Positions 1-64,000 of a DNA stretch of 64,000 bases are shown in pieces. A program made the position numbers and the translations under genes. The stretch's first letter is position 1. Each line of letters starts with the position of its first letter. The DNA is from Phlebopus portentosus (taxonomy: Eukaryota > Basidiomycota > Agaricomycetes > Boletales > Boletinellaceae). The notes beneath the pieces were generated by a model that was not told the origin of the DNA, searched no databases, and saw only the letters and a list, made by a program, of their open reading frames with translations. The stretch covers positions 682,001-746,000 of the forward strand of contig JAYXKI010000010.1 in assembly GCA_037892935.1 (NCBI GenBank), given 5' to 3'.

Positions 1-424
1 AGACGAGGAGATCCGGGAGGCGACATGGTAGATGTTAGTGTGGTGAGTGTTAAAGCCTGAGGAGCATTGACGTCTTCAAGTTGATGATTCAGATCAGGTG
101 TTTGCTTAGTCAGAAGAAGCTTATCAAGCAACCTGAATTCAAGTCAGATTTTGATATTTTCTTCATTATAAGAAATTAGGAATAAATGCATTAACGTTCG
201 AACACGAGTTACCTGCCTGATAGTTACATTAATTTTCGAAGGGCTAGATATTTACCAGCCAGAATTCGATCTTGAATGTTGTGCATGAAACAATACGAGT
301 CGCACATATCTCTTCAGGTTTGACCTAAGTTTACTATGAAATGATATTCTGCAACGTAGAGAAACGACTAGCAATACAGAGGAAGCGACGGTATCTGCTG
401 AAGGGGTATCTTGAGCTTCCGAAG
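1..424. other. Intergenic, no gene recognised
   Basis: I see no conserved reading frame, RNA gene or repeat here. It lies downstream of the MZT1 stop codon and probably holds that gene's 3' untranslated region, plus spacer running to the window edge. Confidence 0.5.
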
Positions 425-775
425 CTACGCCTGCACGCCATTTCGCTCTGGCGTTCGACCCGCTAACTGAGCCTTCTCGCGCCTTAGGTCCGTCACAACC
501 GTCTTCACACTGTCATCAGCTCAAGAACGCGATTCGAGACGATAGGAGCACTTACGGCGAGAGCCTCAGGATTGACGCCGCTCTCGATCATCTGTACGCA
601 AATAGCGAGCGTCTCGCGATCTAGCTGCGTATTGAGCAATTGTGATATGTCGTACAGAACTTGCGTAGAAATATAATCTTGTCATCCAAATGGGCGCCAT
701 GAATAAAAGAAAGACCAACGCACTGTCAAGTGTTTGTTGAGCAGTGTTTCTGTCTGCTTCTCGGGCGTTGGACAT
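425..775 (-). CDS. MZT1: Mitotic-spindle organizing protein 1 (MOZART1) homologue
   Basis: Three exons (775-724, 659-556, 502-425) give a 77-residue protein. The reading [17 protein letters not shown] followed by [10 protein letters not shown] and then TVVTDLRRE is the diagnostic MOZART1 core. The family consists of tiny helical proteins that bind the N-terminal regions of gamma-tubulin complex proteins and recruit or activate gamma-tubulin ring complexes at spindle pole bodies. Length and helical core match the family; the divergent tail after the last helix is normal. Introns of 64 and 53 nt have GT-AG ends, and the second is phase 0. A hAT-type element lies only 3 bp upstream of the ATG, so the present leader is transposon-derived. 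The next in-frame start further upstream would lie inside that element, which is why I chose this ATG. Without splicing the gene is easy to miss. Confidence 0.9.
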
Positions 776-786
776 AGTGGCCGGAT

Positions 787-1449
787 TAGGGTTCGCGGGG
801 AAACTCTGAGTTATCAATTTCAGTTGACAACTCGGTGGTTTCCCACGGGGTTGTCAACGTTGTCAACCATAAATGGACAAAACGGGGCATGTGGAAACTG
901 TGGAAACTCATTTTAACTTGTACTAGTTTAATACAAGCAAGGTAACATTGTGTAAGCAGGAAATGTATAGCTTTTCACTCCATTTCGGAGTATTGTGTCA
1001 TGGTGCATATAAAGTACGAAAAATTCGGCACCAGCCCACTGAGCTCACCATGGCTGTTCGAGTTTCTTCACCTGAGGAACTGGAAACTAAGCTTTCCCAG
1101 CTTTACAATGTGCTGTCTTATGTGCTGTCTTGTCTTGTCTTGTTATGTTTTCCTATGTAATAAATAATCCCAACTTATTCATAATATTGGTCCCACATCG
1201 ATTGTACAAGGGTGGAATGCCCGCTAGATTTTTCGACTTCATGTATGCTACCAATAGAGTGCTTACAAAGTGGGAAAACTGATTACAAAGTGAACAAATT
1301 GCCTTATTTGGGCGACTTATGTATTACATTTCAAAGTAGTTTCCACAGTTTCCACCACGTTGGAAACATTTCCACCCGACCTCCTGACCTGAGCACCCTG
1401 TTTGACAACTAGTTTTCACAGGCAAGTTTGAGTTTCCCCGCGAACCCTA
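787..1449. mobile_element. Non-autonomous hAT-type DNA transposon (MITE), 663 bp
   Basis: The ends are perfect 20-bp inverted repeats (787-806 and 1430-1449) starting TAGGGTTCGCGGGG, which fits the YARNG tip of hAT elements. They are flanked by an exact 8-bp direct repeat GGCCGGAT (779-786 and 1450-1457), the target-site duplication length typical of hAT. Subterminal motifs based on GTTGACAAC and GTTTCCAC recur near both ends, as expected for hAT transposase binding. The interior encodes no recognisable transposase. The element sits between the MZT1 start codon and its original promoter. Confidence 0.92.
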
Positions 1450-1457
1450 GGCCGGAT

Positions 1458-1788
1458 GCAGGATGCGGATTCACGAGACGCGCGAGACGTGCCCTGACGC
1501 GTTTTCGTCTACAGTATCTCCTTTCATCACGTCATACAGCATCCGTATGATTTGACCCTCTCAGTGTTGCTGATAACTTCCCCGCTTCGGTTCAACAACG
1601 AATTGAAATGCTTATCTCACGGAGTGTGAAATCTGTGGTCCGTGTGTGTAATCATAATCACATCTTCCGATCTCGGGACTCCTCACGTCATGTATATAAG
1701 AATGCACTGGCAACATTTACAATCAGGATTGACTCTTTACGCACAATAACACTTCATCCACCTAGTATTTAGTACTTGCGACATTTGA
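1458..1788 (+). promoter_or_regulatory. Promoter region of the dioxygenase gene (formerly shared with MZT1)
   Basis: This is the non-transposon part of the divergent spacer. A TATA-like TATATAAG lies at 1693-1700, about 90 bp before the dioxygenase ATG, a plausible core promoter position. Before the hAT insertion the same interval would have served MZT1 in the other direction. No other motif is convincing. Confidence 0.45.
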
Positions 1789-2572
1789 ATGGCAACACAG
1801 ACCGCGCCTTACGCAGACCTTCTGTCGGCTTACAAAGACGCGGAAACATTACCAGAGACGTTCAACGCCGACGGAAAGTCTCTGTATAACCCTCCTGGTC
1901 CACGATCATCTGCCTACGACGAGTTCCCTGCACCAATTGATTCTTCAAATAATGGATTTGACTTTCATAGTACGTCGTCACCTCGATCTCTGTCTATACT
2001 CAAGAGCTAATGCTGTGCGGATGAAATAGTTTACTACATGCAAGCCATTGATTCCCAGAAGGAATACGCCCGAGCTTTGCATGAGCGGATACGACGCGAA
2101 TTTCCTGAAGTACGTCCCGCATTTATGGTATGTCGGCAGGTCCTGACATTATTCAGCTCCGGATATACAGATTCTGGGAGAAGCCAGTCGGTATGTCCTC
2201 TCATTCTCTTCCTAGAGTTTACTTATGTGTAAGTATTTGCCTTCACTAGGTCCTCACCCGGTAGCCATGTTTGAAGTGAACACCTTCACACCTCACCAAA
2301 CCGGTACGCTCATAAGCTGGCTCGTCGTTCACCGCGGTCCCTGCTCGTATGTCCTCTTCTTTCCTCCCGCGGTCTAATAATATTCATCCCATTACTTCAG
2401 CGTCCTAGTCCATCCAAACACGGGGGATGCGTACGCCGACCACACTGAACTCGCGACGTGGATAGGCAAGCCATGGCCGCTTCATGTGGACATCCTGAAA
2501 CGTGAGGCGCGCTTCGGGCCAAATGCTCAGCGTCCAGCCCAGAATGGACAGAACCAATCGCAACAGCTGTAG
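1789..2572 (+). CDS. DOPA 4,5-dioxygenase family protein
   Basis: Five exons (1789-1969, 2030-2109, 2157-2190, 2250-2346, 2401-2572) encode 187 residues. Family marks are FDFHIYY near residue 60, RIYRFWEKPVGPHPVAMFEV in the middle, and LVHPNTGDAYADHTELATW near the C-terminal third. The conserved histidines of these blocks are the expected iron or substrate ligands. Characterised members (for example the fly agaric enzyme of betalain pigment synthesis) open the ring of L-DOPA to seco-DOPAs; many fungal homologues have no known substrate. No signal peptide is seen, so the protein is probably cytosolic. The N-terminal 55 residues are a variable, Pro/Ser-rich leader. No other pigment genes sit nearby, so the natural substrate is open. 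Confidence 0.9.
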
Positions 2573-3905
2573 CATTGGAATAAAATTGTACAAGACTTAT
2601 TGGACTGCATGATTCGCTGAACTTCGCCATTGTATACGATATGGATCTTTACCAGCTTATTGCATGTCTTGCTCAAGTGCTAGGCTTTTTTGACAAATTG
2701 CTGGGCGCTGCCATGACTGCATCATGACGCCCCAAACACGCATCAGCTAAAATACGACAGATCAATCGGTACCAATTTTCTCTACCCGTACTACAAGAAC
2801 ACATCCGAAAAGCCTTTCAGCATATTCGATGCCCTATCAGCACCCACTGAATCGTGCGCAAGAACTCGTGGAGCAAAATCGTCCAGGCTTCTCCTTGACA
2901 AAATGCTCCCACGGTGGCCAACGGTGTGCGAGATCAAGCGTAAGATCGAACTCCAGGAAAGAAGTGAGGTCATATGAACAATATATCTGTGGAATTCTGA
3001 CTTTCTAGACGAATCGTTGCAGGGGGTTTCTGCATGCTGTTCTTCTTCCCTGCGCTGTGATGGGAACCGTGATTACATCACGAACTGAAGGGTAGACTTC
3101 ACCCAATTAACGACTTGTGACACAAAAGTTGAGTAAGGGCCACACCAGCTAGGTGATTTCTCTTTGATTTCCTTTATGAACTTGCCTTCCTTGTTCACCT
3201 GCCCCCTAATGTTCGCCATAGAGATATTCGAAGAAGTTCTGAGAGCTGAAGGAAGAGCTGCGTACTTGATCTGTGACGGTGCTACTAGTAACGATCTGGG
3301 TTCACTTGACGTATCAAGAGACTCTCCATTGTCCTATGCCGCTCAATTTTTGATTGTAGTCGTGAAAACGCCTGCTTTAGGCGCGTATGGAAGGCAAGTA
3401 TTCTCCTAATAAAGAAAAGACCGAATACTTACTTAGAGCTTCTGTGAACAAACTCACAATCAGAGCGGAACTTCTGTTCGCAAACAAGAGCGCCGTGATG
3501 CCAGTGAATCCTGAACTAAGTACATGAAAGTACTGTTATGTCAATAACAAATACTTATTTCCATTTGATCATAAGAACGCGCATATTACGAACCCAACGC
3601 GTCATCCACTCGGCTGGTAACAATGAAGTTTTGTGGTCCTAGCCTCAATATCATACCACAATGCTGTCTGAACTACGAAAAAAAAAGACACGATGCAGTG
3701 CGTTGAGAATGAAATATGAGCTTCCGGATCGATTCAACTATCTTGATTTCATTCAGTTTTGCTCCTTCAACAATTAATGTGTGCAAGAATAGTAGGACCG
3801 TTTCGCGTATAGAGCCATGCCGAATGTTTCCGACAACAAAAACTTTCAGTTCTGTCAAAATCAACAAAGGAAAACAATGCCTATGTCTGTAGTCTTAAGG
3901 CGGTT
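2573..3905. other. Intergenic, no gene supported
   Basis: This 1.3-kb spacer separates the ends of two convergent genes. Short open frames exist on both strands but none shows a conserved motif, a signal peptide or consistent splice structure. It may hold 3' untranslated sequence and decayed DNA; I see nothing that can be named. Confidence 0.4.
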
Positions 3906-5459
<1,554 letters not shown>

Positions 5460-5670
5460 GATCAGCAGCGAAATCAGGGTGGATGGAGGGGAAGAGACAA
5501 GGAAGAAATACAGTGCCGTACCAACGCATCTTTTACAATTCAAACGCTTTAACTAATCGGAAATATCCGGACGCTCAGATCACGTGGTCTGGACACAAAT
5601 TTTGGTTATCATCTTAACTCTTGATAGAGTTGAACACATCGGTGATCCTGCTCTTTTCGAGGAGTTCACC

Positions 5671-8448
5671 ATGGTTCGGTCCCATGCTGGAAGAGGAGCA
5701 TTGTTGTCTTCCAATTTACCTCAGCTTCAAAATCTCATCAAAAGAGATCCTGCAGCGTACAAAGAAGAATTTCTTCAGCGGTGGAATCATTACAGAAGCG
5801 TCCTGAGCATCTTTCAGGCGAATCCGGTCGATCAGTCAGAGGAGTTTAGAGAGATGGTTACCTTCATATCTCAGGTATTCACATTAAGTGGCTGATACAT
5901 CCTTAAGATCTGAACAGCCATTACCTTTCAGGTCTCAGCATGCTATCCGAAAGAAACTGCTAGCTTTCCCTCGGAGTTGTCTAGTTTGCTACTGAACTAT
6001 TATGCCGAACTGAACGCAGACATGAAGAAGGGCTTGATCTCAAATCTTATTATACTGCGAAAGAAGGGTGTTCTTACTCCTGTCGAGTGAGTACTATTAA
6101 TTTGTACTTATTCAAAGTAGCTGACAGTTGTCTAGTTTACTGAAGACACTTTTTCCTCTTCTTCCTCGAACATCCTCATCATCTCTCCGTTCATTCATAC
6201 GCAAGAATATTTTGCTTGAGATACGCAGCGCGAATGTCCAGCGAACCAATCTCAAACTTAATCGAGCCGTTCAAGCTATGCTCTTCCGAATGGTCGAACA
6301 AGGAGCAGACATGGATCCAGTGTTTGACAAGGGAAAGAAACCTGTTCGTAGTGCGGACGTATCACATCACTCTGGAGATGAAGCTCTCTGGGCGGTATTT
6401 CTGACGAAGGATCTGTGGAAGAAGGGAATTTGGTGTGTCTTTTTTTCCTGCTGGCAAACACCCCTGTTAATTTGATGATCCTTAGGAACGATGCCAAATC
6501 CGTAGCGATTATCTCGTTAGGTTGCTTTCATCCTATCACAAAGGTTCAAAGTGCAGCACTTCATTTTTTCCTCGACGAGGATGATGATAATGATGAATCC
6601 AGTGAAGAAGAAGACGAAGTATGGAAATCTTTTCTTCCCTACGAAAGACCCGTGTTAATTGTTCTTTTCTCAGGGCCCGGATGTCAAGGCCCTGCAGCAT
6701 AGGAGAACTATCAACAAGAAGACGAGAAGCAGGGATATAAAGCTTGAGAAAAGTATTAAAATTGCTAGCAAGGCATGAGTTCCTCTCCGTTCTTTCTATT
6801 TCTAGCCGCTGATTCAACTTCATTTTTTACGCCTTCAGAAAGCGAAGTCAAGAAAGGTCGAAGCATTGAAGGCAAACTATGTCGCACTTCAGCTATTACA
6901 AGACCCTCAGACGTTTGCGGAAAAGCTTTTTGACAATTTATCGCGTTTCGACAAGCGTTACACGCTTGATCATAAGATCTTGCTTATGCAAGTGATGTGT
7001 CGTGCAATGGGAACACACAAGCTTTGCGTACTTCCGTTCTATACATACCTTCTTAAATACCTCTCTGCCTCGCAGCTACGCATCCCAACAATTCTTGCTG
7101 CTCTCGCGACATCCGTTCATGCGCTTACACCACCCGATGTACTAACCCCGGTGCTCAGGAAGATCGCTCACGAGTTCGTGCATCCTGGTGTCGGAAGCGA
7201 AGTTGTCGCTGCGGGATTAAACGCTATCCGCGAGGTGTGTGCCCGTCAGCCGTTAGCGATGGAGGAGGATTTGTTGGGCGATTTGGTGGAATACAAGAAG
7301 AGTAAAGATAAAGGTGTTATGGCAGCAGCTCGTGGCTTGTTGCACTTGTATAGACAGGAGATGCCTTCAATGCTGAAGCGGAGAGAAAGGGTGCGCTTCC
7401 AAGTTCACCAAATCTATCGTTTAATCATGACTGACATCGCTTGTCATGCAGGGTAAAGAAGCGGTCATGAAAGGAGCTAGTATTCAGCCGTTAGCCTTTG
7501 GACAAGAAGCTCAACCTAACAAAGCAGTCATTGATGGTCTAGACGTAAGCGCACTAGTGTTCTGCAAATTCTTCCTTCTCATCGATTATCTTTTGAAACG
7601 CAAGCTCCTTGAGGAACACATCCGCAGGATGAAAGAGACCGAAGCCGATGGGTCAGACACTAACGATGAAGAGATCGATGATGAAGACGCTTGGGAAGGT
7701 TGGGAGGTCGCCTCAGATTCTGATAGCTCATCTTCGTCGGATGGATGGATTGACGTCTCGTCCGACTCGGAGAATGATTTGGAGATAAGCGACAGTGAAG
7801 ATGAGAAGCGCACCCAGGAAAAGAAAGCGAAGGAGGAAGAGAGTGATTCGGAAGAAAGTGATAGTAAGACTGAAGACAAGGACGACACTGAGGAAGAGAC
7901 TGGGATAACCGGGAAAGCATCTAATGCTCCGGCCGACCCTTCCCAAAGCATCGCCGCCACCAAGGTATGTTTGCTTGTAATGAAACCCGTGGTAACACAT
8001 CAAACTTACTCGCCCGGTCTAGATATTGACACCGGCAGATTTTGCTCTCCTCAACGACCTCCGGTCAAAAGCCGAATCGTCTAACACGAAAGCGAAGAAA
8101 CGCAAGCATGGCGACTCCTCTAAGTCGGCATCCGCTGCCGACGGTGAGACAATTGTTCTTGGCGAAGCTGATATTCTTGGTCCTCGTAAAAAGGCCAAAG
8201 CCACCTACGAAGAACGCATGGCATCCGTCAAAGAAGGACGCGAAGGACGCGAAAAGTATGGTTCTAACAAAGGGAAGAAACATAAAGAGATGCCGAGTAG
8301 CACGACTAATCGCGAGAAGAAGCGTAATAAGCCTTTGATGATGGTCATGGCGAGTAGAGAGGTACGTGGAAAGAAGAAGGCGAGCTTGATGGAGAAGCAG
8401 AAGAGGTTGAGGAAACATAACGATAATCAAAAGAAAAGGAAGAAATAG
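5671..8448 (+). CDS. SDA1: SDA1, 60S ribosome biogenesis factor
   Basis: Nine exons (5671-5874, 5932-6086, 6136-6432, 6486-6618, 6674-6772, 6839-7390, 7452-7544, 7605-7964, 8023-8448) give 772 residues. The N-terminal [13 protein letters not shown] and [15 protein letters not shown] blocks are the SDA1 signature, followed by helical-repeat sequence ([32 protein letters not shown]). The C-terminal third is acidic, then strongly basic with the conserved end [21 protein letters not shown]1 acts in nuclear pre-60S maturation and export, and the basic tail fits nucleolar localisation. One intron (6773-6838) appears to use a GC donor. The 60-nt intron 7545-7604 keeps frame if retained, so its use is uncertain. 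The start was chosen at the ATG just before the conserved block. Confidence 0.92.
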
Positions 8449-8708
8449 TGTTTTCGCATTGCTGTCATTCTTAGCGCATTGTAATTTGCGTTTGAAAGTT
8501 GGTTTCAACACATCTCAAATTGAGTCGTATTCGAAGTTGGCAGACTCAGATGCAAGGTTATAAAATCCATACAAACGTAATGTCATTCAGAGCACAGTGA
8601 TATAAGTCAAAGTCCGAGATCTATATGTCAAAATGTGAACACAGAAGACAAGTACAATTGAAAAGTGCAAAAAGATGTGGAACAAAGGAAGGACGAAAAA
8701 TAAAGAAA

Positions 8709-11700
8709 TTAATTACTAGGACTCCTGGGGCCATCCAAGCTGGAATCCGGGAAACTCCCTGTCGTAGGCGTCGACACACCAGAAATGTTTGACTGGCTAC
8801 TGTTAAACATGGCCTTCAACGCCAACTCGTTCTTCTTCTGGCGCATCCGCTCTGCTTCCTCCGCACCTCCGGTCAACTTGAGCCTCTTACCCGACACAAA
8901 GCTCTTCAGCTCAGATTCGAATTCATCGGAATGTTCAGCCTTTTCTTTTTCGCGTGACTTTTGGCTTGCTTCTATGGCTTTCATTCGTCGCTCCGGATCG
9001 ATGGCCGCGGATCGGATTTCCATCATCACCGTGCTGATACCTCCGTGGCCTTCGTCTGGTGGTGGTAGAGGCTTGAAGCCTCGTGCGCGGCCTGCACCTG
9101 ACCCGCGGAGTGAGATAATCTTCTCAACGTGTCCGTATACCTCTGTGAGGGCCTTATGGTCGTCTAACAAGTCCTGGAGGAACTCCTCCTGGTGCGTAAG
9201 GAACTGTTGCTCCTCCACGATATTCTGAAGCTCTTCTTCCCACGTCTTCTTCCACATCGGCTTGACCGTCCCAATATACCCCTTCAGCGATTCTAGCTCA
9301 GCAGCAACTTCAGCTATGTCCTTCACTACAGTCTTGACGACGTTCGAACGCGGGCTGACGAAGCGTTTCAAAACGTCTTCCTTCAAATTCTCCACGGTGT
9401 CTTGCAGCTCCTCGACGCGAGTAAGGGCATTCTGTGTGCGACTGTCGAGACTCGTTTTCCCTGCGTCAATGTATGCTCGTGCTCCGCCGACCTTCGAGTT
9501 GGCTAGCTGACGGACCGACTGCGTCTGCGAACGCAATGTGCCCAAAGATTCCTTGGTCTGTGACATGAAGTCCGTATACAACTGTCGCATTACACCCAAA
9601 TCGCGCCGAAGGTTTTGAACTTCGTCGAATTGAGTTTTCAAGTCGTTGACTATTCGACCTGAAGCTTCCGAAAGGACCGAGGCTCCAGTAAACTGAGGCT
9701 GAAGAGTACCTCCAGTCGTCTGAGTTACGACCCCATTCAGTGGTGGTGGAGACGAATCTCCAGCATGGCCAACTAATCTTGAAAGACGGCGGGCAACACT
9801 CTGGAACTGCTTATCCGTCGGTCGAGAGATTTGAAGCTCATTTTCAGTGAATGCATGCGTTACAATGGGAAGAGGAGCTAGTTGTGACAATCGTTTTGAC
9901 GTGCCAACGGTGCTGCGGAGCTCCTTCAATTCCTGCGTCAGGCTTGACATTTGTTGATCTATATGTTGTTTTATTTGGTCCAGAGCTGTAATTCTACGAT
10001 CAGCTTATCGCTTTGCTAAACCAGTTACATGCTTACGATCGACATTTAAGGACAAAAGGCACTTATCCTTAACCTCTTCGACGTCCTCGAGCTCATACAT
10101 GACTCCGCTCGAAGGATCGCGAATATAGATCTCTGGGAAGTTGTCCTGTCCCGGGCTGTACGAGAACTTGTCCACGAACAAAACCCTTAGTGACGAGAAG
10201 GATAGTCCTCGTTCAATCTTGACTTTCTTGACTTCCCGGCCAAGTTGCAAAAAGACCGTAAGTGCGTTGGAGGTAGCACTTTCAGGTTCTTCAAACGTCC
10301 CTTCAGGCTTGATGGATAAACGTCGCCTATCTACGTATTCAGGACTATCTTTCGAGGTCGACACCGGAGGAGTAAGACCCGAAGAGACGGCAGAACTAGG
10401 GACAGGAGGGACAGGGGGAACTTCTTCCTGAATCGGTGTTGGCGTACGGTTCATCCTACTCCTGGGTTCCTTGCTTTCAGACGGCTCATCTTCCTCTGTC
10501 AAGACATTCAGTTCTCCTGGAGTGAGATGTGAATCAGCCGCCATTGAACGTCTGTTCGCTGAACGGCCTAATCCTGAACGGTCTCTTGTCGCCGCTCCTG
10601 TCATTTTAGAGATATTGTACGTGGAGAAACGCTTCGACGCGCGCCTCTCCAAAGCATCGCTTTTCTTCAGAGCAGCGAGAGAGCTCTCAATAACAGGCGC
10701 CTGGCTAGCATCAAACTGAGGTGTCTCTGGAGGAGTGGTCAAACTTTGCTGGCTACCGGCCATGGATGAGACGTTTTCAGAAGAGAGCTGGGGTGAAGCT
10801 TTGTCGACAACAACAGCCGGAACAACAGGAACAGGATTATCGGTCAACGAATATCTTATCACATTAGGAGGGACTGGTGGCGTGTCGGGAATCGGAGGCT
10901 GCTGCTGCTTCGGAGAGAGCGTAATGGTAGTATCCCCGGAATCTTCAGCGTTATTAGAACTCGGAGTAGCGCTTCGTGGCCTGATGGTTTCTTGGTATTC
11001 CGTAGCGGGACGAGATTGTGGTGTACCGTTGTAACGTGCAGACTCACGTCGACTACTCGGCGCGGGTTCATCTTCGCCAGCGGGTGTTTTGGGACGCATA
11101 AATCCACCTGTAAAATAACCTTCTTCGATTTGAAAAGGTGGCGGCGGAGGAAGCTGGGCATTCGGCTCCTTCTTCCGGGAAGACGAAACCACACGTCTCT
11201 GCGATCCTTCCACAGTTGATCCACGAACCGACCCACCCTCACTGACCGCCATCGACCGGTGAGAGCGAGACGAACCGGCTGCAGAACTTGTACTGTCTGC
11301 CCTCGATGAACGAGTCGCACGCGGTTCGCGTTCGGAACCCTGGGAATCTCCTGTCCTGTGTTTTCGATCCGACATAATTCGTCGATAGATAGACTGTTTT
11401 GTACGAAGCCCCTGCAGCAGGTTTGTGATGATTGAGCGCACTGAAGGCAGATATATTTCGAGATTTGACGATGTGGCTTCCTCAGATAGACATTGTTCTA
11501 AAACAGCGCGAAGATCTTCTGGGACAGATTGTAGTTCACTAACAGAAAACAGCTTAGAGAATGAGCACTAAACCCGATTAGAAAGGCATACCCCATGTCG
11601 ATGTCAAATGACTTGAATGCCGCCACGGCGGCGTTGAAATCATTGCCCAGGCGAACGTAGACGTCGCTGACCTGGGTTTCGGTGACCTTCAAAGTACTCC

Positions 11701-11991
11701 ATAACGTGAGAGCTTCGAGTAACTGCTTGATAGAGACGAGTAAACGTGTGACAGCAGATTCAACTGGAGGCTAAAGAAAAAGAGTTTGTTTGCGATAAGC
11801 TTGTAAGCTTCAGTGGCCAGTTGGCGACTTACATTAGCATTTGACCTACTGGCTCGTTCGCGATCACGTTCGCTTCCTCGCGAGAGTGTTGAAGATGTCG
11901 ACTGATTTTCGCGTCTTGAAGGATGGCCCTGAGCAAATCGGTAGGGCGACGATGAGGCTTGAGAGGACGGTGTTGCAACTGCACCATTCAT
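8709..11991 (-). CDS. BUD6: BUD6/AIP3 actin-interacting polarity factor
   Basis: Four exons (11991-11833, 11770-11592, 11538-10037, 9985-8709) give 1,038 residues. The N-terminal block with RLLVSIKQLLEALTLWS and DVYVRLGNDFNAAVAAFKSF is the Bud6 N-terminal domain. A long Ser/Pro-rich disordered stretch follows. The C-terminal half is the AIP3 region, largely coiled coil (ELRSTVGTSKRLSQL; LRRDLGVMRQLYTDF). Bud6 works with formins to nucleate actin cables at sites of polarised growth and septation. Introns are 62, 53 and 51 nt, and the phases close exactly. The first ATG is chosen because the frame upstream lacks another ATG; an additional upstream non-coding exon is possible. The divergent neighbour starts 216 bp away. 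Confidence 0.88.
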
Positions 11992-12207
11992 GGCGGGACT
12001 TGACGAAGACGACACGGCGACAAGAGAATCCGTGACTAGAATGGGAATGGTAGCACATACAGGTTACTCGATCGGGTAATACCGACGGTAGTGCCGTGCC
12101 CTTACCGTGTCTCGACTCTGCCTTGCACGTCGATAAACTGAACACCGACAACACGGACGGCAGAGACGGGCGCGAAAGCCGTCGTCACCGCGTAATACAA
12201 CGAGAAC

Positions 12208-15200
12208 ATGCCATACCATAACCTCAAGGGTATGTCGTCGCTTTGAAATACTTGACTAGCTTACAAGCATTCCATCATAGCTCTTATCAAGGCCATTCGA
12301 GCATGCAAGGTACTCCGTTTTGTGCTGTGTGTCCTGAACAACGACTGACAATATGCAAGACCCTCGCAGATGAACGTGCACTCATTCAAAAGGAATCAGC
12401 CGCTATACGAACATCTTTCAAGGAAGAAGACACCTACGCACGCCATAACAATGTCGCGAAACTTTTGTACATACACATGCTGGGTTACCCAGCACATTTT
12501 GGACAGATCGAGTGCTTGAAGCTTGTCGCAAGTCCAAGGTTCTCTGATAAACGCTTAGGTTACCTTGGGATCATGTTGTTATTGGACGAAAATCAGGAAG
12601 TGTTGACGCTTGTAACGAACTCGCTAAAGAAGTGAGTGCGCAAAGCCATTTATGCATTCGCGCCGAACTGATAAGTTTACAAGCGATATGAACCATTCAA
12701 ATATGTATGCTGTTGGACTGGCGCTATGTACCTTTGCAAACATCTCTTCTGAGGAGATGTCCCGAGATCTCGCCAACGAAATAGAGAAGTTGCTTGGATC
12801 CAGTAACACGTATATTCGCAAGAAGGTATGAAACAATAATCAGGGCTTTCACTGTCACTAACATTTTCTGTCACAGGCTGCACTTTGTGCTCTTCGTATA
12901 GTAAAGAAAGTTCCAGACCTTATGGATCACTTCGTATCGAGAGCGAAAAATCTTTTGACCGATCGCAACCACGGGAATCTCCTCGCCGCTACTACTCTTA
13001 TATCGGAGATGGTGCAAATTGATCCGAACTGCCTGAACGAATTCCGAAGTGTGCGTTATCCCCTTCTTTTGTCGCCAGATCTGCTCATTAAACATGAATA
13101 TTGCTTATATGCAGGCTGTCCCTTACCTTGTCCGTTATCTAAAACAATTGGCCACCACGGGATATAGTCCAGAACATGACGTCTCTGGAATCACAGATCC
13201 ATTCTTGCAAGTGAAGATACTCCGGCTTATGCGATTACTCGGAAAGGGCGACCAACAGGCCAGCGACACGATGAACGATATTCTAGCGCAGGTTAGTTGG
13301 CATACGAGTTATGGACGTCTTTTTATGATCGCTTACCTTGGGCTCTCAGGTCGCTACAAATACGGATTCAACGAAAAATGTCGGAAATTCGATCCTGTAC
13401 GAGACTGTGTTGACTGTGTTGGATATCGAGGCAGACAGTGGTCTCCGCGTGATGGCTATCAATATTCTTGGCAAGTTTTTAAGCAACCGTGACAACAATA
13501 TCCGGTCAGTGGCTTTAGACACTTTCATCTTCCAAACTTTCGCGACTCTAACCTCAATCACGTGTAGATATGTGGCTTTAAATACCCTAAACAAAGTGGT
13601 ATCGATGGACACGAACGCTGTACAGCGGCATCGTAACATCATTCTCGACTGCTTAAGGGACGGCGACATTTCCATTCGACGACGTGCTCTTGAGCTTTCT
13701 TATGCTCTTATCAATGAACAGAACGTCCGCATTCTGATTCGAGAATTATTAGCATTCCTGGAAGTAGCGGACACGGAGTTCAAGCTAGGTATGACTACCC
13801 AGATCAGCTTGGCAGCGGAGCGATTCGCACCAAATAAGCGGTGGCACATTGACACCTTCCTTAGAGTTCTAAAGCTTGTATGTCTGCTGCTTTTTTTTCT
13901 TTTTCATTATTTTTACTTTTACTGATCAGTCTTCATTCAGGCTGGAAACTACGTCAGGGAGGAAATCTTGTCATCTTTCATCCGTCTGGTTGCGCACACT
14001 CCGGAACTACAAGCTTACACTGCGTCGAAGCTCTACACTGCCCTCCAAACAGATATCTCACAGGAGTCCTTGACTCTGGCTGCTGTTTGGGTGATAGGCG
14101 AATACAGTGAAATTCTTATAGAGGGCGGAATTGCTGACGAGGAACAACCTCGGCAGGTAGGGCAATCATTCCGACGCCATGGGAATTCTGCTGAATATTA
14201 TAGGAAAGGTGACCGATGTCGAGGTGGTCGATTTGCTCGTTTCGGTGCTCGACTCTCCCTACGCGAACTATCTGATTCGTCAATTCATTCTGACTGCTAT
14301 GACGAAAATGTGCGGCCGACCAACGACGAGTCCTACTCAGCAACAGCGTATCGCCCAATTACTCGATTCGTATGCAACTAGCCCGGAACTTGAAATACAA
14401 CAACGTGCGGTAGAATATGAAAATCTTCTTACTTTGGGAGAGATCAAGTTCGGTGTATTGGAACGGATGCCACCACCAGAAATAAAAGCGACCGTAATGG
14501 GCGTTGGTACGTTTCACATTTTCTATTAGATATGAATATGCTGATCGTAGAAATGCAGTTGTCGAGAACAAGCCTGTCGGTTCTACCGCTTCGAAAGAGG
14601 TGCGTTGTTTGGGCATTTTGTCAAATATCATCGACTAACAGGAACTACAAGGTTGACTTATTGGGTGATGACACATCTATCACGAGTCCAGCAGTCAGCA
14701 TGCAAACTCCTGTTGTCAAAAACAGCCAAGATCTGCTGGCTGAAATCTTTGGTTCTAGTCCGTCAGCATCATCACAGCCGACCTCATCTCCTGCTCCTCC
14801 CAAGCAACCTCAGAAGAGCTCTGTCAACGATATTCTTGGCCTTTTTGACTCTTCACCTGTGCCGGCACCTGCGGCTTCGCCTCCTGCTCCTGTCCAATCT
14901 CCAGCAATTGCATCGGAGTTGCTTTTCGGATCAGTAGCACAAACACCGCCCGCATCGCAACCAGCAGCTCCGGCTGTGCCGCGTCTACAATCGTACACGG
15001 CATATGACCAGAACGGACTGAAAATAACGCTGACTCCTCAGGTGTCGCCCCAACGGCCAGGAGTGGTGAACATTCTGGCACGGTTCCAGGTGTCAGGAAG
15101 TTCTCCGGTGACTGGAATCAACTTCCAGGCTGCAGTACCGAAGGTATGAGGATAGTTCATCTTTGGCATTGGCGATCTTCTAACAATTATATGCAGACCC

Positions 15201-15455
15201 AGCAATTGCAAATGCTTCCTATGTCGAATACAACTGTGAATCCAGGTGCAACGGAAACGCAGCAGATGCGCGTTATCGCACCCGTCGGAGTAAGCTACTT
15301 ATCTTACTGAAATGTCGCAATATTGATCTCTTTCTCGCGTTTAGAGCAACGTTCGACTTCGATTACGTGTGTCCTACTCCGTAGAAGGGCGTGCAGTGCA
15401 AGAACAAGTGGACTTCTCTGGATTTCCTCCTAGTTTGACAAGTGGTACACCATGA
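12208..15455 (+). CDS. APL4: AP-1 complex subunit gamma (gamma-adaptin)
   Basis: Fourteen exons (12208-12229, 12281-12309, 12360-12631, 12684-12825, 12877-13050, 13115-13291, 13350-13504, 13568-13877, 13941-14156, 14209-14506, 14559-14599, 14652-15143, 15197-15289, 15345-15455) give 843 residues. The trunk shows the adaptin core ([70 protein letters not shown]). A Pro/Ser-rich hinge (about residues 600-710) contains DLLAEIF and NDILGLF, possible accessory or clathrin-binding motifs. The C-terminal gamma-ear follows, with NGLKITLTP and GFPPS. AP-1 sorts cargo into clathrin vesicles at the trans-Golgi and endosomes. Four very small 5' exons make naive start prediction unreliable here. Confidence 0.94.
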
Positions 15456-16571
15456 CCACCTTTGTATAGGATTCAGTCTTTACACCATCTGAGAATAGAG
15501 TCCATTTGTTATCAAGAGGCGTGTGTGCTTCAGTCGTCAGGGCTACAACTCCAGAATGATCTTTCAAACAAATTGGCATTCAATGCAAAACCTGTAAAGT
15601 ATCCTTTCAGTAAGTTTGTTTGCTCTTACCAGTACTAGTAGGCAAGTTTCATCTTGCCCAACCCTTCCTAGTCGAGGTTTGACTCGTTTCTCGTCAGGTA
15701 CGAAACTAGAAGCTTAATCACATTGATTTCGACTACTAAAACCGTCTAACCCGATCCATTCCCCAGCAGGGGCGTGAGAAGCCATCGCCACAACGCAGGG
15801 TACAATGTCTGCAAATGACACTGCCCAGTACTTTGAGCAACTTAAATTTTCAGGCTACTACTCACTTCACGCATTTAACCTCAAGCTCCTTTCCGGGTAG
15901 TGTCGCTGATAGTTCAGGAGGACACTTCTATACCACCAGATAATCAATAGCTCCTGCTACTGCACTGACTACATCGCTGATGGGGACATTTTCGTCTTGT
16001 CTCTGAGAGATATTGAAATCAGTTCGGGCTCAATTTAGCTGCTAGAGCTTCTTTTCACTCACCTTACCAATCGGGGCGTCCGGGCAGGCTCACCAATGCC
16101 TCCTTCACTCTGCTGAGACTGTTGGGCAACAAAGGCGCGTGCGAACGTCGCGAGTAGGAGAGGTATGACGAAGGTAAGGTACGATAATTTCTGGATGATA
16201 AGTTGAATGTGTCACGCAGATACCTTTCTTATATTCTCGGTGCCGCAGGACGCTACAGTAGAAGGTGAAAATTAAGAATTCACCGGATAAGATGCGCATG
16301 TCAGTTTCTCCCTTTATCGTTCCATTTCATACCCATAGACTGCTGCTAACTCGTCAACTCAGCTACTCACTCGTTCCTATGATTTCTGAGGGACAGATTA
16401 CTGTAACCTGCCAATTCCGGAGAATCACTGTGCTTTGCGACAAGTGAAGAAGAATTCGTCCAGCTCGAGTAATGACTCCTCGGTGTCGACCATCAAGACT
16501 CAGCGTTTCACACGTAAAATAACTCGCATTATATGCATCTAGCTTTGTGTTATTTCAAATACATGTACAGA
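15456..16571. other. Intergenic stretch with one weak gene candidate
   Basis: Spacer between two genes whose 3' ends face each other. Apart from the minus-strand candidate at 15928-16190, described separately, I see no conserved frame, repeat or RNA gene. Confidence 0.4.
15928..16190 (-). CDS. Possible small secreted protein, 5' end unresolved
   Basis: Two exons (16190-16068 and 16002-15928) joined by a 65-nt GT-AG intron in phase 0 give 65 codons ending in TAG. The first 25 residues, beginning KLSYLTFVIPLLLATFARA, resemble a signal peptide hydrophobic core followed by a plausible cleavage site; the rest is short and polar (RQDENVPISDVVSAVAG). I could not connect this to an ATG: the nearest upstream ATG (16295) leads into the preceding acceptor out of phase. 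It is either a gene with a missed first exon or a chance frame. No family is recognised. Confidence 0.3.
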
Positions 16572-19158
16572 CTAATACAAGTTTTCATCTATTTCGAGCA
16601 AGTTATTAGGGTATGTCATTCTCCGCTTTCGTCCCTCTACCTTTGTATCATAACGCGAGAATGTAGGCCTTGAGTAATTGATGTCCGAGTGATCCTCATC
16701 CACAATATCGAGGTCCCAGTCCCTCCTTATACGTTGGTGAACTAAGCGGAAGCTTGACAGAGAGCCCTTCTCCAAAATCATATCCACCGATACAGTATAT
16801 GCTAAATCATTTGTCTGGCGCATATCCAGTCTGCGTACTTCAACTCGGAATTTGACTGCCTTTACAGTTCCCATCACACCCGCCGGGTCGCGGACCTCAT
16901 CAAGATGGCACCGAAGGAACGTCACGCGCGGATCCTCATTATCCATAAGCACGAAGTTCACTCCTGCATTCGCGAGGAGTCTGCGGCACTCTTCGCAAGT
17001 CGTATCCAGGTCTTTCGTAGACATCATACGGAAAGATCCTGACCGAGGTTTGAATAGGTTTGTGAACCAAGAAATCTTCGGAGTGGAAGAGATGTTGAAA
17101 GATGATCCCTCGGAGATCGAATAGGTAGGAGAATGTGAGGTGGAAGAGTCGTACGAGACGCGTCTGTGTTTCCCTTCCTTGTGCTCAACAGGCGGGGGAA
17201 GGACTATCTGTACGTGACGATCGGTGAGAGCTCGTCGGTCTCCCTTCTTGCGCAAAGAGGACTTCTTGAACACTCGACCTCGATTTTCCTTGTCGGACGT
17301 GGGAGAGGCTGTTGAAATACCTAACCCACGCGAGTCTAACTCTTCTTCAGATTGAGAAACAAGAACATACGTGAAGTCTGGGTCGACTTCCATAACGGAA
17401 GAGACGCGCGACTTTCCCGGCGTTCGAAGAGGTTCGATTTTGAAGGAGGCCGGGAAATCAAGAGCGGGCGTTGCTCCGTTTGATGATGAGGGCGATAATG
17501 CTAGTGCACCGGGTTGTTTCTGCATTGCATTAAGACGATCGATGATATCCTGTAGATAACGTTGTACACGTTCATCGTGAAGCTCTGGTACGTCGGGAGG
17601 AGGTGTAACATCAAGAACCTGCCAGATCGGTGATGCCGGAGAAGTAGGCGGTTGCGGGGAACTAAACAGTGTCGACGGTGTCAAAAGGGAAGGGCTAAGA
17701 ATCGACTTGCCCAGAATATTCGGAGTCATATCGCTCGCTGCGGCATGCCGAGAGACTGGACGTAGAGTATACATTGCGGGAGGTGGAGGTAAAGAGGCCG
17801 GGCGAGAATTCGAAGTTTTGTTGCTGTTGTTTCCGGCTCGGCGCGGTGTCGGTGCATCTGGCCTTGCTATAGTCTGCGGAGGAGTAGAAGGACACTCATT
17901 CGACGGTGACATTTTGCCTTCCCTCTTTTCTAGCTCCGCACGCTTCCTTCTTCTTTCCGTGCGACGTTGAGATCGAGCGTGCTCCAATTCTTCATTGTAG
18001 TTTTCATAGCATTTTGAACGATACTTCATTAGCAGAGTGTATACGACTTTCTCCCAGGTTCGTTCTCCATTGATCAGACCTTCTATAATGTCCTCATCCG
18101 AAGCACCATGCCAAAGAGTACGTAAGTTGCCGAAAATGTCCACGTCAATTTCAGAAGCTTTCTTTATAGGACGAGTGATTTCATCCAGGGTTGGCGCGCT
18201 GCATTGTCGGTTCCGCAGGGGCTGGGAAGTAAACCAAGGGTGCTTCATAATATCTGAAATCTTGATACGTTTAGTAACATCTTTCTCCAGCATCCCGCGG
18301 ACGAGATCTTGCGCTTTTGGATTTATGTCAGAAGGCATACTGAACTTCCCTACAGAGACCTTCTCCAGCAGCGCACAGATGTCCTCGTCATCGAAAGGCA
18401 GTCTACCTGCTAGCAAAGCAAAGAGAATTATTCCGCAAGACCATATATCAGAGATAGCTCCGTCATATGGTTTGCTAGAGATGACTTCTGGAGCTGCGTA
18501 GTGAGGACTGCCGCAAGACGTTTTCAGTAGACTATCGCCGAGTTGCCAAGCAGCCATCCCAAAGTCAGCCACTTTCAAGGTCTTGTCCTTATCAAGCAAG
18601 ATATTCTCCGGCTTCAGATCGCGATGCGCGATATTGAGGCGATGACAGTAGTCCATCGCGCCGATAAGCTGCTGAAAATAGTCAAGAGCTTCAGTCTCTG
18701 ATAGGCGCCCACGCTCAATGATATAGTCGAAGAGTTCGCCGCCTTCGACATATTCAAGAATGAGATAGAGTTCGCCAGATGTCTCCCAGACGTCGTAGAG
18801 ATGCATGATGTTTGGATGATCAACAAGTTTCATGACAACTATTTCGCGCTCGAGGGCTAACATTATGCGCTTTGCATCGTCTTCTATATTCTTCAAGGAG
18901 CGGCGAGATTGGATGACTTGCAGCTTGGACATAATCTTGATAGCTGCGTATTTACCCGTCTTTGCATGACGCGCAATCCTCACAACGCCTGACAAAAGTA
19001 AGAGACTGTATTGAAGGAGAGCGTCGGGAAAACCCACCCATTGCTCCTTTCCCGATGGTTCTACCGATTTTCCATGGTCCAATCATACGAGGATGGTCGG
19101 ACCTACGGCCTCGACGCGGTAGCTGCGGTGGAGTCACCGGCCTGAGTTGCTCAGCCAT
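16572..19158 (-). CDS. Gin4/Hsl1/Cdr2-type serine/threonine protein kinase
   Basis: Two exons (19158-19038 and 18988-16572) encode 845 residues. The kinase domain spans about residues 25-300: IGKGAMGVV glycine loop, AAIKIMSK lysine, HRDLKPENIL catalytic loop, ADFGMA in place of the usual DFGLA, and a GSPHYAAPEV activation-segment end. A ubiquitin-associated-like segment follows (LWHGASDEDIIEGL). After a long disordered middle, the last 130 residues (CEECRRLLANAGVNF onward) resemble the C-terminal KA1 membrane-binding fold. This order is that of AMPK-related Nim1/Gin4/Hsl1 kinases, which couple septin assembly and cell size to mitotic entry through Wee1. Which paralogue it is cannot be decided by eye. 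It is divergently paired with LIG4 across 230 bp. Confidence 0.88.
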
Positions 19159-19388
19159 TGTAGTAGCGCTTCAATCGGCTGAATGGAGGTGACCCATTTC
19201 ATGTTGAAGTTCGTTTATATCCGGACTACTTCAACTTTGCGGCGGGCTGACAAGTCTCGACTCTCCCGCCCCGAGCCTGAGCCCGAGAGACTTTCCGATC
19301 GATCACGTGCACCGTGACGTACCGTGAAGTCACAGAAATTATAAAGCCACTCAGTTACCCGCGCCCTGAGTTCTTGATCCACACCACA

Positions 19389-22300
19389 ATGCAACCAACT
19401 CCTCCGCCCAGCGAGGCGAATTTCGGCGAAAATGAGGCGCATTCAGCAAATGATTCGGGCAAAAAATCTCGTGGAGTGATCTATCCGCCAGTACCTCAGA
19501 ACTTCAGAAGTCCTCCCTTCCCAATTCTTGCAGAACTCTTGGATAATCTTGCGAATGATCGAAGACAAGAGAGCAGGAGAAGACGTCTATCAACCTGGTT
19601 CAATGTGTGTACATTATACTGCGATGATGCGCTGAGAAACTGAGTGGATTCGTATCCAAGGGATGGCGTCGGGATGCCGGGAAGGACCTTTACCCGTCTT
19701 GCGTCTTATTCTTCCACAGGTATGCCTTACACCAGGATGGCTGCCAAGTTACGTTCCTGAGAGACATCATGAATAAAGAAAGATCGTGAACGCTCGGTCT
19801 ATGGATTGAAGGAAAAGAATCTAGCCAAGACATACATCAAGCTTATACCGTTGGGAATGAAGGACCCCGATGCTGTGAGGCTGTTGAACTGGAAGCGGCC
19901 GACGGACCGAGATGTTGGTACTCCTGTCTATTCAATAGACTTGAATTGACAATGTGATCGTCAGAAAACATCTGGAGACTTCCCGACCGTGCTATTTGAG
20001 GTTATAAGCAAACGCTCCTCTGTGACTCAAGGCAGTTTAACGGTCGATCAAGTAAACGATATCTTGGATCAACTGAGCCATAACATAGGAAAGCAGTGCG
20101 TATCATATTTATTTTGTCTTTGCTTTCAATAAAACCGTCGCCGTAGAGACTTGCAGTCAAAACTCCTTCAACGCATCTACAACTCTTGCACTCCTGAAGA
20201 ACAACGATGGATAGCAAGAATTATTTTGAAAGGTTAGGTTCTCGCCATCTGGACGGTACACTGTGTTGACATAGAATTTTCGAGATATGCAAATTAACGT
20301 CAAAGAGTCATCGGTTCTAGCGGTATTCCATCCTGATGGTATTAGCGAGACTGGTGTGATCTATCAACGAAGTGCTGACGACTTTACTAACTAGCTTTGG
20401 ATCTCTTCAATGCTTGCTCCGACCTGAAGAAAGTTGCACATGAACTCTGGGATCCTGAGCGTAGATTGAACGAGGAGGATAAACAAGTTCATCTCTTCCG
20501 CGCCTTCGCGCCAATGCTTTGCAAGCGTCCCGGTCCAAGACTTGAAGATGCTATCAAGGATATGCAAGGTCAGCTTTTCATTATCGAAGAGAAGCTAGAT
20601 GGAGAGCGCATACAATTGCATAAGCGAGGGAAGGAGTTCTTCTACTGTTCCAGGTGCGGTGGAGTTCCCGTTCTACTTATATGGCTAACGTCGAGTTCGG
20701 GCTCAGGAAAGGAAAGGATTATACTTATTTATATGGAGCAAATGGGGAATCTGGCAGCTTGACCCCTTATATCCATAATGCCTTTGATGAACGTGTCAAC
20801 GAGTACGTATACCTACCTTACTTGTCGTCGCGTCCTCTCAGCGCTAGTAGGATAATCCTTGATGGCGAAATGCTTGTATGGGACCCTGTTTCCGAACGGA
20901 ACCTGCCTTTCGGTACTCTTAAGACGGCAGCGCTTGGTAAGTATACGGGTCTCTTGCTTGGTAGAACTGATGGTTCATTCATTGTGCAAAAGATAAGGCC
21001 AAGTCAATGGCAAATCCGAGGCCATGCTGTGAGTTATTATTGTAAATGGTGTGATGGAGTGCTCAACAGCTTGCTTCCAGTCAAAGTATTTGACCTCTTG
21101 TACCTCAATGGCATCTGCTTGAGCAGACGGTCATTGAAATTTCGGAAGCGTAACTTAAGGGCATACATGAAGGAAGTCAAAGGCAGACTCGAATTCGTGA
21201 CAGAATATGAAGGCAGAAATGTCAATGACATTAGGAAGCGACTCGAGGAAATCATGGCAAATAGAGGCGAGGGACTTATCCTCAAGCATCCCAGCTCTGA
21301 ATACGTTTTGAACGGGAGAAACAAAGATTGGGTGAAAGTAAAACCTGAGTACATGGTAACGGCTCTCCTTTTTTCTGATTAAGGAAAGCGCCTACAACAT
21401 CGTTTTCAGGATAACATGGGAGAGACTGTCGACCTTCTTGTTGTTGGTACGTAATATGTCACTTCCTTCTATCAGCAATGTTCAAGCCCTGCACAGGAGG
21501 TAATTATGGTACCGGATACCGTAGTGGTGGCGTCTCGACTATCATATGCGCAGTCCTGGATGACAGGAGAATATCAGATGATGAACCAAAGTAAGAGCCC
21601 GCAATTAATTTAATTTCTCATGGTTGTTTTATGTGATCATCCACACTAGATATAGTACTTTCGTCCGTATTGGTACAGGGCTTACCTTCGCAGACTATGT
21701 CTGGATCCGTCAAAAGAACTGGAAACATCTTGACCGGAATAATATGCCTTCTTGGTACCAAGCATCGAGAAAGGCTCGGATGATAAGGGCGATATCTATC
21801 TTGAACCAGAAGAGTAAGGCGTAGTCTTCGAAGTGGATCACGCCCCTGACAACATTCTCTACCGCAGTTCATTCATTTTGAAGATCAAAGCCGCTGAAAT
21901 TACTCCTAGCGGTAAGTATTTGTCGCTGAAGCGGAAGGAGTTTGCTCTGACTGACAATGCTTTCAGACCAATATCATCTCGGGTTCACCATGCGCTTTCC
22001 TCGTGCGATCGCCATTCGGGATGACCTTGGTATAGAGGACTGCATGTCAGCTACTGGTGAGCTATCTTGACATTCATATTACTGCAAAGGTAACTGGTCT
22101 TTCAGCTGTTCTTGAAAGCCTGAAGACCGAGCGAAAGAGAAAGATGGAAGACAGCGATTTGTTAGTGCTATGCCTACCCGCAACTCGTCTCTCATACAAC
22201 GAATTATTTGTTTCAACAGGAAGACAAAGAAGAAGCGCAAATTGCCGAAGAAGCCGATTACTGTCATGCCTGAGTATCACGGCGAGAAGCTGAAAGATGT

Positions 22301-23910
22301 TGATGTGCAATCCAATATCTTCGAGGGTCTGAAATTCAGTGAGTATATTTATTACTTCATGTTTTCTCCGGCCTGACATAAATAACCAGTGGTCGCGTCC
22401 GATCCACGAAACAGGAATGGAGATAAGGAGAAGAAGGAGCTTCAGAAACTGTAAGTGAATGGGATTTACCCCCCGGCGCGGGGATACAAAGCTCATGCAA
22501 GTATTTGGAAGTATTCATACGAATGGTGGGAAGTACGTGCAAATCGCGAAAGGCATAGACCCCATTCTCGTTGTTTATGGCGGTAGCTCCATTCGTAAGA
22601 ACCTTTTCCGCATCTGCAGACTTCCGTCTAACCCCAGCTGTGTGCCAGCGTATGACGTGAAACTCATCATCGATAAGGATATTCACGATATAATTCGTCC
22701 TTCCTGGATTTACGACTGCGTGGAGCAAGGGCAACGTCTCCCACTACATCGCAGGTACGTGTTTCTTTCCCGTAAGTTTGATAGCTACTTCATACATGGC
22801 AATTAGATACTTCTTTCATGCAACCTCGGATCGGAAGCTTGATAAGGACTATAATGTTGCGGACGAAGAAACCGGTGAGCCAAACCTGGAGGGCGATGTC
22901 ACCAACGGCGCGAAAGACGCCAGTCCTCCGCTCAATGACCAAAGTCCAGAAAGTCCTGCACGGGGGGAGGACAACAGGGAAATGCCATCTCAGAGATCCT
23001 CCGAGATCGACCCAGCAATGGCGGATTGGTTTAGGGTTGATAAGGCAGCTGACAGACCTTCATCCGCACGCGAGGCTCCAGCAGATTCGGAGACCGACCC
23101 AGACTCTGACTACGAAGAGCTAAGATATGACGAGGAGGCCGAGGAGTGGGTCCTACCTGACAAGTCTCATGTAGTCGGGGCGAATGGAACGCCTTCTGTA
23201 AGATTCCGAGTGTCTCGTGCTTGCGTAACCGCTAACTCTATTTCCATTTCGCGATAGACGCTACGTGACACTGAGGAGACTGACAAAGTAAGTGGATAAT
23301 ATCTTTCGTTTTCATCTATCTCTTCTCACGTTTATCCTCCACCATCAAGTCTGACGTGAAGATGGGAGAAGATGAAAATGCCATGGAACTCGATCCAGAG
23401 AAGATCTTCAGACACTTCTGCTTCTATCTCGACACTCCCGCTAACGCCGAGCGATACGGAATGGAAGTCAAGTCGAAGTACAAGGACCAGATAACTTCTT
23501 CGTACGTCTTCCCTGATTCATAATAATGCATTTACCGACACGTTTGTAGCTTCACGGAGATCGAAGATCTCATAGCCTCAGACGGCGGACGACTGACCGC
23601 AGATCTGGATGACCCAAAGCTCACGCACGTCATCCTCGACAAACGAGATATCAGTCGTCGGAAGGAGCTCATGGCGCGGACATCAAAGTGAGTTATTCCC
23701 CTACAGGGGCTGATATCATGGCAATTGCTGATACCATTCCCCTTTTTGTGGCAGACCCAAACGCCGGTATCTCGTCCTCGGAGATTTCATACATGCCTGT
23801 GTCGAGGAGCGAAGCTTGCTTGATGAAGATGGTGAGACTGAATCTATCATCGTTCGTGTGTATAAAGTATTCATGTTGACACTGGTGTCTATGCAGGCTT
23901 TGTTCCCTGA
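19389..23910 (+). CDS. LIG4: DNA ligase IV (with one apparent frameshift)
   Basis: I resolve 26 exons, starting 19389-19604 and ending 23897-23910. The spliced length is 3,161 nt, exactly one base short of a continuous 1,053-residue protein. Features in order are the N-terminal ligase fold (RRLSTWFN, GPLPVLRLILPQ), the adenylation active site EEKLDGERIQLH with the AMP-accepting lysine, LDGEMLVWDP, FKVFDLLYLNG, KPEYMDNMGETVDLLVVG, the OB-fold GTGYRSGGVS, and two BRCT domains (GGKYVQIAKG; FCFYLDTP). DNA ligase IV seals double-strand breaks in non-homologous end joining with XRCC4/Lif1. The frame breaks at about 21777-21779: the fold runs through RIGTGLTFADYVW to ASRKAR and resumes one base out as DDKGDIYLEPE. 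No intron can explain this. Confidence 0.9.
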
Positions 23911-24254
23911 ATTTTTGTATAGTAACTTACTGGAAGTCAAGCCAACATACAATCTACCATATGAGACTTGTATAATGTACCTTATCTTTTGAATGGCTCT
24001 AAATCTGCATCTCGAGATTCGATGGAAAGGCTGATGGATTGGATTGGCAGGGTGAACGAGTTGACAAAGCAGGTTTTTGCGCCGTAACTTCGTTTATTTC
24101 ATGTTATCACGACGGAACAACTACTGGGGGATTGTTTCAAACCACAAGAAACAACTTCCATTCTGTCCAACACCCTCTTTCTCATGCATCATCGGCTACA
24201 ATTACACACAAAGTACTCATCTTCCGCATACTCTCTATCTCTTTTCTTTCTCAC
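23911..24254. other. Short convergent spacer
   Basis: Lies between the stop codons of two convergent genes and presumably holds both 3' untranslated regions. No gene, RNA or repeat is visible. Confidence 0.5.
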
Positions 24255-26510
<2,256 letters not shown>

Positions 26511-26682
26511 GGCTGTAGGCAACAGAGAGAGGGCCAAGAGCCGTGCGTCAGTGTGTGTAAATGAGCGGGTACCTCATCAGTCACTCACTGACCTCAGTCG
26601 TCATATCTGAGCAGATTACATAATGTAGCACATTCTTTTCTACTCTACCCGAAATTTATTACCAATTTCTTTCAATCTCGCC

Positions 26683-27364
26683 ATGGCGGCTGGAAAACCC
26701 AAAAAGGAGAAAATATTCCATCCTCAATCACGCAAGGCAGCTCAGGTAGAGCGTGCACAGCTACGAAAGTCCAAGATAGTCGAAGCACAGGCGAAGAAGG
26801 TAAAGCGTGCTTCTTCCGCCAGTACGTTCTCTTCCTCTTTTAGAGCTATGCACTTACACTAATAGTACCTTTGTCTAGTTGATAAATATCTTTTCTTCTT
26901 TCATGCTATCCCACCCGAATCAGAGAAAGAAGCTTTAACACTTGAAGAACTACACGAGCTCGTTCGGGACGTATGGTTATGTAGACATGACGTTGCGCTT
27001 GAGGAGGAACGGAAAGGAGGCGGATAGGAAGGCCAAAAAGCACAAAAGAGATGAACCTTGAATTCATGAAAGAGCGAGAAGCAGAGGAAGTACAGGACTG
27101 GATTGGGTACGATTGTTTAGCAAACTGGATATCTTTTGAGCGACTCAAGTTTACTCGATATACTCCACAGAATTCCCAGACATCACACATCCGACGAACG
27201 TAGCACTTTTCCGAAAATGGGACCAGTCCGCACTCGAATACATCGATCTACTTCGCTTCATTCGGATAAACAGTCAAGATCCCACTGCTGTCGTCGTTTC
27301 TCGTTCCGGGAAGCATGAATCTTTAAAACTCGCTGCTGCGAATGAGATGGCTATCGACTCATGA
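26683..27364 (+). CDS. TMA16: TMA16 homologue (two apparent frame breaks)
   Basis: Three exons (26683-26821, 26879 to about 27106, 27171-27364). The family signature is plain: KKEKIFHPQSRKAAQ, YLFFFHAIPPESE, LTLEELHELVRDVWL, GRPKSTKEM, THPTNVALFRKWDQ and RFIRI. TMA16 associates with pre-60S ribosomes. The frame breaks after EEERKGG (about 27015-27021, one base too few) and again at the exon 2/3 junction (GGG at 27105-27107, one base too many), so the middle 30 residues are read in a shifted frame and the literal frame stops at a TAG (27024-27026). Both sites are G-rich. Either the assembled consensus is wrong twice or this copy is a pseudogene. Confidence 0.85.
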
Positions 27365-27709
27365 CGAGAGCATTGATATTGACGGAAACCGCTTCATGAC
27401 TGTGAAAGATATGTGCGGGTTTTTCATGCCGTATTTACTCAACTTCTCTGAGTGTTTGTACTCAGGATATTGGTGAATTCCCACTATTGCATTGAGCATT
27501 GAGCATGAACGGCAGTCCGAGCTTTTGATGGAGAAAGTCCCAGCCCCAGCATCTTTCAAAGTTCAGAGACAATGTTTTCTGGAAGGTTTTGGCTTTGCAC
27601 AAAGTAACAGAAACGGACCGACGCTCCTGCTTCCACGACTTGATGGGATGTCCATTGTATTGATTGTATCGAAAGCAAAAACCGAACATTAAATGTATTG
27701 GTAAAGATA
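27365..27709. other. Convergent spacer, no gene supported
   Basis: Short open frames on both strands lack conserved features. This is presumably 3' untranslated sequence of TMA16 and of the mitochondrial ribosomal protein gene. Confidence 0.45.
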
Positions 27710-28927
27710 TCACCGATCTTTACTAGCGTAGATAACTTCCAATTCTCCAATGTCCCCAGGTACGTAATTCGCATCCGGATCCTCACCTGCATCGAAGACG
27801 GAACCGTTCTGCGAGGCAAAAGTGTCTGTTGGGAGCGAAAGCAGGTCGATGGGTGTTCGGGTGAGGTATAATCGGTGTAACGAGTCTTCCGCCGCCTGTA
27901 CACAAAAAAATTAAATTCAGAAAGACCGACAAGGGGGGAAAATCATGAAAAACGCACCCGATACTCAGCCATCTTCAATGAACTCCCGAATCCCTCCCCA
28001 AGCTTATCCGAACCCGAATAAATCCCCACAACGAACACGGGCGAATTGCTCAACCTCCCCGTCTCCTTCAAGAGCCGGCTCAGGGGCCTCTCGCGCTGGA
28101 ACTTGCTCACCGTGCGCGCGAGCGCCATCTTGGGGTCGCGGAACTTGATGAGCGGACGCAGGTCCAGCTCGCGGTGGAGGAAGTAGGAGTGCGCGAACTT
28201 GCGCGCGAGCGGGAGGGAGCGCTTTTGGTACACGAGCGCGGTGAGAGCGCGCGGGACGGTTGCGAGTGCCTCGCTGAGTGTCACGGGTTGGCGCAGTTCG
28301 GAGGAGGCGATGGCGTCCTAGTGTCGTAAATAACAAAATAGAAATACATGCGGTCAATATTCACGTAGAGTTTGGGGGATGAAGAGATAGACGTACGGGT
28401 CGGTTCCACCTCAACAACGGCGCCGCACCCATCTCCTTCGCGACGCTCGCACACGTCGAGGGGCCTACATAGGCACTAACAGCCGCCTTCAGCACCCTCG
28501 TCGGCAAATGCGGATAGCTCGCATGCAAAAACTCCGTTGCGAATAAACCCAGCAGACTATTCCCCAGCGTGCTCAGATTCGCATTGGATTTTATTAATCT
28601 TTCCGCCTGTCCTGAAGCGGACGATGATGATGTAGAAGATGCTGCTGGGTTATGAGCAGCGTAAAACGGCGGGTAAGAAGGATGCGTGCAGGCTAGTAAG
28701 ATCTCCTCCGGGTCCGAGATGATTTTTGCCAGCCCGATTCGATGAGCGAACGCGCTGAGCGCGGAGACGGGTGGGTTTTGGAGGGCAGTCCATACTTCTG
28801 GAGAAAAGCTTGCTTTTGGCTGAGCAGGGTTGAAGATAGCTTCTTTTGGAGGGAAATGGCGGAGAGTTGAAGCTGGAGTTGACGCTATCTGTGCTGCCTT
28901 TGTTGCTATTCGTAGTGTTTGTGCCAT
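27710..28927 (-). CDS. MRPL3: Mitochondrial large ribosomal subunit protein mL44
   Basis: Three exons (28927-28397, 28317-27958, 27895-27710) give 358 residues. The N-terminus is basic and hydroxylated with few acidic residues, like a mitochondrial targeting peptide. The middle is a degenerate RNase III-type fold (ALSAFAHRIGL, LLACTHPSYPP, NLSTLGNSLLGLFATEFLH) and the C-terminal part a double-stranded RNA-binding-like fold (FVVGIYSGSDKLGEGFGSSL). This combination and length match mL44 (yeast Mrpl3). The acidic catalytic signature of true RNase III is absent, as in the family, so its role is structural. The coding sequence around 28090-28260 is unusually GC-rich compared with its neighbours. 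Confidence 0.88.
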
Positions 28928-29699
28928 CGACCACCTCCCGTCTTAGCTGTGACCAACGCGACCTGAAGACGAAACAACTTTCTTTTCTTTTGAATCTGAA
29001 AAAGACCGTGGGAAAGTTATATTTTCTAAGCTTTAACTGACTTTGGGCATTAATCACTCTTCGTAAAGTCAGGGCTTTTGAGTGTTTTACTTCACTTGTT
29101 TGCTTCAAGGAAGGACGAGACAACATTCTAGTCAGTCATGACGATGTGCCATAGGTAAACCAATTTGTATGACCTCCGGCAAGCCCATCAGTCCGACGCA
29201 CGAAACACGGCGCTCTGATGAGTCCTGAGGCTATACATAACTACCAGCCAGATATTCTACCTTCTGTGCAATATGAAGTCCTTGAAGAGCAAGCACCTCA
29301 TCTCATCGCTGTAGACGACGTGATATTGTGAGCCTGTAAACAAGAAGATATTGTGTACGTAAGCAGTAAATTAGGGGGAGATCGGCGAAACTGCGCGTCT
29401 TCAACTCAACTGGACGTCTAGTCTAGCAACCAGCGAGTCTCGACACAGGCCAGGGTTGAATTTCTCATTTCATTTCATCAACTCGGAAAATTAAAATAAT
29501 AACTTGACCCGTGGTGGCCGAACGCGCACCGCAAGGTCTCCTCGCGTAACACCGCCAACACCACCACCATCTCACCTCACCGCGCGTTCTCGTCTCGTCT
29601 TGTCTTTCCGCTTTCTCCGCGCCGCGTCGTTGTTCCTTCCAACGTTGTCATAAACCATATACCTACTCGTGTACTTTCGTTTTTTGATCACCTCACGCC
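28928..29699. other. Divergent intergenic region
   Basis: Upstream region shared by mL44 and the RhoGAP gene. Pyrimidine-rich tracts around 29590-29640 precede the RhoGAP start. I find no reading frame, repeat or RNA gene that I can support. Confidence 0.45.
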
Positions 29700-32600
29700 A
29701 TGCCTGCCTTGACGCTCCCTGCAACATTCACCAACTCCTTTTGGTCTCAGGATTATAGGAGGGGTATCGAGACGCTATATACGAAACTCGAGCAGGTACG
29801 CCACTATCTGCTCTTTCAACCATGAACAGAATGGTGATTTATTAACTATTTTACGTCTTGTCGTCGCGTAGGGCGTCGCAGAGGATGATGAGATCATCGC
29901 GTTCATCCGCGTACGTACAACATTCCCGGTCTTTTTTTCGCGCGAAGGATAAAAATAACTCGACGATTTACAGGCACGAGCGGTTGCTGAGAATGCGCTT
30001 GCCAGTGCTCTCATAGCGTCGCAGTCTATAGGTGCTAAAGGTATGACAATCCATTTCTCGTCCAAGCATGAATTGAGGCGGGATCTTGTGACAGGCAAAG
30101 GCTTCAATGCAGACGAAGGGGCCTCCCTTTTGACGGCCTTTCGAGGCTTACAAGCCGAGTCTGCCGCGCAAGGCGAAGCTCATCGGACAATTGCAAAGGA
30201 ACTCAAGGAACTCGTCGCAGAACCGTTCGCTGAGTGGGCTGCTGGACACAAGGTAAGCATAACTCCATCCTATCAATTGAGTTATGTTCAAATTCAAACT
30301 CGTGCGTCTTTAGGAAAGGATTTATGGAAGTAGAAATGCGGTTATCGATGGCTGGATCAAGTCTTATGAACTGGCCGAAGGCGATGTAAGTTGTTTATGC
30401 CTCAGTGGTCGACGTGGAAATTAAACTACTTTATTTAGGTCGATAAGTTGAAGCACCAGTACCTCGCGAAAGTGCGGCGTGCAGATGAGGCGGAAGACGA
30501 GTAAGTCAAGAACTCACGTTTGCAATTTTTGAGAGTTTTCACGATGTGTATCAAGTGCGAAATTTGCGCCGAACAACGAGCTCGCTCCGGACAACTACAC
30601 CTCATCGCCGCGTCTCGCACCTCGAGACCGTGTCTCCCAGCCACAACGTACAGCAAGCGTCTCCGAGCGCATCGCGCAGCGCTTCAAGGATCTTCAGCGT
30701 AAAGCCGTCAGTGGAGCATCGGGGAGGTCTAGTACGGACCAGGAAAGCAAAGGCGACACTCATAGTACAAGCGGGAGTGTTAGCACAGTCATCTTTGAGG
30801 ACAAACCTGTTACTTCTGAGCCTGATGGACATCCAGAGTCTCCTGCAACCTCTGAGAAAGACAAGGAGAAACCATTACCTCCAGTAGATAAAGGGAAGGG
30901 GAAAGAAGTTGAGACGTTGGCTTCACCGCCTCCTATGTCGCAAGCGTTGCCCCCACCCAAGGTTGACTTGCGTCCTGCATCTCCTATGCCTCCTCCCCCT
31001 CCCCCGCCGATCCTGCTTGCTGGTCTTGCTTTGCCTCCGGTGGCTGTTTCTGATCTATTGAAGCGTGCTGCGGCAGAGATGAACCTCCGGCCGATCAAAG
31101 TGCCCATTATTGGAGAGTACAAGGTTCGTTAATCCATAAACTCGACACATTTGCATGGATTGAATGCACTTTTCCTCTTTGGCGTTTTCCTTAGGATTGC
31201 TTCTCGGGTGAGGAGTTCGTTGTCTGGCTCGTCGATAATGTTCAAGGCTTTGGCGGAAGCTTGGATCGCGCGGAGGATGCTGCGAGGGACTTGACCGAAA
31301 GGGACGGTGTCCTGCGTCGTGTCGGCGAGTTCGGAAACGCGTTTGAGAACAACGACGAAGCATACTACCAATTCAGGCCCAAGGTGAGGATATCCACTAT
31401 ACGGTTTTCCGGGCAAACACTGAAGTTATTTTGCTAGGCATTCAACCTCGAAGCAGAATACTACAAGCACGAACAGCGCGACGGCGTCACCTCGCCCATC
31501 GTCAACCTGTCACCAATGGCGGATAACCTCGTCAAGCGCTCCAACAACTTCGTCAACATCGTCTCCAAGGCGATCAACGACAGGCACGCCGAGCCGTTCC
31601 ACATTCGCGCGAGACAAGAGGCGAATGCGGCTGACGGGGCGTACCGCTCTGCTGTGAGGAAACTCGACAGACAGCGCTTGGCACTTGAGGAGAGGCTGGA
31701 AGAGACTCTGAAGACTCTGCAGAAGTGGGAGATGGATAGGCTGAGGGCTGTGAAGACCGTGTTGCTGCAATATCAAGGCACGCTTGCCAACCTTCCCAAC
31801 GCACTGCAGTCTTCCATCGACCGCTCCTCAACGCTCATTGCGAGTTACCAACCCGATTCGGACCTGCGCGCTTTAATTGAACGATACAGGACGGGCCCGT
31901 TCAAGCCCGTGGCGCACGTGTACGAATCGCTGACGCATGAAGAGTGCGATGTGTATTTCGGGATCGATTTGCGACGGTGGGCGGAGGGAAGCTGGGATAG
32001 CTTGCGTAGCGATGCACCGCCAAAAGATAACATACCCGAAGTGTTGACGGCTCTGTTGGGTGCTCTGAATGCGGCGTATCCGAAGTTATCGAACGACTCT
32101 GGTCAGTCGCTTCGTCCCCTCTTAAGAAATTCTTTGGCTGACTCACGACAATTGTAGAGAAACGGAAGACATGGATCTACGAAGTACCACTGTCGGCTGT
32201 ACACCACCTCCGCGAGAGCCTCAACAGCGTGCCATCGGGCCGTCCATTCCCTCCGGATTTAATGACGAAGTACGACGCTCCTGTTATTGCTAGCACCGTC
32301 AAGCTGTGGGCCTTGGAGCTCGACCCACCTTTGGGTACTTGGGAAGGCTGGGACGACTTCCGGCGTCTCTATCCTTCCGGTGAGCACAAAATCATTCACG
32401 TCTAAGAATTAGAATTAGCTGACGAGAAAACTGATTGATGAAGTTGGCTCGAAATCTGAAGAAACCAACGAGCAACAGCATATTGAAAACCTACAGGCGG
32501 CGCTGATGAGACTGCCGAGGATCCATCTTCTTGTGCTTGAAGCCATCTTTGGTCACATCAAGGGGTAAGCGCTTATTGAACCCTTGAGGGAACTTATCGG

Positions 32601-33901
32601 CTTGTATTGATTTATGTTGTGCAGCTTGATCGATCGACGACTACGGAAGAGGATAATGGAGTCTATATGACGAAGCTGGCTTTGTCGATGGGCAGAAGTG
32701 AGCTGCATTGCTAATTCTTCCGGACGTCGTGTCCTGATGTTCTTTTGTCAGATATTCTCCGCCCGAAGGTTGAAAATGAGGTTTCGATTCAGGACCGCCA
32801 TCCGACCTGTACGTTCTCCCTTCCTCTTACTCTTGTCCCTTCTCATATCCTTCACCCACAGCGCTCTTCATCGACCTCCTCAAGCACTTCGACGCAGTCC
32901 TCCCACCGACGATCGCACGCAAGAAGCGTGAATCAGACCGGAAGATCCCACTTCGGAAACGTACCCGACCTGTCGACATGCGGATGAGTCGGTCAAGGCT
33001 GTCAGTGACTAATGTCGATACGAGGGAGATTTTGGAAGAGCAGATGATCGCGCGGAACCCGAGTATGCGACCGCCTTCGCGTGCAGGGAGCCCGAACCCG
33101 TCGGGAAGACATATAGGGCGCCGAGTCGGGATGCAAGGGATGGGAAAGAGGCAAGGTTGAGTGTGCCCGATGCGGAGGCGATCGTGCCTCCGCCTGAACA
33201 GAAGGAGGAAGAAGGAAAGATGGCGGACGTTGTCATTCCCGTGCCGGACGCTTCTCCTGTCCCTTCACCTGCATTCGCGCCACCTGTACCTGCGCCTGAA
33301 GACCCGAACGCACCACCGCCGATGCCTGCAGTGTTCAAAGAACCGCCTCCGGAGAAAGACGACATTGCCCCACCCCAATGCCGCGCTTCGTCGAACCACC
33401 TCCTGAAGTCGACGACACGCCCTCCGTATCTCTCGGTATAGAGAGCAGCACCAACAGCAACAGCGCACCCGTGGGCGTTTCCCCGCCCACACCCACCTCC
33501 CTCTCCGCGCGCTCGCGGTCCCCTCCGAGCGGGAAAGCCTCGCCCTCGCCCATCTCCCCCACGGAGCGCTTCGCCGCTGCGTCCGGCACAGGCACAGGTG
33601 CGAACTTGGCCCGCTCCGGCTCAGGCGAGTCCTCCCGCCTGCGCGGTCCTCGCGGCGCACGCACCGCAGGCGGCCGTCGTACATCCGGCAGTAGCACCGC
33701 CAGCACTGGCGCTCGCAGCACAAACGCATCCAGTTTACACCGTAGCGCTGCCGTCTCCCCACCTAGGACGTCAGGACTTCAGCGCTCGGCTAACAGATTG
33801 AGTTACTCGGAGGGAGCCGCAGTGGTTCGCCTGCGCCTGGTTCTAGTGACTACGAGTCCAGGAAGAAGGTAAATAGGACTTCGGCGGGTGCGTTTTCTTA
33901 G
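29700..33901 (+). CDS. F-BAR/DEP/RhoGAP protein (Rgd2-like), with frame discrepancies
   Basis: Fourteen exons: 29700-29795, 29872-29910, 29974-30040, 30095-30252, 30314-30385, 30439-30500, 30556-31123, 31195-31383, 31438-32101, 32158-32379, 32444-32564, 32625-32697, 32752-32808, 32862-33901. Order of domains is F-BAR helices (starting FTNSFWSQDYRRGIETLY), a proline-rich linker (about 30880-31030), a DEP domain (CFSGEEFVVWLVDNV) and a RhoGAP domain (YFGIDLRRWAEGSW, PPLGTWEGWDDFRRLYP, NEVSIQDRHPT). Proteins of this layout restrain Cdc42/Rho at curved membranes in polarity and cytokinesis. Exons 11 and 12 meet one base out of phase at a GGGG (32562-32565). The Ser/Pro-rich tail changes frame about 33103, 33370 and 33812, so the C-terminal 300 residues are uncertain. 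Confidence 0.82.
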
Positions 33902-34283
33902 AGGGACGGGGAGTGATCTTTGGAGAAGGTACTCTAATTTCATTCGACGGATTACATGATAGGATAGGAAAATCGGACATTGATTGATCGAACTGCGTTC
34001 GAATGGGTACGCTACGGTATGGTTATGATCTATGGCTTGGGATGCTGCTTTATACCTTTGATATCACCTTTCGGCTTTCGTGTATGCAAGTTTCTGCGGA
34101 CTCTGCTCAATATAATCCATATTTGACTGCACTCCTTTCACTGAAGGAAACAGTCAAAAATCACAACGATCGTAGAGAATTGCGGGCATGAAAATCTCAT
34201 GGAATTATAAGCATACAGTACATCGTACACATCTCACATAAAATAGATGATAGAGCTATAAAGAAACGCCAAAAGGTAGGAGT
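33902..34283. other. Convergent spacer
   Basis: Lies between the RhoGAP and histone genes, AT-rich and without a supported feature. It probably contains both 3' untranslated regions. Confidence 0.5.
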
Positions 34284-34942
<659 letters not shown>

Positions 34943-35192
34943 TGTTTTGATAGTTTGAAGTGATTGATCGGGTATGAAGGCGAGAAGCGTGTGTGGGATG
35001 GAAGTGGTTTAAGGGAAAGAAGCGATGGTCGTGGTCAGCGGCGGACAGACCTTTTGAGTTGAGTGAGAGACTAACAAAGTCAGATGATATATGCGTGACT
35101 TTGTATACGTAATCCATTTCTGCTGAGCTAATACTGGGGAGTGTCAATTCTCCCAAGTAGAAACCGCCTTCCCACGCCCTCGGCAAAGCAGT

Positions 35193-35321
35193 CACAGGGG
35201 GCAAAACCCTATTTCCGAACCTGAAATTTTGATCCGGAACTGAAATCCAGCCAATCAGAGGCGAGCTTTCCAATTCTGTTTCCTATATAAGCAGCTCAGA
35301 AACGTAATTTTGTCCCCTGTG
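35193..35321 (+). repeat. 129-bp inverted-terminal-repeat element, copy 1
   Basis: This element has near-perfect terminal inverted repeats (CACAGGGGGCAAAA against CACAGGGGACAAAA) and a diverged copy in the opposite orientation at 63144-63271. The interior carries a CCAAT box within CAGCCAATCAGAG and a TATATAAG. It lies 250 bp upstream of the histone H2A start. AGT flanks both ends, a possible 3-bp target duplication, but the second copy does not show one. Confidence 0.75.
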
Positions 35322-36329
35322 AGTTTTCTGTGATCATCAATGCGGATTTGCGTGTGGCGCACTTTCATCTGCGAGCTTCTACTGCATACAATACCTTTCA
35401 CAATCCATAAGACGTGCCAGAAAACTGATAAACATATGTGTTCCTTCATATACAGGCTGTTTCTCAACAAATAGAAAAATTATAACAAGACACGCAGACT
35501 ATTTTATGTCATATCTTAAAAAACCAGCAACTATCAAACAATTTTTTTATTTTTTATTTTTTATTCGTTTTAAATGTTCAAAGGAATGAAAAGGCTGCAA
35601 AAACCAGCTTGAATGAATAAAATCGGTCCGGTGGAAGCCCTGAAGCTCCACATAAGTTAGGCAAGAAGATTAAGCTACAAGTAGTTGAACTGAGCAATTA
35701 TCATATTAGTTTTCACATAAATATTGAGGTGATATCCTAGTTATTGTCCCAGAACAATCACTGTGTTCCATGGGTTTGTACAGTAACGTCCTTTAGAATA
35801 CATTATTTAAGCTACACGTGTCTATAAGACGAGTTTGTAGTGCAAATCACTGTAGATCTGCTAGTCTCTTAAAATCAGAATATCATGAGCTAGATGATTC
35901 AAGTAGATGGCATCATGTATCCTAGATGATTTCTTGTAGCTGAGCATATCTGACATACAGTAGCATCTTCTATATGATCTATATGTTCTATCTGAGGTTC
36001 ATTTCTGTAGCCAACTAGATTCATTGTAGATGATAAGCAAGTGATCTTCATTTCCATATTCGGAGTGCAAATCAATCTTGGATTCGCATTAATTACCCTA
36101 TATATTTACATATTGCTATATTCACCACTATCAACCAGTCCAGCAAGCATACCATAATCATTTAATGCATGGCGTGCATCAGATGTAATGGTGGAAGTGA
36201 AGACGAAGACGGAGGGTGAATCTGATGATCACTGCGTGCGAAAAAAAATGAGAGATTGTAGCACACGCAAATTGTAAAGCAGCAACTTCACCTTGTCACC
36301 AAGCAAACACAGATAAGATATTGAGATAT
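35322..36329. other. AT-rich spacer upstream of the Argonaute remnant
   Basis: AT-rich sequence with recurrent short words such as TAGATGATT (about 35830-36030) but no reading frame or terminal repeats that I can define. It may be decayed coding or transposon DNA. Confidence 0.4.
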
Positions 36330-36950
36330 GAGAGTGTCCAGTTCGCAAAGCCTTGCATTCGTGGTCTTAAAGGATGGGAACATAGAAGAGTCCAACAGCT
36401 CGCTCGAGGTGCAGGTGCACGAGGCAGTCAAGGCGCTGCTTGGAAAATGCTGGCAATGTGGCATGACGAATCGCTGCCAGGCAGGCCCCAGATGGTCGTC
36501 GTCCTCATGGCAAATAGGGATAAACAACTCCACCGGTACTTTGACGTCCGCCAGGGCTTCCAGTTGGTATTTGGCCTTATCGAGAACATGCTCGACAAAG
36601 AAGGCCGTGATCAGTATTTAGCCAATCTCACGCTTAAGATTTACACGAAGCTTGGCGGTGTCAACCACCGGTTGGAGCCTGGTTCCCTGAAAGCTTGCAA
36701 ACACGATGGTGGTCAGGCTGAATGTGGTTAAGCCGAATGGGAATGCAGTCAAGGGCGCGCCTAGTATTGCGGCGGTCGCAGCGTCGTGCGACATGAACTT
36801 CGCGCAGTACCATGCAAGCGTATCCCTTCAGGGACCTAAACAAGAGGTGAGTTCCTGTTTTTACGCTATTATGCAGGCGCCTGATGCAACCATTCATGGA
36901 CGGTTGAAAACTTGCGCGGTATGATTCTGGAACGCTTGAAGGACTACCGT
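36330..36950 (+). pseudogene. Argonaute pseudogene, 5' part of PIWI domain
   Basis: Translated pieces match the MID/PIWI region of Argonaute: MVVVLMANRDKQLHRYF, DQYLANLTLKIYTKLGGVNH, GAPSIAAVAASCDMNFAQYH and SVSLQGPKQE, then after a GTGAGT intron LRGMILERLKDYR. The pieces occupy different frames (a shift around 36700). The motif that normally reads GADVTH reads RLNVVK here, so the first catalytic aspartate is lost. The N-terminal half of an Argonaute is absent. The reading stops dead at 36950, where a TG...CA retrotransposon end begins, and resumes without loss at 45005. Confidence 0.85.
36947..36950. repeat. Left target-site duplication of the LTR element
   Basis: CCGT immediately precedes the 5' LTR and is repeated at 45005-45008 after the 3' LTR. 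It could equally be read as the 5-bp ACCGT, because the last LTR base is also A. Confidence 0.8.
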
Positions 36951-39296
36951 TGTAGTGCCCTGGCCAGTCCTGTGCCAGGACACTCATACTATGGCTCTCC
37001 CCTACTTCAGATACCATATCCCTTCGCCGCCTACACCTCAGAGGACCAAGGCACACTCATACCACACTCTAGAGGCCATATAAGCACATATCTATGGATT
37101 CTAGCCTACGCTTTCCCCTGCGGCGCCCTCCAAGAGCCCAGATGAGCCCGCCGCTGGCTCCCTGGCACCCATACAGATCCGCCGAAGGCTCCTACCCAGC
37201 ACCAGTCATCATAGGAGATGTCCCCCAATCATTATAGGCCTTCGTTATTACGATTCCTCATACGTACAGCCTTGAGGCGGATTTGGACACCCCTGCGGCG
37301 GCCCCCCAAGCCTCAGATTGGTCCGGTGGCCACTCAGGCGTCCTCAGGTGCCCTCGCCGAGGCCTCCTACAACTTACCAGGCAGTCCCCCAAGGCCTATG
37401 GATTTATCTAGTATCATCCCTGCTCATATGCCACCAAAGGCCGCACCTTTACGAATCCGCCGCCGATTGAGCGGCGAGTTGCAGATCCGCCGCTCCGGCG
37501 CCCCCCTTAGTTACCATGGATCGCCTACACTCTATATTGAGTGTGGCGGCGGCCTTGGGCGGCCTAGGGACCCTGACTGATGCGCCCTCGATCTCATATA
37601 CGCGATATCGGCCTCCGAACATCGGCCCCGACGTTTCCCGACTTCCCCCCAAGCGGCGGGCGACTCTAGACCATATATGGCAGTCAGACATGTGGTACAG
37701 CGGCGTGCCAAGCCACCGACCGCCGCTGCCAAGCCAGACTCCGCCGGCGCCCGTTTTATTGCAGATACTCGATATTTCATGCCATTGGATGATCCCCTCG
37801 CAATGCAGCTCTTGGGCGACTCCTAGATGCTCCGGCGGCGGCCCTTGGCAAGCCCAGTGACTCAGGAGATGTTGTCAGACAGTAGGACTCATCGGCGAGA
37901 GCAGTAGAGTATATATAGAGTGTATATTCATCAGTAGACGACACCACATACCAGATACTAGAGCACATTCATAGCAGAGAGCTTCCACAGCATACAAGGG
38001 CCAGGGTTCGAGATTCCCTCACTCTGAGCTCCCCCTCATGTACTGAGCTCCCCCATTGACTATATACTACCCTTGACTCGTCGTTCTATTCTCCTTCGGC
38101 GCCTCTGACATTTAGTGTGTGAGTCAGGACTGGGAACCTACCCCCAAACGTCTGCCGCACTCCATTGTACCTGTCGGGCGGCCCCTATCCGACCTCGGCG
38201 GCCCTCCGGCGACACGGGTCTTCTGTCCTACACCCCTGCGGCGTCTTTTCCAGTTACTCGCCGCACGTTGTCCCTTATATTCATCATAGACGGCCCCTAC
38301 CTTTCATTTATCCAGTTTACGCTACCGCGGCGGATTTGTACGAGCTCCCTCGTCCCTGGTGGCACCCTATTCGACCTCGGCGGCCCTCCGGCGACCCAGG
38401 CCTCCTTTCCTATTCCCCTTCGGGGTCCTTTTCATCTGCTGGCCGCACGTTGTCCCTTATATTCATCATAGACGGCCCCTACCTTTCATTTATCCAGTTT
38501 ACGCTACCGCGGCGGATTTGTACGAGCTCCCTCGTCCCTGGTGGCACCCTATTCGACCTCGGCGGCCCTCCGGCGACCCAGGCCTCCTTTCCTATTCCCC
38601 TTCGGCGTCCTTTTCATCTGCTGGCCGCACGTTGCCCCTTATATTCATCGTATACGGTCCCTTCCTCTTGTTTATCCAGTTTACACTACCGCGGCGGATT
38701 TGTACACGCTCCCTCGTCCCCGGCGGCCCCCTATTCGACCTCGGCGGCCCTCCGGCGACACAGGCCTTCCATTGTATTCCCCCTCGGCGTCTTGTTCACC
38801 TACTCGCCGCACGTTACACCTCGTATTGGTCGTATACGGTCCCTACCTTTCATTTATCCAGTTTACGCTACTGCGGCGGATTTGTACGAGCTCCCTCGTC
38901 CCTGGCGGCCCCCTATTCGACCTCGGCGGCCCTCCGGCGACACAGGCCTTCCATTGTATTCGCCCTCGGCGTCTTTTTCAGCTACTCGCCGCACATTATG
39001 CCTCATATTCGTCATATACAGTTCCTAGCTTCCCCTACTGAGATTGCGCTACTCCGGCGGACTCCTGTGACCTCCCCTTCGGTCCGGCGGACCTACTAGA
39101 GCATTCCTTTCATACCTCGGCGTCACTAGGCCACTCCCCCACGTCTCTGACGGTCTTTGGCACCTGCCAGGTGGTTAGTGGTTGGAGTCTGATAGCTTGA
39201 GGCTTCGTTTCTGGAGGTTTCTTCACACATTCAGCTCCCTTAGTAGGACGGACATCTGTAGCGCCTTCAGATAGAGAGACCACCCAGAATACCACA
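36951..39296 (+). repeat. 5' LTR, 2,346 bp
   Basis: Direct copy of 42841-45004. The first 1.24 kb seem identical at an offset of 5,890 bp, including every open frame compared. It differs in having five instead of four copies of an internal 182-bp unit and in at least one substitution (T at 38999 against C at 44707). A TATATATAG at 37910-37918 is the likely U3 promoter. A hairpin-forming GTCCTG-TGC-CAGGAC lies close to the 5' end. Confidence 0.92.
38191..39100 (+). repeat. Five tandem copies of a 182-bp unit inside the 5' LTR
   Basis: The anchor GACCTCGGCGGCCCTCCGGC starts at 38191, 38373, 38555, 38737 and 38919, exactly 182 bp apart. Because 182 is not a multiple of three, the same peptide words recur in all three frames. 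Long overlapping open frames here are therefore a by-product of the repeat and not genes. Confidence 0.9.
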
Positions 39297-39299
39297 TCT

Positions 39300-39317
39300 T
39301 GGAGCCCACCAGCGAGG
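39300..39317 (+). other. Candidate primer-binding site
   Basis: The interior starts TCT and then TGGAGCCCACCAGCGAGG. The leading TGG three bases after the LTR end fits complementarity to a tRNA 3' CCA. I cannot identify the priming tRNA from this sequence alone. Confidence 0.4.
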
Positions 39318-39413
39318 GAGCTGTTTGTTTTTGAAGACCCTTCCCTCCCACCCTTATTTTCGCCGTTTTTCAACTTTTCAATACTCCGGCGGACTGCCAA
39401 GGCCTTCGGCGCC

Positions 39414-41795
39414 ATGACACTCCCTCAATTCATCGATCCTGATGATCTCCCATTCGCCGGACCCTCTCCTACCATCTCAGGCTTCACTATGCCACTCCCT
39501 GGTGACAAATCTATCCCCAAAATCGACGTTTCTGGCTCCCCAACCTCCATACCTAGGTTTTTCGACACTGTCTACCTCCTTGGACGAACCGCCGGCCTCT
39601 CAGACTGCCATATCATCGCCTGGGCTCGCTTCTATGCACCGGCGAAAGAACAACCTCTCTGGAGGCACTGCGCCGAAGTGGCAGGCGATAACTATTCTGC
39701 CTTCCGAGACGCCGCACTCAAGATGTACCCACATTCCCGACCGGTTTACACCCTCCAAGACCTCCGGCGCCTCATTTTATCGACTCAGGCACTCCCCGGC
39801 TTCACCCTAGAGTCCTACGGCGGATTTCTGCAAGACTTCCACAGAGTTTCTGGGTACTTACTGCGAAATGGCGAAATTTCGACGTTTGAAGAACAACGAA
39901 TGTTTATGGAAGGAATCCCCGCCGCCTATCACAGGGGACTCAACTTCTCCCTTCGCCTGACTGACCCAGAACACGCCGCCGGCGTTCCCTGGCCGGTAGA
40001 AGCAGTGACAGATGAAATCCAGCGAATTGTCAAGGTACAACAGGTTTTAGCATATACTGAGTCCCCAGCACCCCTAGTCGAGGCCTACTATGCCAGCACA
40101 AGTCCCCCGGCCATCAGTCACATCCAGAACACCCTCGGCGTCGACGCCCATGCCAAAAACAAGCCGCCGATGCCTGCAGCACAAGCAGCCAATGGTCTAT
40201 ACGCCTCGCCGGCGAATGTATGGCCTCCTCAGCCAAAACTGAGCCCCTCGCAGATGCCTACCAATGCCCTGATCACTTCGCCGGCCCCATGGCATGTCCA
40301 GCGGCCTACTCTAGCCTTGCCCTCGACATTTTCGCCGGTTGCACACCAGGCCCAGCCCACACACTTTCTGGACATGCAAAAGTGTTCTTCAGCCCCCAAT
40401 GCATTCGCCGCTGACTTTCCTGCTCCGCCGCCGCCACCCCCTGCCAAATGCAAAGCCTCGGCGGATGATTCTAGCCTACAGAACATCACTACCATCCCTC
40501 TGGCGTACCCCCCAGCCCTGGCGGCCTCATGTAATGTCCTAGACCAATGGCCCATACCTGGTGTCTCTCTCATTCCGGCGACTCACGAACGGTTCTATCG
40601 GCGGCCAGACCCCGGTGCCCCTGCTTCCCATTTGGCCTCGGCGAACCTCAGGCAACCTTCCAAGCATCCCCCTAAAGGTTCCCAAGCCCCGCCGGCGGCT
40701 CAGGCCTGCAGTATTTGTGGTTTTACGATGCACCGAACAGCAAAATGCCCTACACGAAGCTTCCTACTCAATTCTGGCATTACTGTAGCTGACATGCACG
40801 GCCGCCTCATGCAACCTGATGGCAGGCCTTTCACTGGCAATCACTCTGGAGGCCGCATTTTAGATCAGCTGAATCGTTACTTTACTCGGAACGTGAACAT
40901 GATACCTCTCGGACTGCAAATACCTATTCTACCGCTTCCAGATGACCTAGGCCTCGCTTCGGCGCCCCAGGAACTGCCTTCCAACCGCCGCCGCAAGCCT
41001 CCTAGACAATGGGGCGTCCCCCAGGACACTCCAGGCGCCGGCCACACGCCTCAGGCGAAGTTACAGGGCCAGACGCCGCCGAATGACACCCGCGGCGCCT
41101 CTATGGTACTTGAACAGCTCCCAGACATGTCCCCCAGCCCGGCCACTGCTCCCCAAGTCAGGAAAGTACCCTCACCCTTCGGCACCATCCTCCCCAAGCC
41201 CACGGCGGCGATTCCAGATGACCCAGACGAGCCAATTAATCCGCCGATCCAACACAGCAAAGCATACATGAAGGCCTACTCACGTCAAGCATCCCTCACC
41301 AACGCCGCAGACACGCCGCCGCCCTGGAAACCACCGGCTGGCTTCCCTAAGGTCCTAGACAAGCCCCTAGCACCAGCAGTCGTCCCCTTGCATGAGATCA
41401 ACGTCCGCCTGAATGATACATTACAGGTTAATGGTGTCCTCGACTCTGGAAGTTCATTTATTGGTATCCCCCGACGTATATGGCGACAAATAAAATCGCC
41501 GGCCTGCATTTCCAACCCCACACACATCCAGACAGCCTCGCCGAACCCCAGCCAGAGCTCCCACATCATCCCCTGTGTCAAAATTTCACTCCCTGGGTTC
41601 TCTATGCATGCGCCGGTCTACATACTCGAAAATGCGCCGTTTGACCTCCTCCTTGGCCGGCCCTTCTTTGCACACACTCATGCTGTCACTGCAGACCTCG
41701 ACGAACACTTCCAAACCCTCTACATCACAGATCCAGTCACCGGCGAAGTTTTCTGCTTGCCTACAAGCCCCAGAACGCCTCTGCCGGTGCCCTAA
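39414..41795 (+). CDS. Gag-protease polyprotein of the LTR element
   Basis: An uninterrupted 793-codon frame on the element's sense strand. Residues about 40-210 are helical capsid-like Gag sequence (FDTVYLLGRTAGLSDCHIIA; FRDAALKMYPHSRP). A long Pro/Ala-rich linker follows. A zinc knuckle CSICGFTMHRTAKC (CX2CX4HX4C) lies near residue 430. The C-terminal part is a retropepsin with active-site VNGVLDSGSSF (about residue 670) and the late FDLLLGRPFF motif that forms the barrel end. The protein ends just after the protease. Its intact length argues that it is under recent selection or very young. It could package itself and be copied by a reverse transcriptase supplied by another element; that is inference. 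Confidence 0.85.
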   Translation: MTLPQFIDPDDLPFAGPSPTISGFTMPLPGDKSIPKIDVSGSPTSIPRFFDTVYLLGRTAGLSDCHIIAWARFYAPAKEQPLWRHCAEVAGDNYSAFRDAALKMYPHSRPVYTLQDLRRLILSTQALPGFTLESYGGFLQDFHRVSGYLLRNGEISTFEEQRMFMEGIPAAYHRGLNFSLRLTDPEHAAGVPWPVEAVTDEIQRIVKVQQVLAYTESPAPLVEAYYASTSPPAISHIQNTLGVDAHAKNKPPMPAAQAANGLYASPANVWPPQPKLSPSQMPTNALITSPAPWHVQRPTLALPSTFSPVAHQAQPTHFLDMQKCSSAPNAFAADFPAPPPPPPAKCKASADDSSLQNITTIPLAYPPALAASCNVLDQWPIPGVSLIPATHERFYRRPDPGAPASHLASANLRQPSKHPPKGSQAPPAAQACSICGFTMHRTAKCPTRSFLLNSGITVADMHGRLMQPDGRPFTGNHSGGRILDQLNRYFTRNVNMIPLGLQIPILPLPDDLGLASAPQELPSNRRRKPPRQWGVPQDTPGAGHTPQAKLQGQTPPNDTRGASMVLEQLPDMSPSPATAPQVRKVPSPFGTILPKPTAAIPDDPDEPINPPIQHSKAYMKAYSRQASLTNAADTPPPWKPPAGFPKVLDKPLAPAVVPLHEINVRLNDTLQVNGVLDSGSSFIGIPRRIWRQIKSPACISNPTHIQTASPNPSQSSHIIPCVKISLPGFSMHAPVYILENAPFDLLLGRPFFAHTHAVTADLDEHFQTLYITDPVTGEVFCLPTSPRTPLPVP

Positions 41796-42055
41796 CAAAG
41801 GCATAACTGATGTAGCACACTGCGGCGAACCCCCCCAGCACCGGTACTCGAATCAGGACACCCTTTAATCACTATCTCATGCCCAACACCATCCCTCACC
41901 TTCCCGCCTTAGCTCCCAGGCAACCTCATCGCTGGTACAGCCCTGGCGATCAAAGAAATGTACGCCTCGGCGACATTTTCAATGTCTACAAGCTCCCCCG
42001 CCCCAGAATTCTCATGGCCGGCCCCTGCGGCGGCCAGAGACGCCTCCCTACACTA

Positions 42056-42570
42056 CAATACCTCCCAGACGCCGCCGATGCCTGCGGCGCCTCCTCCGAG
42101 TGATGCCCACTCCTCCTACACATTTTCGGCGAAACGCCCCCCCCAAGCCCCCCTCAGTGCAGTACAGCCAACCCCTGGCCACGCCGCCAGCCCGGCCATG
42201 CACAAACACATCCCCTGAGGCGAAATGAAGCCTCCCCAGACGCCGCCGATGCCTGCGGCGCCTCCTCCGAGTGATGCCCACTCCTCCTACACACTTTCGG
42301 CGAAATGCCCCCCCAAGCCCCCCTCAGTGCAGTACAGCCAACCCCTGGCCACGCCGCCAGCCTGGCCATGCACAAACACATCCCTTTAGGCAAAATGAAG
42401 CCTCCCCAGACGCCGCCGATGCCTGCGGCGCCTCCCCTGAGTGATGCCCACTCCTCCTACTCATTTTCGGCGAAACACCCCCCCAACCCCCCTCAGTGCT
42501 ATACAGCCAATTCCTGGCCTCGGCGCCACTCCGGCCACACACAGACATATCCCCTTAGGCCAAGAGACGC
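42056..42570 (+). repeat. Tandem 171-bp repeats in the pol position
   Basis: The anchor CAGACGCCGCCGATGCC occurs at 42066, 42237 and 42408, 171 bp apart, giving nearly three copies. The unit is a multiple of three and codes for Pro/Ala/Ser-rich sequence in the open frame, but stop codons separate the copies (for example the TGA after HKHIP near 42218). It sits exactly where pol would be expected. Confidence 0.85.
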
Positions 42571-42840
42571 CTCCCCATGCATCTACGCCGCCGCCGAACA
42601 CTGGCACACACTAGAACAAACACCTGCGGCGACACCAGCCCTCCGAAGCGGCCAATACTTGAGATTTCACAAATCCATCCACCGCCAACCCGGCCCCTTC
42701 ATCCCATACCCTCCAAATTCACTCCTCTATCACCCCCTTCTATCGGCGACCAGCCACAGCACCATACAGCCCTTATTTCAACTTCGGCCCACTGTATACA
42801 GCTTTTTTTTTAATGATTTTTTTATATAGTAACCTGGAGA

Positions 42841-45004
42841 TGTAGTGCCCTGGCCAGTCCTGTGCCAGGACACTCATACTATGGCTCTCCCCTACTTCAG
42901 ATACCATATCCCTTCGCCGCCTACACCTCAGAGGACCAAGGCACACTCATACCACACTCTAGAGGCCATATAAGCACATATCTATGGATTCTAGCCTACG
43001 CTTTCCCCTGCGGCGCCCTCCAAGAGCCCAGATGAGCCCGCCGCTGGCTCCCTGGCACCCATACAGATCCGCCGAAGGCTCCTACCCAGCACCAGTCATC
43101 ATAGGAGATGTCCCCCAATCATTATAGGCCTTCGTTATTACGATTCCTCATACGTACAGCCTTGAGGCGGATTTGGACACCCCTGCGGCGGCCCCCCAAG
43201 CCTCAGATTGGTCCGGTGGCCACTCAGGCGTCCTCAGGTGCCCTCGCCGAGGCCTCCTACAACTTACCAGGCAGTCCCCCAAGGCCTATGGATTTATCTA
43301 GTATCATCCCTGCTCATATGCCACCAAAGGCCGCACCTTTACGAATCCGCCGCCGATTGAGCGGCGAGTTGCAGATCCGCCGCTCCGGCGCCCCCCTTAG
43401 TTACCATGGATCGCCTACACTCTATATTGAGTGTGGCGGCGGCCTTGGGCGGCCTAGGGACCCTGACTGATGCGCCCTCGATCTCATATACGCGATATCG
43501 GCCTCCGAACATCGGCCCCGACGTTTCCCGACTTCCCCCCAAGCGGCGGGCGACTCTAGACCATATATGGCAGTCAGACATGTGGTACAGCGGCGTGCCA
43601 AGCCACCGACCGCCGCTGCCAAGCCAGACTCCGCCGGCGCCCGTTTTATTGCAGATACTCGATATTTCATGCCATTGGATGATCCCCTCGCAATGCAGCT
43701 CTTGGGCGACTCCTAGATGCTCCGGCGGCGGCCCTTGGCAAGCCCAGTGACTCAGGAGATGTTGTCAGACAGTAGGACTCATCGGCGAGAGCAGTAGAGT
43801 ATATATAGAGTGTATATTCATCAGTAGACGACACCACATACCAGATACTAGAGCACATTCATAGCAGAGAGCTTCCACAGCATACAAGGGCCAGGGTTCG
43901 AGATTCCCTCACTCTGAGCTCCCCCTCATGTACTGAGCTCCCCCATTGACTATATACTACCCTTGACTCGTCGTTCTATTCTCCTTCGGCGCCTCTGACA
44001 TTTAGTGTGTGAGTCAGGACTGGGAACCTACCCCCAAACGTCTGCCGCACTCCATTGTACCTGTCGGGCGGCCCCTATCCGACCTCGGCGGCCCTCCGGC
44101 GACACGGGTCTTCTGTCCTACACCCCTGCGGCGTCTTTTCCAGTTACTCGCCGCACGTTGTCCCTTATATTCATCATAGACGGCCCCTACCTTTCATTTA
44201 TCCAGTTTACGCTACCGCGGCGGATTTGTACGAGCTCCCTCGTCCCTGGTGGCACCCTATTCGACCTCGGCGGCCCTCCGGCGACCCAGGCCTCCTTTCC
44301 TATTCCCCTTCGGCGTCCTTTTCATCTGCTGGCCGCACGTTGCCCCTTATATTCATCGTATACGGTCCCTTCCTCTTGTTTATCCAGTTTACACTACCGC
44401 GGCGGATTTGTACACGCTCCCTCGTCCCCGGCGGCCCCCTATTCGACCTCGGCGGCCCTCCGGCGACACAGGCCTTCCATTGTATTCCCCCTCGGCGTCT
44501 TGTTCACCTACTCGCCGCACGTTACACCTCGTATTGGTCGTATACGGTCCCTACCTTTCATTTATCCAGTTTACGCTACTGCGGCGGATTTGTACGAGCT
44601 CCCTCGTCCCTGGCGGCCCCCTATTCGACCTCGGCGGCCCTCCGGCGACACAGGCCTTCCATTGTATTCGCCCTCGGCGTCTTTTTCAGCTACTCGCCGC
44701 ACATTACGCCTCATATTCGTCATATACAGTTCCTAGCTTCCCCTACTGAGATTGCGCTACTCCGGCGGACTCCTGTGACCTCCCCTTCGGTCCGGCGGAC
44801 CTACTAGAGCATTCCTTTCATACCTCGGCGTCACTAGGCCACTCCCCCACGTCTCTGACGGTCTTTGGCACCTGCCAGGTGGTTAGTGGTTGGAGTCTGA
44901 TAGCTTGAGGCTTCGTTTCTGGAGGTTTCTTCACACATTCAGCTCCCTTAGTAGGACGGACATCTGTAGCGCCTTCAGATAGAGAGACCACCCAGAATAC
45001 CACA
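42841..45004 (+). repeat. 3' LTR, 2,164 bp
   Basis: Direct copy of the 5' LTR with one fewer 182-bp unit (anchors at 44081, 44263, 44445 and 44627). The length difference of 182 bp is exactly one unit. The TATATATAG box recurs at 43800-43808. No clear polypurine tract precedes it; the preceding bases are T-rich, then AACCTGGAGA. Confidence 0.92.
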
Positions 45005-45500
45005 CCGTGAGAGCATGGACTCGTTCCCTGAACGCATCCTTATATTCCAAGCCGGTATTTCGGATGGCCAGCACGCGGTGATAATGGCCACAGAGATCAA
45101 GCAGCTGAACGAAGCATTCAGTGAATTGAAGAAATACAAGCGAAGCTGACTTACATCGCTTGTAGCAAGGTTCAACACCAGAATTGGTTCTACCCGATGA
45201 AGGTGGCATCTGCGGACAGGACCTCAAACTCTCTGATGGGGTCAGTCGTAGACCAGGAGTGACGAGCATTTATGACTACAATTTCTACTTGCAGGCTCAC
45301 GCGAGCACGCAAGGTATTGCTCGCACGGCTCACCACACAATCCTCTATGAAGACGACGAGTTCTCTCCGATGCTCTGCAGCAAGGCATCAATGACACTTC
45401 ATACCTCTGGGTGGCGTCGACGAACAGTGTGAGCTTGGTACCACCAGCCTACTGGACAAGTTGAGCATGCGCTTGTGCATGCTTATACTTGCGCATCGTG
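45005..45500 (+). pseudogene. Argonaute pseudogene, 3' part of PIWI domain
   Basis: Starts with the repeated CCGT and continues the PIWI reading in frame: ESMDSFPERILIFQAGISDG, then further pieces FYPMKVAS, SIYDYNFYLQAHASTQGIAR, AHHTILYEDDEF and SVSLVPPAYW. In-frame stops and at least two frame changes interrupt it. The usual FRDGVSEGQ reads FQAGISDGQ, losing the second catalytic aspartate, and the RHHTR block is replaced by QHQNW. This copy was therefore catalytically dead and frame-broken independently of the retrotransposon. Confidence 0.85.
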
Positions 45501-46377
45501 ATGTCAGCTGCTGAGAGAAGTAAAGAGGCCAGGATGTCGGCTCAGGATGTCATTGGTAGGGCAAAGGGTCTCTGGAGGGGCGGAGTCTCAGGTGACAGAG
45601 GACGGGTGGCAGAGGATGATGGTGGAGGAAGAAAGAGAATGATGCAAGGGTGATGGTCAAGGTGAAAAGAGAAGTGGACAAGTCGTGACCGGCGTAATAT
45701 TACAGTAGATGATATAGTATCCTCTGATGAATCTCTTCAACTGATGCTATATTAATCTACTCGATTGTACAGTTAATCTGTCTATTTAATTTTCATGTAG
45801 CATCTTCACACTTGACATACACAAAGCTATGGTAGATTCAGTTTTCAGGCCTGACTGAACAATCTTGTATATTCTTGCTATCACAACTACTGTAATCTAT
45901 CGGACAACCTCTAGAATCCCATGGAACGCAGTGAATAGAAAGCTTGGTATCTGTTGACCTTGAAGAAGGGGAGGATATGCAATGTTCAGTAGATTTTGTC
46001 ACGTGACTATTCAAAGAGATGCATGAAATGCCTGATCCTCAGAAGTAAAGGGCAGAAATAATGCTAAAGAACTTGAAGACATTATTTTCGAGAAAAAGAT
46101 GATTTAATGTACCTAATGTTTTGTTGTTTCAAATATGCTCTTTTGAGGTGTGTGCGACAAAGGGATTGGCATAAATTACCAAACGTAGTCAAAAATCCGA
46201 CGGAGCTTGAAAAAAACTGGGCGCGCGCGCGGTGACGTTGGGTGGGAATATTGCCACTCACCATTAATACACGCGCCGGTTCAGCGTGCCCGGCCCACAA
46301 GAAGGGAAGGCATCAATGAATATGGGACCGGGCTTCCTTTTCAACATGAACTCGAGCGCGCCCTTGCATGAACGCTC
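45501..46377. other. Spacer after the Argonaute remnant
   Basis: The first 180 bp may be a decayed Argonaute C-terminus. The rest is AT-rich without a supported gene, then a promoter-proximal stretch for the M50B gene. A short alternating CG run (about 46220-46230) is the only oddity. Confidence 0.4.
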
Positions 46378-47761
46378 ATGTCCTCTTCCCGTCCCCCGAT
46401 AGCCCCAAAGCTCACGGGCTCACCCATAAGACCAACTCATGACCAGGTAGTCGTACTTTATGTTGTGAGTAGTTACTTGACGCTTCTGCCAGGCCCAGGC
46501 GGCATGCTTTTGTTTACTTGCCATTCTAGACCATCGTCTTCACCGTGGTTATTTTCGCGTTGTGGAACATACCTGGCGTATGTTCAATCTACCTCGGATT
46601 ATCAGATTCGTTCCAAGCTCATCGTCAATTGATAGGCTCGACGAATAATCAATCCTCTCAAGTTGCTCACCATCAGCTGGCATGAAGGGTGTCACATAGT
46701 TGCTGTACGTATGTTGCTCCACATTGCAATTTGCGACCGCCGAATAAATATTCTCTGTAGGCGGTTATAACAGGCGGGACGATTCTCAGCGTAACAATAG
46801 ACCCGAATCTCGGCGGATGCACTCGAGTCGAAGGCGGGCATCCACCAACGATCTTATGTGCAGGCTATGTAGGATCAGCCGTCCTAGGAGGCGTATTCGT
46901 CCTTGGAGGCTTTGACACCCTCGTCGCAAAGATCCTCAGCTTTGTGCTCGGTATCGGACTCATCGTACCACTCGTCCTCGTCCGTGACAAACTGTGCGAG
47001 AACCGCGAGTTCATCGTGAGCCAAGTTGCTTGCTGACTGCCTGCCTTTTATGTCAGAACTATCCTCCTTACGTTCTGCTTCGAGGGCCTTCTAGTTGGGT
47101 TCTGGTTCATTGACCACGCGTACGTGCTTCTGGATCCGTGAGAAGAATCTGCCGGTTTTGTTAAAATTGGGACCATCTCTAGTTTTGCTTTGCGATGGTA
47201 TTGCCTGTTTGTTGGAATCATGAAGTACGTCGTTTCCTCCTGCAAATATAACTTCCAAACTTAATCCTAACTCTGATTTTCTCAGTGTCTTCTACGTCAT
47301 CTGTGCGTTAAGCCTTGGTGTTGGATTTATCATACCTTTTAACTCAGTTGACGGCTATAGGGGATATTACGGATGACAAGTTTTTCCGCAAAGTGAATGA
47401 TTCGGATATTACTCAATGGAACGTCTTATATCCACGAATAAAAGCTCCTGGTCAGTTCAGATCGGATCTCACCATCACCTGGAGCTTGCAATAGCTGATC
47501 GAGTCTGCGACAGTTTGGGCGATATTCTGGATCCTATTTGATGTTGCTGTGATCATCGGTTTCCTCTTCATCGGTATTGCTTCTTTCAAAGTACGTAAAG
47601 GGCCTACGCTCAAGCAACACGTCACTGACACCTTGTCCACGTCTCAGCTAAATAAGTATCAAATGCGGGCACAAGCAGGTGCGTTTCGTGTTGCTAAACG
47701 GATATAGAAGGTAACCATACTCATGTACTTACCCTCCGCAGACAACTTCTTGCCGACGTAG
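46378..47761 (+). CDS. M50B-like membrane metallopeptidase
   Basis: Exons 46378-46464, 46530-46577, 46636-46704, 46761-46993, 47057-47119, 47183-47224, 47286-47302, 47361-47450, then two or three more to the TAG. The HExxH motif is seen in TISWHEGCHIVA, and the family block ITGGTILSVTIDPNLGG follows. Several membrane helices are present (TIVFTVVIFALWNI; LVAKILSFVLGIGLIVPLVL; VWAIFWILFDVAVIIGFLF). Fungal members of this site-2-protease-like family are mostly uncharacterised. The second metal ligand is probably in the FWFID segment. The phase from exon 8 into the VWAIFWILFD exon is off by one base around 47451-47500, so that junction is uncertain or carries an indel. The protein ends ADNFLPT, a typical family tail. 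Confidence 0.8.
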
Positions 47762-48593
47762 TACGGCCTCGGACCACAGAAACAGCCGCGCTTTTCGCCA
47801 TTTCTTATTTACTGCATCACGTCTCTAATGCCATCTCACGTCCACCTGCTACATCGTATACTATCATCGCATCTGCAAGTCACCATTGTAGTCACCAAAG
47901 CCTTACCGCTACGCGCTTAAAGGCATTTGTCATCATAGCCAACCCCTGTCGCATCGCTCTTACATTTATAGTGCTCTCGATTTGTCTAGAATTTGTCATC
48001 ACCCATGGATGCTTTCTTGATAGTTTCTTGGGTTCCTTTTTGTTTATGTATTGTTGTCCAGTATTAATTAGTACATGGAGGAATCGGAGAATCGTTCAAA
48101 GTGCTTTTCATACTCAACGTCTTCCCTTCCTGATTCATATGATTCCCATGGACCTTACTGAGAAGTCGCTTGTTCAGTGCCGACACCGAACTGTCAATGA
48201 TAGAGAAAATGAGAAAGTGCGCGATGGCACTACGGTGACTTGCTATTCGTTTATGTATAAGATACATTGTCGTTGATTGATAATGAGAAAATTTTCTTCG
48301 ATTGAGCGAATGAAATGAGAAAACGGGGATTGTGTGAGAAATTAGAATCATCGTGTTCGCAAGTCCACGAGGTAAGGAGGAACGTGAAGCAAAAAAAAAA
48401 AAAAAAAAAGCATCGTCGTCGAATGCACGAATAAAGACGAATACGAATACGTCAATTTGAAGGCCGGGGCGTCGTAAAGTGCAACGTCAAGGTCGGGGTC
48501 GAATCGAATTCGTGTTCGGAATCACGCAGACGTGGAAAGACATAAAGACAAACGAGGAAGCAAAATAAGCCGACGTGCCGAGAGAAAGAGAAA
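47762..48593. other. Convergent spacer with a 19-A run
   Basis: Contains the 3' regions of the M50B gene and FIS1. A run of 19 adenines lies at 48391-48409. No terminal repeats or reading frame suggest a transposon, so a retroposed tail is not supported. Confidence 0.45.
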
Positions 48594-49423
48594 TTAATGG
48601 CGGTTTGCTCGCCGGATGAGGGTTGCGAGGAGTAGCGTCCCAACCGCTGCTGCGCCGCCGGCGAGTGCGAGGCCGATGTAGCCTTCTGTAGAATCGAAGG
48701 AACGCAGCAACCCATGAGCCATTAGATCAGATTTTGTCGGGTGATGGGCATGGAGGATAGGAAAGTAAACGCACCTCGTGTCATCTTCTGGTCTATCAGC
48801 TCGGCGAGACTCTGCGCTTGCATGTTGTTTGGTTCTTTCTCCAGCAATAAGGCTGGGCGGGATACATATCAGAATGAGCGTATCTAGGTAAGAAAGACTG
48901 AGACGAACCATTAAACCTCTTCGCCTCTTCGTAGTTCCCCATCTTGTACTGACCCAAGGCAAGGTAATACAAACATTCTCTCCTTCGTGGAGGTTCCGCA
49001 CGGTATATCTCTGCGTTGCGGCAATGTAGTCAGCATCCGCACGGAAGTCACTTGGCGTTAAGATTGTAAGGAATTGAGCCTCGTGAAAGTAAATCCAACC
49101 ACAAGAAAGCAAGGGGGAAAAAAAAAAAATAGAACTCCTGACTGACTGACCTTGTAAGAGCTTCACGCCATTCACCTGGTGTTCATATTTCGGACTCTTC
49201 ACAAGTCCCCAAGCATAATTAAACTTTGTCTGCACAGTAACATGCCCAGCTTCCACTTCCTTTTCGTACTGCAGCCTCAACACCTAAATTGAACAATAAG
49301 GTCAGCGCGTGAAACGAACATGGACTTTAGCCATGGAACCCGAAAGAAGGATGAACACACCTCGAGCTCGTCGTAGGATAATGACTGCTCAGCATCTGCT
49401 GCGTAGGGAAGATCGGTTGGCAT
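48594..49423 (-). CDS. FIS1: Mitochondrial fission protein 1
   Basis: Five exons (49423-49361, 49283-49151, 49010-48909, 48852-48775, 48685-48594) give 155 residues. The TPR-like fold shows [40 protein letters not shown] and [13 protein letters not shown]. The tail is a single membrane helix ([20 protein letters not shown]) with a basic end RRANRH, giving tail anchoring in the mitochondrial and peroxisomal outer membrane. Fis1 recruits dynamin-like Dnm1 through adaptors. Length and tail match the family and the phases close exactly. Confidence 0.95.
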
Positions 49424-49815
49424 CGTGTACCGTATCTCTACTGCAATCCAGGTAGTAGTAGAAAACGAAGAGACGCTCGAGTTGAATAAGTACGTACGTA
49501 TGTGTTTTGACTACTGTGCCGGACGGACTGCGTCGGCCAAGCGGCAACAGCGACGCACAGGTGCCCATTTCAGGTATATTGTTCTCACGGGATCGCTTTT
49601 ATAAATACACGCACGAAGTTCGGGCTTTACAGTAAATGACTACATTCTAAATCTACTACTAGATGAGAGCAGAGATTTGCCTACGACTACCAAATCAACG
49701 ACGCAGCTTGACTAATGTCCTTTTGTGCTTTTCTAACCCTCTACTAACGATACACTTTGTCTACTTCTACACTACACTTCTACTTTGCTTTACTTTGTTA
49801 AATTTGAATATGGTT
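49424..49815. other. Intergenic spacer
   Basis: Lies between the iPGM stop codon and the FIS1 start codon, both genes being on the minus strand. It would hold the iPGM 3' region and the FIS1 promoter. No motif is convincing. Confidence 0.45.
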
Positions 49816-51710
49816 CTATTTGCGGACGAGGAGAGATCGGCCGGTCATGTCTGCGGAAATACAGATTAGATTTGAGTTAGAGTAGGCAGAGTGAATACGT
49901 ACCTTCAGGTTTGTCAAAACCCATCAAATCAAGAATAGTCGGAGCGACATCGCAAAGGGCACCACCCTCCTCGTCAGTGGCTTCCTTATCCTCAAGGAAT
50001 CTGTATTTCTTCGGATCGCCGGTCATAATGAACGGGACCTTGTTCGTCGTGTGCGCGGTGTGCGGTTCACCCGTCTCCGGATTGATCATCTGTTCGGCAT
50101 TACCGTGATCCGCTGTGATGAGCAAGAGGTATCCTGCCTCCTCGCATGCTTTGTAGACAGTCCCGACAGCAGCATCCGTCGCCGTGATAGCCTTCACGGC
50201 TGCGTTGTAGACACCAGTGTGCCGACCATATCAGGCGGAGCGAAGTTGCACATGATGAACTCGTGCTCCTTCTTTTTCACGAGCTCTGCGACTTTATCCG
50301 CTACACTCTGAACGCTCATCTCGGGTTGCTTGTCGTATGTCGGTACCTTGGGAGACGGAATCATGTGGCGCTCCTCGTTCTCAAATTGCTTTTCGACACC
50401 ACCGTTGAAGAAGAACGTTACATGTGCGTATTTCTCCGTTTCAGCGACGTGAGCTTGCTTGATACCTTTCTTGGAGAGCCATTCAGCGAGCACGTCATGC
50501 ATGCCTTGCGGAGGGAAAGCGATTGGGAATGGAAACTCTATGTTGTATCGCGACATCGTAAAGATTCCCTGATTAACATGGTGAGATAGATTCGCAGTAT
50601 CAAAGAGTACTAGTGCGTACGAGATCCTTGGGTGTTTCAACCTCCGTGGGCTTCTCTTCAAAGCCGAATACAGTTACAATTTCTCGCATACGATCAGAGC
50701 GATAGTTGAAGAAGAATAGAGTATCTCCATCTGCGAAGGCTAATATAGCGCAAACCGATGAAGAGTGAAGAAATTAGCGTACCCTTGATACGGCCCTCTT
50801 CGCTGATGATGATTGGCTTTAAGAATTCATCGGTTTCTCCCTTTTTGTAGCGCTCCTCGATTGCTTTCACGGGATCATCAGCTTTCTCACCTTCTCCTCT
50901 CACCAAACCATCAACAGCAATCTTGATGCGTTCCCAACGCTTGTCGCGATCCATGGCATAGTATCGGCCCGTTACATCCGCAATTTCACCGTATTTTTCT
51001 TTTTCGACGAATCCTTTCAGCTGTTTCGCGTATCCAGCACCGGATTCTGGTGCAGTATCACGTCCATCGCCGAAGAAGTGAACGAAAGTCTTTGGTACTC
51101 CTTGTTCCTTAGCCGTCTCTAGTAGAGCGAATAGATGTCTAATATGTGAGTGTACACCACCATCGGATACCTGCGGTCGCGATTCATTAAGAAAATACAG
51201 ACGCCACACGGAGATTGAGTGAACTTACCAGGCCGAGGAGATGCAGGCGGCCGTTCCCCTCCTTGGCGCGCTTGCACGCCTCAAGAATTTTGTCCAACTT
51301 ATGGAACTGGCGTTTCTTGATGGACTGGTCGATGCGTACGATATCTTGCCACACGATGCGTCCAGCTCCGATGTTGAGATGCCTTTGCAATGATACGTTA
51401 GAATGCTTCCGTAAGTATCAATGATGCGCATATATACGCACCCGACTTCGGAGTTGCCCATGAGTCCTTCGTTCAGACCAACTGCGATACCGTGCGCAAA
51501 AAGAGTACGGACGCTATGGTCTTTTGAGATCGTGTCCATGTTCGTCGTGTCGCCAGCTGTAATTGCATCGCCTTTCATGTCCTTCTGAGGAGCGATTCCC
51601 CAGCCATCATGAACGCTACGCGTAATGGATATATATGCGATGAGTTATGGTAACAGAAAGTAGCTAAAATCTACGCACATCAAACACACTTTTTCCTTGA
51701 CTTGGACCAT
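49816..51710 (-). CDS. gpmI: 2,3-bisphosphoglycerate-independent phosphoglycerate mutase
   Basis: Seven exons (51710-51679, 51615-51442, 51382-51229, 51170-50783, 50730-50621, 50568-49903, 49850-49816); about 519 residues once one missing base is allowed. The enzyme interconverts 3- and 2-phosphoglycerate in glycolysis using two manganese ions. Visible marks are HDGWG at the first metal site, the catalytic serine in [45 protein letters not shown], and ADHGNAEQM at the metal site. Exon 6 is 666 nt, one short of the phase required. The break lies at about 50219-50222, where the family sequence [12 protein letters not shown] is split by a missing C (G on the plus strand). As read, the frame ends early. 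Confidence 0.92.
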
Positions 51711-51973
51711 CGTTGTATGAAGGGATGGATGAGGTATTGGGGTAGATCGGGGTAGTCCGTAAGTTCGAGATTTTACGGACGTCTTTTTTATATACATACT
51801 TGCTCAATATGGTACGTCGATCACTGGAGCCTAATCAGCGAACATGTCGGGCCGATCGTCGGCAAAGTCGTTCCGCCGTTACTCCCGTTCCAACAGTGTG
51901 ACTGCAACAAAGTCCGTACGGATTTATCTCGCTCACGATAAGCTTCCTTCTTTCTGACTATCGCTATCTGGCC

Positions 51974-54465
51974 ATGTACAGACTAATAGACGACAAAGAG
52001 GACAGGGCAAACACTCATCTTTTCCCCTCTTCTGTACTACTTGTTCAACGAGAACGCACTTCTCGGATGCGTATGGCTCTCGGCCGAGCTATTTGGTTGT
52101 GTATCACCCTCCTCGGAGCTCTCGTCGGCATTGACACTCTGCTGCGATTCTTCCATAAGTACACATGCGGAGGTAATATCGGTGGTATCTGGGATGCGCT
52201 CGACCGGACTGGCATTCTCGATTACACGGCTCCAGCTTCGACCTCGGAAGTCTGTCCGCAAGCCGACATACTTTTTCCAGTCAGGAACAAGGTTGTGTGG
52301 GATACTTTTGGCGCGCAGCTCGATACGAACGACTTTAAGAGCAAGGCTATTGACTGGCTGGGTGGTGCAGTCAGAGTACCGTATGTTGGAACCGAACAAT
52401 GTTCGATGCGTCTATTTATAGAATGTGATCCAGGACGGAATCCTATGACAAGATGGGTCCTGTTGGTGTTGACGAACGATGGGAGGCATTCGCACCCTTC
52501 CATGAATTTTTGGAGAAGTCGTATCCTCTCATGTGAGTATTAACTTTCTGCTCGACTACATTTCTGATTATGTTCACCAGCCATGCCAAGCTCAATCTGA
52601 CAAAGGGTAGCAATACAATTCATGTTAAGAAATGTTCGGAATTTTGTTAAACTTATGCTTCCAGTAAACACATACGGTCTCATTTACGAATGGACTGGTT
52701 CAGACCCGTCGCTTAAGCCCCTGCTCCTCACTGCTCACCAGGGTAGGATCCTCGCTTCTCTCCTATTCCTGGTCAATATCTGATAAACTTTAGATGTCGT
52801 ACCCGTCGATCCTCAGACAGTTGATGATTGGACTCACCCTCCCTATTCTGGCTTCTACGATGGTACTGACCTGATACTCCCAAAAATGATTGGTAGTGAC
52901 TTAATCTCGATTCAGGTGAAAGGATCTGGGGCCGCGGAAGCAACGATGACAAGAGTGGTCTCATCGGCGTCATGTAAGTTTTTTTTTTTCTTTTTGAAGC
53001 ATGATCTCATGTTCCGCAAGGTCCACTGTCGAAACGCTGTTGTCGGCGGACTTCCAGCCTACCCGCAAGATTGTGCTTGCCTTTGGGTTTGACGAAGAAA
53101 CTTCTGGACTCCATGTGAGTTCCTGGTTTCTTCTTCATTCGCAGGTTGGATTTGAATCAATCGAAACTCTTCCAGGGTGCATATCAAATCGGCAAGTACT
53201 TGGAGAAGACGTACGGACAAGATGCGTTTGCCATGATCGTTGACGAAGGCGGTCAGTCTTATTTGTTATAGGTTTTTCTAGTCGTCTTATCCGTTCTTTA
53301 GGAGGATATTCTGAACAGTACGGTGGTGTATTTGCGGTACCCGCTGTCGGAGAGAAGGGTTATTTCGATACTCGCGTAGAAGTCTTGACCCCTGGTGGTC
53401 ACTCTAGTATCCCGCCAGCTCATACAGTCTGTGTCTTCATCAGCATCGTGGGAGGCTTGTCACTGACTTGGAAACCCTTTCAGAGCATTGGAATTCTTTC
53501 TTCTCTTCTCGTTGCCTTCGAGTCGCATCCCATCAAGCCTACTATTGACCGCAGCACCCCCATATATGGCATGCTTCAATGCATGGCTGCACACGCACCC
53601 AGCATGGACCATAAGTTCCGCCACACAGTTTTGAAATCTGCCCGCTCGGACTTGGCTTTGCACGTCCTTGAAAAGCTAATAGAGAAAGATATCGCGCTTA
53701 AGAAGTTTCATCGGGACTACGCAAGCGATTGATCTTATCCAGGGAGGAGTAAAGACGAACGCGCTTCCTGAACAGGCCTGGGCTGTCGTTAACCATCGTA
53801 TCGCTACCCAGAGGTAAGATATGCGTTATTTTATTAAGGAGATTCTTTTACGACCGTCCGGCAGTTCTGTTGCTACCCTCCAGGAACGCGATGCCAAAGT
53901 CATCGCAAAGCTGGCAGAGAAGTTCAACTTGACGTACAATGCCTTTGGCGAGACGCTTCACACTGGCTCAACCGGAACTCTCACTCTTTCAGACGCATGG
54001 GGAAATGCTCTTGAGCCAGCTCCTGTTACTTCGGTTGATGAAGCGCCTTACAAATTATTATCCGGAACCATCCGTGCAGCGTACGAAACTCGTCGCAACG
54101 TCGACAACGGGGAGGATATCAAGATTGCTCCTGGGATCATGACGGGTAACACGGGCAAGTAGCATCTTTATGTCAAAGGGAGAAGTGAGATTTATGAGCA
54201 ACGCGTTCTTCGCAGATACCCGATATTACTGGAACCTAACCAAGCATATTTTCCGCTACAACCATAACCACGGAATTTTCTCAGGCGGCAAGGTCCAGGG
54301 AGGGATTCACACCGTTAATGAAGGTAAACCCATTCCGTTCTATTGAGTCGTTGTCATTTCCGTGACTAATTTCGTTTTCCCAAGCTATTGTCGTCGATGA
54401 CTTCCTCGAGATGATTCGATTCTTCACGACTCTCATCCTGAATGCTGATGAATACGAGCTGTAGA
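51974..54465 (+). CDS. CPS1: M20 carboxypeptidase S-like vacuolar peptidase, with frame discrepancies
   Basis: Thirteen exons (51974-52380, 52434-52532, 52581-52606, 52665-52742, 52794-52862, 52916-52973, 53021-53114, 53176-53251, 53302-53426, 53484-53813, 53865-54154, 54216-54323, 54385-54465). An N-terminal membrane anchor (IWLCITLLGALVGIDTLL) precedes the M20 fold. Zinc ligands and catalytic residues are visible in LLLTAHQDVVPV, WGRGSNDDKSGL, FGFDEETSG and IVDEGG. Carboxypeptidase S releases C-terminal residues from peptides in the vacuole. An extra base at about 53701-53704 (before SFIGTTQAIDLIQGG) and an extra T at about 54420-54422 (before the FFTTLILNADE end) break the frame. The intron after 54154 uses a GCAAGT donor. 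The start may lie further upstream (ATG at 51844). Confidence 0.85.
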
Positions 54466-55808
54466 TATATAGCTGATTAAGCCAGCTCCAGTGCTCGCTG
54501 AGGCTCTTGTAAGAACGTAGTTGAAAGGATTCATCTTCTCGTTCGATGTTCAATGTTTTATTTTTATTTTTTTTTTTTTTTTTGTATTCTTGCAATTTCC
54601 ACGTAGCACTATCGCAACCTTGAATGAAAACAAGTTTTCAAGATTCTCATACATATATATATTGTGGTTTTACAGCAGAGTCACTTACAGAACCGTTCAC
54701 TTTAGAATACCAGTTGCCATGCCTAGTTCAATATAAGTTTACTTGTCAATGCATGTACATGTACGATGCGCCCAGCGCACTCTGTGAATCCCAATGACGA
54801 TTCCAAAGTTGACAATGTACAGAGATCGACCATGAGACGAATGGAACAATGAAACAGAAGAAGGTGGAAAACGTAGGAATGGAGGGAAAGATTGGAAGTA
54901 TTCGCATTGGTGTCATCAGCGATGACTTTCTTCCATGTAATGACTGATATACACTTCATAAATCTCAGTCCACAACGATAAATCATCGATTTTCTAAGGA
55001 GAATAGAAAAGATAGAGCAGCATTCTCAGACAAAGAAGGTAAATAAAGCTCACCGTACACGGTTAGAGGCGGAGACCGTAATTACATTCTCATGCCCACG
55101 GCCATGTTCATGAACTTACTGTGTCTGCGCGTGTCCGCGCCTGCGGATGATCAATATCATGAGGATGATCGCAGGCAGGAAGCTATAAGTCTCATCATAC
55201 CATTGGATCTCAGGTTTCACAATTGTTGCACTTTGAGAGGGGGGAGGGGGCGGTTCCTTTAAGAACACACGGATTCGGTCCGCGGCTTGAGGTAGCAAGC
55301 AAGTATTCAGACGATTTCTTTTGCAGAATGTTTCGCTCCTCATGAAAATTAGGCGTTCCCCCCCTCGTTCATAAACTCCTAGGGAATATTCAAGTCGCTT
55401 TCACAAGGTGAATCAAATCAACTCGATACTGTAAGGTCCTTGTCTCACTAATTCCATACAGTACATAAGGGGAAGGCTATAATAGGTGCACCTCGAACAA
55501 AAGGCACATTCTGGACAAATAGCAATACCAGCCATCACAAGACATCGACCCGGCCCATAAATCGGACTGTGGAAATAAAGGCCTTTGTGAGACATGAAGG
55601 GGATAGAAGGGGGATATTTGTGAGATGTGTCCACTTAGAAGAGCCATTTATGAGGAAGACGTCTCCTGAACCATGATCATAGACGATATCTCGCCAATTT
55701 TCTAAATAAAATAAAATGGATAAATCTATCGTCTGGTATGATCCAGGGAGAACGTAGCTCACCGAACGCGATTGGAAGCATGAACGGTCGAACCATTGAA
55801 CGCGTCGT
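54466..55808. other. Intergenic, no gene supported
   Basis: Contains the carboxypeptidase 3' end and AT-rich DNA. A minus-strand frame at 55116-55343 has one hydrophobic stretch (YSFLPAIILMILIIRRR) and another at 55535-55762 is polar; neither shows family motifs or a convincing gene structure. Confidence 0.35.
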
Positions 55809-56075
55809 TTAGCGAACTAGTGAAGGAACCCCACTAACATCGTTTCCAAAGTTCGCTCCGTCTCCCTTGCTGCCATTTCCACTGATCGCATCGCCACTTA
55901 TAGAGATTCCGCCATTGCCAGCACGGAAGGTGGCGCCATTGTTTGTGATGTTGCCTTCGTCACCGTCGACATTCACATTGCCTCCATTTGCATTGCCCGT
56001 GCTCCCGCTCGATACACTGGCATCCTTTTCATTGCCGTCGGGATCCGTGATGCTCGATTTCAGGTCCATAGCAGA
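55809..56075 (-). pseudogene. In-frame extension of secreted repeat protein A beyond a TGA
   Basis: Immediately after the TGA that ends gene A (56078-56076), the same frame stays open for 88 codons to the next stop. It is rich in Gly, Asn, Ser and Asp (SGSTGNANGGNVNVDGDEGN; GGISISGDAISGNGSKGDG). This composition resembles the Asn/Gly-rich parts of gene C. It looks like the original C-terminal half, separated by one nonsense codon or read by stop-codon readthrough. Confidence 0.5.
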
Positions 56076-56484
56076 TCAACTATCATTCAGTCCTGGCGTG
56101 AATCAAGCGTCGATAATTGCAGGTGTTCCGAGCAAATTATCGATAAGGTGACATACCAATCGAAGCCAATAGATCGCCGACGGTACCACTGATGTACGCA
56201 ATACTGCCATCACTAGGCGTAGAAGTATCCAACGCATTTGTAGCCTCTGCTGAGGCAGAAGGAGTCACTCGTGGATCTACATCTTGATGAACATCTCCTT
56301 TGTCAATTTCGTTTCTGTCTCGCCTCGCCTTGCAATAATAGTCAGAGAGTTAAAAACCACGTAGAGAGAAAAGAGGAGCAATTCTAACCTTTATGCAGAG
56401 ATCGGCATTTGTGCACGGCGCAGAGAGCACAGAAGCAACAACAGTAGACAAAATGATAAATGTTGAAACGGAAGAGAATAGCAT
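56076..56484 (-). CDS. Secreted repeat-family protein A (short)
   Basis: Three exons (56484-56389, 56328-56157, 56092-56076) give 94 residues. The first 21 form a signal peptide (SVSTFIILSTVVASVLSAP), then a cysteine pair CTNADLC. Exon 2 ends with GTVGDLLASIG, the same core seen in genes B and C, and joins exon 3 by a phase-1 intron inside a glycine codon, exactly as in gene B. Exon 3 codes only GLNDS before TGA; GL-D-S is how every module in gene B begins. So the gene seems truncated one residue group into its next module. The function is unknown; it is presumably extracellular or in the cell wall. Confidence 0.6.
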
Positions 56485-56576
56485 GATAATGGCTCGGAGC
56501 AAAAGCGTTCCTGACCGTTCAAGAAAGAAATATAGTATCGAAGATAATGATTTAGAAATAGCAGAGCCGCCCAGCG

Positions 56577-56587
56577 GAAGTCAACCT
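56577..56587 (-). promoter_or_regulatory. CCGC(N3)GCGG palindrome upstream of gene A
   Basis: On the coding strand CCGCTGGGCGG, 93 bp before the gene A start codon. It is the variant form of the identical sites before genes B and C. CGG half-sites in inverted orientation are typical of fungal Zn2Cys6 regulators; a stem-loop in the leader is the alternative. Confidence 0.55.
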
Positions 56588-57734
56588 TGACCACGGGCCA
56601 ACAGTTGAAGGAAAATGAAGTAAATGTGATAGCCCGCTGACTGCTTGAGTGCAAGCGACCTACCCATTATATACGCAACCCGGTATATACAACCCGGCAG
56701 TCCAGGACAAGCAAGAATCATAGGCGAGCCATAGATCCGTCGTGTGGAGAGTAGATGGTCGTGTACGAAGTGGTCTTCGTCTTTGCAATTTACCAAGCTT
56801 CTCTGCTGGAGAAGAATGTCCTAGACAATTCATAGCTGTAGTGCAGTGAAATTCCTCTTCCTCATGGACGGCCGATACCAAGAATGCAAGCGTAGCGTCC
56901 AAGGGGTGCTTTTACCAAGTTCACCTACCTACATGATGATGATGACGGTTGCTGATCAGTTACAGAAGATCGTCCCTCGGGATCCGCGGATATCCCAGAT
57001 TGGGACGAGTTGCTTATTTTAGACGCGACGGATTTGCCCGGAAGCTGCTTTACTGTATTCTGACATAGCCCATGATGAAGAACATCTGGATAGTTGCGAA
57101 GTTGGCTTGTTCATCATTCATCGCTTTGAAACTGGTGACATGGTAAGTCGCCTCCTCGATTCGACTTCTGAGGATCAAGACTACCTGCATCTGTGAACGG
57201 GGGGAACAATGCACTGCGCTCGTATGATGCAATGATAGTTTCTATGGTTAGAGGAAGTGTCTTGATAGGCATTCCGTCCATGCACCATGAGTACCTCTGG
57301 ATACGGACGGGAATGATTCAAGGCTATGACTCAGTGAGGACGACTTGGTGACAGCGCACAGGAAGCTACGACAAGTTGCTAGGACGCTCGTTTCGCACAC
57401 CATTCAGGCAAGCCTTCAAAAGCTCGAAATGTTCATCGTAAGATACACAAAGCTTGCTTCATTACCGCTCCGCAGCATCTACGCAAAGCACAGGAATATT
57501 TCTCAATAAGGATAAGATAGGTATCAACATGAAATAATGATGTACGAAATTCAAGGCGAAGCGGACCTGTAAGAATCCAGCAAAGTGATCAGAGTTTTAT
57601 TAAGGCAAAAAATGGGTATCGGCGAGGCATGAGACTGGTATCCATTATGCGTGATGATGCATTAATCCAGATCAATAACCAGACTCCGGCCAAACAAAAT
57701 GCCGTGGTCACCAGTTTACCTGCGAGCAGACTGG
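56588..57734. other. Spacer between genes A and B
   Basis: No supported gene. Short minus-strand frames (56660-56902, 57050-57232) lack signal peptides, modules or repeats. It may include the gene A promoter and gene B 3' region. Confidence 0.4.
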
Positions 57735-59216
57735 TCAAGCTGAAGCTCCAGATGCGAGCCCCTGAAGACCATCAAGGAGATCTATTATGGACGAGCTCCC
57801 ATCCAAGCCTATTATTCCTTGAATCAGATCTCAGAACCATCCAGCTAATGCTGAATCTCACCAAGCGAACCAAGCAAGTCGCCGATCGTGCTTGAGCCCG
57901 TAGATACGAGACTTTGGATATTACCGAGAGCATTCGTCAAAGACGTATCTCTCTTCAAACCTAAAAGATGACGGCATGAGCTTCTAGTGGAGATAATCGA
58001 ACACTATAACTTACCGATTAAATCCAATAAATTACCGATCAAACTCGATGAGGAGCCACCGGAAAGAAGTCCTTGAAGACTACCAACGGCGTCGGTCAAA
58101 GAAGTTGCATCACTCAGGCCTAGATTACCGAACATGAACTGATATGTCATTGATAGAAAAAAGTCCTAAAATTTACCAAGTTGTCCCAGTAAATCACCGA
58201 TTGATCCAGTCGAGCCAGTTACACCAGATAGCAAACTCAGTATGCCGCTGATGGCCTCCGTAGCAGTAGATTCATCACTCAGTCCTGAAAGACGTGATCA
58301 GGAAAACCGAATATTCAAATATTAATGGAAAAGACGAACCCGCTGAGCCCAACAAATCACTTATCGTGTTGGATCCAGCCTCACCGGACAGGAGACCTTG
58401 GAGACCGCTTACAATATCCGTCAAGGAGGATGCGTCGAGGCCTGGAAGTTGTCCATTGCGAGCTCAATGTATGGCTTGACGAGTATAATGGAATTTACAC
58501 TTACCAAGGGAGCCGAGCTGGTCAGTTAAACTAGATAAGGTAGAATTCCCACTGGAAACGAGACCCTCGAGGGTGCTCAAAGCGTCAGTCAGGGTGGAAG
58601 TATCGCTTAAACCTTTTTCGGTTGATTCAGTGGGTGATCTCAATGGGATTTATGGGTTCATGCTTACCAACCGAGCCCAATAGGTCTCCGACTGTTCCGG
58701 TCACGCCGGAGAGTTCACTTGTGAGAAAACTCTCTGCTGTACTAATTACTTCGGGCAGGGATGACCCATCGGTCAAACCTAGAAAGTACATGATGAGCCT
58801 GCATCGCGGCCGCATCAAGGAAATCATACAAGGACTAACCAAGGGAACCGAGTAGGTCACCAATTGAATTTGTTCCAGCACCGCCAGACAAGAGTCCCTG
58901 AATGCCGCTGAGGAGCTCGGGGACAGAGGATGAATCTAGACCTAGACAGCACCACAGTTGATACTTCGTAGCCATCAGTGCATCATTAATGATACCCACC
59001 AAGTGATCCAAGGAGGTCCCCAAGTGACGTGGTAGAGACTGTGGTCTTGGTATTAGCATCGTACCATCATTGATGAGATAGAATCATACCTGTGGTGTTG
59101 GCATCAGTGACCGACGTCGAGGTAGGAGATGGTGAAGCAGTTTGTGGAAACGGAGCAGCTAGAGCTGACTCAGCGAGTACAAATGCAGCAGAGACGAAGA
59201 CCAATGAAGGTCGCAT
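57735..59216 (-). CDS. Secreted repeat-family protein B (one module per exon)
   Basis: Ten exons (59216-59090, 59038-59000, 58941-58840, 58778-58668, 58612-58505, 58441-58340, 58284-58177, 58119-58015, 57960-57862, 57808-57735) give 324 residues. A signal peptide (SLVFVSAAFVLAESALAAP) leads into Ser/Thr-rich sequence. Exons 3-9 each encode a 33-37-residue module: it begins GL-D, has a core like SSLTDIVSGLQGLLSG and ends like GSNTISDLLGS. All nine introns are phase 1 and, between modules, split a glycine codon, so modules can be duplicated or dropped without frame change. Exon 2 is a short end-module and exon 10 a truncated one ending LQGLASGASA. The modules are amphipathic, without cysteine, and match no family I know. 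Homologous modules occur in genes A, C and D. Confidence 0.75.
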
Positions 59217-59286
59217 AGTGGCGGCCGTTTAGAGATCTAGAGGGGATAGACTGAAGAAAAGGATTGTGGAATACAAAGAATGTGAG

Positions 59287-59297
59287 CCGCACAGCGG
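59287..59297 (-). promoter_or_regulatory. CCGCTGTGCGG palindrome upstream of gene B
   Basis: Located 71 bp before the start codon and identical to the site before gene C. A TATAAA-like box on the same strand lies at 59371-59376, 155 bp before the start, so the palindrome sits between core promoter and ATG, possibly in the leader. Confidence 0.6.
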
Positions 59298-59376
59298 AAA
59301 GAGTGACGTTGACTGTTGGTTAGGAGTATCAATATGGAGGCAAAAGATTTGAGTTCGCTTTCTTCGGGACTTTATA

Positions 59377-60720
59377 GAAAACTTGAGAGGAAGCACACGC
59401 TGATCATGGCTATGATAAAAGAAAAGACCCGAAGCTCCACAGCTAGTCGACGCGGTTTCCAGGTATGTGGAGAGATCATACCGGCTAGCTTCCATTTTTT
59501 CTTGGATGATCGGTACAAGCTCGGTTTTCGACTCGCATATCATATGATTCCATCATGGAGACACAAAGGATGAGACACGTGGCAACAAAACAACGCGGGA
59601 ACCCGACATATACATATAGCTTAGAAATCAATTCGGACGCAATAACTGACTTCTCTTCTCCGCGTTCGTTGTATTGCAATTTGCTCATGCTCTCGCGTGA
59701 TTACTACAGTGAGAAAATGTGGCCAAAAGCTCGAAAAACCCCTGAAAGCCCAGAAGCTCTCGAAGCTCTTAATAATCTAATCTAATGGAAGGCTACGTCC
59801 AGTCCTCTAGACAATATATTAATCAAGGCGGGGAAGATCGATGCGATAGCACATCATTGACTATTCAAAGCCGCAGAAAAATCCTAGTTGGCGGAGAGTA
59901 AAAACAGATCGACTGCGCGGTGGCAGGATCTTGGAAAACAACAAACAAATGCGAGTAAACCTGATAGAAGATTTAAAACAGAGCCGTAGGCGCTCTTACA
60001 CCACTCTCGACATACAGAATAAGCGGAGGTGATCAGAAGAGATGTTTGGTAGATAGGTAAATGCAACAGGCGCCGTACTTCGCAAGTGAGGAGTGATCTT
60101 GGATCCTTGCGAACGACAAAGAGACACTATTTATAGTAAATCACTTTCAGTGTTCAAGCTTGTTCGCTAGTACAGCATATAAGTTCTTTTTCAGAGAATG
60201 CACCTGTTGAAACAGAGTAACGATTCGTCAAATATCTCACTTGAGAAATTGTACAGACATCCGTCTAATTTCTAGAGAACCTTCTTGTGATCCCTGCCTG
60301 CACTCTGATCATGTGTAGCTCATATAACGTCGCTAAAACACTAACGTGCATTTAATGACTGCAAATTCGGACCACCCAGATATACGACTCTTTTCAGAGT
60401 CTTTCGTGTCTTCTGCTTTACGTACACATCGCACCCAGAGCTCGGAAATAATTTATTCCGCCGCAGCAGAGTACTACGTATCTATGCAACAGCGTCAGGT
60501 AGAGCGAAGGAGGGGGATGAATGAACTATATATGGCAAGCTAGCGTCCGAAGTCGGAGAAGTCCTTAAGAGGAAGGGGAAGCTTGACACGCGAAAACACA
60601 CTTAAGAGATCTCGAGAAGGCTGGTTCGAGACGGAACGGGAAGAGGGAGAGGAGAAAGTGTAAATGGGCAGGCGAAGGATATCTGAATGCGTCCAGCGGA
60701 AACAGAGTTAGACGAGCCAT
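59377..60720. other. Spacer between genes B and C
   Basis: Contains the distal upstream region of gene B and the 3' region of gene C. No supported gene; frames such as 59229-59543 on the minus strand run through the gene B leader and have no conserved content. Confidence 0.4.
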
Positions 60721-62577
60721 CTAGTATTCGGCAGCCAAGCGTCTCATGGCACGTCGGTTGCGACGGAAGCGCGCAGTACCTGTACTGGAGCCTGTCAAGC
60801 CACCGAGAAGGTTACTCAAGGAGTTTGAATCAGTTCCGGTCGTGCCAGACGTGAGTCCCTGAAGACCACCCAGCAAATCGGTCAAGGAAGACGTGTTGTC
60901 AAGACCTGAAGCCGAGTATTAGATTTCTAACGAATTCATAATAATGTAATTAGACGAACGCTTACCAAGAAGACTCAGTAGGTCGCTGATCGAGTTCGCG
61001 CCAGTAGAGTCCGTCGACCCGTCTGTAGCAGTCGCATCGGCCGCAGTATCTGTAGCAGTCGCTTCAACCGCGGTATCTGTGGCCGTATCCTCTGCTGCAG
61101 TATCAGTAGCAGTCGCGTCTGCCGCAGTGTCCGTAGCAGTCTCCTCTGCCTCAGTGTCTGTAGCAGTCTCCTCTGCCTCAGTGTCCGTAGCAGTCTCCTC
61201 TGCCTCAGTGTCCGTAGCAGTCTCCTCTGCCGCAGAGTCCGTGGTAGTCGCTTCAGTCGCTGTGTCCGTGGCCGTATCCTCTGCCGCAGTGTCCGTAGCG
61301 GTCTCCTCTGCCGCAGTGTCCGTAGCGGTCTCCTCTGCTTCAGTGTCCGTCGCAGTCGCGTCTGCCGCAGTGTCCGTAGCGGTCTCCTCTGCTTCAGTGT
61401 CCGTAGCAGTCTCCTCTGCCGCAGAGTCCGTGGCCGTATCCTCTGCCGCAGTGTCTGTAGCAGTCTCCTCTGCCTCAGTGTCCGTCGCAGTCGCGTCTGC
61501 CGCAGTGTCCGTAGCGGTCTCTTCTGCTTCAGTGTCCGTAGCAGTCTCCTCTGCCGCAGAGTCCGTGGCCGTATCCTCTGCCTCAGTGTCCGTCGCAGTC
61601 GCGTCTGCCTCAGTGTCCGTAGCAGTCTCCTCTGCCGCAGAGTCCGTGGTAGTCGCTTCAGCCGCTGTGTCCGTGGCCGTATCCTCCGCCGCAGTGTCCG
61701 TGGCAGTCTCCTCTGCTTCAGTGTCCGTAGCAGTCTCCTCTGCAGCAGAGTCCGTGGCCGTATCTTCAGCAGCAGTGTCCGTAGCAGTCGCTTCAGCTGC
61801 AGTGTCCGTAGCGGTCTCCTCTGCCTCAGTGTCCGTAGCAGTCTCCTCTGCCTCAGTGTCCGTAGCAGTCTCCTCTGCCGCAGAGTCCGTGGCCGTATCT
61901 TCAGCAGCAGAGTCCGTAGCAGTCGCTTCAGCCGCAGTATCTGTAGCAGTAGCATCTGCTGCCGCCGTGTCCTGTAATGCATGATGAGCAAGGTCAACAC
62001 GACTCATTTCATTCAGGAAGAGGAAATGCAAGTACGTACTGTAGCTGCGCAATCAACTGTTACGGTGACTGTCTCAGTATCATCGGTGTTGTCATTTCCG
62101 TCCGTATTTCCATTGTCATTGGCGTTATTGCCATTCCCCCTTTGGTGTCTTGCCTCCAGATCTGAGGCAGCGGTATCCGTAGCTGTAGCATCATCAGCAC
62201 TCGCCGTCGCAGAGTCAGTGGCTGCAGTATCTGTGGCCACAGTGGTATCAGTAGCAACGGCGGTGTCCTGTCGTAGGAATTAGTACCAAAATCGTAGCAG
62301 TCTAGATGAAAAACGTACTGTAGCGGCACAAACAGTTACAGTAGACGTGGCGGCGGCGTCATTCCCATTTCCATTGTTGTTCGCGTTGGCGTTCCTCCCA
62401 TTGCCATTTCCCCTTTTTATCGCGTTTCTAGGATGTCTTGCCTACACAGGACATTGGCTCGAAGGTCATGGTTTAAAAGCTGTTTAATCTCACCTCGAGT
62501 TCGAGATGAGTCGGTGCAGCGACCGATGAGCCGGCAAGTGCTAAGACTAAAGAAACGAGAGCCAAAGACAACCTCAT
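60721..62577 (-). CDS. Secreted repeat-family protein C with TATD repeats
   Basis: Five exons (62577-62494, 62441-62319, 62267-62040, 61971-60966, 60905-60721) give 541 residues. The signal peptide is LSLALVSLVLALAGSSVAAP. Exons 2 and 3 carry a duplicated segment, ARHPRN/ARHQRG followed by Asn/Gly-rich sequence and ending TVTVCAAT/TVTVDCAAT. The KR in AIKRGNG could be a Kex2 site. Exon 4 encodes about 35 tandem nine-residue units of the form TATDTAAEA or TATDSAAEE, highly acidic and threonine-rich, likely O-glycosylated. It ends with NSISDLLSLLG, then a phase-1 intron into GLDNTSSLTDLLGGLQGL, the family module. The C-terminus is strongly basic (RFRRNRRAMRRLAAEY). No known family; a cell-wall or matrix protein is inferred. 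Confidence 0.75.
61025..61960 (-). repeat. 27-bp coding minisatellite of gene C, about 35 units
   Basis: The coding-strand unit is close to ACTGCTACGGACACTGAGGC plus seven bases, and variants mix GAG/GCG and TCC/ACC codons. All units keep frame and none holds a stop. Unit variants recur in runs (EE, EA, ED, DA endings), indicating local duplications of two to five units. A long open frame on the opposite strand is a by-product. Confidence 0.9.
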
Positions 62578-62672
62578 ACTGACGGATATTCGAATTTAAA
62601 TGTAACGATGTCGATATGGAACAGAAGACTGTCACCCAAAAAAGAAGGTCGCCAAGAAGAGAACGAAGAGGA

Positions 62673-62683
62673 CCGCACAGCGG
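62673..62683 (-). promoter_or_regulatory. CCGCTGTGCGG palindrome upstream of gene C
   Basis: Located 96 bp before the gene C start codon and identical in all 11 bases to the site before gene B. A TATATAAT box lies at 62785-62792 on the same strand, 208 bp before the start. Confidence 0.6.
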
Positions 62684-62792
62684 GGAAGAACGATCTTGAT
62701 CTCTGATCAAGAAGAAGGTTGGAAGAGGAAGGAAAGTGCGAACAGCGAAGGGACGGTTTGAAGTTTTAGGGGGATTTGGACGACATTATATA

Positions 62793-63553
62793 GAGAACTT
62801 TGTTCAGCCCAGATCAGAAGTTGGCAAGAGATTCACAGCTTTGTCGTCGTTTGTCGTAAGTCGAAACACTGTCGAAACGCGGAAAAAGGACTCAGATCAG
62901 AAAGAGAAACTTCAATTTTGTTTGTTTCCAGGAAGTTGCATTGCGACTAGAAAAAGGGCTTGTTTTCTCAGGTGTCCGTTGCATGCTCGGCAACGGATGC
63001 TTTCTTTTAGCGAAGCATATATGACCTTTGCATGGCGACGGGGTAGTGGGGAGTTGGAGAAGAGGTTCACAACAACGCGTAAACGAACGCGACGCGTCGC
63101 TTAGTCATCATTGCAGAAGTCGGAGATCTTGACCAAATGTAGACACAGGGGGCGGAATTACGTTTCTGAGCGGCTTATAGGAAACAGAATTGGAAAGCTC
63201 GCCTCTGATTGGCTGGATTTCAATTCCGGATCAAATCTTTTAGGTTCGGAAATAGGGTTTTGCCCCCCGTGTATATAGACCGAAGAAGAGGTTTCTTATA
63301 ACGGGTGCCTCATGTTCTTATGCTCTTATGCTCAGCAGGGGCATCCGCAGTCCGTTGCTTCCTCGCGTGTAACTTCCAACGGTTTCGTCCCGGAGAATAA
63401 TGATGGTCGAATAGATTTCAATCAACAATACTTGGCACGAGCATAAGTATCGTCTACAGTGACATCTTCTGTCAGGCCAGCTCTTCAATCTGAAAGTACC
63501 CTGCATCCAATATTTGCCGGAATAGAGCCCGTCTGTGCAGTATTTACTGTGAT
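62793..63553. other. Spacer between genes C and D
   Basis: Holds the distal gene C upstream region and the second copy of the 129-bp element. Outside that element I see no supported feature. A gene D 3' exon could lie here, since a good GTATGT donor occurs in gene D near 63597. Confidence 0.4.
63144..63271 (-). repeat. 129-bp inverted-terminal-repeat element, copy 2
   Basis: Reverse-oriented copy of 35193-35321, nearly 90 percent identical by eye over 128 bp, with the same terminal repeats (CACAGGGGG) and the same internal CCAAT segment. TATATAAG is degraded to TATAAG here. No target-site duplication is obvious. Confidence 0.75.
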
Positions 63554-63930
63554 TTAACTACGTATTTCCATGCTTTGCGAGAGATCCACGACATACCTGG
63601 CACTTCGACCAAGATCAACAGAGTCGGTCACGCCATCAAGAACCGATCCAGCATCACCCGCGACGCCATAGGTGGCTCCATTTGCCGTATCCGTAACTCC
63701 TCCTCCAACGGCGTCGGTTCCCGTTGCACTATTTGCTACGCTTCCAACCACTTCAGTGACGCTGTCTACGACGTTCCCGAGTCAGTCTGCTGAGAAGTCC
63801 TCCCGCCGTGCCGCTAGACTCTGCGGAACTGGAATCTGTGTCAGCAAGTTCTGTCGCGTCGGCTATGGTTGAATAATCAAAAGTCAAATCGTCAGACACA
63901 TCAAATCCTGTCCCTTGAGTAAATCATCGG
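63554..63930 (-). pseudogene. Secreted repeat-family protein D, partial and frame-broken
   Basis: The window edge cuts off the 5' end. The visible exon reads ADATELADTDSSSAESSG and then GTAGGLLSRL, which matches the module end of genes A-C. The frame then breaks at a 4-bp tandem duplication (AGTCAGTC at 63780-63787). Without one copy the frame would continue as GNVVDSVTEVVGSVANSATG and a Gly/Ala/Thr-rich stretch to a stop at 63554. A GTATGT donor near 63597 suggests that the real exon may end there. It is the fourth member on the same strand. Whether it is a pseudogene or an assembly slip cannot be told. Confidence 0.45.
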
Positions 63931-64000
63931 CGTATAGGGGCATTGGCACATTTCAGAAACGAGACGTGCAAGGTGGATACTGTCGAGATTGGTTTCTGAG

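What the first reader, a model, noticed from the sequence alone, without database searches (positions are those of the whole stretch)
55809..63930. Undescribed cluster of four secreted module proteins
Four same-strand neighbours share a module ending like GSNTIGDLLGSLG, three show signal peptides, and each differs in added content (Asn/Gly tracts, TATD repeats, module number). I know no named family with this layout. It behaves like a fast-evolving surface or effector-type locus.
Basis: partly seen in the sequence, partly recalled or inferred. Interest (0 to 1): 0.8.

Follow-up and report, generated by a model that had tools for sequence, protein, structure and literature searches.

The report
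Orphan fungal secreted module gene cluster
Three neighbouring genes of a wood-decay fungus appear to make secreted proteins built from a short helical building block, one exon per block, that matched no known protein family in our searches; what they do is not known.

Summary
The core observation holds, with corrections. The window comes from a Hymenochaetales fungus close to Sanghuangporus. Gene B (57735-59216, minus) is a predicted ten-exon, 324-aa, cysteine-free, acidic protein with a signal-peptide-like start. Exons 3-9 each encode one full module of about 33-37 aa; all nine introns are phase 1 and the eight internal exon lengths divide by three. Gene C (60721-62577, 541 aa) ends with the same module, behind Asn/Gly-rich units and about 34 copies of a 27-base repeat. 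Gene A (56076-56484, 94 aa as modelled) has only the last third of a module, then the same phase-1 intron. 'Gene D' is not supported. A 14-base sequence occurs three times in the 38.4-Mb genome, 81-106 bases before the ATGs of A, B and C. Module matches found in the own genome lie only here. Pfam, PDB sequences and a large protein collection gave no credible relative. 'Fast-evolving' is not shown: the modules are old duplicates under protein-level constraint. Best reading: a lineage-restricted surface/matrix family of amphipathic helical hairpins. Function, secretion and expression are inferred; an apoplastic effector role is not excluded.

The parts
57735..59216 (-). Gene B, predicted: 10 exons, 324 aa, signal-peptide-like start, all 9 introns phase 1
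   Evidence: splice-site reading and joined translation
58840..58941 (-). gene B exon 3, one full module
58668..58778 (-). gene B exon 4, one full module
58505..58612 (-). gene B exon 5, one full module
58340..58441 (-). gene B exon 6, one full module
58177..58284 (-). gene B exon 7, one full module
58015..58119 (-). gene B exon 8, one full module
57862..57960 (-). gene B exon 9, one full module
60721..62577 (-). Gene C, predicted: 5 exons, 541 aa, signal-peptide-like start, intron phases 0,0,0,1
61021..61950 (-). 27-base tandem repeat (34.4 copies) encoding a Thr/Ala/Asp/Glu nonapeptide array in gene C exon 4
60966..60990 (-). module end (ISDLLSLLG) before the phase-1 intron in gene C
60721..60905 (-). 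gene C exon 5: one module plus basic tail
56076..56484 (-). Gene A, predicted: 3 exons, 94 aa, signal-peptide-like start, intron phases 0,1; ends in TGA five residues after the module border
56157..56187 (-). module end GTVGDLLASIG in gene A, followed by the phase-1 intron
55809..56069 (-). 86-aa Asn/Gly-rich open frame behind the stop of gene A, same frame; status undecided
56564..56577 (-). 14-base upstream element, 93 bases before the ATG of gene A
59284..59297 (-). 14-base upstream element, 81 bases before the ATG of gene B
62670..62683 (-). 14-base upstream element, 106 bases before the ATG of gene C

Best explanation
Genes A, B and C are a small, locally duplicated, lineage-restricted family of secreted proteins of the hyphal surface or extracellular matrix. 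The shared unit is a cysteine-free helical hairpin: a helix of about 15 residues, a Gly/Ser loop and a helix of about 10. In gene B each full unit sits in its own exon between phase-1 introns, so units can be gained, lost or skipped without breaking the frame. Gene B would be a chain of such hairpins whose leucine faces pack on each other and form a self-assembling or surface-active coat. Gene C places one unit behind a long acidic Thr-rich stalk, a likely O-glycosylation target, and ends in a basic helical tail; it would dock into the same layer and carry the stalk outward. Shown from sequence: shared module, intron phase, shared upstream 14-mer. Predicted: gene structures, helices. Inferred: secretion (signal peptides by eye), co-expression, assembly, location, docking of C on B.
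For: One module per exon, nine phase-1 introns, eight internal exons divisible by three. The same phase-1 border in genes A and C. Gene C module found by gene B's profile at E 7.6e-7 and by one module in the whole genome. Mean pN 0.35 against mean pS 0.79 between modules, so the protein is constrained. Predicted two helices per module (mean pLDDT 76.7, pTM 0.36) and the same two plus a tail helix in gene C (71.9, 0.31). First-helix hydrophobic moment reached by at most 5% of 300 shuffles in 5 of 7 modules. No Cys, net charge -28 in mature B; net charge -118 and 30.5% Ser+Thr in mature C. Shared 14-mer upstream.
Against: No transcript, secretion or localisation data. Signal peptides judged by eye. 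The models have low pTM and only single modules could be folded, so packing between modules is untested. Two of 7 modules do not beat shuffles in hydrophobic moment. No GPI or wall-anchor signal seen by eye. No relative with known function.
Confidence: 0.45

Rival explanations
1. Apoplastic effectors: unprocessed repeat proteins that coat the hyphae or act on the tree host during colonisation, in role like Rsp3 of Ustilago maydis.
For: Locus-restricted, repetitive, secreted-looking; Sanghuangporus is listed among tree pathogens (PMC10410303, passages); Rsp3 is an unprocessed repetitive protein that decorates hyphae (PMC5923269, passages).
Against: No sign of rapid change between modules; no host-induced expression data; no sequence link to any effector; Sanghuangporus also decays wood.
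Confidence: 0.25
2. Precursors of secreted peptides cut out by Kex2.
For: Repeats behind a signal-peptide-like start; a few dibasic sites (one in B, four in C, one in A).
Against: The modules are not separated by dibasic residues: gene B has one such site for seven full modules, whereas the class is defined by sites flanking the repeats (PMC9769878, passages).
Confidence: 0.05
3. A decaying gene cluster, or predicted genes that are not expressed.
For: Gene A stops early in a module with an open frame behind its stop; gene D is not supported; no transcripts were available.
Against: Gene B and gene C have intact frames over 10 and 5 exons with GT-AG introns; pN well below pS.
Confidence: 0.1

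Closest known systems
Rep1 repellents of Ustilago maydis (PMC4617103, passages)
   Same: Secreted, cell-wall located, mostly tandem repeats of 34-55 aa that give amphipathic peptides; unit size overlaps the 33-37 aa here
   Different: Rep1 repeats carry Kex2 sites and are cut into peptides; gene B has one dibasic site. No sequence comparison with Rep1 was made
Rsp3 and other unprocessed repeat effectors of Ustilago maydis (PMC5923269, passages)
   Same: Repetitive secreted protein not predicted to be cut by Kex2
   Different: Rsp3 has a Cys-rich region; gene B has no Cys. No sequence comparison was made
SP7-like effectors of arbuscular mycorrhizal fungi (PMC11333574, passages)
   Same: Signal peptide, 6-11 imperfect repeats, a conserved island at the end of each repeat, a conserved intron before the first repeat
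   Different: SP7 repeats are hydrophilic; gene B is about 20% Leu and has an intron at every module border
Kex2-processed repeat proteins of Agaricomycetes (PMC9769878, passages)
   Same: Signal-peptide-like start and internal repeats
   Different: No Kex2 sites between the modules
Hydrophobins (definition recalled)
   Same: Proposed surface role only
   Different: No eight-Cys pattern: B 0, C 2, A 2 Cys in the mature parts

Membership tests
Kex2-processed repeat proteins | Repeated cores separated by KR, RR or KK | tested here: not met
   one dibasic site in mature gene B for seven full modules; in C one near the start and three in the tail; one in A
Kex2-processed repeat proteins | N-terminal signal peptide | tested here: inconclusive
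   by eye only in A, B, C
Rep1-type repellents | Kex2-cut amphipathic peptides forming amyloid-like fibrils | tested here: not met
   cut sites between modules absent; fibrils not testable
Hydrophobins | Eight conserved Cys (recalled) | tested here: not met
   0, 2 and 2 Cys in mature B, C, A; no Pfam match
Any Pfam-A family | Score above the curated cut-off | tested here: not met
   gene B, gene A and a shortened gene C; best DUF2501, 9.2 bits against cut-off 21. The open frame behind gene A was not scanned
Unprocessed repeat effectors (Rsp3-like) | Secreted, host-induced, binds or shields against host proteins | not testable with these tools
   needs expression and binding data
SP7-like effectors | Hydrophilic repeats with the family's end-of-repeat signature | not tested
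   no sequence comparison; repeats here are Leu-rich

The most novel reading that the evidence does not exclude
An undescribed exon-encoded assembly module of fungi: gene B is a scaffold of about eight helical hairpins, gene C a client that carries one hairpin on a glycosylated stalk and docks on B, and frame-neutral gain, loss or skipping of module exons tunes scaffold length, giving a modular hyphal coat.
Probability: 0.12. Interest if true: 0.7.

Novelty: new variant of a known kind. Interest (0 to 1): 0.4.

Why it matters
Many secreted fungal repeat proteins have no family and no readable history. Here the gene structure keeps it: one module per symmetric exon, the same border in three neighbouring genes, synonymous sites near saturation. 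If the module folds and assembles, it would be a small cysteine-free building block unlike hydrophobins or Kex2-cut repellents, and a clear case of a basidiomycete protein growing exon by exon.

Tried and rejected
Gene D (63300-63930): rejected as a member. The codon score is weak evidence: a gag-like frame in the window also scores low.

More copies in the genome: a module-end pattern of 27 places gave 5 matches, 4 in gene B and 1 in gene C, and 0 for the reversed control; it finds only 4 of gene B's 7 full modules, so sensitivity is limited. One module as a protein query gave 4 matches, 3 in B and 1 in C; the mature part of gene B gave 8, all in B, so that search missed gene C. The profile found nothing further in L002 or L003.

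Upstream element: a related site on C13 differs at the variable base and lies, by eye, in unrelated sequence. The 11-base core with up to one mismatch is not enriched in the window (4 found, 3.27 expected).

Gene C's own parts: the Asn/Gly-rich unit matched twice and the nonapeptide array four times, only in gene C.

Spidroin match of gene B (E 0.0088) and bacteriocin match of the module profile (E 0.072): taken as compositional, not tested further.

Papers: searches for fungal secreted proteins with one repeat per exon, for repellents and Kex2 proteins (36), Sanghuangporus effectors (38), SC15/surface proteins (48) and SP7 (56); listings only, and no listed paper described this family. Passages were read in five papers. 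The library lacks most subscription papers.

Full report
Origin. The window is C10:682001-746000 of a genome of 38,374,347 bases in 23 contigs. A kinase in the window (16572-19082, minus) is 94% identical over 96% of its length to a Sanghuangporus baumii protein and 59% to proteins of Phellinidium and Coniferiporia. So the fungus is a Hymenochaetales species near Sanghuangporus. The same call shows that the protein collection holds many fungal proteins; whether it holds the whole proteome of any Sanghuangporus was not checked.

Gene B. Reading splice sites on the minus strand gives ten exons and a 324-aa product. The nine introns are 51-63 bases, GT...AG, all phase 1. The internal exons are 39, 102, 111, 108, 102, 108, 105 and 99 bases. 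Exons 3-9 hold one full module each; exon 2 holds a module end (E 0.0046) and exon 10 a truncated module (E 0.027). Six modules are 42-64% identical to that of exon 6. Over the 21 module pairs mean pN is 0.35 and mean pS 0.79; for 13 of 21 pairs pS is too high for a dS estimate. The duplications are therefore old and the protein sequence constrained; modules are short, so single values are rough. Inner intron sequences resemble each other slightly more than single-base shuffles do (mean pair score -2.4; shuffles mean -4.9, best of 30 -3.6), which may be shared splice signals or a trace of common origin.

Gene C. Five exons, 541 aa, intron phases 0,0,0,1. After a signal-peptide-like start come two related Asn/Gly-rich units that end in TVTV(D)CAAT, then the nonapeptide array (27-base repeat, 34.4 copies, 81% matches), then a module end, the phase-1 intron, and one module with a basic tail. 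Gene B's profile finds this module at E 7.6e-7, well above shuffles of the same exon (26.7 bits against at most 11.5, 1997 scored).

Gene A. Three exons, 94 aa, intron phases 0,1. GTVGDLLASIG is followed by the phase-1 intron, then LNDS and TGA. The module end alone is weak (E 0.35; 5 of 2000 shuffles as good or better); the intron place and phase and the upstream 14-mer make membership likely. An 86-aa Asn/Gly-rich open frame lies behind the TGA in the same frame. Codon scores do not decide whether it is coding (0.139 in frame, 0.154 in the next frame). Its status is left open.

Gene D. Not supported.

Upstream element. CCGCTGKGCGGYYC, with an inverted repeat CCGC-3-GCGG at its core, occurs three times in the genome, 93, 81 and 106 bases before the ATGs of A, B and C. 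TATA-like sequences lie 79-107 bases further upstream, with further ones in A. Against over-reading: the pattern was written after seeing the sites; by my own base-count estimate about two matches are expected by chance; equally similar stretches turn up in 1-3 of 300 shuffles and in 3-5 of 300 random triples from the window. It may be a regulator site, a 5' leader feature or shared ancestry.

Structure and composition. AlphaFold2 on the seven modules predicts two helices (residues 3-18 and 23-32; mean pLDDT 76.7, pTM 0.36). The end of gene C gives three helices, the third in the basic tail (mean pLDDT 71.9, pTM 0.31). Mature B: 304 aa, net charge -28, no Cys, 20% Leu, 31% Ser+Thr. Mature C: net charge -118, 2 Cys, 30.5% Ser+Thr. 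Mature A: net charge -6, 2 Cys. The hydrophobic moment of the first helix reaches the top 5% of shuffles in 5 of 7 modules.

Relatives. Pfam: one match, DUF2501 at E 2, far below its cut-off. PDB sequences: spidroin at E 0.0088 and 0.02 for gene B; a bacteriocin at E 0.072 and weaker ones for the module profile. Proteins: gene B none at E <= 1e-3 among 7997 scored candidates; residues 455-541 of gene C none at E <= 1 among 2462. The search's length limits (0.55-1.75 times the query) and unpredicted genes could hide relatives. Own genome: matches only in this locus, with limited sensitivity.

Interpretation. A secreted-looking, repetitive, lineage-restricted family. I favour a surface or matrix role with assembly through amphipathic hairpins (0.45); an apoplastic effector role is the main rival (0.25). 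Kex2-cut peptides are disfavoured by missing dibasic sites. No functional step has been tested.

Verdict. A real orphan family with unusually regular gene structure; three genes, not four; not shown to evolve fast; a new variant of the known kind 'repeat-containing secreted fungal proteins'.

Noticed in passing
L002:5452-5664 and L002:4418-4750, minus (right of the window): Two tandem, related short open frames with signal-peptide-like starts (76% identical over 96 bases); the second lacks an ATG at the matching place.
   Followed up: partly
window 39414-41795, plus: Gag-like frame with an aspartyl protease domain (PF13650, E 2.5e-6), probably from a retrotransposon; similar long repeat-like frames at 38165-39099 and 44005-44807 flank it.
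   Followed up: no
window 55809-56069, minus: 86-aa Asn/Gly-rich open frame directly behind the TGA of gene A, in the same frame: other splicing, a relic or an assembly matter.
   Followed up: partly
window 48594-51209 and L002:6285-6506: Neighbours usable for synteny: Fis1 (PF14852) and BPG-independent phosphoglycerate mutase (PF06415) on the left, a DUF383/DUF384 gene on the right.
   Followed up: no
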